NCBI RefSeq assembly: GCF_014898075.1
Contig: NZ_CP062976.1
Coordinates: 124,001-188,000 of the forward strand
Source: Neisseria yangbaofengii
Lineage (GTDB): Bacteria > Pseudomonadota > Gammaproteobacteria > Burkholderiales > Neisseriaceae
Direction of reading: 5' to 3'
DNA: 64,000 bases
Shown here: piece after piece, positions 1 to 64,000 of the stretch
Numbering within the stretch: position 1 is the first letter of the stretch
Layout of the letters: every line of letters begins with the position of its first letter
Made by a program: the position numbers and the translations under genes
The notes under the pieces: generated by a model
Database searches by the model: none
What the model was told of the DNA's origin: nothing
What the model saw: only the letters and a program-made list of their open reading frames with translations

Positions 1-1249
1 ATTGCGAGCGGTGCGCCTCATCGCTGATCACCACAATATTATGCCGGTCATTCAACACAGGGTGCGCAGATTCCCCCTCAGCCAAACCGAATTTCTGAAT
101 CGTCGTGAATACCACACCGCCGGCGCCCCGTTTTGCCAAAGCCGCCCGCAAATCCTCCCGACCGTCCGCCTGCACCGGCATTTCACGAATCAAATCCGCC
201 CCGCCCGAAAAAGTAGCAAACAGTTGGCCGTCCAAATCATTACGATCCGTTACCACCACAACCGTCGGATTGCCCAATGTCGGCTGCCGCATCAACTTTG
301 CCGCATAAAACAGCATCGACAGCGATTTGCCCGACCCCTGCGTATGCCATACCACCCCGATTTTACCGTTGCCCGAACCCATCGCCGCCACCGTAGAATC
401 CACCGCCTCATTTACCCCGTAAAACTGATGATAAGCTGCAATCTTCTTCTGCAGCAGCCCGTTGCCGCCCCGCTCGAACATCACAAACGAAAACACATAA
501 TCCAGCAGCGTTTCCGGCTTTAGCAGCCCGTAAAGCAGCGCCTCCAACTCATTTTCAAACGCCACCCTTCGGCTTTGGTTCTTCTCATCAACCACCCGCC
601 ACGGCATAAAACGGTTAAACGGCGCAGTCAGCGAACCCAAGCGGGCCGCCATGCCGTCTGAAACCACCTGAATCTGATTGTAAACAAACAAATCCCCGAT
701 TTCCTCCTGATACGTTTGAAGCTGCAAAAATGCACTTTCCAAATCCGCCTCTTCCCGCAGCGGATTTTTCAACTCAAACACCACCAGCGGCAAACCGTTG
801 ACAAAGCACACAATATCCGGCCGCCGCTTGCCCCGGCTGCCCGCAATCGAAAACTGATTCACCACATCAAAACGGTTGTTTGCCCAATCCCCGAAATCCA
901 CCAGACGCACAAAATCCCGTTTCTGCTCACCGTCTGCCTGATACACCGCCGGCACCCCGTGGCACAAATAATCATAAAAGCACCGGTTTTGCCCATTCAG
1001 CGAATCCCCCGCGACCCGCAGCACATCGCCCAGAGCCGCCTCGCATACCGCCGCCGGAATATCCGGATTCAGCCGCCGCACTTGCTCCGTCAATACCTCA
1101 TGCAGTACCACATCAGCCGCCCGCTCCCGCCACGGATTTTCCCCATCGGGAACCACCGTCCGCCCGTCTGTATAACGCCAGCCTAAATCCTGCAAAGTCT
1201 GCAAACAAGCCTGCTCGATGGTATCCTCATTGATATTCAATATACCCAT
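1..1249 (-). CDS. hsdR: Type I restriction enzyme subunit R, N-terminal part
   Basis: The minus strand is open for 416 codons from an ATG at 1249 to the window edge; the rest of the gene lies outside. HsdR is the ATP-driven translocase and nuclease of a type I restriction complex. Visible are the PD-(D/E)xK nuclease core (Asp about 145, then FELK with Glu 159 and Lys 161), the Walker A motif TQGSGKS near residue 305 and the DEAH box at residues 410-413. It is the last gene of the operon hsdM-hsdS-orf-hsdR. An ATGCCGTCTGAA uptake sequence lies inside the coding region near 650. Family assignment is firm; completeness cannot be judged. Confidence 0.95.
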   Translation of the reverse strand, partial: MGILNINEDTIEQACLQTLQDLGWRYTDGRTVVPDGENPWRERAADVVLHEVLTEQVRRLNPDIPAAVCEAALGDVLRVAGDSLNGQNRCFYDYLCHGVPAVYQADGEQKRDFVRLVDFGDWANNRFDVVNQFSIAGSRGKRRPDIVCFVNGLPLVVFELKNPLREEADLESAFLQLQTYQEEIGDLFVYNQIQVVSDGMAARLGSLTAPFNRFMPWRVVDEKNQSRRVAFENELEALLYGLLKPETLLDYVFSFVMFERGGNGLLQKKIAAYHQFYGVNEAVDSTVAAMGSGNGKIGVVWHTQGSGKSLSMLFYAAKLMRQPTLGNPTVVVVTDRNDLDGQLFATFSGGADLIREMPVQADGREDLRAALAKRGAGGVVFTTIQKFGLAEGESAHPVLNDRHNIVVISDEAHRSQ

Positions 1250-1281
1250 TTCCCGAACCCCAAAAATCAAAAAATCAAACC

Positions 1282-1322
1282 AGGCCGTCTGAAAATCGGA
1301 GTTATCGGTTTTTAGACGGCAT
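1282..1322. terminator. Inverted uptake-sequence pair between orf and hsdR
   Basis: AGGCCGTCTGAA at 1282-1293 faces TTTAGACGGCAT at 1311-1322, giving a stem with one weak position and a 17-base loop. Such inverted uptake sequences often serve as Neisseria terminators. Here it would lie between the membrane-protein gene and hsdR, so it may attenuate hsdR transcription; that role is inferred. Confidence 0.45.
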
Positions 1323-1376
1323 CGATGACTGCTTAAAATCCTGTGTTAGCCGTTTGAGGGCGAAATCTGACAGCCT

Positions 1377-2285
1377 TCAGGTAGAAGGTGTTTTATAATT
1401 CGGTAACTTATCAATCAGCTTTTCAATAACTGACTGCATGTTTCCGCTGTCATCTTTTGCCGGATTTTTTAACAGTAATTCAGCGGGGTTTTCCCTTAAT
1501 GTTTCCACACTTAATTTTAACAATAAGGTAATCATCTCTTTTTTCACTTCCTTATCGCCGACAAATGTCTGATCGTTAAACGATTGAGCATAATTCATAT
1601 AAGATTTGGCAATTACTGCCTTATGCAGATAAGCCTGCTTTAATTTACGGTCTTCCTTGATTTGTGCCGATAAATGAAACAGCAGCCATACCGCAGGTAC
1701 AGCAACGGATAATTTCAACATCAAAAACACAGATGAAGGTATGTCGCTATGGAAACCATAGCAAATCAACCATAAATTAAAGAACAGCAAACCAATTAAA
1801 ACAGTATAGAAAGCGAGTTGTTTCCCGATAAGCCACAGTTTAATATTTTTATATTGTTGATTAAATTCATAATTGATATGTTTACTGGTATGTCTACCAA
1901 AAAAATCATCAGATTTTTCATTGATTCTCTTTTGAGCGGCCAAGATAGCCGTATTCATTTTTTCATCTAAAGCTTTGAAAAACGGTAAGCCATCGACATT
2001 CTCGAATATTTCGTCTAATGCTTCCAAGTGTTGGTGTAAGATTGCCTCATCTTTTTGATTAATTGGTAGCCATTCTTGTTGCCTTTGAATAACTGTTTCG
2101 ATTTCATTAAGATGGGTTTGTACTTTGTCTGTGGATATCACCGCAGAGAGAACGGCAACATTAATAGATTGATTTATAGAATAAAATAAACTAGAAAGTT
2201 GTTCTTTAGTTTCATATTCTCTACATTGAAGTTCATCAAAACGGCGATATAGTTTTTTCCATTGCTCAACTATTGATTGGTGCAT
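1377..2285 (-). CDS. Unknown two-helix membrane protein in the hsd operon
   Basis: A 302-residue protein I do not recognise. The N-terminal half (residues 1-150) is charged and helical, likely coiled coil. Two hydrophobic segments follow at about 157-177 and 184-206, then a charged C-terminal tail. There is no signal peptide and no visible catalytic motif. Its ATG lies inside the end of hsdS (16-base overlap), so it is translationally coupled to hsdS and belongs to the restriction operon. A+T content and codon use are richer in A+T than in the hsdM/hsdR parts, suggesting a separate origin. A role in defence or in membrane placement of the complex is only a guess from position. Confidence 0.8.
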   Translation of the reverse strand: MHQSIVEQWKKLYRRFDELQCREYETKEQLSSLFYSINQSINVAVLSAVISTDKVQTHLNEIETVIQRQQEWLPINQKDEAILHQHLEALDEIFENVDGLPFFKALDEKMNTAILAAQKRINEKSDDFFGRHTSKHINYEFNQQYKNIKLWLIGKQLAFYTVLIGLLFFNLWLICYGFHSDIPSSVFLMLKLSVAVPAVWLLFHLSAQIKEDRKLKQAYLHKAVIAKSYMNYAQSFNDQTFVGDKEVKKEMITLLLKLSVETLRENPAELLLKNPAKDDSGNMQSVIEKLIDKLPNYKTPST

Positions 2286-3619
2286 AATTCGATTTCTCCA
2301 TTCAATAATTTAGGTAATAAAGTATCTCTTAAATTAGCAAGGATAATATTCTCTTGTTTAATCTGAAGGTTTTTATCAATGTATTGACTAACCATATTTT
2401 CAAATCGACTAAGAATTTCCCCGCATGGTAAAACAGTTTTCATACCGATAAAGGTTGATGAATTCAGGGAGTTTCGTGTTGAAGCTACTGAAGCTTGGGC
2501 TAAATACGCTTGAATTTTTTCCTGCGTAAAATAGCAACGTAAAAATTCCCTGATGTTTTCTTGTTTAGGTTCTATTTTTGCTAATGCGACATTGTATGCT
2601 CCTTTTATTCCATAACGGACTTTGCCGGCTTCTCCATATTTATCCATCAAAATATCTTTGGCTTCGCATAGCTTATTTCTTTTGGAAATAGGGATATAAG
2701 TCCTGTGGTTGTCATTTGAAAAATCACGATTTTGTACAAATCGTTCATATCCAGCTTGTTCTTCATAAATATGTTCCGATTTAGGCGGTTGTGAACCGCC
2801 GATAAATTCGAATAATTGGTTTAAATCCAAAACATTCCACCCCTTAGGCACTTCCCCGAATCCCTCTATTTCCTCTAATTCATCAGGAAAGGCTTGGGCG
2901 AGCTGTTCGAGTTGGCGGTAGTATTCGGGGTCGCTGTGCTGCCATTTGGCAAGCACGGTAGGGGATACGCCGGACAGGGTCTGCATGGCGGCGAGCAGCA
3001 CCTGCCTGCCATCCGCCCCCGCTGCCCGTGCAGCCGCTTTGCTGCGCACAGGATCGAAATTGACAAACCAACTTTTAAACACCGTCTGCGCCATTTGTTC
3101 TAAGGTTTGATTGATTTCGGTGTTGAGTTGGATTTTTTCATTTAGTTTGAAATATTGATTAATATAGTTTCTCTGAATAGGAATAGGTGGAATATTTAAT
3201 TTGAAATTAAGTATTGCCTTTTTATCTCCTCGGGGCATTTTAGTTCCTTTGGAAGAAACTACGGTGTAATTGATAAAATCCTCAGAGCAAATTAATAAAT
3301 ACAAATATTCGTTTAATAAAATATTTTCATTTTTACTTCTAATGACTAATACATCTGCGGAGCAGCCACCTGAAAATTGGGCGAACCATACTTTTTTGAA
3401 ATAAGTTCTGATATTGGAAAATAAAATATCTCTTTCTTGGAAAGAATTGCAGCGGTCCATATCGGGTAATGCAGTAGCAATAGTTACCCCTCCAAGATTA
3501 GGAATCATATTCTCGGTGGATATGTATTGCTCTGTTTCTATTTCAGAAAGTGCAGTTTTTGTAGATATAAATTCAGCAATATCAGAAAAAGAGTATTCTT
3601 TCCATTTATTCATTTTCAT
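2270..3619 (-). CDS. hsdS: Type I restriction-modification specificity subunit
   Basis: 449 residues, the usual length for HsdS, which carries two target recognition domains and sets the DNA sequence bound by the HsdM/HsdR complex. The N-terminal domain occupies about residues 1-150. The central conserved helical spacer contains LNTEINQTLEQMAQTVFKSW near 160-190, and a second recognition domain precedes the C-terminal conserved helix (NLRDTLLPKLLNGEI). The start overlaps the end of hsdM by 14 bases (ATGAAAATGAATAA). The recognition domains are A+T rich while the spacer is G+C rich, the mosaic look expected of exchanged specificity domains. No repeat tract was seen inside hsdS. The target sequence cannot be predicted from here. 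Confidence 0.93.
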   Translation of the reverse strand: MKMNKWKEYSFSDIAEFISTKTALSEIETEQYISTENMIPNLGGVTIATALPDMDRCNSFQERDILFSNIRTYFKKVWFAQFSGGCSADVLVIRSKNENILLNEYLYLLICSEDFINYTVVSSKGTKMPRGDKKAILNFKLNIPPIPIQRNYINQYFKLNEKIQLNTEINQTLEQMAQTVFKSWFVNFDPVRSKAAARAAGADGRQVLLAAMQTLSGVSPTVLAKWQHSDPEYYRQLEQLAQAFPDELEEIEGFGEVPKGWNVLDLNQLFEFIGGSQPPKSEHIYEEQAGYERFVQNRDFSNDNHRTYIPISKRNKLCEAKDILMDKYGEAGKVRYGIKGAYNVALAKIEPKQENIREFLRCYFTQEKIQAYLAQASVASTRNSLNSSTFIGMKTVLPCGEILSRFENMVSQYIDKNLQIKQENIILANLRDTLLPKLLNGEIELCTNQ

Positions 3620-5599
3620 TTACTTCACCGTTTCCTTTTGTTTGGTTGATGTGTCGATCCATATAGTTCATTAAAATATTTTTTATTTCTGACCATGCGT
3701 GGGTATGAATATCTTGGATTTGGTCGCTCTCATAGAATTCTAAATAGAGTTTTTTCAAATCAACCATATTGTTGATGGCAAAAGAGGAGATTTTTCCCAT
3801 ATGTTTTAGAGCGGTAATGAATAAATCCGGAACTTGTTTGGGATCTGCGCGGTATTTAATGTCTAATTTATCGGCAACCCAACATGAGAATACGGCATCC
3901 ATTGCTCGGTTAAATTCCGGTTCGGCTTGACGTTCTCCAATAAAACCTAAATTTTTTAAGTTTTCTTTGATTTTCAATTCCAATTCGGAACTTTGGGTAA
4001 ATTGCCGTGATAATTTGTCGGTTAATTCCTGCATTTTCTCGGCGAAATCCACCCCGTCATCTTCCTGTTCGGGCGTGCCGACATAGCGGCCGGGGGTAAG
4101 TACCCAGTCGTTTTCTTCGATTTTGGCAAGGTCGGCGGTGCAGCAGAAGGCGGGAATGTCCTGATAGCCGTTGTTTTGCTGCCAGTTGTGGTAGGTATCG
4201 GCAATTTTGGCAATGTCTTCGGGGTGGAAATCCCGCCGTTTGCGGTCTTTCATATAGCCGAGTTGGCGGGCGTCGATAAACAATACTTCGCCTTTGCGTT
4301 TTTTGGCTTTATTGAAAATCCAGATACAGGCGGGGATTTGGGTGTTGGCAAAAAGTTGGTTGGGTAGGGCAATCATGGCTTCGACTAAGTCGGCCTGCAG
4401 CAGGTTTTGGCGGATTTTGCCCTCGCCGTTGGTTTGGCTCGACATGGAACCGTTTGCCAATACTAAGCCGATTTTGCCGGTGGGCGAGAGGTGGTAGAGC
4501 ATATGCTGTATCCAGGCAAAGTTGGCGTTGCCCTCGGGTGGCATGCCGTATTGCCAGCGAGGGTCTCCGGTCAGGCTTTCGTTCCACCATTCTTTGACGT
4601 TAAACGGTGGATTGGCCATGACGAAATCCATTTTTTTGTCGATATGCTGCGGGTTGGTGAAGCTGTCGGCATTTTGTTTGCCGAAGTCGAATTCTATGCC
4701 CCGAATGGCCATGTTCATGGCGGCCAGCCGCCAGGTAGTCGGGTTGTATTCCTGCCCGTAGATGGAAATATTGCTGACTTTGCCTTGATGGCTGCGGATA
4801 AATTTTTCGGTCTGCACGAAAAAGCCGCCCGATCCCATGGCGGGGTCGTAAACCCGTCCTTGATAGGGTTGGAGCATTTCGACAATCAGGCTGACGATGG
4901 CTTTGGGGGTGAAGTATTCGCCGCCTTTTTTGCCTTCTTCTTGGGCAAATTCGCCGAGAAAGTATTCGTAAACATGGCCGAGAATATCTTTGGCGGCCAG
5001 TGATACGGGTTTGCCGTTGAGGGTGGGTTTGTTGAAATCGGTGGTGGAAAAGAGGTTGAGCAGGCCGATCAGGGTGGCTTCGCTTACGCCGAAGCCGCTG
5101 ATGCGCTGGATAATGTTTTTGAGTTTGGGATTTTCTTGTTCGATGGCGGCAAAGGCTTCGTCAATCAGGTTGGCTACGCCTCTGAATTTGCGGCCCCAAG
5201 GTAATTCTTTGCCGAGCGGATAGTGGGCGGCTTGTTTGAGGTTGTCCCAGCGGGCGGCGGCGGGTACCCAGAAGATATTGGCGGCGGCGTAGTAATCACG
5301 GTCTTCCAATTCGTCTGCCAGTGCTTGGGCGTAGGTTTCGGGTGTGTAGTCTTCAGGATCGAAATAGTATTCGGAATCGGGGTTTTGAAAGTCGGCGGCG
5401 AGCTTTTCCCGTAAGTCGCTGAAGCTGTCGGCGATATATTTGAGGAAGACGAAGCCTAAGACGATGTGTTTGTAGTTGGCGGCGTCGAGTTGGGATCGGA
5501 GTTTGTCGGCGGCGGCCCACAGGCGGCTGTCGAGTTCGTTTAAGAACTGTTGCTGTTCACTGTTTAATGCTTGGTGCTTGGTGCTTGGTGCTTGGTCAT
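3606..5599 (-). CDS. hsdM: Type I DNA methyltransferase HsdM, phase variable and out of frame as sequenced
   Basis: HsdM transfers a methyl group from S-adenosylmethionine to adenine and forms the core of the type I complex. Motif I (DPAMGSGGFF, near 4840) and the catalytic NPPF motif (near 4610) are intact, and the frame is open from about 5630 down to 3606. The only good start is the ATG at 5599, preceded by CAGGA about 10 bases upstream. It is followed by four copies of ACCAAGC and then the coding frame. With four copies translation stops after 11 codons at TAA. Two or five copies would join the ATG to the full protein (about 666 residues with five). No ATG, GTG or TTG lies in frame before the TTG at 5309, which would lose the N-terminal helical domain. 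So the gene is read as switched OFF, not dead. Confidence 0.88.
5569..5596 (-). repeat. Tandem heptanucleotide repeat, four copies, at the start of hsdM
   Basis: Four perfect tandem copies of GCTTGGT on the plus strand (ACCAAGC on the coding strand) directly after the hsdM ATG. Seven is not a multiple of three, so each gain or loss by slippage changes the frame. Arithmetic: ATG plus 7n bases joins the HsdM frame when n is 2 modulo 3. Confidence 0.95.
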
Positions 5600-5661
5600 T
5601 ATAACATATTCCTGTATTATTTTCAATTTAAAATCATGAGGTTGCTTTATTTTTGCAGTGT

Positions 5662-5713
5662 CAGGCCGTCTGAAAATCGGGATTGGTGGAAAGCGCATTT
5701 TTCAGACGGCCTG
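5662..5713. repeat. Inverted pair of uptake sequences
   Basis: CAGGCCGTCTGAA at 5662-5674 and TTCAGACGGCCTG at 5701-5713 form a 13-bp stem with a 26-base loop. It lies between the divergent hsdM and rplC units. It could end a transcript arriving from either side, but no gene points into it within this window. Confidence 0.7.
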
Positions 5714-5829
5714 CGGGTAAGATATCCGGCTAATTGTAAAATGCCTGATTCAAATAGGGAAGACAGAGTGGCCGGCGTTGCGAAAAAAACAACGTTGCTG
5801 AAAAAATATGTGGCAAGTGTAGGTTTTTC

Positions 5830-5859
5830 TTGAAAACTTTTCTTAAGCTGTGATATAGT
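5830..5859 (+). promoter_or_regulatory. Promoter for the rplC-led ribosomal operon
   Basis: TTGAAA at 5830-5835, an 18-base spacer and TATAGT at 5854-5859, with TG one base upstream of the -10 (extended -10). Its presence matters because rpsJ, usually first in this operon, is not upstream. Confidence 0.65.
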
Positions 5860-5865
5860 GTGGGG

Positions 5866-5924
5866 CTTGGTACATCCGTGCCAAGTTTTTATCTTTGTCC
5901 AAGGCGGGCCAATCGTAGCCTGCC
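5866..5924 (+). promoter_or_regulatory. Structured 5' leader of the rplC operon
   Basis: Two hairpins follow the promoter. The first pairs CTTGGTAC (5866-5873) with GTGCCAAG (5878-5885) over a 4-base loop and is followed by TTTTT, like an attenuator. The second pairs GGCGGGC (5903-5909) with GCCTGCC (5918-5924) and ends 11 bases before the AAGGA ribosome site of rplC. In other bacteria the S10 leader is the L4 target; whether this leader does that is not shown. Confidence 0.5.
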
Positions 5925-5948
5925 CCTTTACTTAAAAGGAAAATAATC

Positions 5949-6593
5949 ATGACTTTAGGTCTGGTTGGACGCAAAGTTGGTATGACTCGCGTGTTCGACG
6001 AACAGGGTGCTTCTGTTCCGGTAACTGTGTTGGATATGTCTGCTAACCGCGTTACACAAGTAAAATCCAAAGATACTGACGGCTACACTGCCGTTCAAGT
6101 TACCTTTGGTCAGAAAAAAGCAAACCGAGTAACCAAAGCCGAAGCTGGTCACTTTGCTAAAGCAGGTGTTGAAGCCGGTCGTGGTTTGATTGAATTTGCT
6201 TTAACTGAAGACAAATTGGCTGAGTTGAAAGCAGGCGATGAAATCGCTGTAACCATGTTTGAAGTGGGCCAATTGGTTGACGTAACCGGCACCTCTAAAG
6301 GTAAAGGTTTCTCTGGTACGATCAAACGTCATAACTTCGGTTCTCAACGTACTTCCCACGGTAACTCCCGTTCTCACCGTGTTCCCGGCTCTATCGGTAT
6401 GGCACAAGACCCGGGTCGTGTGTTCCCCGGTAAACGCATGGCGGGTCAATACGGCAACACCAAAGCAACTGTTCAAAAACTGGAAGTTGTACGTGTTGAT
6501 GCAGAACGCCAACTGCTGTTGGTAAAAGGTGCTGTTCCGGGTTCGGTTAACAGTGATGTTGTGGTACGTCCAAGCGTGAAAGTGGGTGCGTAA
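5949..6593 (+). CDS. rplC: 50S ribosomal protein L3
   Basis: 214 residues (E. coli about 209). L3 is an early assembly protein of the large subunit whose long loop reaches toward the peptidyl transferase centre. The loop is visible ([14 protein letters not shown], then [15 protein letters not shown]), including the Gln that is methylated in E. coli. The start is preceded by AAAAGGA with 8-base spacing. It is the first gene of the S10 cluster here; rpsJ, which usually precedes it, is replaced upstream by the hsd operon. The stop codon overlaps the rplD start by one base. Confidence 0.98.
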
Positions 6594-7213
6594 TGGAATT
6601 AAAAGTAATTGACGCTAAAGGACAGGTTTCAGGAAGCTTGGCTGTTTCTGATGCTTTGTTTGCTCGCGAATACAATGAAGCTTTGGTTCACCAGCTGGTA
6701 ACTGCTTTCTTGGCAAATGCCCGCTCAGGTAATCGTGCTCAGAAAACCCGTGCCGAAGTAAACCATTCAACTAAAAAACCATGGCGCCAAAAAGGTACCG
6801 GCCGTGCTCGTTCCGGTATGACCTCTTCTCCGCTGTGGCGTAAAGGTGGTCGTGCATTCCCGAACAAACCTGACGAAAATTTCACTCAAAAAGTGAACCG
6901 TAAAATGTACCGTGCTGGTATGGCGACCATCCTGTCGCAACTGGCTCGTGACGAACGTCTGTTTGCTATCGATGCATTGACTGCTGAAACTCCTAAAACT
7001 AAAGTGTTCGCCGAACAAGTGAAAAACTTAGGTTTTGAACAAGTGCTGTTTGTTACCAAGCAGTTGGACGAAAATGTTTATTTGGCTTCACGCAACTTGC
7101 CGAATGTACTGGTTTTGGAAGCACAACAAGTTGATCCTTACAGCTTGCTGCGCTACAAAAAAGTAATCATCACTAAAGATGCGGTTGCACAATTAGAGGA
7201 GCAATGGGTATGA
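6593..7213 (+). CDS. rplD: 50S ribosomal protein L4
   Basis: 206 residues. L4 binds 23S domain I and its extended loop lines the exit tunnel; the loop is seen as [15 protein letters not shown] near residues 60-75, the region where macrolide-resistance changes occur in other species. In E. coli L4 also represses the S10 operon through the leader. It starts in the stop of rplC (TAATGG) and its stop TGA overlaps the rplW start at 7210. Confidence 0.98.
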
Positions 7214-7524
7214 ATCAACAACGTTTGACTCAAGTGATTTTGGCACCTGTTGTTTCTGAAAAAAGCAACTTGTTGGCTGAAAAACGCAACCAAATGACGT
7301 TTAAAGTGTTGGCAAATGCAACTAAAACTGAAATCAAAGCAGCTGTTGAGCTGTTGTTCGGTGTTCAGGTTGCTGCTGTAACCACTGTTACCATCAAAGG
7401 TAAAACCAAACGTTTTGGTCGCACTTTGGGCCGTCGCAGCGATGTTAAAAAAGCTTATGTGAGCTTGGCTGCCGGTCAAGAGTTGGATTTGGAAGCCGCT
7501 GCTGCAGCTGCAGATAAGGAATAA
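7210..7524 (+). CDS. rplW: 50S ribosomal protein L23
   Basis: 104 residues from the second ATG of ATGGGTATG. The GGAG at 7198-7201 is only 2 bases from the first ATG (7204) but 8 from this one, and ATGA here overlaps the rplD stop. L23 sits at the tunnel exit and is the docking site for trigger factor and signal recognition particle; the family motif APVVSEKS is near the start. The C-terminus ends in an Ala-rich tail. Confidence 0.95.
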
Positions 7525-7529
7525 GTAAA

Positions 7530-8363
7530 ATGGCAATCGTTAAAATGAAGCCAACTTCTGCAGGCCGTCGCGGCATGGTTCGCGTGGTTGCAGAAGGTTT
7601 GCACAAAGGTGCACCTTATGCACCTCTGGTTGAAAAGAAAAATTCTACTGCCGGTCGTAACCATAATGGCCACATTACTACCCGCCACAAAGGCGGCGGC
7701 CATAAACACCACTACCGTGTAGTTGATTTCAAACGTAACAAAGACGGTATTCCTGCTAAAGTTGAGCGTATCGAATACGACCCTAACCGTACTGCATTCA
7801 TCGCACTGCTGTGCTATGCAGACGGTGAACGTCGTTACATCATCGCTCCTCGCGGTATCCAAGCCGGTGCGGTTTTGGTATCCGGTGCAGAAGCTGCCAT
7901 CAAAGTGGGTAACACTTTGCCGATCCGCAATATTCCGGTAGGTACAACCATTCACTGTATCGAAATGAAACCGGGCAAAGGTGCGCAAATCGCACGTTCT
8001 GCCGGTGCTTCAGCCGTATTGCTGGCAAAAGAAGGTATTTACGCTCAAGTTCGTCTGCGTTCAGGCGAAGTGCGTAAAATCCACGTTGATTGCCGCGCGA
8101 CTATCGGTGAAGTGGGTAACGAAGAACAAAGCCTGAAGAAAATCGGTAAAGCCGGTGCTAACCGTTGGCGTGGTATTCGTCCTACCGTTCGTGGTGTCGT
8201 AATGAACCCTGTTGATCACCCTCATGGTGGTGGTGAAGGCCGTACCGGCGAAGCTCGCGAACCGGTTAGCCCATGGGGTACGCCTGCTAAAGGTTACCGC
8301 ACTCGTAATAACAAACGCACGGATAATATGATTGTTCGTCGTCGTTACTCAAATAAAGGTTAA
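7530..8363 (+). CDS. rplB: 50S ribosomal protein L2
   Basis: 277 residues, full length. L2 is needed for subunit joining and for a functional peptidyl transferase centre. The conserved C-terminal block [16 protein letters not shown] with its key His is present near residues 222-237. The N-terminal RNA-binding OB fold and the central SH3-like domain are intact. It starts 5 bases after rplW behind AAGGA. Confidence 0.98.
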
Positions 8364-8368
8364 TTAAT

Positions 8369-8647
8369 ATGGCTCGTTCATTGAAAAAAGGCCCATATGT
8401 AGACCTGCATTTGCTGAAAAAAGTAGATGCTGCTCGTGCAAGCAACGACAAACGCCCGATTAAAACTTGGTCGCGTCGTTCTACCATTTTGCCTGATTTT
8501 ATCGGCCTGACTATCGCTGTTCACAACGGCCGCACTCATGTGCCTGTGTTTATCAGCGACAATATGGTTGGTCATAAATTGGGTGAGTTCTCATTGACCC
8601 GTACCTTTAAAGGCCACTTGGCTGATAAAAAGGCTAAAAAGAAATAA
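8369..8647 (+). CDS. rpsS: 30S ribosomal protein S19
   Basis: 92 residues. S19 lies in the head of the small subunit with S13 near the A site. The family core ([15 protein letters not shown] and [17 protein letters not shown]) is complete. It sits 5 bases after rplB in the conserved S10-operon order. Confidence 0.98.
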
Positions 8648-8655
8648 GGTGAATC

Positions 8656-8985
8656 ATGAGAGTAAGTGCACAACATAAAAATGCCCGTATTTCAGCTCAA
8701 AAAGCTCGCTTGGTAGCTGATTTGATCCGTGGTAAAGACGTTGCCCAAGCGTTGAACATCTTGGCATTCAGCCCGAAAAAAGGCGCTGAATTGATTAAGA
8801 AGGTTCTGGAATCAGCCATCGCCAATGCAGAGCACAACAATGGTGCTGACATTGACGAACTGAAAGTGGTAACTATCTTTGTTGACAAAGGCCCTAGCTT
8901 GAAACGTTTCCAAGCTCGTGCCAAAGGTCGCGGTAACCGCATTGAAAAACAAACTTGTCATATCAATGTGACAGTGGGCAACTAA
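8656..8985 (+). CDS. rplV: 50S ribosomal protein L22
   Basis: 109 residues. L22 touches all 23S domains and its beta-hairpin forms the tunnel constriction with L4; the hairpin lies in [19 protein letters not shown] near residues 76-94. Preceded by AAGGTGA with good spacing and followed 9 bases later by rpsC. Confidence 0.98.
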
Positions 8986-8994
8986 GGAAAAGCT

Positions 8995-9690
8995 ATGGGA
9001 CAAAAGATTAACCCTACAGGCTTTCGCCTGGCGGTAACTAAAGACTGGTCTTCTAAATGGTTTGCTAAAAGCAACGATTTTTCGACTGTATTGAAGCAAG
9101 ACATCGATGTACGCAACTACCTGCGCGCCCGTTTGGCTAACGCTTCTGTTGGTCGTGTTGTAATTGAGCGTCCTGCAAAATCAGCTCGTATCACCATTTA
9201 TTCTGCCCGTCCGGGTGTGGTAATCGGTAAAAAAGGCGAGGATATCGAGATTTTGAAACGTGACCTGCAAGCGCTGATGGGCGTGCCTGTTCATGTAAAT
9301 ATCGAAGAAATCCGCAAGCCTGAACTGGATGCGCAAATTATTGCCGACGGCATTGCGCAACAATTGGAAAAACGTGTTCAATTCCGCCGTGCAATGAAAC
9401 GCTCTATGCAAAATGCAATGCGTGCCGGTGCGAAAGGCATCAAAATTATGACTTCAGGCCGTCTGAATGGTGCGGATATTGCCCGTAGCGAATGGTATCG
9501 TGAAGGCCGTGTGCCTTTGCATACTCTGCGTGCAAACGTGGCTTATGCGACCAGTGAGGCACACACTACTTATGGTGTGTTGGGTCTGAAAGTTTGGGTT
9601 TACACTGAAGGCAATGACAAGTCTGCAGCTAAACCTGAGCAAGAGAAGAAACAAAGAAAGGCAGGTGGTCGTCATGCTGCAGCCAACTAG
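8995..9690 (+). CDS. rpsC: 30S ribosomal protein S3
   Basis: 231 residues. S3 is part of the mRNA entry channel and helicase. The KH domain is marked by [13 protein letters not shown] near residues 72-85, followed by the C-terminal S3 domain ([12 protein letters not shown]-like block, here [17 protein letters not shown]). The last 17 bases overlap the start of rplP, which decides the rplP start. Confidence 0.98.
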
Positions 9691-10090
9691 ACTGAAATAC
9701 CGCAAACAGCACAAAGGCCGTAACACCGGTGTTGCCACCCGTGGCAATAAAGTCAGCTTCGGTGAATTTGGCTTGAAAGCTGTAGGTCGCGGTCGCTTGA
9801 CTGCACGTCAAATTGAGGCGGCACGTCGTACAATGACCCGTCACATCAAACGTGGTGGTCGTATTTGGATTCGTGTATTCCCTGATAAACCGATTACTGA
9901 AAAACCTATTCAAGTTCGTATGGGTGGCGGTAAAGGTAACGTTGAATACTACGTTGCTGAAATTAAACCGGGCAAAGTATTGTACGAGATGGACGGTGTG
10001 CCTGAGGCATTGGCTCGCGAAGCCTTTGAATTGGCTGCTGCCAAGTTGCCTATTCCTACAACCTTTGTAGTAAGACAGGTAGGTTTGTAA
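9674..10090 (+). CDS. rplP: 50S ribosomal protein L16
   Basis: 138 residues from the ATG at 9674 ([16 protein letters not shown]), the standard L16 start; an upstream in-frame extension to 9614 lies wholly inside rpsC and is rejected. L16 helps position aminoacyl-tRNA at the A site. The conserved [14 protein letters not shown] and RMGGGKG blocks are present. GGTGGT inside the rpsC end is the likely ribosome site. The stop overlaps the rpmC start by one base. Confidence 0.96.
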
Positions 10091-10281
10091 TGAAAGCAAA
10101 TGAATTAAAAGACAAATCTGTTGAGCAGTTGAATGCCGATTTGCTGGATTTGTTGAAGGCTCAGTTTGGTTTGCGGATGCAAAATGCGACTGGTCAATTG
10201 GGCAAACCGAGTGAATTAAAACGAGTTCGTCGCGATATCGCTCGTATTAAAACCATTTTAACTGAAAAAGGTGCTAAGTAA
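10090..10281 (+). CDS. rpmC: 50S ribosomal protein L29
   Basis: 63 residues. A small helical protein beside L23 at the tunnel exit. The family pattern [10 protein letters not shown]...[11 protein letters not shown] is complete. Translationally coupled at both ends: TAATG with rplP and TAATG with rpsQ. Confidence 0.97.
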
Positions 10282-10544
10282 TGAGCGAAGCTAAAAATGT
10301 TCGTACTTTGCAAGGCAAAGTAGTCAGTGATAAAATGGATAAGACAGTTACTGTACTGGTTGAGCGTAAAGTGAAACACCCGTTATACGGTAAAATTATT
10401 CGTTTATCTACCAAAATCCATGCTCATGATGAGCAAAATCAATATGGCGTGGGTGATGTTGTAGTAATCGAAGAGTCGCGTCCATTGTCAAAAACTAAAT
10501 CTTGGATTGTAAAAGAATTGGTTGAGAAAGCGCGTACTGTTTAA
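10281..10544 (+). CDS. rpsQ: 30S ribosomal protein S17
   Basis: 87 residues. S17 is a primary 16S-binding OB-fold protein; the core [16 protein letters not shown] and the later [13 protein letters not shown] are present. It is the last gene of the S10 block; a 223-base gap separates it from rplN. Confidence 0.97.
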
Positions 10545-10767
10545 TTTTTGATACAGTAATGCACTAATAGGAAACGAAGTATTGCAGCAAATTCGATTTG
10601 CGTGTAAACTTCGTTTCTTATCTTTCAGTCTCTTTCTGAAAGTTTCTTCCCTTCGGGATCCAAGACTGGTTTACTGGAACCGTGATGGTTTCATTTAATA
10701 AGCAGCAATTCATGTTGCGAGTTATTTGAAAATGGTAAATTAAGTTGGTTAATTTAAAGGTAATAAC
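10545..10767 (+). promoter_or_regulatory. Structured gap between the S10 and spc operons
   Basis: No gene. It holds a two-tier hairpin: GAAACGAAGT (10571-10580) pairs with ACTTCGTTTC (10608-10617), and inside it GCAAAT (10587-10592) pairs with ATTTGC (10596-10601). A second hairpin CTTTCAG/CTGAAAG follows at 10622-10642. A+T-rich sequence before rplN may contain the spc promoter, but I see no convincing -35/-10 pair. Termination of S10 and a leader for spc are both possible. Confidence 0.5.
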
Positions 10768-11136
10768 ATGATTCAAATGCAGACCATCTTAGATGTGGCT
10801 GATAACTCTGGTGCACGTCGTGTGATGTGTATCAAAGTATTGGGCGGATCTAAGCGTCGCTACGCTTCGGTTGGCGATATTATTAAAGTTGCAGTAAAAG
10901 ATGCTGCGCCTCGTGGCCGTGTTAAAAAAGGTGATGTATACAATGCAGTCGTTGTTCGTACTGCTAAAGGCGTTCGTCGTCCAGATGGCGCGTTGATTAA
11001 GTTTGATAACAATGCAGCAGTATTGTTGAATAATAAGCTTGAGCCTCTAGGTACCCGTATTTTTGGTCCAGTTACTCGTGAATTACGGACTGAACGTTTC
11101 ATGAAAATTGTTTCATTGGCACCTGAAGTTTTATAA
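10768..11136 (+). CDS. rplN: 50S ribosomal protein L14
   Basis: 122 residues. L14 forms an intersubunit bridge with 16S RNA. The N-terminal [17 protein letters not shown] and the C-terminal RELR segment are typical. First gene of the spc block, preceded by AAAGG. Confidence 0.98.
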
Positions 11137-11148
11137 GGAAAAGAAGCG

Positions 11149-11472
11149 ATGAACAAAATTATTAAAGGCGATAAAGTAGTCATTATTGCTGGTAAGGATA
11201 AAGGTAAGCAAGGTCAAGTAGTTTGCATTTTGGGTGATAAAATTGTTGTTGAAGGTGTAAACGTAGTAAAACGTCACCAAAAATCAAACCCTATGCGCGG
11301 TGTTGAGGGTGGCATTATTGCTAAAGAAATGCCTTTGGCAATTTCAAATGTTGCGATTTTAAATCCAGAAACCAATAAAGCTGATCGTGTTGGTATTAAA
11401 TTGATTGAGAACGAAGGTAAAGTTAAGCGCGTTCGTTTCTTTAAATCTAATGGCTCTATCATCGGAGCATAA
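11149..11472 (+). CDS. rplX: 50S ribosomal protein L24
   Basis: 107 residues. L24 initiates assembly of the large subunit; the KOW motif (KGDKVVIIAGKDKGKQGQV) opens the protein. It lies 12 bases after rplN behind AAGGA. Codon use from here to rplO is more A+T rich than in the rplC-rpsC part. Confidence 0.97.
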   Translation: MNKIIKGDKVVIIAGKDKGKQGQVVCILGDKIVVEGVNVVKRHQKSNPMRGVEGGIIAKEMPLAISNVAILNPETNKADRVGIKLIENEGKVKRVRFFKSNGSIIGA

Positions 11473-11481
11473 GGAGATATC

Positions 11482-12021
11482 ATGGCTCGTTTGAGAGAGT
11501 ATTATAAAGATACGGTAGTTCCTGAATTGGTAAAACAGTTCGGTTATAAATCCATTATGGAAGTTCCTCGTATTGAGAAAATTACCTTGAATATGGGTGT
11601 TGGTGAGGCTATAGCTGATAAAAAAGTAATGGAACATGCTGTATCAGATTTGGAAAAAATTGCTGGCCAAAAACCAGTGGTAACTGTTGCACGCAAGTCT
11701 ATTGCGGGATTTAAAATTCGTGATAACTACCCTGTAGGTTGTAAAGTAACTTTACGTCGCGATCAAATGTTTGAATTCTTAGATCGTTTAGTTACTATTG
11801 CATTGCCTCGTGTACGTGACTTCCGTGGTGTGAATGGTAAGTCTTTTGATGGTCGTGGCAATTACAATATGGGTGTGCGTGAGCAAATCATTTTCCCGGA
11901 AATTGAATACGATAAAATTGATGCTTTGCGTGGTTTGAATATCACCATTACGACTACCGCCAAAACTGATGAAGAAGCGAAAGCTTTGTTATCTTTATTT
12001 AAATTTCCGTTCAAAGGTTAA
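11482..12021 (+). CDS. rplE: 50S ribosomal protein L5
   Basis: 179 residues. L5 binds 5S rRNA and contacts P-site tRNA. The family blocks [13 protein letters not shown] and [18 protein letters not shown] are present. In E. coli the S8 repressor binds the mRNA around this start; I could not demonstrate an equivalent fold here. Starts behind AAGGAG, 9 bases after rplX. Confidence 0.98.
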
Positions 12022-12023
12022 CC

Positions 12024-12329
12024 ATGGCTAAGAAAGCACTTATTAATCGCGAGCTGAAACGTCAAGCTTTAGCGAAAAAATATGCAGCTAAGCGTGAAGA
12101 GATTTTTGCTGTTATTAATGATTCGAATGCTACTGATGAAGAGCGTTTCGAGGCTCGTTTGAAATTCCAAGCAATTCCGCGAAATGCAGCGCCTGTGCGC
12201 CAACGCCGCCGTTGTGCGTTAACAGGTCGTCCTCGTGGCACTTTCCGTAAATTCGGTTTGGGTCGTATTAAAATCCGTGAAATCGCTATGCGTGGCGAAA
12301 TTCCGGGTGTTGTTAAAGCTAGCTGGTAA
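12024..12329 (+). CDS. rpsN: 30S ribosomal protein S14, zinc-free form
   Basis: 101 residues, the long form. Only one Cys is near the conserved [12 protein letters not shown] block, so the CxxC zinc ribbon of the short form is absent. Head protein of the small subunit. Two bases separate it from rplE. Confidence 0.97.
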
Positions 12330-12343
12330 TAGGAGTATTAATA

Positions 12344-12736
12344 ATGAGTATGCATGATCCTATTTCCGATATGTTGACTCGAATCCGCAATGCGCAACGT
12401 GCAAATAAAGCAGTTGTGGCAATGCCGTCTTCAAAATTAAAATGTGCAATTGCTAAAGTTTTGAAAGAAGAAGGTTACATTGAGGATTTTACGGTTTCTG
12501 CTGATGCAAAACCAGTATTGGAAATTCAACTGAAATACTATGCAGGTCGCCCTGTTATTGAGCAAATTAAACGTGTTTCACGTCCTGGTTTGCGTATTTA
12601 TAAAGCTTCTAGCGAGATTCCAAGTGTTATGAATGGCTTGGGTGTTGCTATTGTAAGTACTTCTAAGGGTGTAATGACTGACCGTAAAGCTCGTGCTGCA
12701 GGCGTGGGTGGTGAGTTGTTGTGCATCGTTGCCTAG
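12344..12736 (+). CDS. rpsH: 30S ribosomal protein S8
   Basis: 130 residues. S8 is a central-domain primary binder and, in E. coli, the repressor of the spc operon. The start [18 protein letters not shown] matches the family; the next ATG two codons later is also possible. The C-terminal [13 protein letters not shown] motif is intact. Start behind AGGAG. Confidence 0.97.
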
Positions 12737-12749
12737 TGGAGAATTATAA

Positions 12750-13283
12750 ATGTCACGCGTAGCTAAAAATCCAGTGACTGTTCCTGCTGGTGTAGAAGTA
12801 AAATTCGGAACAGACGCATTGGTTGTTAAAGGCAAAAATGGCGAATTGTCATTTCCTTTGAATTCTGATGTCGTTATTAAATTAGAAGACGGTGTGTTAA
12901 CTTTTGCTGCGGCAAACAATACCAAGCAAGCAAATGCAATGTCTGGTACTGCCCGTGCGTTGGTTAATAACATGGTTAAAGGTGTTTCTGAAGGTTTTGA
13001 GAAAAAGCTTCAATTAATTGGTGTGGGTTATCGTGCTCAAGCTCAAGGCAAAACTTTGAACTTGTCTTTGGGTTTTTCTCATCCAATCGTTTACGAAATG
13101 CCTGAAGGTGTTTCTGTTCAAACTCCTAGTCAAACTGAAATCGTATTGACTGGTGCGAATAAACAGACTGTTGGTCAAGTTGCTGCTGAAATTCGCGCAT
13201 TCCGTTCTCCTGAGCCTTATAAAGGTAAAGGTGTGCGTTATGCAGGTGAAGTGGTGGTGATGAAAGAAGCCAAGAAAAAATAA
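12750..13283 (+). CDS. rplF: 50S ribosomal protein L6
   Basis: 177 residues with the two repeated L6 domains. L6 lies near the factor-binding site. The C-terminal signature [14 protein letters not shown] is present near residues 155-168. Lies 13 bases after rpsH. Confidence 0.98.
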
Positions 13284-13296
13284 TTGAGGTTCACTA

Positions 13297-13650
13297 ATGA
13301 ATAAATATGCAACCCGACTCCGTCGTGCACGCAAAACCCGTGCCCGTATCGCGGACTTGAAAATGGTAAGATTATGTGTGTTCCGTACCAATAATCATAT
13401 TTATGCTCAAGTAATTAGTGCTGAAGGTGATAAAGTATTGGCTCAAGCCTCTACCTTGGAATCTGAAGTACGTAGTAGCTTAAAATCAGGCAGCAATGTT
13501 GAAGCGGCTGCATTGATTGGCAAACGTATTGCAGAAAAAGCAAAAGCAGCAGGTGTAGAGAAAGTTGCTTTTGACCGTTCTGGTTTCCAATATCACGGCC
13601 GTGTAAAAGCATTAGCTGAAGCTGCTCGTGAAAATGGTTTAAGCTTCTAA
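13297..13650 (+). CDS. rplR: 50S ribosomal protein L18
   Basis: 117 residues. L18 carries 5S rRNA into the large subunit with L5. A basic N-terminus ([12 protein letters not shown]) precedes the conserved core ending [22 protein letters not shown]. Lies 13 bases after rplF. Confidence 0.98.
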
Positions 13651-13667
13651 TATTTGGAGTCTTTCAG

Positions 13668-14186
13668 ATGGCAAAACATGAAATTGAAGAACGCGGTGAC
13701 GGCTTAATCGAAAAAATGGTCGCCGTAAACCGTGTAACAAAAGTCGTTAAGGGCGGTCGTATTATGGCTTTCTCTGCGCTAACTGTAGTAGGTGATGGTG
13801 ATGGTCGCATCGGTATGGGCAAAGGTAAGTCTAAAGAAGTGCCTGTAGCCGTTCAAAAAGCAATGGATCAGGCTCGTCGCTCTATGATTAAAGTACCTTT
13901 GAAAAACGGTACGATTCATCATGAAGTAATTGGTCGTCATGGTGCTACCCGTGTATTTATGCAACCTGCAAAAGAAGGTAGTGGTGTAAAAGCCGGTGGT
14001 CCAATGCGTTTGGTATTTGATGCGATGGGCATCCATAACATCTCTGCTAAAGTACATGGTTCTACCAACCCTTACAACATTGTACGCGCTACATTAGACG
14101 GCTTATCAAAATTATATACTCCTGCTGATATTGCTGCTAAACGTGGTTTGACAGTAGAAGATATTTTAGGAGCTGGTTATGACTGA
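13668..14186 (+). CDS. rpsE: 30S ribosomal protein S5
   Basis: 172 residues. S5 takes part in decoding accuracy and mRNA unwinding. The N-terminal double-stranded-RNA-binding domain shows [18 protein letters not shown], the site of spectinomycin-resistance changes in other species. Its last 8 bases overlap rpmD. Confidence 0.98.
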
Positions 14187-14364
14187 GCAGAAAAAAATCA
14201 AAGTTACTTTGGCTAAAAGCTTGATTGGTACTATTGAATCTCACCGTGCTTGTGCACGTGGCTTGGGTTTACGTCGTCGTGAGCATACCGTTGAGATTTT
14301 GGATACCCCTGAAAACCGTGGTATGATTAATAAAATCAGCTACTTGTTGAAAGTGGAGTCTTAA
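14179..14364 (+). CDS. rpmD: 50S ribosomal protein L30
   Basis: 61 residues, the short bacterial L30. Conserved [20 protein letters not shown] with the ferredoxin-like core. Overlaps rpsE by 8 bases, its ribosome site TTAGGAG lying inside rpsE. Confidence 0.97.
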
Positions 14365-14367
14365 TAT

Positions 14368-14802
14368 ATGTTTTTGAATACTATCCGACCAGCTGAAGGT
14401 GCAACCTGTTCAGCACGTCGCGTTGGTCGTGGCATTGGTAGTGGTTTAGGTAAAACCGGTGGTCGTGGCCATAAAGGCCAAAAGAGTCGTTCTGGTGGCT
14501 TTCATAAAGTGGGCTTTGAAGGCGGTCAAATGCCATTGCAACGCCGTTTGCCTAAGCGTGGCTTCAAATCTTTAACTGCTTCATCAAATGCAGAAGTACG
14601 TTTAAGTGAGTTAGCCTTGGTTGCAGTATCAGAAATCGACTTGTTGGTATTGAAACAGGCAGGTCTGGTTCCTGCAAATGCTGCTAACGTAAAAGTAATT
14701 GCTTCTGGTGGAGTTTCAAAAGCCGTTACTTTAAAAGGCATTAAGGCAACTAAAGGCGCACGAGCAGCAATCGAAGCTGCTGGTGGTAAAGTTGAAGAAT
14801 AA
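14368..14802 (+). CDS. rplO: 50S ribosomal protein L15
   Basis: 144 residues. L15 is a late assembly protein; the Gly/Arg/Lys-rich N-terminus ([20 protein letters not shown]) is characteristic. Starts 3 bases after rpmD and is followed by secY, the standard order. Confidence 0.98.
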
Positions 14803-14815
14803 GGCTTAAATTACA

Positions 14816-16126
14816 GTGGCTGGTCAACAATCTTCCTCAGGTTTATCTAAATTTGGAGACTTGAAAAAGCGTCTATTGTTCTTAATTGGGGCATTGGTCG
14901 TTTTCCGTATTGGTGCTCATATTCCAGTGCCGGGTGTAGATGCTGTTGCATTAGCTAAATTATACGAAAGCGCTGGAAACGGTATTTTGGGAATGTTAAA
15001 TATGTTCTCAGGAGGTTCGTTGGAGCGCTTTAGTATATTTGCAATCGGTATCATGCCGTATATTTCAGCTTCGATTATTGTGCAGCTTGCTTCTGAAATT
15101 CTGCCTTCCTTAAAGGCTTTGAAAAAAGAAGGCGAAGCTGGTCGTAAAATTATTACGAAATACACGCGGTATGGTACTGTGTTGCTGGCTATTCTGCAAA
15201 GTTTTGGTGTAGCAACCTTTGTTTTTCAACAAGGTATTGTCGTTGCAAATCAGTTAGAATTTTACATCTCAACAGTAGTATGTTTGGTTACCGGTACCAT
15301 GTTCTTGATGTGGTTGGGGGAGCAAATTACTGAAAGAGGTATTGGCAACGGTATTTCATTGATTATTACTGCAGGTATTGCCGCCGGTATTCCGGCCGGG
15401 CTCCTGCAGCTCTGGACATTAACCAATCAAGGTGCAATGAGTATGTTGATGGCAGTGTCTATTGTAATCGGTGCATTGTTGCTGATTTATATTGTGGTTT
15501 ATTTTGAAAGTGCGCAGCGTAAAATTCCTGTTCATTATGCCAAACGACAGTTTGGCCATGTGAGGCAAGGCCAAAATACGCACATGCCTTTCAAATTAAA
15601 TATGGCTGGGGTTATTCCGCCAATTTTTGCTTCCAGTATTATTTTGTTCCCTTCTACCTTACTAAGCTGGTTTGGGTCAAACAATACGGACAGTATGTTA
15701 CACAAAGTTGCTGCCATGCTCCAACATGGTCAACCGCTTTATATTCTGATATTTGCAGCAACGATTATTTTCTTCTGTTATTTTTATACGGCATTGGTAT
15801 TCAGCCCGAAAGAAATGGCCGAGAATTTGAAAAAGAGTGGGGCTTTTGTACCAGGTATTCGCCCAGGTGATCAAACCTCTAGATACTTAGAGAAGGTAGT
15901 ATTGCATTTAACCCTTTTTGGTGCTTTATACATTACCATCATCTGTTTGATTCCTGAATTCTTAACGACTGCATTAAATGTACCTTTCTATTTGGGTGGT
16001 ACTTCGCTATTAATTTTGGTTGTGGTAACGATGGATTTTAGTACACAAATTAACTCTTATCGTATGACCCAGCAATATGAAAGCCTAATGAATCGTCCCG
16101 ATATGAAATCATTATCACGTAAGTAA
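14816..16126 (+). CDS. secY: Protein translocase channel SecY
   Basis: 436 residues starting with GTG at 14816 ([20 protein letters not shown]). SecY is the membrane channel of the Sec pathway and works with SecE, SecG and SecA. Ten hydrophobic spans can be seen, the first at about 20-38; the plug-side motif HIPVPGVD follows it and the cytosolic loop [12 protein letters not shown] is present near 225-235. Cotranscribed with spc ribosomal genes as in most bacteria. Confidence 0.98.
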
Positions 16127-16130
16127 GACT

Positions 16131-16349
16131 ATGGCTAAAGAAGATACCATACAAATGCAAGGCGAAATTCTTGAAACTTTGCCGAATGCAACATTCAAAG
16201 TTAAACTTGAGAATGACCATGTGGTTTTAGGTCATATTTCTGGAAAAATGCGGATGCACTACATTCGAATTTCTCCAGGAGATAAGGTAACCGTTGAATT
16301 GACGCCTTATGATTTAACCCGTGCTCGTATCGTATTCAGAGCAAGATAG
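16131..16349 (+). CDS. infA: Translation initiation factor IF-1
   Basis: 72 residues, a single S1-like OB fold that blocks the A site during initiation. Typical sequence [19 protein letters not shown] and [14 protein letters not shown]. Located 4 bases after secY and before rpmJ, a common arrangement outside the enteric bacteria. Confidence 0.98.
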
Positions 16350-16368
16350 ACTGTATAAAGGAAAAAAA

Positions 16369-16482
16369 ATGCGTGTACAACCTTCTGTAAAGAAAATTTG
16401 CCGTAACTGCAAAATTATTCGTCGTAATCGCGTAGTTCGTGTGATTTGTACTGATCCACGTCACAAACAACGTCAAGGTTAA
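16369..16482 (+). CDS. rpmJ: 50S ribosomal protein L36
   Basis: 37 residues: [20 protein letters not shown] and so on to RQG. The zinc ribbon is complete (Cys 11, Cys 14, Cys 27, His 32), so this is the zinc-binding form. Preceded by AAAGGAAAA. Last gene of the spc block; a weak AAGAGA/TCTCTT hairpin follows its stop. Confidence 0.96.
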
Positions 16483-16511
16483 GAGAGTTTATTTCTCTTA
16501 ATTTGATTTTG

Positions 16512-16520
16512 TGGTATAGT
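16512..16520 (+). promoter_or_regulatory. Extended -10 promoter for the alpha operon
   Basis: TGGTATAGT at 16512-16520 lies 28 bases upstream of rpsM, at the usual spc/alpha boundary. No good -35 is present; the TGn extension would compensate. The same TGnTATAGTG form occurs before rplC. Confidence 0.45.
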
Positions 16521-16548
16521 GACACACTTTGCCCTAAAAGGAAAAAAT

Positions 16549-16911
16549 ATGGCTCGTATTGCAGGGGTAAATATCCCTAATAATGCCCATATCGTTATTG
16601 GCTTGCAAGCTATTTACGGTATTGGTGCGACTCGTGCTAAATTGATTTGCGAGGCTGCAAATATTGCTCCTACCGTAAAAGCAAAAGATTTGGACGAGGC
16701 TCAATTGGACGCCTTGCGTGAGCAAGTTGCTAAATATGAAGTTGAAGGTGACTTGCGTCGTGAGGTAACAATGAGCATTAAACGATTGATGGATATGGGT
16801 TGCTATCGCGGCTTCCGTCATCGTCGTGGCTTACCTTGTCGCGGTCAACGCACTCGCACAAATGCACGTACCCGTAAAGGTCCGCGCAAAGCGATTGCCG
16901 GTAAGAAATAA
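16549..16911 (+). CDS. rpsM: 30S ribosomal protein S13
   Basis: 120 residues from the ATG at 16549 ([12 protein letters not shown]) behind AAAAGGAAAA; an in-frame extension to 16519 would run into the promoter and is rejected. S13 lies in the head and contacts tRNA and S19. The basic C-terminus [17 protein letters not shown] is intact. Confidence 0.97.
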
Positions 16912-16930
16912 TTTTTAAGGAAATTGATTA

Positions 16931-17326
16931 ATGGCTAAAGCAAACACAGCTTCGCGTGTACGTAAAAAAGTACGTAAAACCGTAAGCGAAGGTATTGTGC
17001 ATGTTCATGCATCTTTTAACAATACCATCATTACAATCACTGACCGTCAAGGCAATGCATTGTCTTGGGCTACCTCTGGCGGCGCTGGTTTTAAAGGTTC
17101 ACGTAAGAGTACACCATTTGCAGCTCAAGTAGCTGCAGAAGCAGCTGGTAAAGTTGCCCAAGAGTATGGCGTTAAAAATTTAGAGGTTCGCATTAAAGGC
17201 CCGGGCCCAGGTCGCGAATCTTCTGTACGTGCGCTCAATGCTCTTGGTTTCAAGATTACCAGCATTACTGACGTTACCCCGTTGCCTCATAACGGTTGCC
17301 GTCCACCTAAAAAACGTCGTATTTAA
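16931..17326 (+). CDS. rpsK: 30S ribosomal protein S11
   Basis: 131 residues. Platform protein near the 3' end of 16S RNA. Family signature [20 protein letters not shown] and C-terminus PPKKRRI are present. 19 bases after rpsM. Confidence 0.98.
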
Positions 17327-17345
17327 TATTGGAGTGATTTGAAAT

Positions 17346-17966
17346 ATGGCACGTTATATTGGCCCTAAATGTAAATTAGCACGCCGTGAAGGTACAGATC
17401 TGTTTTTGAAGAGTGCACGCCGCTCTTTAGAGTCAAAATGTAAAATGGATTCTGCACCAGGTCAACACGGTGCTAAAAAACCACGTTTATCAGACTACGG
17501 TCTGCAATTACGTGAAAAACAAAAAATCCGTCGTATTTACGGCGTATTAGAACGTCAATTCCGTCGTTATTTTGCAGAAGCTTCACGCCGTAAAGGTTCT
17601 ACCGGTGAGTTGTTGCTGCAATTATTGGAATCTCGTTTAGACAATGTTGTATATCGCATGGGCTTCGGTTCTACCCGTGCAGAAGCCCGTCAATTGGTTT
17701 CTCACAAAGCGATTACCGTTAACGGACAAGTTGTGAATATCCCTTCTTTTCAAGTTAAAGCCGGTGATGTTGTAGCTATCCGCGAGAAAGCTAAAAAACA
17801 AGTACGTATCCAAGAAGCTTTGAGCTTGGCAATTCAAATTGGTTTGCCTAGCTGGGTTTCAGTTGATGCAGATAAATTGGAAGGTGTATTCAAAAATATG
17901 CCGGATCGCTCAGAATTAACTGGCGATATTAATGAACAGCTGGTGGTAGAGTTCTACTCTAAATAA
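17346..17966 (+). CDS. rpsD: 30S ribosomal protein S4
   Basis: 206 residues. S4 starts assembly of the small subunit and, in E. coli, represses the alpha operon. The N-terminal [16 protein letters not shown] and the S4 RNA-binding domain ([25 protein letters not shown]) are present. Its distance to rpoA is 25 bases. Confidence 0.98.
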
Positions 17967-17991
17967 TGCTAGCTCAGTGAGGGACAGTTAA

Positions 17992-18978
17992 ATGCAAAAT
18001 AGCACAACCGAATTTTTGAAACCTCGTCAAATTGATGTAGATACTTTGTCTGCTACACGTGCAAAAGTTTCAATGCAGCCGTTTGAACGTGGTTTTGGTC
18101 ACACTTTAGGTAATGCTTTGCGTCGTATCTTACTGTCATCCATGAATGGTTTTGCACCGACTGAAGTAGCTATTACCGGTGTGTTGCATGAATATTCTAC
18201 CGTTGACGGTGTTCAAGAAGATGTCGTAGACATTTTGTTGAACATCAAAGGTATCGTATTTAAGTTGCACAGTCGTAGCCAAGTTCAGTTGACTTTGAAA
18301 AAATCAGGTGCCGGTGCAGTTGTTGCTGGGGACATTGAATTGCCACATGATGTGGAAATTTTAAATCCTGAACACGTGATTTGCCACTTGTCCAATAACG
18401 GCCAAGTTGAAATGGAAATCAAAGTTGAGCAAGGCCGTGGTTATCAATCCGTTTCAGGGCGTCGTGTTGTACGCGATGAAAGCAAACAGATTGGTGCGAT
18501 TCAGTTGGATGCGAGTTTTTCGCCCATCAGCCGTGTTAGCTTTGAAGTTGAACCTGCACGCGTAGAGCAACGTACCGACTTGGATAAATTGGTTTTGGAT
18601 ATTGAAACCGATGGTTCTATTGAGCCGGAAGAAGCCGTACGCAGTGCCGCACGTATTTTAATTGACCAAATGTCTATCTTTGCTGATTTGCAAGGTACAT
18701 CGGTTGAAGAGGTTGAAGAAAAAGCACCTCCAATCGATCCTATCTTGTTACGTCCGGTGGATGATTTGGAATTAACTGTACGTTCAGCTAATTGTCTGAA
18801 AGCTGAAGATATTTATTATATTGGCGATTTGATTCAACGTACTGAAACCGAGCTTCTCAAAACTCCCAATTTGGGCCGTAAATCTTTGAATGAAATCAAA
18901 GAAGTGTTAGCCTCTAAAGGCCTGACATTAGGTTCAAAATTAGAAGCTTGGCCGCCTGTAGGCTTAGAAAAGCCGTAA
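17992..18978 (+). CDS. rpoA: RNA polymerase alpha subunit
   Basis: 328 residues. The N-terminal domain used for dimerisation and core assembly shows [18 protein letters not shown] near 35-52. The C-terminal domain, which contacts UP elements and activators, has [11 protein letters not shown] near 265-275 followed by the helix-hairpin-helix [13 protein letters not shown]. Placed between rpsD and rplQ as usual. Confidence 0.99.
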
Positions 18979-19002
18979 GTTTGAAGATTAAAGGATAATG
19001 AC

Positions 19003-19368
19003 ATGCGTCATCGTAATGGTAACCGCAAATTAAACCGTACCAGCAGCCACCGCGCTGCGATGCTGCGCAATATGGCAAATTCTTTGTTGACTCACGAAAC
19101 TATCGTGACCACTTTGCCTAAGGCAAAAGAATTGCGCCGCGTGGTAGAGCCCTTGATTACTTTGGGTAAAAAACCTTCTTTGGCAAACCGTCGTTTGGCA
19201 TTTGACCGTACTCGTGATCGCGATGTAGTGGTTAAATTGTTTGACGAATTGGGTTCACGTTTTGCTGCTCGCAACGGCGGCTATGTTCGTGTACTGAAAT
19301 ACGGTTTCCGTAAAGGTGACAATGCGCCTTTGGCGTTGGTAGAATTGGTTGATAAAGCAGCTGAATAA
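19003..19368 (+). CDS. rplQ: 50S ribosomal protein L17
   Basis: 121 residues. Tunnel-exit-region protein; [20 protein letters not shown] at the start is typical. Last gene of the alpha operon, directly followed by a strong terminator. Confidence 0.98.
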
Positions 19369-19375
19369 TCAATTT

Positions 19376-19425
19376 AAAATTAAACACACCATCTATTTAT
19401 TTAAATAGATGGTGTGTTTAATTTT
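19376..19425 (+). terminator. Strong terminator of the alpha operon
   Basis: A perfect 24-bp inverted repeat (19376-19399 with 19402-19425, two-base loop) with A-rich and T-rich flanks, so it can work in both directions. The IS1595 target duplication (19419-19426) lies in its right arm. Confidence 0.9.
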
Positions 19426-19426
19426 A

Positions 19427-20135
19427 GGGGCTGACAGATTAGCCCTAAACACCACACCAAATTCGCAGAATTTTTAACTGCTATTTTGGTGTGCCAAAAT
19501 TAAAACGAACACACATTCTTTCAAGAATAAGGGAAAAGATTTACGGTCAATTCCGTTGTATTTTCTCAGAACACGTTTTGCTTGGTTCCGGAAATTCTCA
19601 ATGCCGTTAATGTGGTTTTGACGCTCTGCAAAAATCTGTGAATGATTGATGCGATGATGAATAAATTCGCTCACATCAAGCACATCACAGCTTTTGTAAC
19701 AGTCCGTATAAACAATACTATCAGGCATGATTTTTCTTTTAATAACAGGTAGTAAAGTATCTTGTTTGGTGTTTTCAACCACAACAGTATAGACCTTACC
19801 ATTGCGTTTTAAAATACCAAAAACAGCCGCTTTACCGGCTGCACCACGACCGCGTTTACCCTTGCGTTGTCCGCCAAAATAGCTTTCGTCCAGCTCAATA
19901 GAGCTGTCAAAAACTTCGTCTGCTTGAAGTGCTGAATGGCAGGCAATCACTTGACGGATTTTTCGGTAAAACAACATAGCACAATTAGGTTGAATACCGA
20001 GTATATCCGCTGCTGAACGAGCAGTAACTTCTAACACAAAAAACTGAAGCAACTTTCGCTGTGTAGATTTACTGTGTTGTAATGGGTTATCTTCATTTTT
20101 TCAGTGTAACCTAACTGCTAATCTACGTCAGCCCC
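19427..20135 (-). mobile_element. IS1595-family insertion sequence (IS1016-like)
   Basis: 709 bp bounded by terminal inverted repeats beginning GGGGCTGAC at both ends (left GGGGCTGACAGATTAGC; right, reversed, GGGGCTGACGTAGATTAGC). It is flanked by an 8-bp direct repeat TAATTTTA at 19419-19426 and 20136-20143, the duplication length expected of this family. The transposase reads on the minus strand. Confidence 0.9.
19474..20096 (-). pseudogene. IS1595-family transposase with an N-terminal frameshift
   Basis: 192 residues are open from a TTG at 20052; the catalytic residues are visible in LDESYFGG, YTDCYKS and NHINGIENF, followed by the typical RVLRKYNGI. The natural ATG seems to be at 20096 (MKITHYNTV), but that frame stops after about 21 codons. 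It would join the main frame if the AAA run at 20068-20070 (minus strand) had one more A. So the element probably carries a one-base deletion near its start. Reinitiation at the internal TTG cannot be excluded. Confidence 0.75.
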
Positions 20136-20190
20136 TAATTTTAAATACTGTTCGGGTTATTTTGATGCTTAAATTGGCTTTGAAATATTT

Positions 20191-20202
20191 TTCAGGCAGC
20201 CT
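20191..20202 (-). repeat. Uptake-sequence variant of the Simonsiella type
   Basis: On the minus strand this reads AGGCTGCCTGAA, the AG-simDUS dialect, unlike the AGGCCGTCTGAA used elsewhere here. It lies at the edge of the decayed IS5 element. Confidence 0.55.
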
Positions 20203-20216
20203 GAGACTTTTATACT

Positions 20217-20242
20217 CCCCCCCCCCCCCCCCAAAAAAAAAA
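20217..20242 (+). repeat. Homopolymer tract C16 then A10
   Basis: Sixteen C followed by ten A, 39 bases before the ATG of the decayed IS5 transposase. Tracts of this size slip readily; the exact count also depends on sequencing accuracy. Confidence 0.85.
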
Positions 20243-20280
20243 CCTCTAAATTCCCCTAAACCGAATTTAGAAAATTTTCC

Positions 20281-21313
20281 ATGGGCAGCTTTTTCCAAGA
20301 AACCGCCCAAACCATCATTGCCATCAACGGCATTGACCGCTTCACACTGCTCAAAATCAACCAAATCATCGATTGGCAATCCATCCATACCTATCTTCAG
20401 CAACAAAAAAAACCACTGCATTCCCGACCGACGCGGCTGTCCGACCTATTCCTACCCCCCCATGTTCAAAGCCGTCCTGAACGGACAGTGGCACAGCCTC
20501 GCCGCCCCCGAACTCGAACACAGCCTGATTACCCATATCGTCCCCAACCTCTTCTGCGGCTTCGACGAACCGGACATTCCCGGCCACAGCACACTCTGCC
20601 GCTGCCGGTTGGCGCAGGACCAAACTTTGCCTTATCCGTCAGAACTGATTAACCGACAGCTCACCGACAAAGACTTAAAAGTAGAAAAAGCCGCCGCAAT
20701 TATCGACGCCGCCATCATCCAAACCGCCGGCGGCAAACAACGTCAGACTATTGAAACCGATGAGAAGGTATCACCGACGAAACCTCCCCCGGCAAAGACA
20801 AAGACGCCCGTCGGATAAAAAAGACTGCAAATTCAAACCAGCTGTAAACAACACACCGATACCGGCCAACTGCATGTCAGCCCCGCCAACGAACACGAGT
20901 GCCGCCACTTCGACGGCACAGCCGAATACACCGCCGTATATGCCGGCAAAGGCTGCAATGCTTAAACAACAAAAAAACTTTCAGACGGCATCATGCGGAA
21001 AGCCCGCCGTGGCCGCCCCTTAACAGACGAAGACAAACAACGCAACCGATACTTATCAAATACCCGTTATGTGGCGGAACAGGGTTTCGGTACATTGCAC
21101 CGTAAGTTCCGCTGCCATAGGGCAACATATTTCGGCTTACGGAAAGCGAATGCGTAAAATCATTTGAAAGTGATGTATTTGAATTTGCTCAAAACGGCAA
21201 ACAAACTCAGCCTCATTGCGCCTGTTGCTGAAAAAGGAGCACCCGGGAAATCGGGCGCTTGGGTGACAGGATTCGGAAACTTAGGGAAATCTGTGTGTTT
21301 GGAGGAGAAATAA
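20281..21313 (+). pseudogene. Decayed IS5-family transposase
   Basis: Starts MGSFFQETAQTIIAINGIDR, the N-terminus of Neisseria IS5-type transposases. The protein can be followed in pieces through several frames: FKAVLNGQWHSLAAPELEHS, then LINRQLTDKDLKVEKAAAII with DAAIIQTAGGKQRQ, then GIMRKARRGRPLTDEDKQRN and RYVAEQGFGTLHRKF, ending with a stop at 21311-21313. At least four frame changes and a large internal loss make it inactive. Terminal repeats are too worn to place. An uptake sequence lies inside at about 20985. Confidence 0.8.
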
Positions 21314-21374
21314 AGGTGACTTGATAATTCAAGTAACCTTTATTGTTTGGGAAAGAGAGTTTTGCACAGGCCCC

Positions 21375-21410
21375 AGGCCGTCTGAAAAAAAGTTATTCAG
21401 ACGGCCTTTA
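21375..21410 (-). terminator. Terminator of ffh made of inverted uptake sequences
   Basis: AGGCCGTCTGAA at 21375-21386 pairs with TTCAGACGGCCT at 21396-21407. It lies just downstream of ffh on the minus strand. Confidence 0.75.
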
Positions 21411-21440
21411 CCTTCTTTATATCTATTTAGGTAAATAACA

Positions 21441-22811
21441 TTACATACCTGGGAACATCCCTTTCATGCCCTTCATGCTTTTGGCCATTTTCATCAGCTT
21501 TGATATGCCGTTGCCGCTGAACATTTTCATCATTTGCTGAGATTGCTCGAATTGCTTCAGCATTTTGTTCACTTCCTGCACATTGGTACCGGCGCCGGCA
21601 GCGATGCGGCGTTTGCGACTGGCTTTGATTAAAGCAGGGTTGGCGCGTTCTTTCGGGGTCATCGAGTTAATGATGGCCTCGACTTTGCCCATGGCTTTTT
21701 CGGCAGTACCTTCAGGGATTTGCTTGGAGATTTGGCCAAGTTCGCCCGGCATTTTCGACATCAGGTTTTCCAAGCCCCCCATGTTGCGCATTTGCTGGAT
21801 TTGTTCTTTAAAGTCATTCAGGTCAAAGCCTTTGCCTTTTTGGATTTTCTTCGCCATTTTGGCGGCGGCGGCTTCATCGATGCCGCGTTGAACGTCTTCA
21901 ATCAGGCTCAATACGTCGCCCATGCCCAAAATGCGGCTGGCGATGCGATCTGGGTGGAAAGGCTCTAAGCCGGTGACTTTTTCGCCGATACCGATAAATT
22001 TAATCGGTTTGCCAGTAACGTGGCGCACAGACAAAGCCGCACCGCCGCGCGCATCACCATCCATTTTGGTCAGAATCACACCGGTGAGCGGTAAGGCTTC
22101 ATTAAAGGCTTGGGCAGTGTTCACCGCATCTTGGCCAAGCATGGAGTCGATGACAAACAGCGTCTCCACCGGATTCACAGCTACATGAAGCGCTTTGATT
22201 TCTTTCATCATTTCTTCATCAATGGCCAAACGACCGGCGGTATCGACCATCAACACATCATAGAAATGCTTTTTGGCATAGTCCACAGCCAATTGAGCAA
22301 TATCAACCGGCTTTTGACTGATGTCGGAAGGGAAGAAATCCACGCCGACTTGTTCGGCCAATAAGCGTAATTGTTCAATCGCAGCAGGGCGGTATACGTC
22401 GGCAGATACCACCAGAATCTTTTTCTTATGCTCGGTTTTCAATAAGCGCGATAATTTGCCGACGGTCGTGGTTTTGCCTGCGCCCTGCAAACCGGCCATC
22501 AATACCACGGCAGGCGGGGCAACAGATAAATCCAGCGAAGTATTTTCCTTACCCATCAATTCAACCAGGGCATCGTTTACCACGCCGATAAATGCTTGGT
22601 CGGGTGTCAGGCTGCCGGCTACTTCTTGGCCGATTGCTTTTTCTTTGACGTTGTTGATGAATTCTTTGACGACCGGCAAGGCAACATCGGCTTCTAATAA
22701 AGCCAGTCGAACTTCACGCAAAGCTTCTTTAATATTGTCTTCGGTTAAGTTTGCATGGCCGCGGATGTTTTTCAAAACGCTGCTGAAGCGGTCGGTTAAG
22801 TTGTCTAACAT
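21441..22811 (-). CDS. ffh: Signal recognition particle protein Ffh
   Basis: 456 residues from the ATG at 22811 (MLDNLTDRFSSVLKNIRG), which has AAGGA 6 bases upstream; the longer in-frame reading to 22853 has no ribosome site. Ffh binds signal sequences and, with 4.5S RNA and FtsY, brings ribosomes to SecYEG. N domain about 1-90; G domain with GLQGAGKTTT, DTAGR and TKMDGDARGG; Met-rich M domain at the C-terminus ending KSMKGMKGMFPGM. It is divergent from the ypjD-like gene, as in enteric bacteria. Confidence 0.98.
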   Translation of the reverse strand: MLDNLTDRFSSVLKNIRGHANLTEDNIKEALREVRLALLEADVALPVVKEFINNVKEKAIGQEVAGSLTPDQAFIGVVNDALVELMGKENTSLDLSVAPPAVVLMAGLQGAGKTTTVGKLSRLLKTEHKKKILVVSADVYRPAAIEQLRLLAEQVGVDFFPSDISQKPVDIAQLAVDYAKKHFYDVLMVDTAGRLAIDEEMMKEIKALHVAVNPVETLFVIDSMLGQDAVNTAQAFNEALPLTGVILTKMDGDARGGAALSVRHVTGKPIKFIGIGEKVTGLEPFHPDRIASRILGMGDVLSLIEDVQRGIDEAAAAKMAKKIQKGKGFDLNDFKEQIQQMRNMGGLENLMSKMPGELGQISKQIPEGTAEKAMGKVEAIINSMTPKERANPALIKASRKRRIAAGAGTNVQEVNKMLKQFEQSQQMMKMFSGNGISKLMKMAKSMKGMKGMFPGM

Positions 22812-22929
22812 GCTTATCCTTGATAATGAGAATAGCTGCCCACAAGAGGGCATTATTTGATAAAATAAAATCGGTCTTATTTTACACCATCGTACGCGGT
22901 TATGAATATGCGTACAGAGAAAGTTTGTT

Positions 22930-23736
22930 ATGCCGATAATTTTGATTTGCCTGATGCTGGTGTATGCCGGATTGTCGGGTTTTGTGTGGATGCGTCATAA
23001 AAAACACCGTGATCAGGCGTATCCTGTCCATGCTGAATTAATGGTATTGGGCGTGGCGTTGCTGGTACATGGTGCAGCTTTGTTGCTGCCGGTAATCAGG
23101 GATCAAGTATTGATTACGGGGTTCGGCTATTCCATCAGCCTGATTGTGTGGTTGATGCTGATAATGTATTGCTTCGGCAGCTTCTTTTATTGTTTGCGCG
23201 GATTGCAATTGCTGTTATATCCGTGTGCGGCGCTGTCTTTATTATTGGGCATGATTTTCCCGGGGAAATTCATCGGTTATGAAATCAGCGATGTACCGTT
23301 TATGCTGCATGTGGGCACATCATTACTGGCATACGGCTTATTCGGGATTGTTACGCTGTTTGCCGTATTGATTCTGCTTTTAAACCGAAGCCTGCATAAG
23401 CGTAAAATGTCTTCATTGGTAACATTTCTACCGCCGTTGCTGAGTTTAGAAAAACTGATGTTCCGTGGCATGTTGGTCGGCTTTGTTTTGTTGACTTATT
23501 CTGTGATCAGCGGAACATTCTTCGCTGAAAGCGTATTCGGCAAGCCGATCACCTTTACCCATAAAACCATATTCGGCATTTCATCGTGGCTGATTTACGG
23601 TGGCTTATTGCTCAAACACAGTATGATGGCATGGCGCGGTAAAAAAGCGGCAATTTGGACGATTATCGGTTTCAGCAGTTTGGTTCTGGCTTACGCCGGT
23701 AGTAAGTTTGTTTTGGAAATCATCTTGGCGCAATAA
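22930..23736 (+). CDS. ypjD: YpjD/CcsA-type cytochrome c assembly membrane protein
   Basis: 268 residues with eight predicted membrane spans, the size and pattern of the YpjD branch of the CcsA/CcmC haem-handling family. His residues in HVGTSLLAYGLFG and in FTHKTIFGISSW are the ones expected to lie at the haem site in this family. It diverges from ffh with about 118 bases between, the same neighbourhood as in E. coli. Its true role is unclear: it is not the main c-type cytochrome ligase. Symbol assigned by homology and synteny. Confidence 0.8.
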   Translation: MPIILICLMLVYAGLSGFVWMRHKKHRDQAYPVHAELMVLGVALLVHGAALLLPVIRDQVLITGFGYSISLIVWLMLIMYCFGSFFYCLRGLQLLLYPCAALSLLLGMIFPGKFIGYEISDVPFMLHVGTSLLAYGLFGIVTLFAVLILLLNRSLHKRKMSSLVTFLPPLLSLEKLMFRGMLVGFVLLTYSVISGTFFAESVFGKPITFTHKTIFGISSWLIYGGLLLKHSMMAWRGKKAAIWTIIGFSSLVLAYAGSKFVLEIILAQ

Positions 23737-23746
23737 ACAAAATGGA

Positions 23747-23775
23747 AAAGAGCTGCTATAAAAAACAGCTCTTTT
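23747..23775 (+). terminator. Terminator after the ypjD-like gene
   Basis: AAAAGAGCTG at 23747-23756 pairs with CAGCTCTTTT at 23766-23775; the T run completes a rho-independent signal. Confidence 0.85.
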
Positions 23776-23806
23776 ATTGGGATATTGCGTTTATTGGGAT
23801 ATTGCG
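23773..23806 (+). repeat. 17-bp tandem duplication
   Basis: TTTATTGGGATATTGCG occurs twice in direct succession (23773-23789 and 23790-23806), directly behind the terminator. No function is evident. Confidence 0.85.
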
Positions 23807-24161
23807 TTGGTATTGTCAGTCTCTTCTATTTTTATGACCTTTGCTATCTTGGCTTTTTTAAGTCGGCTGAAAATGAATTCATCGCGACCGTGGTCTAAAT
23901 GTAATAGATGGTTAATAAATGCGCAAGTATTATTTTGAATGATTTGTCACTACTAAAGTATTAAATAGAAATACATTTTTGGTTGTAGTATATGTATATA
24001 GTGAACAAGGCCGTCTGAATCTTTCAGACGGCCTTTATTGCAAGGATGAGGTTGGGGATTGGGATTTAAGGTTTTGAAGATTTATGTCATTTGTTTGGAA
24101 CTAAATCCGGTTGTAAAACAGGTGGTTGGCGGTTTGGGTTAAAATTTATTGAGGGTATGGG
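23807..24161. other. Gene-free stretch before the rRNA promoters
   Basis: No convincing gene. The only clear structure is the inverted uptake-sequence hairpin at 24008-24034 (AGGCCGTCTGAA, 3-base gap, TTCAGACGGCCT, then T residues), which insulates the rRNA operon from upstream transcription. Confidence 0.7.
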
Positions 24162-24190
24162 TTGACGGGTATCGGGGCGAGGAGTATAGT
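24162..24190 (+). promoter_or_regulatory. Upstream rRNA promoter
   Basis: TTGACG at 24162-24167, a 17-base spacer and TATAGT at 24185-24190. Transcripts would start just inside the 13-bp hairpin at 24188-24227. Confidence 0.65.
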
Positions 24191-24227
24191 TCGGTTCTTC
24201 GCTGCTTCGGCGGTGAAGAACCGAACT
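24188..24227 (+). terminator. Hairpin between the two rRNA promoters
   Basis: AGTTCGGTTCTTC (24188-24200) pairs with GAAGAACCGAACT (24215-24227). It overlaps the -10 of the upstream promoter. There is no T run directly after it, so it may be a structural or weak termination element. Confidence 0.5.
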
Positions 24228-24280
24228 GACAATTATAGCACGGTTGATTTGGATTTTCGATAGATTTTGAAAAAAAAGAG

Positions 24281-24325
24281 TTGACAAGCAGTTTAGGTGT
24301 TATATAATTCGGTTTTTGCTCTTTA
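24281..24325 (+). promoter_or_regulatory. Main rRNA promoter and boxA
   Basis: TTGACA at 24281-24286, a 16-base spacer and TATAAT at 24303-24308, consensus at both hexamers. A boxA antitermination element TGCTCTTTA follows at 24317-24325. Confidence 0.85.
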
Positions 24326-24455
24326 ACAAACAGATTACCGATAAGTGTGAGTGCGACAAGCCTCACACTGTTGAAAAAGACAGACAAGACAAATGTTTAA
24401 AACATTGACTTGTCAGTTTCTTTGAAGCAGACCAGAAGTTAAAAAGTTAGAGATT

Positions 24456-25999
<1,544 letters not shown>

Positions 26000-26128
26000 G
26001 AGAAGAAGAGGCTTCTCGCATTCACACTTATCGGTAAACTGTAGAAGATGCAGAAGATATTGAGAAAACAAAGTAACGGATCGGCAATAAGGCCTGGTTT
26101 GGTGAAACGGTTTCAAAATAACGACCTT

Positions 26129-26205
<77 letters not shown>

Positions 26206-26216
26206 CAACTCATACT

Positions 26217-26292
26217 GGGGGCATAGCTCAGTTGGTAGAGCACCTGCTTTGCAAGCAGGGGGTCATCGGTTCGATCCCGTTTGCCTCCACCA
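26217..26292 (+). tRNA. alaT: tRNA-Ala(TGC)
   Basis: 76 bases with encoded CCA. Acceptor GGGGGCA pairs with TGCCTCC; anticodon TGC at 26250-26252; T-loop GTTCGATCC. Follows tRNA-Ile by 11 bases. Confidence 0.98.
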
Positions 26293-26716
26293 AATACTTT
26301 CCAAATCAAAGTCAGTTGGCAGAATTTAAATAAAAAAGCGCATAGCGCTGATTTTTTGTTTAATGACTGAAAAAGCTTGACTGCAAGAAGAAGGCTGATA
26401 TAATGGCCAGCTCATTTTGATTTGCGAAGTCAATAGCAATATTGAAAAGCATCGATCTTTAACAAATTGGAAAGCCGAAATCAACAAACAAAGACAATGT
26501 CGGTTTACTTTAACGATTGGCCAGTTGCAAACGGCTAATCGTTACCAAGAAGTAAACCGCAGTATTTGGGTGATGATTGTATCGAGTTGCTCCTGAAACA
26601 CAAAAGGCAGGAGCGACACACAACAAAGCAGTAAGCTTTATCAAAGTAAACACCTTAAGCCAAGTTACCTAGTCAACGGGAACAAAGCGAAGTCAAAGAG
26701 GTTCTTGAAATGATAG
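26293..26716 (+). other. Spacer between tRNA-Ala and 23S
   Basis: No gene. It holds a short hairpin AGCGCATAGCGCT at about 26337-26349 followed by T residues, a second boxA-like CTTTAACAAA at about 26457-26466, and the sequence that would pair with the 3' flank of 23S for processing. Confidence 0.6.
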
Positions 26717-29604
<2,888 letters not shown>

Positions 29605-29723
29605 ATCATTTGAAGGACTTCAAAGATAAAAGCTTACTGATGATTCAGTCATCACCAAAAGTTGGTTAAACAATAAATAACTGCAGGAAACTGCATAACG
29701 GCTTAACAATTTGTACAGTTTAA

Positions 29724-29838
29724 GTTTGGCGGCCATAGCGAGTTGGTCCCACGCCTTCCCATCCCGAACAGGACCGTGAAACGACTCAGCGCCGATGATA
29801 GTGTGGTTCTTCCATGTGAAAGTAGGTCACTGCCAAAC
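29724..29838 (+). rRNA. rrf: 5S ribosomal RNA
   Basis: About 115 bases; GTTTGGC at the 5' end pairs with GCCAAAC at the 3' end, and CCCATCCCGAACAGGACCGTG is the loop B/C core. The A residues in the middle are those expected of bacterial 5S. Confidence 0.96.
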
Positions 29839-29847
29839 ACCCATTCC

Positions 29848-29878
29848 GAAGCCTCCGACTCCTGTCGGAGGCTTCTTT
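29848..29878 (+). terminator. Terminator of the rRNA operon
   Basis: GAAGCCTCCGAC (29848-29859) pairs with GTCGGAGGCTTC (29864-29875) over a 4-base loop, followed by TTT. Confidence 0.92.
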
Positions 29879-29954
29879 ACGTCCGATAGAGGTTAAGCAT
29901 GATTTAATTGTGTTCCTTTCATTGAATATTCAATTCACTAAATCCTAAAATAGG

Positions 29955-29983
29955 TTGTGTAGATAAGGCACAAACATTATAAT
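29955..29983 (+). promoter_or_regulatory. Promoter of the manganese exporter unit
   Basis: TTGTGT at 29955-29960, 17-base spacer, TATAAT at 29978-29983. Transcription would begin just before the riboswitch. Confidence 0.65.
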
Positions 29984-29992
29984 TTTGTTCCT

Positions 29993-30149
29993 CTTTACGG
30001 GAGTAGCTATCCGGATTGTTCGATTTCCGGAGCGGTTGTCAACATAATTGCTTTGGCATGGTAACCGCATCTTCGCTCAAACGAATGACAGGCAAGACGT
30101 AAAGCATGGCAATTCCAGTGGGCAATTGTTATGCTTTTATGTTGCCCAC
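29993..30149 (+). promoter_or_regulatory. yybP-ykoY type manganese riboswitch with its expression hairpin
   Basis: The aptamer spans 29993-30104. Its closing stem pairs CTTTACG (29993-29999) with CGTAAAG (30098-30104), and the two family loops are present: GGGAGTAGC just inside the 5' strand and CAAGAC just before the 3' strand, with an internal arm TCCGGAT...TTTCCGGA. A following hairpin GTGGGCAA (30118-30125) with TTGCCCAC (30142-30149) is the likely expression platform. The family senses Mn2+ and turns on export genes, which fits the next gene. Confidence 0.85.
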
Positions 30150-30168
30150 GAAACGGTTGAGTATCTAT

Positions 30169-30735
30169 ATGGAAGCTTTTTTCTCTTCGACATTGGGTGT
30201 GATGATTGCCGAAATCGGTGATAAGACCCAACTGCTCGCATTATTTTTGTCAACCCGATTTTCACAAAAGAATGCCATTGTTTTCGGCGTTTTTGTAGCT
30301 ACACTATTAAACCATGCATTTTCAGCTGTTATTGGTGTGTGGGTGGCTCAATATATTTCGCCTGAACTGATGAAATGGATCATCGGCTTGAGTTTTGTTG
30401 CGGTAGGGTTATGGTTGCTACTGCCGGATAAGGATGAGAATCCGGATAGCCGATGGCTGAAGTATGGTGTTTTTGGGGCAACGGTACTGTTGTTTTTTAT
30501 AGCGGAAATAGGTGATAAAACGCAAATTGCCACAGTGTTATTGGCGGCGAAATATCAAGAGATGTTTTGGGTAATATGTGGTAGCGTGTTAGGCTTGATG
30601 TTGGCAAATGTGCCGGTAATTTATTTAGGGCAGTTGCTAATGAAGAGGATTCCGTCTAAAGCGGTTCATATTTCTGCCTGTATTGTATTTTGTATTTTGG
30701 GTGCCGTTACTTTACTGGGTAAGGCATTGCATTGA
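30169..30735 (+). CDS. GDT1/UPF0016-family manganese exporter
   Basis: 188 residues from the ATG at 30169. Six membrane spans in two repeats, each with the cation-binding motif of the family: AEIGDKTQLL near residue 15 and AEIGDKTQIA near residue 115. GDT1/TMEM165 proteins move Mn2+ (and in some cases Ca2+) out of the cytosol; bacterial members include the Vibrio exporter MneA. A longer in-frame reading from 30106 would start inside the riboswitch and is rejected. The Mn2+ riboswitch directly upstream strongly supports manganese as the substrate. Confidence 0.9.
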   Translation: MEAFFSSTLGVMIAEIGDKTQLLALFLSTRFSQKNAIVFGVFVATLLNHAFSAVIGVWVAQYISPELMKWIIGLSFVAVGLWLLLPDKDENPDSRWLKYGVFGATVLLFFIAEIGDKTQIATVLLAAKYQEMFWVICGSVLGLMLANVPVIYLGQLLMKRIPSKAVHISACIVFCILGAVTLLGKALH

Positions 30736-30802
30736 ATTAAGGCCCTTACTTTCGATTTTCAAGTGCAACATCTGTTAACAGAGGTTGGAAGATATTCAAG
30801 AA

Positions 30803-31683
30803 TATAGCAAATAAACCTATTCTTCGATACAATTCCACCATGGCCTATTCAGAAGACTTCAAACAACTCGTACTCAAAAAACTCCGTCAAGGATGGACGA
30901 TTCGCAGAGCCGCAAAAGAATTCGGCATCGCCATCTCCACCATCACGCTTTGGAAACGCCCTCCGGCTCCTCAAACCCCTCCGAAGCAACGGAAAACCCG
31001 CAAAATCAGCGCCCAAGCACTGCTCGAAGATGTTGAGCGTTATCCCGATGCCTATTGCTATGAAAGAGCGCAACGCTTTGGCTGTTCCCATACCGCCATA
31101 CACAAAGCATTAAAGCGATACAACATCAGCTACAAAAAAAGACCAATCGCCACCCGAAAGCCAACAGAGGGCTCAGAAAAAACTTCCTGAAGTTACTGCA
31201 CCGCTACATCCGCCGTAACCGTCCGGTTGTTTATTTAGACGAGAGCGGATTCAGAACATCCTGTTACCGGCCTTACGCTTATGCGCCAAAAAGCCGGCGT
31301 TGTTATGCGCTTCATGATTGGCAGGGACATCATCAGGCCAATGCCGTCGGAGCATTATTTCACGGCAAACTGTTTGCCGTCGGGTTGTTTGATTGCAGTA
31401 TTGACCGCCGAATATTTGACGCTTGGGTGGAGCGGATTTTGATTCCGGAGCTGCCGCAAAACAGTGTGGTGGTGATGGATAATGCGACGTTTCATAAGGG
31501 GAGTGCTTTAACACTTCTGAAGGAGAAAGGCCATACTGTGTTATGGCTTCCGCCCTATAGCCCTGATCTGAATCAGATAGAAAAAAAGTGGGCTTGGATT
31601 AAAGGTGTTAGGAATCGGCTGCGAATTACGGATGTGGATTGGCTGTTTCAGGTGTGCATCGATAAATAAGTTTATTTGCTATA
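30803..31683 (+). mobile_element. IS630-family insertion sequence, copy 1
   Basis: 881 bp between TATAGCAAATAAACCTATTC and its near-inverse ending GTTTATTTGCTATA; TA at both ends fits the TA target duplication of the family. It has landed in the 3' end of the decayed IS30 transposase at 31684. Further copies lie at 45693-46572 and, inverted, at 47302-48182. Confidence 0.88.
30840..31669 (+). CDS. IS630-family transposase, two frames joined by -1 frameshift (copy 1)
   Basis: The first frame (30840-31190, 116 residues) holds two helix-turn-helix segments. The second frame, with no start of its own, continues from the A7 run at about 31134 through YIRRNRPVVYLDESGF to the stop at 31669. A -1 slip on A-AAA-AAG gives a fused protein of about 276 residues. 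Catalytic residues: Asp in YLDESGF, Asp in VVMDNATFH, Glu in SPDLNQIEKKW, about 34 residues after the second Asp. All three copies keep A7, so programmed frameshifting is more likely than damage. This copy keeps the standard YSPDLNQIE motif and looks the most intact. Confidence 0.82.
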
Positions 31684-32615
31684 AAACACTTGGTGTTTCA
31701 TAGCCAAGTGTTTTCTTGGACGGTGGTTCAGTTCATCTTGAACCTGCCGGATTTCCTTCCCGCTGATTTTCCTGAAATCCGTCTGTTTTGGGAAGTATTG
31801 GCGTATCAGCCCGTTGGTGTTTTCGTTCGTTCCCTTCTCCCAAGAGTGGTACGGGCGGCAAAAATAGGTTTCCGCTTTCAATGCGTTAGCGTTTTTTTTT
31901 GTGCCGGTAAAACTCTTTGCCGTTGTCCATTGTAATCGTGTGTACCCTGTCTTTGTGTTTTTTCAATGCGCTGATGACGGCGTTGGCGGTGTCTTCGGCT
32001 TTGAAGTCCTTCAACTTGCAGATGATGGTGTAACGGGTAACGCGTTCGGCTAAGGTCGGCAGTGCGCTTTTTTGGTCTTTGCCGATGATGGCGTCGGCTT
32101 CCCAGTCGCCGATGCGCGTTCTGTTGTTGACGGTTTTGGGATGGTGTTCGATACCGACGCGGTCGGGAACTTTGCCTCCGGTCCGTGTTTTGCTGCCGTA
32201 TTTTTTACGGTAGGGTTTGCTGCATATTCTGAGGTGTCGCCATAATGTGCCGCCGTTGTTTCTGTTTTGGTGCAGGTTGCGGTAAACGGTGCTGTGGTGG
32301 AGCTTGATTTGGTGGTGTTTTCCGAGGTATCCGCATATTTGCTGCGGGCTGGGTTTTTGACGGATAAGGGTGTTGATCTGTCCGATGTAGTTGTGCGGTC
32401 ATTTTGTATGGACCGCGCTTTTTCTGTTTGCGTTGGCGGCTTTGCTGTTGTGCCGGGGCGGCGCGATAGTCTTGGTTTTGGCTATGGCGTTTGATTTCGC
32501 GGCTGACGGTGCTTTTGTGGCGGCCGGGCGTTTGTACGATTTGTGTGATGGTTTGGTGGCGGTAATGATGCTGGATGTGGTATCGTTCGTCTTGGGTCAG
32601 TTGTGTGTAGCGCAT
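31684..32615 (-). pseudogene. Decayed IS30-family transposase (IS1655-like)
   Basis: The minus-strand ATG at 32615 (MRYTQLTQDERYHIQ) begins an IS30-type protein. Pieces in other frames include NTLIRQKPSPQQICGYLGKH, GDWEADAIIGKDQKSALPTL, TITMDNGKEF and YFCRPYHSWEKGTNENTNGL, which contain the DDE residues. A frame change near 32390 and another at the A9 run (31892-31900) break it, and the C-terminus is cut by IS630 copy 1. IS1655 is the known Neisseria relative. Confidence 0.82.
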
Positions 32616-32735
32616 TGCAATCTTTCTTGTCAGGAAAGGCAGTAGCTACCGCATACTGACCTTTTCTGTTTTGCAATGTTGCACTTGATAGGCGAATCCG
32701 CTACCGTCTGAAAATGTGGGAGATTCTTTTTTAGA

Positions 32736-33320
32736 ATCAAAACTTTGTTGCTATCAATAAACCTTGTCACATTATGGTGCCTCAGGAAAAACCAAATCAG
32801 CTTGACGCAAAAGCTGGCAGAGCAGCTGGGTTTAGAAAGAGTATGGCTGTTGCATCGATTGGATCAGGCAACCAGTGGTGTATTGTTGCAGGCACTCAAT
32901 GTGCAGACGGCTTCAGAATTGGCGCAACAATTTTCCGCCAAAGCCATGCGTAAAACCTATTTGGGGCCCTAAGCGATGCGAAGCCATCTAAAAAGCAGGG
33001 TTGGTTAAAGAGGGAATGGAAAAATCGCGCCGTGGCGTATGGAAGTTGACACGAGATATGGCGAATCCGGCCATCACTCAGTTTCATAGTCATGCCTAGC
33101 GCCTAATCTACGCTTATTTGAGTGACAACCGCACACCGGTAAAACGCACCAATTGCGTGTTGCCATGAAAAGCTTGGGTAGCCCGATTATTGGCGATGAA
33201 TTGTATAGTGGAAGACCCGCCGAAAGAATGTTTTTGCACGCTTGGCAGATAGAATTCCAACATCGCAGTGAATATTTTAAAATCACCTCACCCTTAGATG
33301 CAATATGGCCGGCCGTCTGA
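32736..33320 (+). pseudogene. Decayed RluA-type pseudouridine synthase
   Basis: Pieces in three frames read INKPCHIMV, then LAEQLGLERVWLLHRLDQAT (the catalytic HRLD motif), AKAMRKTYL, RGVWKLTRDMANPAIT, then HQLRVAMKSLGSPIIGDELY and FLHAWQIEF with a stop at 33318-33320. At least three frame changes and in-frame stops make it dead. The N-terminal part abuts the IS30 remnant, suggesting insertion and then decay. The stop is formed by the TGA of an uptake sequence. Confidence 0.82.
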
Positions 33321-33362
33321 ACGCATTTATACCTTATTATCCCCATCGCTTTAACACAGCAT

Positions 33363-33392
33363 TTATGCACTTTACAGATGGCATAGTATAAT
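33363..33392 (+). promoter_or_regulatory. Possible promoter for the small exported protein
   Basis: TATAAT at 33387-33392 with a weak TTATGC at 33363-33368, spacer 18 bases, 35 bases before the next start codon. Confidence 0.4.
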
Positions 33393-33427
33393 AGCCGCTC
33401 TCATATCCGAATGACTTCACAAACAGC

Positions 33428-34081
33428 ATGAAACCTATTTTTCAAAAACTGATTCTGGCATTGGGCCTGAACACTATTGCCGTGTCGGCGCAAGCTGTCA
33501 CTTATATTTGTAAGGTAGACGGCGGTATTGTCTTTGCCGAAAAGAAAATCGGCAACCAATGTGAAGAATCCCATATCGATGGTGCTGCTCAGGTACTACC
33601 TGAAGAGGCCGCCAAAGCATTACCCGAGAAAGTGGATTTAAAAGAAGCGCCTGGTTCTGCTGCACCTGATGTGAGCGATATTAAAATTTTGCCACAGACT
33701 TTCAGCGGCAGTGTAACCAATAGTGCCGAAGCGGCTAATCCACGCATGAATATCAAGCTGCGCAATGGTAATGACACATCAGGCCGTAAAACCGGTGCCG
33801 GTGATTTGAAATCAGCCCAAGCACGAGCCGCCGAGCTCAACCGCAAGGCCAAAATCATTCATGTGCCGGTTATTGCCGCTCCGGTTGCCAAACCGCAACT
33901 TACCCGCAAGCAGATTCTGCAAAACGAAATCCGCAACGAACAAGCTGCATTGGCGCGTGCGAAAGTGCAATTGAATGTGGCTCGTAAGAAAGGTGATCAA
34001 GCCAAAATCAGCCGTCTGAACCAAGCGGTGCGCGATCGTGAGGCGAATATTCGTGCGATTCAGGGTGAAATGAAGCGTTAG
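33428..34081 (+). CDS. Small exported protein with coiled-coil C-terminus
   Basis: 217 residues. A signal peptide of about 23 residues (MKPIFQKLILALGLNTIAVS then AQA) precedes a short Cys-containing segment TYICKVDGG...NQCEES resembling the DUF4124-type N-terminal domain. A low-complexity middle follows, then an Ala/Lys/Arg-rich helical C-terminus (about 155-217), probably coiled coil. I do not know its function; similar small periplasmic proteins are common in Neisseria. Followed by its own terminator. Confidence 0.75.
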   Translation: MKPIFQKLILALGLNTIAVSAQAVTYICKVDGGIVFAEKKIGNQCEESHIDGAAQVLPEEAAKALPEKVDLKEAPGSAAPDVSDIKILPQTFSGSVTNSAEAANPRMNIKLRNGNDTSGRKTGAGDLKSAQARAAELNRKAKIIHVPVIAAPVAKPQLTRKQILQNEIRNEQAALARAKVQLNVARKKGDQAKISRLNQAVRDREANIRAIQGEMKR

Positions 34082-34096
34082 TTGATTGAATTCAAT

Positions 34097-34135
34097 AAAA
34101 GGCTGTCTGGAACATAATGTTTCAGACAGCCTTTT
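34097..34135. terminator. Bidirectional terminator between the exported protein and ubiG
   Basis: AAAAGGCTGTCTG (34097-34109) pairs with CAGACAGCCTTTT (34123-34135). The core AGGCTGTCTGAA differs from the local uptake sequence at one base. Confidence 0.85.
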
Positions 34136-34144
34136 ATTGTGTTT

Positions 34145-34861
34145 CTAAGCCGGGCGACAGGCAATCATATAATTGGTGTCGGTTGCCTCGCTAATGCTGT
34201 ATTCTTTGGTCAACAGATTGTATTTCATGCCTTTTGTATCGACAACATCCAAACCGGCTTGGCGACACATGCGCGCCAATTCAGCAGGTGTGATGAATTT
34301 TTGCCAGTCATGCGTGCCTTTCGGGACAAAGTTCAGCACATATTCGGCGCCGACAATCAAATGCAGATAAGATTTCGGATTGCGGTTGATGGTGGAAAAA
34401 AACACCATGCCGTCGGGCTTGGCCAATTGCGCACAGGCTTTCACAATGGCGGCCGGATCGGGTACATGCTCGAGCATTTCCATGCAGGTGACCACATCAA
34501 AGCTGTGTGGTTGTTCCGCGGCTAATTCTTCCACCGGTATGCAGCGGTAAGCAATATTACCAACGTTTTGTTCGGCCGCGTGCACTTCGGCCACTTTCAA
34601 TGACTTTTCCGCCATGTCGATGCCGGTCACATGCGCGGCACCGAGTTTGGCTATGCTTTCGGCCAAAATGCCGCCACCGCAGCCGACATCCAAAACCTGC
34701 TTGCCGCTCAAATGACCTAAGCCGTCGATGTAACCCAAGCGCAGCGGGTTAATATCGTGCAGCGGTTTGAATTCGCTGTTTTTATCCCACCACTTTTCGG
34801 CGATTTGGCTGAATTTGGCGATCTCGTTGTCGTCAACATTGCGTTGGGTCTTGGTGGTCAT
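34145..34861 (-). CDS. ubiG: Ubiquinone O-methyltransferase UbiG
   Basis: 238 residues from the ATG at 34861; the in-frame extension to 34990 crosses an uptake-sequence hairpin and is rejected. UbiG performs both O-methylations of ubiquinone synthesis. The SAM-binding motif [13 protein letters not shown] is near residues 53-65 and ITPAEL plus the family C-terminus are present. N-terminal [15 protein letters not shown] is typical. Two other ubiquinone genes, ubiX and ubiB, occur in this window but not in one operon. Confidence 0.96.
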
Positions 34862-34918
34862 GATCGTTTTCCTGATTGAGCGGAATAAGGATTTTATAAC
34901 AAAGCAGGGCAGAGCGGT

Positions 34919-34958
34919 AGGCCGTCTGAAAGCTTCAGCAGCTTCTTTCAGACGGCCT
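34919..34958. terminator. Inverted uptake sequences at the end of the GIY-YIG gene
   Basis: AGGCCGTCTGAA at 34919-34930 and TTCAGACGGCCT at 34947-34958. The right-hand copy also provides the stop codon of the GIY-YIG gene. Confidence 0.75.
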
Positions 34959-35229
34959 TGATTTCCAGTGCATTCTCCATTTCCAGCCATAGAACACGTT
35001 TTTGCGGTGCGCTTAATTTCTTGGTGGCAATTTCTTGTTTGAGTGCGTCGCTTTTACTGAGGCCGTCTGAAAGCACACGCATGGCGACGGGCTTGTGAAT
35101 GCGGGTATAGCGTGCGCCCTTGCCGGTTTGGTGTGCTTGAAAACGCTCATTCGGACGGTTGGTAATGCCGCAGTAGAGCGATTCGTTTGCGCATAAAATC
35201 AAATATACGCACCAATTTTCAGTACTCAT
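34948..35229 (-). CDS. yhbQ: GIY-YIG nuclease-domain protein (YhbQ type)
   Basis: 93 residues from the ATG at 35229. The single GIY-YIG domain shows [18 protein letters not shown] (the VYLI...YCGIT pair standing for GIY-YIG), the conserved Arg in NERFQAH, and Glu in [10 protein letters not shown]. Small stand-alone proteins of this kind (UPF0213) act on DNA; their exact cell role is unsettled. The neighbour is a YhbP-like gene, the same pair as in E. coli. An uptake sequence in the reading frame encodes SDGL near residue 53, and another supplies the stop. Confidence 0.88.
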
Positions 35230-35312
35230 GCGGCGTGCTCCGCAAACAGGCTGTTTGAAGCGCAATGGCAGGTATTGCCAAATATGGAATCATCGGCATT
35301 TCAGACGGTTTT

Positions 35313-35765
35313 TTAGCTTGGTTCATATTGGCCTTCACGCGTCCAATGCGTTTTTTGGGCGAACACCAATTTGTTATCGGTAAATTTCACTTTATCCAGC
35401 TGCAATGCCCAGACATCGCTTTTCATCGCGCAGGCAGCCGGATGGGTTTGATAAAACAGGGCGGCCGCGGCTTTGCGTTCGGCTTCGTCGGTCAAACATT
35501 TGGCCCGCGCTTGAAACTGAATGCCGCTGATTTCGGTGATGCTGTCGGGCTGACCGGAAATAGTGCCTGCAATGTGGTGCTGCACCGCCATATTGCTGCC
35601 GTGTTGCGTGGTTTGGGAGGTTAACACAATCAATTGCGCGTTCGGTTCATCGAATACATAAAAACAGCATGCGCTCCATAATTTGCCTGTGTTTGATTGA
35701 GTGGCAATGCTGACGACATGGTTACGTTGGAAAAATTCGACTATATTGTGAGGGAAGGCGTTCAT
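35313..35765 (-). CDS. yhbP: YhbP-type FMN-binding split-barrel protein
   Basis: 150 residues from the ATG at 35765 (MNAFPHNIVEFFQRNHVVSI); the extension to 35825 would run through an uptake sequence. The sequence fits the pyridoxamine-oxidase-like split barrel of the YhbP family (WSACCFYVFDE, then GTISGQPDSITEISGIQF). No substrate is known. Adjacent to the yhbQ-like gene, same strand. Confidence 0.82.
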   Translation of the reverse strand: MNAFPHNIVEFFQRNHVVSIATQSNTGKLWSACCFYVFDEPNAQLIVLTSQTTQHGSNMAVQHHIAGTISGQPDSITEISGIQFQARAKCLTDEAERKAAAALFYQTHPAACAMKSDVWALQLDKVKFTDNKLVFAQKTHWTREGQYEPS

Positions 35766-35868
35766 ACAGATTCCTATCGTTTCAGACGGCCTGAATCGGC
35801 CATCGTTGAGTGAAGCGCAAATCATGATACGCCGATATACGTTGAATACTCAATAGGCCGTCTGAACA

Positions 35869-36590
35869 CTACACAATACACGTTGCCCAAATATGCGACA
35901 GCGGCATCACCAAAATCAGGCTTGGCAGCATATTAGCCACCGGAAACAATTTAATACCCATAATCCTCAAGCCTGTCATCAGCAGCATTAAGCCGCCGGC
36001 GGCGGCAAAATCTGCACGCATATCGGGTGTAGTGAGCGGCACAATCAGCACAGCCAAGAAAAACAGCAAACATTGAAACAGTGTTTGCGGAACGGCGATA
36101 AAGGCGACAATCGCGCCTAGGCTGATGGCAAAATCATCGCGGTAAACACGCCTAAAATCGCTTTGATATATAAAATTGACGGATCACTGACCATGCCTTC
36201 GTTCATCGCACCGAAAATCTCCATGCCGCTAAAGCAGAACAAAATCACCAGCGGCACATAGTTTCCCAAAAACTTTTCCGCGCTTAAGTCGCCTTTGGGG
36301 AGCAGAATTTTATCTACAAGATTTTGGCCGGCGGTAGCAAGTTGCTTAAGCCATTTTTCAATGTCCACCCATTCACCGATAACCAAACCGAGCACCCGAG
36401 CAATACTGACTGCGGCAAAATATTTCACCCCGGGAATAGTAATGATGCCTAATCCGATACAAAATAGGCCGAACAAAGTCGGCAGATTGGTGCGCACGCG
36501 TTCGGGCAATGCACCGCCGATGCTGAGGCCGATCACGGCACCGTCGATAATCGCCGCGGCATTAACCAAAGGGCCGACGGGTAAACGCAT
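35869..36590 (-). pseudogene. DUF554-family membrane protein, frameshifted
   Basis: Begins MRLPVGPLVNAAAIIDGAVIGL at 36590 behind AAAGGAAA. The first frame covers the N-terminal two thirds with several membrane spans and stops at 36117; the second frame carries the last spans (LFFLAVLIVPLTTPD to the stop at 35869). One extra T in the TTTT run at about 36128-36131 (minus strand ATGATTTTGCC) would restore a single protein of about 240 residues, the normal family length. So either a recent one-base deletion or a base-calling error. DUF554 proteins resemble transporters; the substrate is unknown. Confidence 0.78.
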
Positions 36591-36631
36591 GATGTTTCCT
36601 TTAATATCGGGAATAGGGTTTTCCATAAAAC

Positions 36632-36657
36632 AGGCCGTCTGAACATTCAGACGGCAC
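36632..36657. terminator. Inverted uptake sequences after ubiX
   Basis: AGGCCGTCTGAA at 36632-36643 and TTCAGACGGCAC from 36646, giving a tight hairpin just downstream of ubiX on the minus strand and upstream of the DUF554 gene. Confidence 0.65.
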
Positions 36658-36712
36658 CGTAGTTGTCGCAGTATATTGTAAAGTAGCCTTTGCGATTTGT
36701 TGCCGATTCCAT

Positions 36713-37288
36713 CTATTTGAATTCATCTTCGCCCCAGTGCGGTAATTCGGGTACGTCAATGTCAAACATTTCCAAGGCGCGGCCGACGCTATGGGTGACA
36801 ATGTCGTCCACCGATTGCGGCTGTTGGTAAAATGCAGGCACTGGCGGGAAGATAATGCCGCCCATTTCTGTGACACGCCTCATGTTGTCCAAATGAGCCA
36901 GATTCAGCGGAGATTCACGTACCATCAGCACCAATCGACGGCGTTCTTTCAAAACCACATCTGCTGCCCGTGTAAGCAGGTTGTCGTTGTAGCCGTGGGC
37001 AATTGCTGCCAGTGAACGCATGGAACAGGGTGCCACCAACATACCGGCGGTGCGGAAAGAGCCGCTGGAAATCGCCGCCCCCAAATTGCCGATGGGGTGG
37101 ACGACATCCGCCATGGCCATAACCTCTTCTTTAGAATACGGCGTTTCCAGCGCACGCGTCATATCGGCACCTTTGGAAACCACCAAATGCGTTTCGATGT
37201 CAGGCAGGTTTTGCAGGTTTTGCAGGGCTTTGTAGCCGTATTGAAAACCGCTTGCGCCGCTGATGCCGATGATAAGCCGCCGTGTCAT
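36713..37288 (-). CDS. ubiX: Flavin prenyltransferase UbiX
   Basis: 191 residues. UbiX makes prenylated FMN, the cofactor of the UbiD decarboxylase in ubiquinone synthesis. The nucleotide-binding start [14 protein letters not shown] and the conserved [14 protein letters not shown] and [16 protein letters not shown] blocks are present. Stands alone between DUF554 and parB, divergent from parB. Confidence 0.95.
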
Positions 37289-37435
37289 GGATTGTCTTTC
37301 TGTGTCAGGCCGTCTGAAAGCATTATTATAGAATACAAATTGTCTATCCGTAGCAATATCCGATAAAATAGCGCATGATTTGACAAGGTCGTCTGAAAGC
37401 GCTGTTTCGACGCCGTTAAAATAAAGGATAACAAT

Positions 37436-38296
37436 ATGGCAAAAATGAAAGGCGGTTTGGGCCGCGGTTTAGATTCCCTGATTTCCAATGGTGTGGACAA
37501 CAGCACCAGCGACCGTCTGACCTCCGTCGCCATCAGCGATATTCAGCCCGGCCGCTATCAGGCGCGTGTGCAGATGGATGACGAAGCGCTGCGGGAATTG
37601 GCCGATTCGATTAAAGCCCAAGGCGTGATTCAGCCGGTGATTGTCCGCGAACACGGTTTGTCGCAATACGAATTAATTGCCGGCGAGCGCCGTTGGCGCG
37701 CGTCGCAATTGGCCGGATTGACTGAAATTCCGGTGGTGATCAAAACCATCAGCGACGAAACCGCATTGGCCATGGGTTTGATTGAAAACCTGCAACGTGA
37801 AAACCTGAATCCGATTGAGGAAGCGCAAGGCCTGAAACGTTTGGTCGATGAGTTCGGTTTAACGCATGAAACCGTGGCCAAGGCTGTCGGCAAAAGCCGC
37901 AGCGCGATTTCCAACAGTTTGCGTTTGCTGAGCTTACCTGAGCCGGTGCAGGATATGCTCTACCAACGCCGCTTGGAAATGGGGCATGCGCGCGCATTAT
38001 TGACATTGTCCGTGGTCGAGCAATTGGAATTGGCGCAGAAAGCAGTGAAAAACGGTTGGTCAGTGCGCGAAGTCGAGCGCCGTAGCCAACTGGCGCATCA
38101 AAGCAAAGAAGCCGGGTCGAAGAAAATCATCAGCCCTGATGTACAGCGTATGAATGACATATTGACCGAGCGCTTGGGCGTGAATGCCGAAATCAAAACT
38201 ACTAATCAGAAAAAAGGCAAAATCGTGTTGCATTTCGACACGCCGGAAACATTGGAATATCTGTTGAAACAATTGGGTATTCAATACGATGCATAA
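37436..38296 (+). CDS. parB: Chromosome partitioning protein ParB
   Basis: 286 residues. ParB binds parS sites and, as a CTP-dependent clamp, spreads along DNA to load SMC and guide origin segregation. The CTP-binding motifs are present (GERRWRAS at 83-90 and [15 protein letters not shown] near 115-130), then the helix-turn-helix ([19 protein letters not shown]) and a C-terminal dimerisation region. parA is not beside it in this window. No parS palindrome was found nearby. Start behind AAAGGATAAC. Confidence 0.96.
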
Positions 38297-38368
38297 CCTT
38301 TATTTTATTTAGGCGGAATGCCAAAAATTTAAGTAAAACTGTTTCATTTGCACAAAAATTTGAAGTTT

Positions 38369-38398
38369 AAGGCCGTCTGAAAATTTCAGACGGCCTTA
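38369..38398 (+). terminator. Terminator of parB
   Basis: AAGGCCGTCTGAAA and TTTCAGACGGCCTT form a nearly loop-free inverted repeat of uptake sequences followed by ATT. Confidence 0.85.
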
Positions 38399-38612
38399 TT
38401 AAAATCTGATTGAAATCAAAGGGATTATTTTGAAATTGAGACATGGGAATATGGTGGGCGTTCATAAATTATTGTATTTCAAGATTAATAAGCATGTAAC
38501 AGTATGTAATTTGTGTTAAAATCCCCGCAGAATTGCAGTTGTTAAACAAAGAAACTTTTTCTTAAATTGCAATATCCCCAAATAATAATGTTTCACAAAG
38601 CTTAACAATCGC

Positions 38613-38641
38613 TTGACGACATAGCACTTCTTGATTATAGT
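38613..38641 (+). promoter_or_regulatory. Promoter of the ATP synthase operon
   Basis: TTGACG at 38613-38618, 17-base spacer, TATAGT at 38636-38641. The start site would be near 38648, which supports the atpI start at 38681. The stretch 38400-38612 before it holds no gene. Confidence 0.8.
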
Positions 38642-38680
38642 AGCCTCGCTTTGGTATTGTGGCTCAACCGCCTTAAAAAT

Positions 38681-39034
38681 ATGAAGCAGATTTTAGTTTT
38701 ACAAGTGATTGTCTTATTTGCGGTTTCTGTCTTAAGTGTAATAATTGTAGGCAAAAGCGGTTTTTGGTCGGCTTTAGCCGGCGGAATCACGTATCTCATC
38801 CCTTCATCTATTGCAGTTTTACTTTTAAAGCTTGTTAAAAATAATTCTTACCTGCAAAGCAGGATGTTTATTTTTGGAGAAGTTTTAAAAGTAGTGCTGT
38901 CGCTGGTGTTGATGCTGATTGTATTTGCAATTTGGCATGAATCACTGGTTTTCCTTCCGTTTTTCTTCGGATTGCTCGGCGTCAGCCATTTGGTTTTTTT
39001 GTATTATTTGAGAGTTAAAGACTATGGCAGGTGA
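38681..39034 (+). CDS. atpI: ATP synthase subunit I
   Basis: 117 residues from the ATG at 38681. A small membrane protein with four predicted spans that helps assemble the c-ring and is not part of the finished enzyme. Earlier in-frame TTG and GTG codons (38651, 38660) lie almost at the predicted transcript start. First gene of atpIBEFHAGDC; its stop lies inside the ribosome site of atpB. Confidence 0.85.
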   Translation: MKQILVLQVIVLFAVSVLSVIIVGKSGFWSALAGGITYLIPSSIAVLLLKLVKNNSYLQSRMFIFGEVLKVVLSLVLMLIVFAIWHESLVFLPFFFGLLGVSHLVFLYYLRVKDYGR

Positions 39035-39038
39035 ATCT

Positions 39039-39890
39039 ATGACCGCTGCCGACTATATCAAGCACCACTTGCAAAGCTTGACCAGTCTGCAGGACGTAAC
39101 TCAGGGCCAAGGCCTGAAAAATATCGCCGATTTTTCGTTCGTTAATATCGATGCGGTTTTCTTTGCCGTATTGATGGGCGTAATCGGCAGTTTCCTACTG
39201 TGGAGCGGTGCGCGTAAAGCCACCGCAGGCGTTCCCGGACGCTTTCAGGCCGCAGTCGAAATCCTGTATGAATTTGTTGACGATATGTGCAAAAGCATTA
39301 TCCACAACGAGCAGTCGCGCAAAATCGTAGCACCAATGGGCTTGACCCTGTTTGTCTGGATTTTCCTGATGAACGCCATGGATATGCTGCCTGTCGATTT
39401 GCTGCCGTGGGTATGGCAACACCTCACCGGTAACCACCATGCGCTGCTGCGTGTCGTGCCGACTGCCGATTTGAATACCACGCTGGCACTGGCCATCGGT
39501 GTATTGCTGGTGTGTATCTACTATAACATCAAAATCAAAGGCTTCGGCGGTTGGTTCCACGAGCTGTTCAGCGCCCCTTTCGGTCCGAAACTCGCTCCGG
39601 CAAACTTCCTGCTGAATATCGTTGAATTTTTGTCAAAAACCGTATCCCACGGTATGCGGTTGTTTGGTAATATGTACGCAGGCGAATTGGTATTCCTGCT
39701 GATTGCCTTGCTCGGCGGCGCTTGGGCGGTATCGGGCAGTGTCGGTCTGATGGATCCGATTTTGTTTGGCGTACATCTGGTTGCAGGTTTGGTGTGGGCG
39801 ATTTTCCATATCTTGGTAATTACCCTGCAGGCATTTATCTTCATGGCGCTGGCGTTTGTCTATATCGGTCAGGCACATGATGCACACTGA
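39039..39890 (+). CDS. atpB: ATP synthase subunit a
   Basis: 283 residues from the ATG at 39039 (MTAADYIKHHL), which has AGGTGA 6 bases upstream; the ATG at 39024 inside atpI lacks such a site. Subunit a forms the proton half-channels. The essential Arg lies in SHGMRLFGNMYAGEL near residue 210. Five or six membrane spans. Confidence 0.96.
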   Translation: MTAADYIKHHLQSLTSLQDVTQGQGLKNIADFSFVNIDAVFFAVLMGVIGSFLLWSGARKATAGVPGRFQAAVEILYEFVDDMCKSIIHNEQSRKIVAPMGLTLFVWIFLMNAMDMLPVDLLPWVWQHLTGNHHALLRVVPTADLNTTLALAIGVLLVCIYYNIKIKGFGGWFHELFSAPFGPKLAPANFLLNIVEFLSKTVSHGMRLFGNMYAGELVFLLIALLGGAWAVSGSVGLMDPILFGVHLVAGLVWAIFHILVITLQAFIFMALAFVYIGQAHDAH

Positions 39891-39929
39891 TTTAAAATTT
39901 TCTCAGTAGTTTTTTTAACGTAGTTTTAA

Positions 39930-40196
<267 letters not shown>

Positions 40197-40270
40197 TCCG
40201 GACAGGACACTGTTTCGATACAGACGGTTTGCCGTCTGTCTGATTAACCCTAATACGAAGGTTAAGTAAA

Positions 40271-40741
40271 GTGAATATTAATGCAACCTTATTTGCGCAA
40301 TTAATCGTCTTTTTAGGCTTGGTGGTTTTTACAATCAAATTTGTATGGCCTCCGATTGCCAAAGCATTAGACGAGCGCGCCTCCAAAATTGCAGAAGGTT
40401 TGGCTGCGGCCGAACGCGGTAAAAGCGATTTTGAACAGGCAGAAAAGAAAGTTGCAGAACTCTTGGCCGAAGGGCGCAATCAAGTTGCCGAAATGGTAGC
40501 TAATGCGGAAAAACGAGCTGCAAAAATCGTAGAAGAAGCCAAAGAACAGGCTTCTGTCGAAGCAGCACGTATCTCAGCTCAAGCAAAAGCCGATGTTGAG
40601 CAGGAAATAAACCGTGCGCGCGAATCTTTGCGCGAACAGGTGGCTGCATTGGCCGTTAAAGGTGCAGAGTCGATTCTGCGTGTTGAAGTGGATTCACAAA
40701 AACACGCCCAATTGCTCAGCACGCTGAAACAGGAGCTGTAA
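40271..40741 (+). CDS. atpF: ATP synthase subunit b
   Basis: 156 residues with a GTG start at 40271 ([20 protein letters not shown]) and AAGG about 9 bases upstream. One N-terminal membrane span, then a long charged coiled coil that forms the peripheral stalk with delta. Confidence 0.96.
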
Positions 40742-40746
40742 ATCTT

Positions 40747-41280
40747 ATGGCAGAGTTCGCAACGATTGCCAGACCGTATGCGAAAGCATTGTTCGGACTG
40801 GCACAGGAAAAAGACCAGATTGAGTCTTGGTTGGGCGGACTACAACAGCTGGCATCAGTTATGCATGACCAAAAAGTCGTTTCTTTGGTCGAGCAGCCTG
40901 AAGTAGTTGCTTCCGAAAAAGCAAAAATATTGGTTGATTTGGTGGGTTTGACTGATGGTGCGCTTACAAATTTTGTAACCGTGCTGGCAGAACAAAAACG
41001 CCTCCAAGTTTTACCGGAAGTTTACGCACAGTACCAAGACTTAGCTTTGGCACTCAACAACACCAAATCCGCAGTCATTTACAGCGCATACGAGCTGACC
41101 GAGGCGCAAACCGCCGAACTGACTGCATTGTTGAAACAGTATTTCAACAGTGATTTGGAAGTAAAAACTGAAGTAGCGCCTGAATTGATCGGCGGTATCA
41201 AGGTAGAAGTGGGTGACCAAGTCTTGGATTTGTCGGTGCAGGCAAAATTAAACGCTCTGTACACGACTATGACGAATTAG
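40747..41280 (+). CDS. atpH: ATP synthase subunit delta
   Basis: 177 residues. Links the b-dimer to the top of the alpha3beta3 head. Family start [15 protein letters not shown] and C-terminal [19 protein letters not shown] are present. Five bases after atpF. Confidence 0.96.
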
Positions 41281-41290
41281 GAGAGTTTTC

Positions 41291-42838
41291 ATGCAGCTTA
41301 ATCCTGCTGAAATTAGCGATTTGATTAAAGCCAAAATCGAAAATCTGTCTGTAAATGCTGAAGTACGTACACGTGGTACGGTTATTTCTGTTACCGACGG
41401 TATCGTACGTATTCACGGCTTGTCAGACGCAATGCAAGGTGAGATGCTCGAATTCCCAGGCAACACTTTCGGTTTGGCCATGAACTTGGAGCGTGACTCC
41501 GTGGGCGCCGTGGTGTTGGGTGAATACGAACACATCAAAGAAGGCGATACAGTAACCTGTACCGGCCGTATTTTGGAAGTGCCGGTAGGCCGTGAGCTGG
41601 TTGGTCGTGTGGTAGATGCATTGGGTCGTCCGATTGACGGCAAAGGCCCGATTAATGCCGCCAAAACTGCACCAATCGAAAAAATTGCTCCGGGCGTAAT
41701 TGCCCGTAAATCGGTTGACCAACCGATGCAGACCGGTGTAAAAGCAATCGACTCTATGGTTCCCGTAGGCCGTGGTCAGCGTGAGCTGATTATTGGTGAC
41801 CGTCAAACCGGTAAAACCGCCGTAGCTTTGGATGCGATTGTTAACCAAAAAGGTACCGGTGTTATCTGTATCTATGTTGCCGTCGGCCAAAAAGCATCTT
41901 CCATTGCCAACGTAGTACGTAAATTGGAAGAACACGGTGCAATGGAGCACACCATTGTCGTAGCAGCGACTGCTTCAGAAGCAGCTGCACTGCAATACAT
42001 CGCCCCTTACTCCGGCTGTACCATGGGTGAATTCTTCCGTGACAGCGGCGAAGATGCATTGATCGTTTACGACGACTTGTCCAAACAAGCCGTAGCATAC
42101 CGTCAAATTTCTCTGCTGCTGCGCCGTCCACCGGGCCGTGAAGCATATCCGGGCGACGTATTCTACCTGCACTCCCGTTTGCTGGAACGTGCAGCCCGCA
42201 TTAGCGAAGCTGAAGTAGAAAAACTGACCAACGGCGAAGTAAAAGGTAAAACCGGTTCATTGACCGCATTGCCGATTATTGAAACGCAAGCCGGCGACGT
42301 GTCTGCATTCGTACCGACCAACGTTATTTCGATTACAGACGGCCAGATTTTCTTGGAAACCGACCTGTTCAACTCCGGTATCCGTCCTGCAATCAACGCC
42401 GGTATCTCCGTATCCCGTGTGGGTGGTGCAGCACAGACCAAAGTAATCAAAAAACTGGGCGGCGGTATCCGTCTGGCATTGGCACAATACCGTGAATTGG
42501 CTGCATTCTCGCAATTTGCTTCCGATTTGGACGAAGCGACCCGCAAACAGCTGCAACACGGTGAAGTGGTAACCGAATTGATGAAACAAAAACAATTCAG
42601 CACACTGAATACCGCTGAAATGGCACTGACGCTGTGGGCCATCAATAACGGTTCATACGCAGACGTACCGGTATCGAAAGCATTGGCTTTTGAAGCGGAA
42701 TTCTTGAGCCACGTGCGTACCCAACTGCCGCAAGTATTGGAAGCCGTTAATGCTTCAGGTGCAATGTCCGATGAAAACGAACAGGCACTGACCGAAGCCA
42801 TGAAATCTTTCAAATCAGCTTACGCTTATCAGGCTTAA
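41291..42838 (+). CDS. atpA: ATP synthase subunit alpha
   Basis: 515 residues. Non-catalytic nucleotide-binding subunit of F1. Walker [12 protein letters not shown] near 169-179 and the signature [17 protein letters not shown] near 363-379 are intact. Starts behind AGGAG, 10 bases after atpH. Confidence 0.98.
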
Positions 42839-42862
42839 GATTCGTAACGAAAGGAGTCTGAA

Positions 42863-43738
42863 ATGGCAGTAGGAAAAGAGATTCTCACCAAAATTCGCAG
42901 TGTTCAGAATACCCAAAAGATCACTAAAGCGATGCAGATGGTGTCTACCTCTAAAATGCGGAAGACTCAGGAACGGATGCGCCTGGCGCGTCCGTACGCC
43001 GAAAAAGTGCGGACGGTAATGAGCCATTTGGCACAAACTGAAACCGATCACGGCATTAAATTGTTGGAACCGCATCGCGAAGTACGCCGTGCCGGTTTCA
43101 TCTTGATGACAACTGATAAAGGTTTGTGCGGTGGTTTGAATGCCAACGTATTGAAGAAATTTTTGGCGCAAGTTCAAGAGTATCAGGAGCAGGACATTGA
43201 AGTTGATGTCGTGTGCCTGGGTAGTAAAGGGTTGGCTGCTTGCCAAAGCATCGGTTTGAATGTGATTGCCAGTGCAGTGAATTTGGGCGATACGCCTAAA
43301 ATGGAATTGTTGCTGGGTCCGTTGACCGAAATTTTCCAACGCTACGAAAAACATCAATTAGATGTGATTCACTTGGTGTATTCCGGTTTTGTGAATACAA
43401 TGCGCCAAGAGCCGCGTATGGAAGTATTGCTGCCTATCGGTCAAAACGAGATTGAACAAGTCAATCCCGATTCTCAATATGGTTGGGAATACCGTTATGA
43501 GCCGAACCCTGTCGCTGTATTGGAATATCTGGTTCGCCGCTATTTAGAATCTGTGGTTTATCAAGCATTGGCTGATAACATGGCATCTGAACAAGCCGCG
43601 CGTATGGTAGCGATGAAAGCAGCTACCGACAACGCAGGCAATGCCATCAAAGAGCTGCGCTTGGTGTACAACAAATCGCGTCAAGCTGCGATTACCACGG
43701 AATTGTCAGAAATTGTTGCAGGTGCAGCGGCTGTTTAG
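42863..43738 (+). CDS. atpG: ATP synthase subunit gamma
   Basis: 291 residues. Central rotor shaft; both terminal helices are conserved (KEILTKIRSVQNTQKITKAM and ATDNAGNAIKELRLVYNKSR). The TAG stop shares its last two bases with an uptake sequence (AGGCCGTCTGAA at 43737-43748). Confidence 0.97.
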   Translation: MAVGKEILTKIRSVQNTQKITKAMQMVSTSKMRKTQERMRLARPYAEKVRTVMSHLAQTETDHGIKLLEPHREVRRAGFILMTTDKGLCGGLNANVLKKFLAQVQEYQEQDIEVDVVCLGSKGLAACQSIGLNVIASAVNLGDTPKMELLLGPLTEIFQRYEKHQLDVIHLVYSGFVNTMRQEPRMEVLLPIGQNEIEQVNPDSQYGWEYRYEPNPVAVLEYLVRRYLESVVYQALADNMASEQAARMVAMKAATDNAGNAIKELRLVYNKSRQAAITTELSEIVAGAAAV

Positions 43739-43764
43739 GCCGTCTGAAACTGTACAGAAAATAG

Positions 43765-45171
<1,407 letters not shown>

Positions 45172-45181
45172 GGAGGCCGGC

Positions 45182-45607
45182 ATGAGCATCATGCAAGTTG
45201 AAGTGGTCAGTAGCGAACAAAACATCTATTCAGGCGAAGCCAGCTTTGTAGTGGTTCCGACTGTGCAAGGTGAACTCGGTATTTACCCGCGACACGAGCC
45301 GATCATGAGTTTGGTGCGTCCCGGTGCATTGCGTTTGACCGTACCGGGTCAGGCTGAAGAGGTGTTGGTTGCTGTTTCCGGCGGTTTGTTGGAAGTGCAG
45401 CCTGAGAAAATTACCGTATTGGCGGACGTTGCTGTCCGCAGTGCGGAGATGGATCAGGAGCGCGCGGAACAAGCCAAGAAAGCGGCAGAAGACCGTATTT
45501 CTAAGGCGCAAGATGATGAATCTTTGGCCAAAGCACATGCTGCTTTGGCTGCAGCCATCGCCCAGCTCAAAACCTTGGATTATCTTCGTTCGCAAAAAAA
45601 TAAATAA
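45182..45607 (+). CDS. atpC: ATP synthase subunit epsilon
   Basis: 141 residues. Beta-sandwich N-terminal domain (MQVEVVSSEQNIYSGEASFV, GELGIYPRHEPIMS) and a helical C-terminal domain that inhibits ATP hydrolysis in this family. Start could also be the ATG three codons later. Last gene of the operon. Confidence 0.96.
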   Translation: MSIMQVEVVSSEQNIYSGEASFVVVPTVQGELGIYPRHEPIMSLVRPGALRLTVPGQAEEVLVAVSGGLLEVQPEKITVLADVAVRSAEMDQERAEQAKKAAEDRISKAQDDESLAKAHAALAAAIAQLKTLDYLRSQKNK

Positions 45608-45620
45608 GCATCTTTGCTTC

Positions 45621-45650
45621 AAAAAAGCACGGTGGAAACCGTGCTTTTTT
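45621..45650 (+). terminator. Terminator of the ATP synthase operon
   Basis: AAAAAAGCACGGT pairs with ACCGTGCTTTTTT over a 4-base loop; the T run completes an intrinsic terminator. Confidence 0.93.
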
Positions 45651-45692
45651 ATTGCCTGAATTATGCCGGATAACAAGAAATTTTCCACTTTC

Positions 45693-46572
45693 TATAGCAA
45701 ATAAACCTATTCTTCGATACAATTCCACCATGGCCTATTCAGAAGACTTCAAACAACCCGTACTCAAAAACTCCGTCAAGGATGGACGATTCGCAGAGCC
45801 GCAAAAGAATTCGGCATCGCCATCTCCACCATCACGCTTTGGAAACGCCCTCCGGCTCCTCAAACCCCTCCGAAGCAACGGAAAACCCGCAAAATCAGCG
45901 CCCAAGCACTGCTCGAAGATGTTGAGCGTTATCCCGATGCCTATTGCTATGAAAGAGCGCAACGCTTTGGCTGTTCCCATACCGCCATACACAAAGCATT
46001 AAAGCGATACAACATCAGCTGCAAAAAAAGACCAACCGCCACCCGAAAGCCAACAGAGGGCTCAGAAAAAACTTCCTGAAGTTACTGCACCGCTACATCC
46101 GCCGTAACCGTCCGGTTGTTTATTTAGACGAGAGCGGATTCAGAACATCCTGTTACCGGCCTTACGCTTATGCGCCAAAAAGCCGGCGCTGTTATGCGCT
46201 CCATGATTGGCAGGGACATCATCAGACCAATGCCGTCGGAGCGTTATTTCACGGCAAACTGTTTGCCGTCGGTTTGTTTGATTGCAGTATTGACCGCCGA
46301 ATATTTGACGCTTGGGTGGAGCGGATTTTGATTCCGGAGCTGCCGCGAAACAGTGTGGTGGTAATGGATAATGCGACGTTTTATAAGGGGAGTGCTTTAA
46401 CGCTTCTGAAGGAGAAAGGCCATACTGTGTTATGGCTTCCGCCCTATCGCCCTGATCTGAATCGGATAGAGAAAAAGTGGGCTTGGATTAGAGGTGTTAG
46501 GAATCGGCTGCGAATTACGGATGTGGATTGGCTGTTTCAGGTGTGCATCGATAAATAAGTTTATTTGCTATA
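45693..46572 (+). mobile_element. IS630-family insertion sequence, copy 2
   Basis: 880 bp with the same ends as copy 1 (TATAGCAAAT...TTTGCTATA), one base shorter because of a deletion in the first frame. It has inserted into the older IS630-like remnant at 46573 onward, cutting that element's transposase after VVVMDNAAFHI. Confidence 0.88.
45730..46558 (+). pseudogene. IS630-family transposase, inactivated (copy 2)
   Basis: Same protein as copy 1, but one A is missing from the run after CTCAA at about 45766-45770, so the first frame goes wrong after MAYSEDFKQPVLK. The A7 frameshift run is kept. The second frame carries ATFYKG and YRPDLNRIEKKW in place of the ATFHKG and YSPDLNQIEKKW of copy 1. 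Confidence 0.85.
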
Positions 46573-47230
46573 TGAAATGCCGCATTGTCCATCACCACTA
46601 CACTTTTTGGTGGAAGTTGAGGTATCGGCAGCTGCTCTGTCCAAGTATCAAATATCCTGCTGTTGATGGCACAATCAAATAAACCGACTGCAAACAGTCT
46701 GCCTTCATACAGTGCACCAACAGCATTTGTTTGATGACATCCCTGCCGGTCATAAGTGCCGATACAGGGACGGCCTTTGGGTGCATAACCATAAGGGCGG
46801 TGAACAGAGACTCTGAATCCGCTTTCATCCAAGCAGACAATCGGGCGGCCTTTCAGATGAAAACGGTGTTTGCGTTTGATAAACCGTTTTCCGAGCCGGC
46901 TATCTGCTTTGGGATGTTTGTTAGTCTCTTTTTTGGCTGATACCGTATTTTTGTAATGCTTTATGGACGGCACTTTTGAACAGTTGAGCCGCTTTGCCCG
47001 TTCGGTACAATAGGCATCGGGGGATTGTTCGATATCCTGAAACAGTGCTTCTTTTGTGATTTTGAGGGGTTTTCTGTCTTTGGGATAGCCTTTGGGGATT
47101 AGATTCTTTTTCCATTTGAATACGGTATCGCTGCCGATGCCGGGTTCTTTAGCTACTTTACGGATGGAAAGACCTTGAGCTAGTTTGGCTAAGGCGAGGG
47201 TTGCGGAAGTCTGTTGAATAAGTCATAAAG
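46573..47230 (-). pseudogene. Remnant of a second, distinct IS630-family transposase
   Basis: Minus-strand pieces read LAKLAQGLSIRKVAKEPGIG, then ERAKRLNCSK, then (other frame) IVCLDESGFRVSVHRPYGYA and VGLFDCAINSRIFDTW, ending at VVVMDNAAFHI where copy 2 interrupts it. It is clearly related to, but well diverged from, copies 1-3. A frame change near 46975 and loss of the C-terminal third make it inactive. The 3' side of the lost part is not visible in the window. Confidence 0.8.
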
Positions 47231-47301
47231 GAAATTGTAATTTATATTGAGTGGATCGACTACACGCCTTCTGCTGTCCGGAATAAGTTTGTTACTGTAT
47301 T

Positions 47302-48182
47302 TATAGCAAATAAATTTATTTATCGATACACATCTGAAACAGCCAATCCACATCCGTAATTCGCAGCCGATTCCTAACACCTCTAATCCAAGCCCACTTT
47401 TTCTCTATCCGATTCAGATCAGGGCGATAGGGCGGAAGCCATAACACAGTATGGCCTTTCTCCTTCAGAAGCGTTAAAGCACTCCCCTTATAAAACGTCG
47501 CATTATCCATTACCACCACACTGTTTCGCGGCAGCTCCGGAATCAAAATCCGCTCCACCCAAGCGTCAAATATTCGGCGGTCAATACTGCAATCAAACAA
47601 ACCGACGGCAAACAGTTTGCCGTGAAATAACGCTCCGACGGCATTGGTCTGATGATGTCCCTGCCAATCATGGAGCGCATAACAGCGCCGGCTTTTTGGC
47701 GCATAAGCGTAAGGCCGGTAACAGGATGTTCTGAATCCGCTCTCGTCTAAATAAACAACCGGACGGTTACGGCGGATGTAGCGGTGCAGTAACTTCAGGA
47801 AGTTTTTTCTGAGCCCTCTGTTGGCTTTCGGGTGGCGATTGGTCTTTTTTTGTAGCTGATGTTGTATCGCTTTAATGCTTTGTGTATGGCGGTATGGGAA
47901 CAGCCAAAGCGTTGCGCTCTTTCATAGCAATAGGCATCGGGATAACGCTCAACATCTTCGAGCAGTGCTTGGGCGCTGATTTTGCGGGTTTTCCGTTGCT
48001 TCGGAGGGGTTTGAGGAGCCGGAGGGCGTTTCCAAAGCGTGATGGTGGAGATGGCGATGCCGAATTCTTTTGCGGCTCTGCGAATCGTCCATCCTTGACG
48101 GAGTTTTTTGAGTACGAGTTGTTTGAAGTCTTCTGAATAGGCCATGGTGGAATTGTATCGAAGAATAGGTTTATTTGCTATA
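47302..48182 (-). mobile_element. IS630-family insertion sequence, copy 3 (inverted)
   Basis: 881 bp, opposite in direction to copy 2 and 729 bases from it. Ends TATAGCAAATAAATTTATT and TTTATTTGCTATA. It truncates the IS481-like integrase that continues from 48183. Confidence 0.88.
47316..48145 (-). CDS. IS630-family transposase, two frames joined by -1 frameshift (copy 3)
   Basis: First frame ATG at 48145 to 47795 (116 residues, identical to copy 1 in length), A7 run at about 47845-47851, second frame ending at 47316. Both frames are open, so a fused protein can be made by the same -1 slip. It shares ATFYKG and YRPDLNRIEKKW with copy 2, so copies 2 and 3 are sisters; the loss of the normal Ser in the SPDLN motif may reduce activity. 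Confidence 0.78.
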
Positions 48183-48644
48183 CGTTTCGACACCAAATGG
48201 TCGCCCTTATCGCAGAATCAAAAGGCAACCGTTACCTGTTTGCCGCCATTGACAACTATTCCCGCGAGCTGTATGCAGCCGTTTTGCCTGACCGTACTGC
48301 CGCCGGTGCGGCCAAGTTGTTTTTGCATGATGTGATTGACTGTTGCTCGTATACCATTGAATGTGCCTACTCGGATAACGGTATGGAATATCGCGGTAAT
48401 GTGTCCCATCCTTTTGCGGTTTCCTGTGTGCAAAACAATATCGGCGTATTGCCCGACCGCAGACCAACGGTAAGGCGGAACAGGTAATGGAGATGCGGCA
48501 TGACAAGTTTCCGTTTGGGGATTCGGAACACGGCAAAAGGGGGCATTTTGTGAATTTTTATAATACGGTTAAGCCGCATAAGGGTTTGAAAAAGGATACG
48601 CCTTTCGAGGTTTTACAGGCTTATTTTTCTCAACCTGTTGTGTA
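48183..48644 (+). pseudogene. Truncated IS481-like integrase remnant
   Basis: C-terminal half of an integrase-core transposase: ESKGNRYLFAAIDNYSRELY, then ECAYSDNGMEYRG with the second catalytic Asp, then in other frames NGKAEQVMEMRHDKFPFGDS and HFVNFYNTVKPHKGLKKDTP, stop at 48642-48644. The N-terminus is removed by IS630 copy 3 and at least two frame changes are present. Confidence 0.78.
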
Positions 48645-48695
48645 AACAACGCGGTTGTTTCTTACACCTTATCATCAATAATCAATCAATAAAGA

Positions 48696-50756
48696 TTATT
48701 TACTGTACATTGCCCACAAATCTTCTTGCAGATTCACCAATGGTTCGCCTTCTGCGGCTTGAACGCGGATATACGAGCCGTCAGGTTGCATTTCCCATGC
48801 TTTGGTGTTGTCTTCCAATGCCATGGTTAAACCTTCGCGAATCACACGCGCTTTCAGCGTTGGGTGCAGAATCGGCGTGGCCACTTCGATACGGCGGAAG
48901 CAGTTGCGTCCCATCCAGTCGGCGCTGGAAATATAGGTATCTTCTTTGCCGCTGTTGTAGAAGTAGAAAATGCGAGAGTGTTCGAGCTGGCGGCCGACGA
49001 TGGAACGTACGCGGATGTTATCCGACAAGCCTTTCACTCCGGGGCGCAGAGTACACATGCCGCGCACAATCAGATCAATTTGCACACCGGCGGCGCTGGC
49101 TGCATACAAGGCTTCAATCACGGTCGGCTCAATCAAAGAATTCATCTTGGCAATGATTTTGGCCGGCTTGCCGGCGAGGGCGTTTTCCGTTTCCTGCCGA
49201 ATGCTGCTGATGATCATCGGATGCAGCGTAAACGGGCTTTGGTAAAGTTTATTCAGACGGCCCGGTTTGCCTAGACCGGTGATTTCCATAAATAAGGTGT
49301 TTACATCGGCGGTAATGGCGGCATCGTCGGTAATCAAGCCAAAGTCGGTGTAGATGCGCGATGTGCCTTGGTGATAGTTGCCTGTGCCCAAGTGCGCATA
49401 GCTTTTCAGACGGCCTTCTTCTCGGCGGATAATCAAGGCCATTTTGGCGTGCACTTTGTAACCTAATACGCCGTACACCACGTGTGCACCGGCGTTTTCC
49501 AATTGCTGCGCCCAGCTGACGTTGTTGGCTTCGTCGAAACGTGCCATCAATTCGACCACTACGGTCACTTGTTTGCCCGCCAAAGCGGCGCGCATGAGGG
49601 CTTTAACCAATTCGGAATTGCTGCCGGTGCGGTAAATCGTCATCTTTATGGCCAACACATCAGGATCGCTGGCCGCCTCGCGAATCATTTGAACCACCGG
49701 GTCAAACGACTGGTAAGGATGGTGCAGTAATATCGGGCCTTGCCTGGCTAAATCCAAAACAGAGCCGTTTTTTCCCAATTTTTTCAGACGGCCTGCGCTT
49801 GCCGGCGATGCAAATTTCAAATCGGGGCGATCTACCAAATCGGGCACGGCATTTAAGCGCACCAGATTGACCGGCCCTTTTACCTGATGCACTTCGGACG
49901 GTTTTAATTTGAATTGATCGAGCAGGAATTGGCAGATATGTTGCGGACAAGTATCAGCCACTTCCAAGCGCACACCGTCACCGTATTCGCGGTCGCGCAA
50001 TTCGCTCTGAATCGCGGTGCGCAGATTTTCCAAATCATCGTCGTCAACGGTCAAATCGCTGTCGCGCGTTAAGCGGAATTGGTGGCAGCCTTTGACTTCC
50101 ATGCCCAAAAACAGCTTGTGCACATGCGCGTGCAAAATAGACGACAGAAACACAAAGCCTTCATTGCCATCGCAAATTTCAGACGGCATTTTCACGACGC
50201 GCGGCAAAATGCGCGGCGCTTGCACAATCGCCATGCTGGATGGGCGGCCAAACGCATCCGTGCCTTCCAGTTCTACTGCGAAATTGAGGGATTTATTTAA
50301 TACGCGCGGGAAGGGATGCGACGGGTCAAGGCCGATGGGCGTCAAAATCGGCATCAATTCGTTGTCGAAATATTCGTTAATCCATTTTTGCTGCCCGGGC
50401 GTCCAAGTGTGGCGGCGGTAGAAATGGATGCCTTGCTTGGCCAATTCCGGCTGCAACACTTCGTTAAACAATGCGTATTGTTCTTCAATCAAGGCGTGTG
50501 CCTGCACAGAAACATCTTCAAGCGTTTCAGACGGCGTTTTGCCGTTGTCGAGCACAATATGCGGACGGAGTTTTTGGTCGCGTTTCAACGAAGCGACGCG
50601 CACTTCGAAAAACTCATCCAAGTTAGATGAAACGATGCACAAAAAACGCAAACGTTCCAACAGCGGTACGCTCGGATCTTGCGCTTGTGCCAATACGCGG
50701 CGGTTGAATTCGAGCAGGCTCAGCTCGCGGCAGAGAATACGGTTTTGGCCGGGCAT
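48696..50756 (-). CDS. ppk: Polyphosphate kinase PPK1
   Basis: 686 residues from the ATG at 50756, which has AGGGG 6 bases upstream; the ATG at 50777 has none. PPK1 builds inorganic polyphosphate from ATP. The catalytic His lies in YAHLGTGNYHQGTSRIYTD near residue 433 and the second conserved His in GRQLEHSRIFYF near 590. N-terminal RELSLLEFNRRVLAQA is typical. Runs toward the insertion-sequence nest, ending 51 bases from it. No terminator was seen between them. Confidence 0.96.
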   Translation of the reverse strand: MPGQNRILCRELSLLEFNRRVLAQAQDPSVPLLERLRFLCIVSSNLDEFFEVRVASLKRDQKLRPHIVLDNGKTPSETLEDVSVQAHALIEEQYALFNEVLQPELAKQGIHFYRRHTWTPGQQKWINEYFDNELMPILTPIGLDPSHPFPRVLNKSLNFAVELEGTDAFGRPSSMAIVQAPRILPRVVKMPSEICDGNEGFVFLSSILHAHVHKLFLGMEVKGCHQFRLTRDSDLTVDDDDLENLRTAIQSELRDREYGDGVRLEVADTCPQHICQFLLDQFKLKPSEVHQVKGPVNLVRLNAVPDLVDRPDLKFASPASAGRLKKLGKNGSVLDLARQGPILLHHPYQSFDPVVQMIREAASDPDVLAIKMTIYRTGSNSELVKALMRAALAGKQVTVVVELMARFDEANNVSWAQQLENAGAHVVYGVLGYKVHAKMALIIRREEGRLKSYAHLGTGNYHQGTSRIYTDFGLITDDAAITADVNTLFMEITGLGKPGRLNKLYQSPFTLHPMIISSIRQETENALAGKPAKIIAKMNSLIEPTVIEALYAASAAGVQIDLIVRGMCTLRPGVKGLSDNIRVRSIVGRQLEHSRIFYFYNSGKEDTYISSADWMGRNCFRRIEVATPILHPTLKARVIREGLTMALEDNTKAWEMQPDGSYIRVQAAEGEPLVNLQEDLWAMYSK

Positions 50757-50906
50757 AATTTTCCCCTGTTTGGGCATAAAATAAAGTCATTCATCGAATA
50801 TCAGTATAGCGCGTTTTCAGGGCGGTGTAACCGTAGCCGGTTGAGTTTGAATAGGCGCTAAACGGCAACGGGCAAGCATACCCAAGCTGTGTGAATCTTT
50901 GGTGAC

Positions 50907-51070
50907 AGGCCGTCTGAAACGCGGATGTTTTCAGACGGCCTAAATAGGTAGGTAAAACGGTGTGTTCGTGCCGGCCGGAAAATTCCTTTACAATGATTGA
51001 AATCTTTCCATTGCCAATGTTTTGTAATTTTTTCAGACGGCTTCATTGTGATTCATAGGCCGTCTGAAAG
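50907..51070. repeat. Uptake-sequence group between ppk and the MFS gene
   Basis: AGGCCGTCTGAA at 50907-50918 faces TTCAGACGGCCT at 50930-50941 (hairpin), and a second facing set, TTCAGACGGCTT near 51032 and AGGCCGTCTGAA near 51058, lies just before the MFS start. The whole region 50757-51086 has no gene. Confidence 0.7.
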
Positions 51071-51086
51071 TGACGAGAGTAACCTG

Positions 51087-52298
51087 ATGAATACATCCCG
51101 AACGCACCGATCCGCTGTCTTATCGCTCGGATTTTTATTGTTTGCCGTGGTCGTGTTGGCTGCCAACTTGCGCGCGCCTTTAGTGGCTTTGGGGCCAGTG
51201 GTCGGCTTTATCTGTGATGAACTTGGTGTATCCGGCTCGTTTATGGGCGTGGTTGCCGCCTTGCCGCTGCTGGCATTTGCCCTGTGTTCGCCCTTGGCCG
51301 CCGGGTTGGCGCAGCGTTTCGGCATTGAAAACGTGTTAATCGGTTCCATCGTGCTGATGATGGCGGGCATTGCCCTGCGCTCGGCGTATCCCTCCGCCGC
51401 GTTGCTGGTGTGGGGGACAGTCATCTTGTCTGCTGCGGTTGCGATGGGAAATGTGCTGCTGCCGGCTTTGGCCAAACGCAACCTGCCGACGCGGGTCAGC
51501 TTGGTGGTCGGTACGTTGTCGGCGGCGATGTCGGTGTCGGCTACTTTGGCGGCGGCATGGGCGGTGCCGTTGGCGCAATGGCAGAATTGGCGTTGGTCTC
51601 TGGGCGTGTGGTGGCTGTTTGCCGCTTTTGCTTTGGTGGTATGGTGTTTGGCACGCAAAAACCTGCGTACTAATGCGGTAGAGACACCGCAACAGCTTTC
51701 GGACGGCCTGAATGTATGGCTCTCGCCAACGGCATGGTGTATCAGCGCGTTTATGGGTATTCAGTCGCTGATGTTTTATTCGGTGGTGAGCTTTTTGCCG
51801 TCGGTGTTGGTCGAAAAGGGTATGACTGCTTTGGCGGCGGGCGGGTACAGTTCGCTGTTGCAAGTGGCTTCATTGGTAGGGGCATTGTCGATTGCCGCGC
51901 TGTTGGGCAAAACGTATAAAACGCAGCAAGTCATTTTAGCCGCGGCGTTGATTTTAACTGTCGGTATTGCCGGCATTTGGTTGGGCAATAAAGCGAGCAT
52001 ATGGCTGTGGGTGGTATGCACCGGATTTGGTGCCTCAGCCGTGTTTTCAGCGGCATTGATGCTGTTTGCCCTGCGCACCGATTCGCCACAACAGGCCGCT
52101 TCTTTGTCGGGTATGGCGCAGGCGGTGGGCTATTTGATTGCGGTTGCCGGGCCTTTGGGCATGGGTGTGCTGTATGACGTGTTCGGCTCTTGGTCGGCAT
52201 CGATGGGCTTTTTGACCGGCTTGATGGCGGTGGAGTGCCTGCTGGCTTGGTTTGCCGCCAATCCGAAAACGCTGGCGCAAATGAAAAAGCATTCATAG
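51087..52298 (+). CDS. MFS transporter of the CynX/NimT type
   Basis: 403 residues from the ATG at 51087 (MNTSRTHRSAVLSLGF); the open frame extends to 50997 but through an uptake sequence and without a ribosome site. Twelve membrane spans. NLRAPLVALGPVVG in span 1 and the WCISAFMGIQSLMFYSVVSFLP block at mid-protein are typical of the cyanate/nitroimidazole transporter branch. The substrate is not deducible. The stop TAG shares AG with an uptake sequence. Confidence 0.85.
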   Translation: MNTSRTHRSAVLSLGFLLFAVVVLAANLRAPLVALGPVVGFICDELGVSGSFMGVVAALPLLAFALCSPLAAGLAQRFGIENVLIGSIVLMMAGIALRSAYPSAALLVWGTVILSAAVAMGNVLLPALAKRNLPTRVSLVVGTLSAAMSVSATLAAAWAVPLAQWQNWRWSLGVWWLFAAFALVVWCLARKNLRTNAVETPQQLSDGLNVWLSPTAWCISAFMGIQSLMFYSVVSFLPSVLVEKGMTALAAGGYSSLLQVASLVGALSIAALLGKTYKTQQVILAAALILTVGIAGIWLGNKASIWLWVVCTGFGASAVFSAALMLFALRTDSPQQAASLSGMAQAVGYLIAVAGPLGMGVLYDVFGSWSASMGFLTGLMAVECLLAWFAANPKTLAQMKKHS

Positions 52299-52341
52299 GC
52301 CGTCTGAAAGGCGGCAGGTTGTTTTTTATTCCGAAACAACG

Positions 52342-52356
52342 GCTTTTTGCTATAAT
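52342..52356 (+). promoter_or_regulatory. Likely fabI promoter (extended -10)
   Basis: TTTTTGCTATAAT with TATAAT at 52351-52356 and TGC before it. No good -35. It lies 77 bases before the fabI start. Confidence 0.45.
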
Positions 52357-52432
52357 GCTCCGTTTGACATCTTTGCTTTCCGGTTGAGTGAAAGCAATTA
52401 ACAGTGCAACACCACACTTTAAAGGATAAAAA

Positions 52433-53218
52433 ATGGGTTTTTTGCAAGGTAAAAAAATTCTGATTACCGGTATGATTTCCGAGCGTTCGATTGCTTACGG
52501 CATCGCCAAAGCGTGCCGTGACCAAGGCGCGGAATTAGCGTTTACTTATGTTGTTGACAAATTGGAAGAGCGCGTGCGCAAAATGGCCGCCGAATTGGGC
52601 TCTGATTTGGTCTTCCGTTGCGATGTCAACAACGATGCCGAAGTAGAACAAGTGTTTGTCGACTTGGGCAAAAGCTGGAACGGCTTAGACGGCTTGGTGC
52701 ACGCTATTGCCTTTGCGCCGAAAGAAGCCTTGAACGGCGACTTCCTCGACAGCATCAGCCGCGAAGCTTTCAATACCGCGCACGAAACCTCTGCCTACAG
52801 CCTGCCGGCATTGGCGAAAGCCGCCCGTCCGATGATGAAAGGCCGCAATTCCGCCATCGTGGCGCTGAGCTACTTGGGTGCCGTGCGCGCGATTCCGAAC
52901 TACAACGTGATGGGTTTGGCCAAAGCCAGCCTGGAAGCCGCTATCCGCTTTACCGCTTCTGCCGTAGGCCGCGAAGGCATTCGTTGTAACGGTATTTCTG
53001 CCGGCCCAATCAAAACCCTGGCCGCTTCCGGCATTGCCGATTTCAGCAAGTTGTTGAGCCATGTAGCTTCGCAAAATCCGCTGGGTCGCAACGTAACCAT
53101 CGAAGAAGTGGGCAATGCCGCCGCATTCTTACTGTCGGACTTGGCTTCGGGCATCACCGGCGAAATCACTTATGTTGACGGCGGCTACAGCATCAATGCC
53201 TTGAGCGTGGAAGAATAA
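52433..53218 (+). CDS. fabI: Enoyl-ACP reductase FabI
   Basis: 261 residues. NADH-dependent last step of each fatty-acid elongation round and the triclosan target. The cofactor site [14 protein letters not shown] is near residue 13. The catalytic Tyr-x6-Lys is in [13 protein letters not shown] near residues 157-164, with the outer Tyr in [12 protein letters not shown]. Starts behind AAAGGA; followed by an uptake-sequence terminator. Confidence 0.97.
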
Positions 53219-53228
53219 TAGTTACAAT

Positions 53229-53282
53229 AGGCCGTCTGAAAAGTGGTGTGAAAAAGTAACACCCTGATTTCAGACGGCCTTT
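53229..53282 (+). terminator. Terminator of fabI
   Basis: AGGCCGTCTGAA (53229-53240) and TTCAGACGGCCT (53269-53280), with an inner GGTGT/ACACC pairing and T residues after. Confidence 0.8.
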
Positions 53283-53433
53283 ATTTCATACGAGTGGCAT
53301 GTTATCCCCATTATTTGCAGGGTAAATACAAAATTTAACCCTTGTCAAAAAAAATTAACAAATAAAGCGTTATCATGCCAGACTTTGATTTAAAATCAGA
53401 GATTTATTAACACAGTTTTCAGGAGGTTAAGCA

Positions 53434-53874
53434 ATGTCTATTGCATCAGAATTTAAAGAGTTTATTATGCGCGGCAACGTAATCGACTTGGCAGTCGGTA
53501 TGGTTGTCGGCACAGCGTTCAGCGGTATCGTAAAATCATTGGTTGACGACGTGATTATGCCGCCAATCGGTATTTTGATCGGCGGTGTGGATTTCTCTAA
53601 CCTGTTCATCACCTTGAAAGAAGGCGTTCCGCCGGCAGGTGAAGCCGGCTACGCCACTTTGGAAGCGGCTAAAGCTGCCGGTGCGGTAACCGTAAACGTC
53701 GGTTTGTTCATCAATACCTTGATCAGCTTCCTGATTATTGCCTCTGCAATTTTCTGTGTGGTGAAATTGTTGAATTCAATGAAAAAAGCCGAAGCCCCTG
53801 CTGAAGAAGCACCGGCCGAACCGTCTGAAGAAGTATTGTTGTTGCGCGAAATCCGTGATTCTTTGAACAAATAA
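53434..53874 (+). CDS. mscL: Large-conductance mechanosensitive channel MscL
   Basis: 146 residues. Pentameric pressure-release channel of the inner membrane. The pore-lining span [20 protein letters not shown] (residues 15-34) and the second span near 85-105 are present, with the acidic C-terminal bundle. Starts behind AGGAGG. Confidence 0.97.
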
Positions 53875-53892
53875 TCATCGGTTTACAGTTAT

Positions 53893-53932
53893 CAAAAATG
53901 CCGTCTGAAATTATTTTCAGACGGCATTTTTG
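53893..53932. terminator. Bidirectional terminator between mscL and hslO
   Basis: AAAAATGCCGTCTGAAA and TTTCAGACGGCATTTTT form a long inverted repeat built on the AT dialect of the uptake sequence, between two convergent genes. Confidence 0.9.
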
Positions 53933-53943
53933 TTTGATTAAGA

Positions 53944-54858
53944 TTACTGAATCCGTTGTGCCTCTTCACGCACGGCCGACACTACATTGGTACCGAATAA
54001 AGCGTTGACATCGGTTTCGTCGAATACATATTTTTCATGGCAGAAATCGCAATCGACCGCAATGCTGCCTTGTTCTGTCACCACGCCGCCGACTTCTTCG
54101 CCGCCCAACATCAGCAACATATCGCTGACTTTACCGCGCGAGCAGGTGCAGGCAAATTCGATGTTTTCCGGCTCGAACACGCGTGGCGGCGTTTCGTGGA
54201 ACAGACGGTACAACACATGTTGCGCGTCTAAGCCGGTCAATTCATCAGCGGTCACGGTTTGCGCCAAGGTGCTGACGTGGTTCCATACCTGCGCATCGAT
54301 TTCTTCTTCCGGCAGGCGTTGCACCAGCAAACCGCCGACGCTGTCGTCGGAGGCGGCCAGCACGATATGCGTGTCGAGCTGCTCGGAACGTTTCATGTAG
54401 TTCATCAGCATTTGAGCAATGCTGTCACCTTCCAGCGGCACCACACCTTGCCACGGCTCGGCATCTTTCGGTTGCAGGGTCAGCACAAATACGCTGCTGT
54501 CGCCCAATAAATCGGTCAGACTTTCATCATCGGCGATGCCGGCGTGTTCGTCCCAACGGGCGGTCGCGCGTACGGTTTGCTCGGAAGCAGCTTCCACTAC
54601 CAACATTTTCAGACGGCCTTGACCTTGCACCTGCACAATCAATGTACCGTCGATTTTCAAGTTACTCGACAGCAACGCACCGGCAGCCAGCAATTCGCCC
54701 AACGCGCGGCGGATGGCGGCAGGATAGTGTTTTTGTTTCACGATGTGTTGCCAAACATTTTCCAGGCGGACATGTAAACCGCGCACCGGCATATCGTCGA
54801 AGATAAAGCGTGTGCGGGTGTCGGCAGGGGAGATGGCAGCAAGATTCTGTGTGGTCAT
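53944..54858 (-). CDS. hslO: Redox-regulated chaperone Hsp33
   Basis: 304 residues from the ATG at 54858 (MTTQNLAAISPADTRTRFIF). Hsp33 becomes an active holdase when its zinc-bound cysteines are oxidised. The four cysteines are in the C-terminal region: FACTCSRGK, then about 30 residues later DCDFCHEKY, the family CxC...CxxC pattern. The in-frame extension to 54888 has no ribosome site. Confidence 0.96.
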   Translation of the reverse strand: MTTQNLAAISPADTRTRFIFDDMPVRGLHVRLENVWQHIVKQKHYPAAIRRALGELLAAGALLSSNLKIDGTLIVQVQGQGRLKMLVVEAASEQTVRATARWDEHAGIADDESLTDLLGDSSVFVLTLQPKDAEPWQGVVPLEGDSIAQMLMNYMKRSEQLDTHIVLAASDDSVGGLLVQRLPEEEIDAQVWNHVSTLAQTVTADELTGLDAQHVLYRLFHETPPRVFEPENIEFACTCSRGKVSDMLLMLGGEEVGGVVTEQGSIAVDCDFCHEKYVFDETDVNALFGTNVVSAVREEAQRIQ

Positions 54859-54918
54859 AATGTTTCTCTGTTTGGATAAGCAATTCACCGCTATATGGTT
54901 GCGCTTGTGGATAAATCA

Positions 54919-54957
54919 AGGCCGTCTGAACGCAAAATACGTTCAGACGGCCTTTCT
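54919..54957 (-). terminator. Terminator of ubiB
   Basis: AGGCCGTCTGAA (54919-54930) and TTCAGACGGCCT (54942-54953) enclose a further AACG/CGTT pairing. It lies between ubiB and hslO, both minus strand. Confidence 0.8.
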
Positions 54958-54970
54958 CATCGCATATACT

Positions 54971-56617
54971 TCAATGCCGCCCCGAGCGCCAAATCGACCA
55001 CATAATCCACAAGCTGTTGGCAAAGGCGAGCAGGTAGCCGAAGAAGCCGATAAATTCGGGGCCGGTGTCTATGCTCATGACGATGGATGAGCCGATAATC
55101 AGCGCGGCGGTGACGATGCCCATGGTTAGGCGGTTGGCGGCACGGTCGATTTGCTGGCTGAGTTGGTCGAAGCGTTTGAAATCGAGCGTCACACCCATTT
55201 GGCCTTTTTGCAGGCGGCGGCTCAAGCGGAACAGGTTTTGAGGCAAATCGTCCGCGGCTTGCAATAGGGTTTGCATGTGCATTTTGCTTTTGTGCAGAAT
55301 GTGTTCGGGCGAGGTGCGTTCTTTGAACACGGTGGTGACGATGGGTTTGGCGCGCTCGAGCAATTCGATTTGGCCGTCAAGCCGTTTGACTACGCCTTCG
55401 AGCGTAATCAGCGTTTTAAACAGCATTACCAAGTCTGCCGGTAGGGTCAGGCCGTGGCGGCGCATGATTTGGGTGATGTCGTTGATGACTTGGCTGATGC
55501 GCAAATCGCGCACCGGCGTGTGTTCGTAGTTGAGCAGCATTTCCAATACATCGGCACCGAGCAGGTTTTCATCGGGCAAATCGCCTTCTGCCCAGTTGCT
55601 CAACACATATTGCATGGTGAACTGGTCTTTGTGGGCGAGCGCGTTAATCAAATCGATGATTTCACGACGGCGCGTGCCGCTTAAGTGGCCGACCAAACCG
55701 AAATCGATAAAGGTAATGCGGCCGTCTGAATTGATGAAGATATTGCCCGGATGCGGGTCGGCATGGAAGAAACCTTGTTGCAGTATCATGGTAAACAAGG
55801 TATCGGTGATTTGTGTGGCCAAGCGGCTGCGCACTTCCGGCTCGAGCGTGTCGATATCGATGTTTTTCAGCAAAGTGTCGCTGATGTGTTCCTGCACCAA
55901 AATCAGGCGGTTGGATAATTCGGGGTAAACTTTCGGCACATGCACCGATTCATGCTGCTCAAATGTTTTGCCGAAACGCTGCATATAGCGCAATTCGACC
56001 GATAAATCGGTTTCTTTGGCCAAGCTGCGGGCGAAATACTGCACCATATGTACCGGCTGGTAGCGGCGCATTTCGGGAATTTCCGATTCAATCAGACTGG
56101 CGATGTGGTTGAGAATGCGCAAATCGGCCTGAATCACGGGGTCGATATCGGGACGTTTGATTTTTACCGCCACAGTTTCGCCGTTGAGCAACACCGCCTG
56201 ATGCACTTGGGCAATCGAAGCGCTGCCGATGGGGTGGGGCCGGATGGATTTGAATATCTCTCTGACCGGCCGTCCCAGCTGCGATTCAATCAGCTTGTGA
56301 ATATTGGTGACCGGAATCGGTGCCACATTACTTTGCAGCCGCTCAAATTCTTCAATCCATTCCACGCTGAAAATATCCACACGCGTCGACAACACTTGTC
56401 CGAGCTTGATAAATGTCGGGCCGAGTTCTTCAAATGCCATGCGGAATCGGCGCGGCGTGCTCAAATAATGACTGTCGGGGTCGGCTTTTTTGCGGTCACT
56501 CTGATGCGCGAGCTTAATGCGCTGTACAAAGCTGCCCAAACCGTGTTTGGTCAGAATGGTAATAATCTCGCGCATACGCGAAAGATCGCGCATCGCCAGC
56601 AGGGTGGGAATCATCAT
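54971..56617 (-). CDS. ubiB: Ubiquinone synthesis kinase-like protein UbiB
   Basis: 548 residues. ABC1/UbiB family member needed for ubiquinone synthesis, probably as an ATPase acting on membrane precursors. The family KxGQ motif (FIKLGQVLSTR) is near residue 70, the Ala-rich loop IGSASIAQVHQA near 122, HADPHPGNIF and FIDFGLVG near 280-305, and two C-terminal membrane spans at about 495-540. Start is the first or second of two adjacent ATG codons. Confidence 0.95.
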   Translation of the reverse strand: MMIPTLLAMRDLSRMREIITILTKHGLGSFVQRIKLAHQSDRKKADPDSHYLSTPRRFRMAFEELGPTFIKLGQVLSTRVDIFSVEWIEEFERLQSNVAPIPVTNIHKLIESQLGRPVREIFKSIRPHPIGSASIAQVHQAVLLNGETVAVKIKRPDIDPVIQADLRILNHIASLIESEIPEMRRYQPVHMVQYFARSLAKETDLSVELRYMQRFGKTFEQHESVHVPKVYPELSNRLILVQEHISDTLLKNIDIDTLEPEVRSRLATQITDTLFTMILQQGFFHADPHPGNIFINSDGRITFIDFGLVGHLSGTRRREIIDLINALAHKDQFTMQYVLSNWAEGDLPDENLLGADVLEMLLNYEHTPVRDLRISQVINDITQIMRRHGLTLPADLVMLFKTLITLEGVVKRLDGQIELLERAKPIVTTVFKERTSPEHILHKSKMHMQTLLQAADDLPQNLFRLSRRLQKGQMGVTLDFKRFDQLSQQIDRAANRLTMGIVTAALIIGSSIVMSIDTGPEFIGFFGYLLAFANSLWIMWSIWRSGRH

Positions 56618-56639
56618 TTTTTCTGCTTGTAAAATTTGT

Positions 56640-56927
56640 TTATAAACAATATATTAACGCAATATAACCGTCACTTTTTTGCCAAGAGGACGATTTTTTA
56701 ATACAATCAAACAGATAACATTTAAGATACAGCATAACATAATAAAACAGACAGCATATAGGGCTTGTTGATGCCGCATGCTTTATCTGAATCTGAAAAA
56801 TACCGACTTTCTGCTGCACATGACTGCAAGCTTTTCAGCTTGCCGTTATTTTTTACCGAGTGCCGATAATTTTTCAAGCTAAGCGTCAACACTTTAAAGA
56901 GGCCGTCTGAATATTTGGAAGTAAGGA
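56640..56927. other. A+T-rich gene-free stretch before the NlpC gene
   Basis: No credible gene. It has a small hairpin CAAGC/GCTTG near 56829-56844 and an uptake sequence AGGCCGTCTGAA at about 56900. It separates the divergent ubiB and NlpC/P60 genes and probably holds both promoters, but none is clear. Confidence 0.5.
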
Positions 56928-57539
56928 ATGAACCGTTTCGCAAAATTGACGGCGTTATTGGCTTCGGCCTGTATGCTGTTTTCCGCCATGAGCATGGCGC
57001 ATGCTGATGATTTGGAAAATATGCTGAATAACCGACAGCAGATTCTCAATCAATTTAACCAAGATGCCAACAGCAACGCCGGCCTCCCGTTCGTGCCCAT
57101 CCGTGTCAATCCGCCTTCAGCCGGGCAATCATCAGACGGCGCCGACGAATTGATTAAAAGTGCCATGGGTTTGCTTGGTGTGGCTTACCGCTACGGCGGC
57201 ACTTCCGCCCGCACCGGCTTTGACTGCAGCGGCTTTATGCAACATATTTTCCGCCACACCATGGGTTTGAACCTGCCGCGCACGTCTGCCGAGCAAGCCA
57301 AGATGGGGGAACACGTCAACCGCAGCGATTTGCAGCCGGGTGATATGGTGTTTTTCCGCACTATGGGGCGCGGGCGTATTTCCCACGTCGGCCTGTATAT
57401 CGGCAACAACCGTTTTATCCATGCGCCGCGAACGGGTAAAAGCATTGAAATCATCAGCCTGAGCAATAAATATTGGGGGGCGAAATATGCTTTCGGCCGC
57501 CGTGTGAAGAAACACGATCCGTCACGCTTTTTAAATTAA
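56928..57539 (+). CDS. Exported NlpC/P60 peptidoglycan hydrolase
   Basis: 203 residues with a signal peptide of about 26 residues (cleavage after AHA). The NlpC/P60 domain occupies about 70-195. The catalytic Cys is in GFDCSGFMQHIF, the His in RISHVGLYIGNN and the third polar residue in FIHAPRTGKSIEI. Such enzymes cut the D-Glu-mDAP bond in peptide stems. Neisseria homologues are known secreted hydrolases. Starts behind AAGGA. Confidence 0.9.
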   Translation: MNRFAKLTALLASACMLFSAMSMAHADDLENMLNNRQQILNQFNQDANSNAGLPFVPIRVNPPSAGQSSDGADELIKSAMGLLGVAYRYGGTSARTGFDCSGFMQHIFRHTMGLNLPRTSAEQAKMGEHVNRSDLQPGDMVFFRTMGRGRISHVGLYIGNNRFIHAPRTGKSIEIISLSNKYWGAKYAFGRRVKKHDPSRFLN

Positions 57540-57558
57540 ACGAAGGAAACGCCGCAGT

Positions 57559-57771
57559 ATGAGTATGCCTGAAATGCCGAAATGGTACGGCGACGACGGT
57601 CAGATTGTGTCCTGCACCGAAAAAGTAAAGGTCATGAACGAAAACATGAGCGAGCTGTATCAAATGGCACAAGATGCGTTTGAAGATGCGCTGCTGATGG
57701 GGTGCGGCGAAGCGCAGTTGCGCGAATATCTGAAGGCCTTGATGGAAGGCTTGGAAAACCCGTACCGCTGA
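57559..57771 (+). CDS. Small acidic conserved hypothetical protein
   Basis: 70 residues behind GAAGGAAACG, 19 bases after the NlpC gene and probably cotranscribed. Sequence features: MPEMPKWYGDDGQIVSCTEK start, a helical QMAQDAFEDALLMGCGEAQLREYLKALMEGLENPY end, two Cys. Cytoplasmic by composition. I recall similar short proteins in other Betaproteobacteria but cannot give a function. Confidence 0.75.
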   Translation: MSMPEMPKWYGDDGQIVSCTEKVKVMNENMSELYQMAQDAFEDALLMGCGEAQLREYLKALMEGLENPYR

Positions 57772-57817
57772 ATTTACAGATAAACAAACGGTATTCGTAA
57801 AGAATGCCGTTTTACGT

Positions 57818-58090
57818 TTCAGACGGCCTGAAAATGAAAACAGGCCGTCTGAACAATATGGAATTGAAACTCATATCTTTCAGACGGCATCAACTTCCAC
57901 CCGGCCTGAAAAGCCCTTTTCAAACGAAAGCCGTAAAAAAACCTGCGAAACGCCGTGATTCCCTTTTCAGACGGCCGTGCTCGCGTTATGATTAACGCCT
58001 TAATAAGATCAAATCAACAGACTGCCGCCCGATTTCAAACGGCATCTGTTTTCCCGCTTCCCACAAAGGCCGCCTGAAAATTCAGGCGGA
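57818..58090. repeat. Dense cluster of uptake sequences
   Basis: Within 273 bases: TTCAGACGGCCT (57818-57829), AGGCCGTCTGAA (57842-57853), TTCAGACGGCAT (57879-57890), TTCAGACGGCCG (57966-57977), and an inverted pair with AGGCCGCCTGAA at 58067-58078. No gene is supported in this stretch. Confidence 0.85.
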
Positions 58091-58102
58091 TAAAGGATTA
58101 TC

Positions 58103-58447
58103 ATGAACATCATCGGCGCTTTGCTCATCGTTTTAGGCTGTTTGGCCGTGGGTGAGGGCGTGGTATTGTTTTTCGGCATCAAGCTGCCGGGCAGTATTGT
58201 CGGCATGGGTGTTTTGTTTGGCCTGCTGAAACTGGGCCGGGTCAAGGTGTCATGGTTGAAGCAGCTTTCGGATACCTTGATGGCGAACCTGACCCTGTTT
58301 CTCGTGCCGCCGTGCGTAGCGATTATCAGCTATTTGGATTTGATTGCCGATGGCTGGTTTCCGATTTTGACGGCAACGGTATTGAGCACGCTGTGTGTGC
58401 TGCTGGTGACGGGCAAAGTACACGAATGGGCGCGGAGGCTGATGTAA
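58103..58447 (+). CDS. lrgA: LrgA/CidA-family membrane protein
   Basis: 114 residues with four membrane spans. Family core LPGSIVGMGVLFGLL near residues 29-43 and LVPPCVAIISY near 67-77. LrgA/CidA proteins are holin-like and in Staphylococcus modulate murein hydrolase activity and overflow metabolism. Overlaps the lrgB start by one base (TAATG). Symbol by family. Confidence 0.85.
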   Translation: MNIIGALLIVLGCLAVGEGVVLFFGIKLPGSIVGMGVLFGLLKLGRVKVSWLKQLSDTLMANLTLFLVPPCVAIISYLDLIADGWFPILTATVLSTLCVLLVTGKVHEWARRLM

Positions 58448-59139
58448 TGGAAATCTTCCGTACGCCGAGCTTACTGCTGTTTCTGACGCTGGCGGTGTTC
58501 GGCTTGGCCAATATTATCCGCGTGCGCACCGGCAATGTGCTGTGTAATCCGGTGCTCATCAGCACCGTGGCGATGATTGCCTACTTAAAGCTTTTCCGAA
58601 TCGATTACGAGGCCTACCACAATGCCGCACAGTATATTGATTTTTGGCTCAAGCCTGCGGTGGTGGTGTTGGCGGTGCCGCTGTATTTAAACTGGGAGAA
58701 AATCCGCAACCAATGGCTGCCGATTTTGCTCTCGCAATTGGCGGGCAGCGTTACCGGCATTGTGACCGGCGTGTATTTGGCCAAATGGTTCGGCGCGAAT
58801 AGGGAAGTGACCTTATCGCTGGCGGCTAAATCCGTTACCAACCCGATTGCGATTGAGATCACCAAATCCATCGGCGGCATTCCGGCAATTACCGCGGCCA
58901 CAGTGATTATTGCCGGCTTGTTCGGGCAGATGGTCGGCTATAAAATGCTGCACGTCGGCACGGTGCACAAACCTTCTTCGGTCGGTATGTCGCTGGGCAC
59001 CGCTTCTCACGCGATGGGTATTGCCGTATCGATGGAACACAGCCGCCGTATGGCCGCGTATGCCGGCTTGGGCTTGACGCTCAATGGCGTGTTAACCGCG
59101 TTGATTGTGCCGGTGTTGATGCCGTTTTTGGACATTTGA
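58447..59139 (+). CDS. lrgB: LrgB/CidB-family membrane protein
   Basis: 230 residues from the ATG at 58447 that overlaps the lrgA stop; a longer frame reaching back to 58252 lies within lrgA and is a shadow. Six to eight membrane spans; family block LAAKSVTNPIAIEITKSIGG near 122-141 and GTASHAMGIA near 183. Works with LrgA; bacterial and plant homologues have been linked to glycolate/pyruvate movement. Confidence 0.87.
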   Translation: MEIFRTPSLLLFLTLAVFGLANIIRVRTGNVLCNPVLISTVAMIAYLKLFRIDYEAYHNAAQYIDFWLKPAVVVLAVPLYLNWEKIRNQWLPILLSQLAGSVTGIVTGVYLAKWFGANREVTLSLAAKSVTNPIAIEITKSIGGIPAITAATVIIAGLFGQMVGYKMLHVGTVHKPSSVGMSLGTASHAMGIAVSMEHSRRMAAYAGLGLTLNGVLTALIVPVLMPFLDI

Positions 59140-59189
59140 ATGCAAGAGATGACGGTTCAGACGGCCTTTAAAACAGGATGTCTGAAAAA

Positions 59190-59200
59190 TATAGTGGATT
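59190..59200 (+). repeat. Possible Correia-element end
   Basis: TATAGTGGATT matches the terminal repeat of Neisseria Correia elements, followed by CAATATAATA. No second end is visible, so this may be a worn remnant or chance. It could supply a -10 (TATAAT) for argJ. Confidence 0.35.
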
Positions 59201-59274
59201 CAATATAATAGGCGCAGATGGAGATATTGCGCCATTGATTAACGATTCCAAAATTTCCTACAAGGAGCGAGAAA

Positions 59275-60495
59275 ATGGCAGTGAATCTTTCCGAACGACA
59301 CGAAGACGAATTGTTGTACATCGACGGCGTGCAGGTATTTGTCGGTCAGGCCGGTGTCAAAAAGCCGAATCACGATGATTTGACGCTGATGGTGCTGACC
59401 GGCAAAAATTCCGTCGGTGCCGTATTCACGCAAAACCGTTTCTGCGCCGCGCCGGTGCACATCGCCAAATCGCATTTATTTGATGACGACGGCGTGCGTG
59501 CGCTGGTGATCAACACCGGCAACGCCAATGCCGGTACAGGTGTGCAAGGCCGCGCCGATGCGGTGGAAGTCTGCGCTGCTGTTGCCCGTCAAATCGGCTG
59601 CAAAACCACCCAAGTGCTGCCGTTTTCCACCGGCGTGATTTTGGAGCCGCTGCCTGCCGATAAAATCATCGAAGCCCTGCCGCGCGTGAAACCGGTGCAT
59701 TGGAGCGAAGCCGCCCGCGCCATCATGACCACCGACACCGTTCCCAAAGCCGCCAGCCGCGAAGGCAAAGTCGGTGAAAACCACACCGTGCGTGCCACCG
59801 GCATCGCCAAAGGCAGCGGTATGATTCACCCCGATATGGCCACCATGCTCGGCTTTATCGTCTGCGATGCCAACGTGTCGCAACCGATTTTGCAGCTAAT
59901 GACCAAAGAAATCGCCGATATGTCGTTCAACGCCATCACTGTTGACGGTGACACCAGCACCAACGACAGCTTCGTCATCGTCGCCACCGCCAGAAACGGC
60001 CAAAGCCAAATCGACAACACCGCCGACCCGCGCTACGGCCAGCTCAAAGCCCTGCTCGGCGGCCTGGCTTTACAACTGGCGCAAGCCATCGTGCGCGACG
60101 GCGAAGGTGCGACCAAATTCATTACCATCGAAGTGGATAACGCCGCCGACCGCGGCGAAGCACGCAAAGTAGCTTATGCCATCGCCCATTCGCCATTGGT
60201 GAAAACCGCTTTCTTCGCCAGCGATCCGAATCTCGGCCGCCTGCTTGCCGCCATCGGTTATGCCGGTGTCGAAGACTTGGACACCGACAAAATCAAAATG
60301 TGGCTCGGCGGTGTCTTGGTGGCCGAACAAGGCGGGCGCGCCGAAAGTTACACCGAGGAGCAAGGCCAAGCCGTGATGAACCAAGACGAAATCACCGTGC
60401 GCGTGAGCCTCAACCGCGGCCAAGCCAAAACCACTGTATACACCTGCGACTTCTCGCATGATTATGTGACGATTAATGCGGATTACCGTTCGTAA
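59275..60495 (+). CDS. argJ: Bifunctional ornithine acetyltransferase / N-acetylglutamate synthase
   Basis: 406 residues. ArgJ recycles the acetyl group from N-acetylornithine to glutamate in arginine synthesis. The autocleavage site with the catalytic Thr is in GMIHPDMATMLGFIV near residues 183-197; the oxyanion region STGVILEPL is near 118. In full-length beta-chain, DGDTSTNDSF and the C-terminal DFSHDYVTINADYRS are typical. Starts behind AAGGAG. Confidence 0.97.
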   Translation: MAVNLSERHEDELLYIDGVQVFVGQAGVKKPNHDDLTLMVLTGKNSVGAVFTQNRFCAAPVHIAKSHLFDDDGVRALVINTGNANAGTGVQGRADAVEVCAAVARQIGCKTTQVLPFSTGVILEPLPADKIIEALPRVKPVHWSEAARAIMTTDTVPKAASREGKVGENHTVRATGIAKGSGMIHPDMATMLGFIVCDANVSQPILQLMTKEIADMSFNAITVDGDTSTNDSFVIVATARNGQSQIDNTADPRYGQLKALLGGLALQLAQAIVRDGEGATKFITIEVDNAADRGEARKVAYAIAHSPLVKTAFFASDPNLGRLLAAIGYAGVEDLDTDKIKMWLGGVLVAEQGGRAESYTEEQGQAVMNQDEITVRVSLNRGQAKTTVYTCDFSHDYVTINADYRS

Positions 60496-60512
60496 TGCCG
60501 GTGTGAATAATG

Positions 60513-60544
60513 AAGGCCGTCTGTTGTTCAGACGGCCTTTTTTT
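60513..60544. terminator. Terminator between argJ and the efflux operon
   Basis: AAGGCCGTCTG and CAGACGGCCTT over a 5-base loop, followed by a T run; serves argJ and, in reverse, the convergent efflux gene. Confidence 0.9.
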
Positions 60545-60565
60545 ATGATTCAAAATATTGGCAGC

Positions 60566-60886
60566 TTAAGATGACGCGAGTTTCATCACAATCACACCCG
60601 AGATAATCAGTGCGGTGCCGAGCCAGCGGCCGAACGAAGCGGGGTCACCGAAGAATACCACGCCGACGGCAAATGCACCAACGGCACCGATGCCGGTCCA
60701 CACGGCATAGGCCGTGCCCATCGGAATGTTTTTTTGCGCCAGAAACAGCAGAAAGCCGCTTACCCCCATAAAAATCACCGCCAAGGTGATGCCTTGCCAA
60801 CGCCAGCCGGCGTGTTGGGCGAGTTTCAAACCCAGCGGCCAGCCGATTTCCATCAAACCCGCGCAAATCAAATAAATCCATGCCAT
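60566..60886 (-). CDS. Small multidrug resistance family exporter (Gdx/SugE type)
   Basis: 106 residues from the ATG at 60886, two bases after the marR-type stop. Four membrane spans. The central Glu is in ICAGLMEIGWPLGLKLA (residue 13); the Trp and Gly-Leu-Lys pattern after it and FLAQKNIPMGTAYAVWTGIG are those of the guanidinium-exporter (Gdx) branch and not the EmrE branch. Cotranscribed with the MarR-type regulator. No guanidine riboswitch was seen; control appears to be by the MarR protein. Confidence 0.87.
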   Translation of the reverse strand: MAWIYLICAGLMEIGWPLGLKLAQHAGWRWQGITLAVIFMGVSGFLLFLAQKNIPMGTAYAVWTGIGAVGAFAVGVVFFGDPASFGRWLGTALIISGVIVMKLASS

Positions 60887-60888
60887 GT

Positions 60889-61314
60889 TTATTGTTCCTG
60901 TGTGTGTCGGGCAACGGTTTGGGTAAAGCGTTGCAGTTCCTGAATGAAGTTTTCGGCTTGTACGTCGCCGAAGTCCCGGATGATGCTTTGCTCGATATGG
61001 CGTAATTTTTCGATAACGGGCGAGGCGGCAGTTTGCCCCCGTTCGGTTAAATGCAGCGTTTTGCCGCGTTTGTCGTTGGGATCGGGAGAAAAACTCAGCC
61101 AGCCTTGTTCGGCCAATTGGCGGCAGGCGGAGAAGACGGTTTGCTTGGGCAGGTTCCAATGCGTGCAAATAGTTTTTTGCGTGCAGTCGGGATAACACAC
61201 CACGCCGTATAACACCGCGAGCGTGTTGTAGCTTAAGCCGTATTGTTTCGCCCATTGCTCGTAAAGTCGGGTCGAGTGCGCCATCAGGCGGCCGATGTCG
61301 TCGATAAAGTTCAT
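60889..61314 (-). CDS. MarR-family regulator of the efflux gene
   Basis: 141 residues. The winged helix-turn-helix runs from about residue 28 to 100: TQKTICTHWNLPKQTVFSAC (recognition helix) and the wing DPNDKRGKTLHLTERG, the most conserved MarR feature. First gene of a two-gene unit with the SMR exporter. A 16-bp palindrome overlaps its promoter, so it probably represses itself and the exporter until a ligand binds. Confidence 0.88.
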   Translation of the reverse strand: MNFIDDIGRLMAHSTRLYEQWAKQYGLSYNTLAVLYGVVCYPDCTQKTICTHWNLPKQTVFSACRQLAEQGWLSFSPDPNDKRGKTLHLTERGQTAASPVIEKLRHIEQSIIRDFGDVQAENFIQELQRFTQTVARHTQEQ

Positions 61315-61345
61315 TATTTGGTCTGAAATATGACTAATTTGGCGG

Positions 61346-61375
61346 AATTATAGTAATAATTCGGACTGATAGCAA
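61346..61375 (-). promoter_or_regulatory. Promoter and palindromic operator of the MarR-SMR operon
   Basis: On the minus strand, TTGCTA (61375-61370), a 17-base spacer and TATAAT (61352-61347). A perfect palindrome AATTAT-AGTA-ATAATT at 61346-61361 covers the -10 and part of the spacer, the usual position of a MarR-family operator. Confidence 0.72.
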
Positions 61376-61400
61376 GAATATTTGCGGCATGATTTTTTTT

Positions 61401-61479
61401 AGGCCGTCTGAAAAAAGTAGCGCTGTGGATATTTTCAGACGGCCTAAAGTATTATTTTCCAATAAAAGGCCGTCTGAAA
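61401..61479. repeat. Three uptake sequences before clcA
   Basis: AGGCCGTCTGAA at 61401-61412 and TTCAGACGGCCT at 61434-61445 form a hairpin pair; a third AGGCCGTCTGAA lies at 61468-61479. They occupy most of the gap between the divergent regulator and clcA. Confidence 0.85.
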
Positions 61480-61558
61480 CCCTGTTGACAATAATCCTTG
61501 CTATACTTTTGTTTTTCAACGTAATGATGTTTTCAACCCCACTCAAATTACCGAAACC

Positions 61559-63094
61559 ATGCCGAAAAAGAAATCCCTTGGCTATCGAATCGCCCACAAA
61601 CTCAAACAAACCGAGCGGCTTTCCCGTAAAACCATGTCGTTCGTCTTCCTGCTGGCCGGCTCTGCACTGGTGGCGCTGACGGCGCTGCTGTTTGCGCACA
61701 TGGCCGAATATGCGCTTGATTTGAACGCGTATCTGGTGCAGGAATACACTTGGTTTGCGTGGGTGGCCTTGCCGCTGGGTTTGCCGCTGATTGTTTGGCT
61801 GACGCGCCGTTATGCGCCTTACACCGTCGGCAGCGGTATTCCTCAGGTGCTGGCGTCATTGAGCCTGCCGCACGGCGCGCAAAAAACGCGGCTGATTTCG
61901 CTCGGGCAAACTTTACTGAAAATTCCGCTGACTTTTCTCGGTATGCTGGCCGGTGCGTCCATCGGTCGCGAAGGCCCGTCGGTGCAGGTCGGTGCGGCAG
62001 TGATGACGGCGTGGGGTTCGTGGTGTAAGAAACACAATCTTGCGTTTAAAGGCATGCAGGAAAACGATTTGATGGCTGCCGGTGCGGCCGGAGGTTTGGC
62101 GGCGGCGTTTAATGCGCCTTTGGCCGGTGTGATTTTTGCGATTGAAGAGCTGGGGCGGGGCGTAATTTTGCGCTGGGAGCGGCAAATTCTGCTCGGCGTG
62201 TTGGCGGCGGGTTTTATCCAAGTCGCAATTCAAGGCAATAACCCGCACTTTTCCGGTTTTCACGGCAGCGAATTGGGCAATATGCTGACGTGGGTGCTGG
62301 CTGTGGGTTTGTTGTGCGGCGTGACCGGCGGTCTGTTCGCGCGCATGCTGTATAAAGGTGCGGCATCGTATGCGCCGGAGAAAATCCGCGGCTGGATTCG
62401 CCGTCATCCGCTGATGTTGGCTGCCATCATGGGACTGCTGCTGGCGGTTTTGGGTACGCTTTACCAAGGCCAAACTTACGGCACGGGCTATCATGAAGCT
62501 TCGGGCGCATTGCGCAGAATGTACGATGCGCCGGTGGGCGTGGCGGTAGCAAAATGGCTGGCGACGGTATTTTCTTATTGGGCGGGCATTCCGGGCGGTA
62601 TTTTCACGCCGTCGCTGACCATCGGCGCAATGTTGGGCGAACATATTGCCGCCATCGGCCAATTGGAAAGCGGTGTCAACGTGGTGGTGTTGTTGTGTAT
62701 GGCCGGATTCTTGGCCGGAGCGACCCAATCGCCGATTACCTCGAGCGTGGTGGTAATGGAAATGACCGGCGGCCAGAATTTATTGTTTTGGATGCTGATT
62801 GTGTGCATTTTTGCATCGCAAGTGTCGCGCCAATTTTCACCAAGACCGTTTTACCACTTGGCCGGTATGCGCTTCCGCCAACGTGTGCAGGAAGAATATG
62901 CCGGGCAGAATAAAGCAGGGCAGGAAAAGGCGGAAGCCAAGCAGCGGGACGTGGTGCCGAGCGAACCGGTTCAAATTCAAGTGGAAAAAACAGAGCAAGA
63001 GAATGTGGCAAGTGCGCAAGTAGAAAACCAATCGCCAGAAGCGAAGCCGGATACGGAATCTGCTGTGCTGAATGCGCCACCGGATAAAAATTGA
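61559..63094 (+). CDS. clcA: ClC-family chloride/proton antiporter
   Basis: 511 residues. ClC exchangers swap Cl- for H+ and help in acid resistance. The three selectivity-filter segments are present: GSGIPQ near residue 91, GREGPSVQ with the gating Glu near 138, and GGIFTPSL near 347. The internal proton Glu is likely in AGVIFAIEELG. The last 70 residues form a charged Glu/Lys-rich tail unusual for the short bacterial type. An ATG at 61637 within the first span is less likely. Confidence 0.93.
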   Translation: MPKKKSLGYRIAHKLKQTERLSRKTMSFVFLLAGSALVALTALLFAHMAEYALDLNAYLVQEYTWFAWVALPLGLPLIVWLTRRYAPYTVGSGIPQVLASLSLPHGAQKTRLISLGQTLLKIPLTFLGMLAGASIGREGPSVQVGAAVMTAWGSWCKKHNLAFKGMQENDLMAAGAAGGLAAAFNAPLAGVIFAIEELGRGVILRWERQILLGVLAAGFIQVAIQGNNPHFSGFHGSELGNMLTWVLAVGLLCGVTGGLFARMLYKGAASYAPEKIRGWIRRHPLMLAAIMGLLLAVLGTLYQGQTYGTGYHEASGALRRMYDAPVGVAVAKWLATVFSYWAGIPGGIFTPSLTIGAMLGEHIAAIGQLESGVNVVVLLCMAGFLAGATQSPITSSVVVMEMTGGQNLLFWMLIVCIFASQVSRQFSPRPFYHLAGMRFRQRVQEEYAGQNKAGQEKAEAKQRDVVPSEPVQIQVEKTEQENVASAQVENQSPEAKPDTESAVLNAPPDKN

Positions 63095-63152
63095 AAATCG
63101 TAGGGCGATGTCAACCCGATGCTGTAAATAAACAATATAATCAATAAGATAA

Positions 63153-63180
63153 AGGCCGTCTGAACATTCAGACGGCCTTT
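63153..63180. terminator. Bidirectional terminator between clcA and ampG
   Basis: AAAGGCCGTCTGAA and TTCAGACGGCCTTT with a 2-base loop, between convergent genes. Confidence 0.9.
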
Positions 63181-63184
63181 CTTG

Positions 63185-64000
63185 TCATGCTTCCGAAGTA
63201 GTTGGTTCTTTCACTTGTTCCCCATTCCAAGGCGCGACTTTAAACAGCAGCAGCATACCCGGTACGGCCAAGAAGAAACACAGCCAGAAGAAATTCACAT
63301 AGCCCAGCCATTCGATGAGATAGCCGGTGGCGGCGTTGATAAACGTGCGCGGTACGGCCGACAAGCTGGTGAACAGCGCCAATTGCGTGGCGGTAAACGC
63401 GGGGTTGGTTTCGCGTGCCATGTAGGCCACAAATGCGGCTGTGCCCAAGCCCACGCCGACGGCTTCTGCGCCAATCACACCGGCCAGCATGATGCGTTCG
63501 GCGGCGGTAACTACTTCAAATTTGCCGAATCCGGCCAACCACACAAAACCCAAAATCGTCACAATCTGCACCAAGCCGAACAGCCACAGGGCTTTGTTGA
63601 TGCCCAGCTTCAGCATCCAAATGCCGCCGATGATGCCGAAAATCACGGCAGGCCACAGGCCGGCGTTTTTGGCGATGATGCCGATGTCGGTTTTGCTGTA
63701 GCCCATGTCAAGATAAAACGGCGTGGCCAATGCGGTGGCCATGCTGTCGCCGAGTTTATAAAGGAAAATAAACGCCAACACCAACAAAGCCTGTTGCACG
63801 CCTTTGCGCGTAAAAAATTCGCGGAAGGGCTCGACCACGGTTTGTTTGAAGGTGCGCGGCGCACTTGGCGGCAATTCCGGTTCGCGTGCTAAAAACAGCG
63901 TCATCAACAAGCCCGGAATCATAAACAGCGCGGTGACGATGAACACATTGTGCCACGGCATCATGTCGGCCAAAATCAGGCTGAGCGAGCCGGGAATCAG
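63185..64000 (-). CDS. ampG: AmpG-type muropeptide permease, C-terminal part
   Basis: 272 codons are visible and the frame continues past the window edge, so the N-terminal part is missing. AmpG brings GlcNAc-anhydroMurNAc peptides back into the cytosol for cell-wall recycling. The second half of the MFS fold is present (about seven spans); KLGDSMATALATPFYLDMGY and MSNPRFSATQYAL-like ARETNPAFTATQLALFTSLS are typical AmpG blocks. The C-terminus is a short charged tail. Confidence 0.92.
   Translation of the reverse strand: MIPGSLSLILADMMPWHNVFIVTALFMIPGLLMTLFLAREPELPPSAPRTFKQTVVEPFREFFTRKGVQQALLVLAFIFLYKLGDSMATALATPFYLDMGYSKTDIGIIAKNAGLWPAVIFGIIGGIWMLKLGINKALWLFGLVQIVTILGFVWLAGFGKFEVVTAAERIMLAGVIGAEAVGVGLGTAAFVAYMARETNPAFTATQLALFTSLSAVPRTFINAATGYLIEWLGYVNFFWLCFFLAVPGMLLLFKVAPWNGEQVKEPTTSEA

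Follow-up and report, generated by a model that had tools for sequence, protein, structure and literature searches.

A putatively phase-variable Type I methyltransferase gene, currently OFF, with a heptanucleotide tract at its start codon

In Type I restriction-modification systems the M2S and R2M2S complexes both require HsdM, so that a cell in which hsdM is OFF would neither methylate nor restrict with that system. The closest described case of such a switch is hsdM3 of non-typeable Haemophilus influenzae (NTHi), which has a CGAGA tract at its 5' end and mixed populations of reads (PMC6646836), and for which a change from four to three GACGA copies is reported to occur at a high rate (PMC2651432). 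The original prediction had held that phase variation of hsdM by short repeats is known in Haemophilus and that hsdS is switched by homopolymers in Neisseria: the accessible text on hsdM3 bears out the first, and the poly-G tract of NgoAV (PMC7394358, PMC9577141) agrees with the second. Repeat tracts are put at 2% of Type I hsdM genes in PMC7394358, citing its reference 14, and the available part of that paper gives repeat-driven hsdM switching as demonstrated by then in NTHi only. In this connection a survey of Neisseria lists mod genes, an S subunit of a Type I system and NMB2030 (GCCGC x3, type not given), and in the portion of it at hand hsdM was not seen (PMC5953494). A literature search of partial reach turned up no hsdM described as carrying a heptamer tract, which is weak evidence of absence. 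A phase-variable hsdM is a kind of gene already known from NTHi hsdM3; a heptamer unit in such a gene was not met in the accessible text of the papers. Reference 14 of PMC7394358 is presumably Atack 2020, going by PMC9577141.

Tract, reading frames and the Type I system

The stretch of DNA analysed here, 64 kb in length and hereafter called the window, comes from a genome of 2.65 Mb. On its minus strand a motif resembling a ribosome-binding site (AGGAA, 5609..5613, at a similar place in relatives) stands 9 nt upstream of an ATG (5597..5599), which is followed directly by four perfect copies of ACCAAGC (5569..5596), by a 7-nt ATTAAAC (5562..5568) that separates this tract from AGTGAACAG, and then by AGTGAACAGCAACAG, near the conserved HsdM start. 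The array, with a period of 7 and a 100% match over 29 nt counting one extra A, is the presumed slippage tract. Read directly, the ATG sets a frame that encodes MTKHQAPSTKH (11 codons) and ends with a TAA (5566-5564) held in ATTAAAC, itself possibly a decayed copy of the tract unit. At four copies this ATG is out of frame with hsdM (3606..5567 3' of the tract, minus strand; 653 codons plus stop). The hsdM frame is open from 5627 to a stop ending at 3606 and spans the bases of the tract, with a TTG at 5309, codon 87 counted from the TTA at 5567, as its first ATG, GTG or TTG. The original prediction was accurate on these points, having placed an ATG with a ribosome site and four ACCAAGC repeats at 5569..5599, an ATG frame closed at codon 12, and a methyltransferase frame open across the same bases with no start codon until 5309.

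In silico, two copies would give 659 aa and five copies 666 aa, and 0, 1, 3, 4, 6 or 7 copies would give peptides of just 4-18 aa; over zero to seven copies, full-length HsdM is predicted from one copy-number class in three. The arithmetic behind the claim that two or five repeats restore a full protein holds, and the accompanying claim of normal length is slightly off, since 653 codons from the TTA at 5567 compare with 558 in the closest relative, G018. A scan of the whole genome (G000) found ACCAAGC at least three times in a row in this array only. Within the 64-kb window there was no second perfect array of at least 3.5 copies with a unit of 4-9 nt, arrays of at least four copies numbered 0 in 60 simulated windows (first-order Markov), and the plasmid collection searched gave no match.

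Slipped-strand mispairing in the tract would add or remove 7-base units and so change the frame: at four copies the ribosome would halt after 11 codons, leaving HsdM absent, and a change in copy number that aligned the frames would turn methylation and restriction ON together, producing an HsdM with an N-terminal tail whose length is set by copy number. Such slippage would be reversible, and the loss of methylation and restriction in OFF cells might be joined by effects on gene regulation. Short tandem arrays can be miscounted, and were the copy number an assembly error the true gene could be in frame. Against this, 29 nt is, as a matter of general knowledge, less than usual read lengths, and the genome is a single contig with a completeness of 100; an assembly error is highly improbable.

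The HsdM product carries DPAMGSGGF and NPPF motifs, matches PF12161 (HsdM_N, E 9e-19) and PF02384 (N6_Mtase, E 1e-120), and has PDB 3khk as its closest solved chain (E 1e-200); against NCBIfam TIGR00497 it scores 199.7 bits, under the cut-off of 242.75. Its C-terminal 113 aa (window 3609-3947) have no Pfam family match and were unmatched in the other fetched loci, many of which end before that part. The intact hsdS (2270..3619, minus strand; 449 aa; PF01420) shares 14 nt with the 3' end of hsdM, and the 5' part of hsdR (1..1270, minus strand) continues beyond the window as an intact gene of 1063 aa (L075:3079-6270) with HSDR_N, SWI2_SNF2 and T1RH-like_C matches and a TIGR00348 score above cut-off. 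Judged by these matches, hsdM is an otherwise intact gene for a Type I M subunit, accompanied by intact hsdS and hsdR. A second HsdM_N gene of the same genome (G000:C1:2103580-2104053), 36% identical, starts without a tract. Between hsdS and hsdR lies a 302-aa ORF (1377..2285, minus strand) without a family match, weak relatives of which (28-30% identity) occur in Avibacterium loci L035 and L042, close to hsdM; at the corresponding position G018 has a different ORF of 200 aa (L076:4854-5456), also without a family match. The ORF at this position is perhaps exchangeable cargo.

The genes rpsJ and rplC normally adjoin within one ribosomal-protein operon. Here the restriction-modification locus is inserted between them, flanked towards rpsJ by an IS630-type transposase, and the restriction-modification genes of G018 are likewise found between rpsJ and rplC. 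The separating block of ~9 kb (window 1-5948 / L075:1596-10948) consists of IS630-type transposase pieces and restriction-modification genes; ribosomal genes downstream of it would have to be transcribed from a separate promoter, and a TTGAAA-18-TATAGT match is seen in this region at 5830-5859 on the plus strand. An inverted GCCGTCTGAA uptake-sequence pair, read directly at window 5664-5710 between rplC and hsdM, is a possible terminator-like hairpin. The GCCGTCTGAA motif itself suggests Neisseria as the genus. Elsewhere in the window, 16 consecutive C and then 10 A (20217-20242) stand before or inside a short ORF, which we take to resemble an insertion-sequence transposase, and this homopolymer could also vary in length.

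Repeat tracts among homologous hsdM genes

Homologues at E 1e-100 were found in 7/83 genomes of the window's own family (5/83 at 61% identity or more) and in 69/140 genomes of a second family, presumably Pasteurellaceae. That name rests on the high uptake-sequence count of G334, together with ten named Pasteurellaceae loci (L033-L042) that fit the handles of this family by match coordinates, compared by eye, and that were counted once. Altogether 72 loci were scored at their 5' ends, a tract being at least 2.95 copies within 245 nt upstream of where the conserved frame sets in; of the 70 match rows, the two partial ones of G551 and that of G486 fall outside this scoring, and G535 and G514 stand outside the tract count since their matches begin inside the gene. 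A tandem tract was present in 46 of the 64 homologues at least 65% identical to the query and at the hsdM start in 0/8 below that line, which was set after the table had been seen. One of the latter, G049, has a weak CCA x4 repeat 204 nt upstream, away from the hsdM start. The remaining 18/64 had fewer than 2.95 copies, most with 1 to 2.8 copies of similar units and some with none. An identical scan of 218 control windows, placed in other parts of these loci, gave no tract. A class-level search matched 12/369 genomes, G000 included, and its 11 other matches (56-64% identity) have starts that by eye lack a tract.

The tracts are built in a way that would suit a frame switch. Firstly, in 38 of the 43 loci with an assignable ATG they start no more than 9 nt from its A. 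Secondly, units are 5 nt long in 25 loci, 7 nt in 15 and 4 nt in 6, and never 3 or 6. Thirdly, all 16 unit sequences found among the 46 tract loci, with a T content of 4%, are open in all three frames (16/16, vs 69-81% of random units by chance), and past the tract the wrong frames close after a median of 4 codons and a maximum of 18 (n=92). Among genes 98-99.8% identical, copy number varies (6, 8, 11, 11 and 18 for GCACA; 2, 10 and 27 for GCAACCA), and units themselves are swapped, CAAT x18 for ACAGC x34 at 98.9% identity and ACAGC x19 for AGCCAAC x3.4 at 97.8%, the full range of identities being 97-99.8%. In two pairs with near-identical hsdM and different units, G473/G479 (L086/L087) and G482/G536 (L110/L112), the upstream flanks differ and the downstream flanks are nearly the same, as if start and tract had been exchanged as one cassette.

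On a 72-protein tree, built by a quick method without G576 and G535 and with several weak forks and a long branch for G004, all 46 tract rows fall within one group of 64 rows (SH-aLRT 95), and unit sequence requires 20 changes. G000 and G018 lie inside this group, which also holds the CGAGA-tract genes, and are placed among Pasteurellaceae rows, separately from G004 (CCAACAG x13), which is the third member of the genus to carry a gene of this sort. This separation suggests that the gene was acquired by more than one transfer. That the tract is kept while its unit turns over suggests selection for switchability itself.

Of the 43 tract loci whose ATG was assignable, ten are ON and 33 OFF, a ratio compatible with the one third ON that three frames would predict (P=0.105). 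The matched region is free of stops in all 33 OFF genes, and one of the ten ON genes (G570) has an internal TGA. Read from the ATG, six ON relatives encode 556-586 aa; the other ON stretches reach the end of the fetched sequence. G018 has two copies, lacks ATTAAAC, differs from G000 by a net 21 nt and is therefore OFF in the same frame relation. Between these two species dN/dS is 0.17 for hsdM, 0.14 for hsdS and 0.13 for hsdR, values indicating that the gene downstream of the tract is under purifying selection, and in both genomes hsdS and hsdR are intact and the hsdM frame is free of stops.

These observations bear on whether hsdM might be a relic, formerly phase-variable and now locked OFF as a pseudogene in waiting. 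Both G000 and G018 are OFF, one or two copies are all that several relatives have, and the tract itself is short, all of which a relic would explain. The low dN/dS, the intact partner genes and the stop-free frame speak against it, as would the four perfect copies, themselves probably prone to change; we consider a relic quite unlikely. A dN/dS of 0.17 although both genes are OFF points instead to a gene kept working, as expected of a reversible switch.

Taken together, the position of the tract at or near the start, the non-triplet units, the open frames, the rapid stops in wrong frames and the variation in copy number between near-identical genes support the reading of hsdM as a phase-variable Type I methyltransferase gene, now OFF, that would switch by slippage of ACCAAGC after its start codon. 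This is the claim of the original prediction, to which the comparison with relatives lends support, and to which, with switching itself inferred, we assign a probability of about 0.85. It is worth noting that four heptamer copies are few and that the published rate concerns a pentamer, which tells against a switch, and that copy-number variation was measured among species, the G000 tract coming from one strain and a second isolate of its species not being found in the collections searched.

A promoter match overlapping the start codon

Among the promoter matches ahead of hsdM, the highest-scoring is a sigma-70-like TTGAAA-17-TATAAT (5598..5626, minus strand; 11/12, with TG before the -10 box), identified as a consensus match only. 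Its -10 box (5603-5598) takes in the first two bases of the ATG, and a transcript of this candidate promoter, beginning near 5591 if the usual spacing applies, would therefore lack the start codon. Use of the hsdM ATG requires a promoter further upstream, and within 150 nt none good was found for G000, the next matches scoring 8.3 and 7.8 vs 16.1. The relatives were compared in a set of 60 loci in which an ATG was located and 60 nt or more of sequence precede it; G049 and G076 are outside it, and it includes G556 and G561, two tract-free genes in which the true hsdM start probably lies ~46 nt beyond the chosen ATG. In this set AGGA, GGAG, GAGG or AAGG occurs 18 to 4 nt before the chosen ATG in 57/60 loci vs 5% of shuffles, TATAATG coincides with the ATG in 19/60, and 41/60 have no TATAAT on the ATG. 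Seven of the 19 TATAATG loci have a -35 match of at least 5 of 6, vs 0.4 expected and with 0/2000 shuffles reaching it; some of the seven are close relatives of one another (G000, G018), and one, G556, is tract-free. For G556 and G561 the overlapping box would be an ordinary promoter for the later start. Judged from sequence, the overlapping promoter and the ribosome-site-like motif before the ATG are hard to reconcile.

The promoter match and the excess of -35 boxes would be accounted for if the tract acted mainly on transcription, its copy number tuning initiation or the RNA leader at a promoter whose -10 box sits on the start codon. Three observations weigh against this: the units avoid multiples of three, which a frame switch alone needs; TATAAT is absent from the ATG in most loci of the set; and RNA from this promoter would lack a start codon for HsdM in any phase. 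A mainly transcriptional role is highly unlikely. A joint reading is also unlikely, if less so, namely that start codon, -10 box and tract are fused in a subset of the clade, comprising both Neisseria types and several Pasteurellaceae, in which the promoter's RNA would begin inside the tract and be untranslatable into HsdM, and HsdM would need both an upstream promoter and the right frame, making a two-layer switch.

That the best promoter's RNA would begin inside the tract also fits the notion that HsdM is made at four copies from another start, for instance through a non-canonical codon in or around the tract or through frameshifting, and that the tract is no switch. The hsdM frame is open as far as 5627 and its relation to the ATG frame is kept in G018; both genomes being OFF in the same frame has a chance expectation of 1 in 3 and would be predicted by a conserved alternative start as well, which would equally predict the low dN/dS in an OFF gene. 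This notion has to contend with a frame whose first ATG, GTG or TTG, at 5309, already lies deep in the conserved N-terminal domain, with the ribosome-site-like motif conserved before the ATG and with the six ON relatives whose proteins read from it, and we give it very little credence. Programmed frameshifting at ATTAAAC was considered and dropped, an X-XXY-YYZ slippery site being absent by eye.

Implications and relation to known systems

If the predicted switching is real, a restriction barrier and a methylome would be turned ON and OFF at random in this bacterium, with a bearing on its sensitivity to phage, on the uptake of DNA and perhaps on gene expression. The pattern across relatives may hold more interest than this locus alone: an HsdM clade in two bacterial families mostly keeps a tract at its start, with unit length and sequence turning over, and this makes a link between unit type and switching rate testable.

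Among described systems, as far as the accessible text of the cited papers goes, pglE of Neisseria resembles this locus in having a heptanucleotide phase-variation tract (CAAACAC, 5-34 copies) and differs in being a pilin glycosylation gene (PMC5953494). The Type III mod phasevarions of Neisseria (modA, modD) share an ON/OFF methyltransferase with a tract in the coding frame, but belong to another type and another gene family (PMC5953494). NgoAV of Neisseria gonorrhoeae, apparently of the same genus as the window, is likewise a Type I system subject to repeat slippage (PMC7394358, PMC9577141), whereas its poly-G homopolymer lies in hsdS and alters specificity rather than turning the system ON or OFF. 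Four genomes in the clade of the query, 70% identical to it, carry CGAGA at 2.95 copies or more, and G513, a relative of these, has 2.2 copies and is ON with 556 aa. This is the length reported for NTHI1838 (PMC6646836 / PMC2651432), and from unit and length we infer that the CGAGA-tract genomes are H. influenzae or close kin. The likeness is closest to that gene, NTHi hsdM3 (the HindVIIP M protein, NTHI1838; CGAGA/GACGA): the window gene differs from it in its ACCAAGC heptamer in place of a pentamer, in its host family and in a tract directly after the ATG, and shares with it a Type I HsdM, a coding tract at the 5' end, the logic of frame shifting and a short OFF product, the OFF forms of hsdM3 being 13-24 aa long (PMC6646836, PMC2651432).
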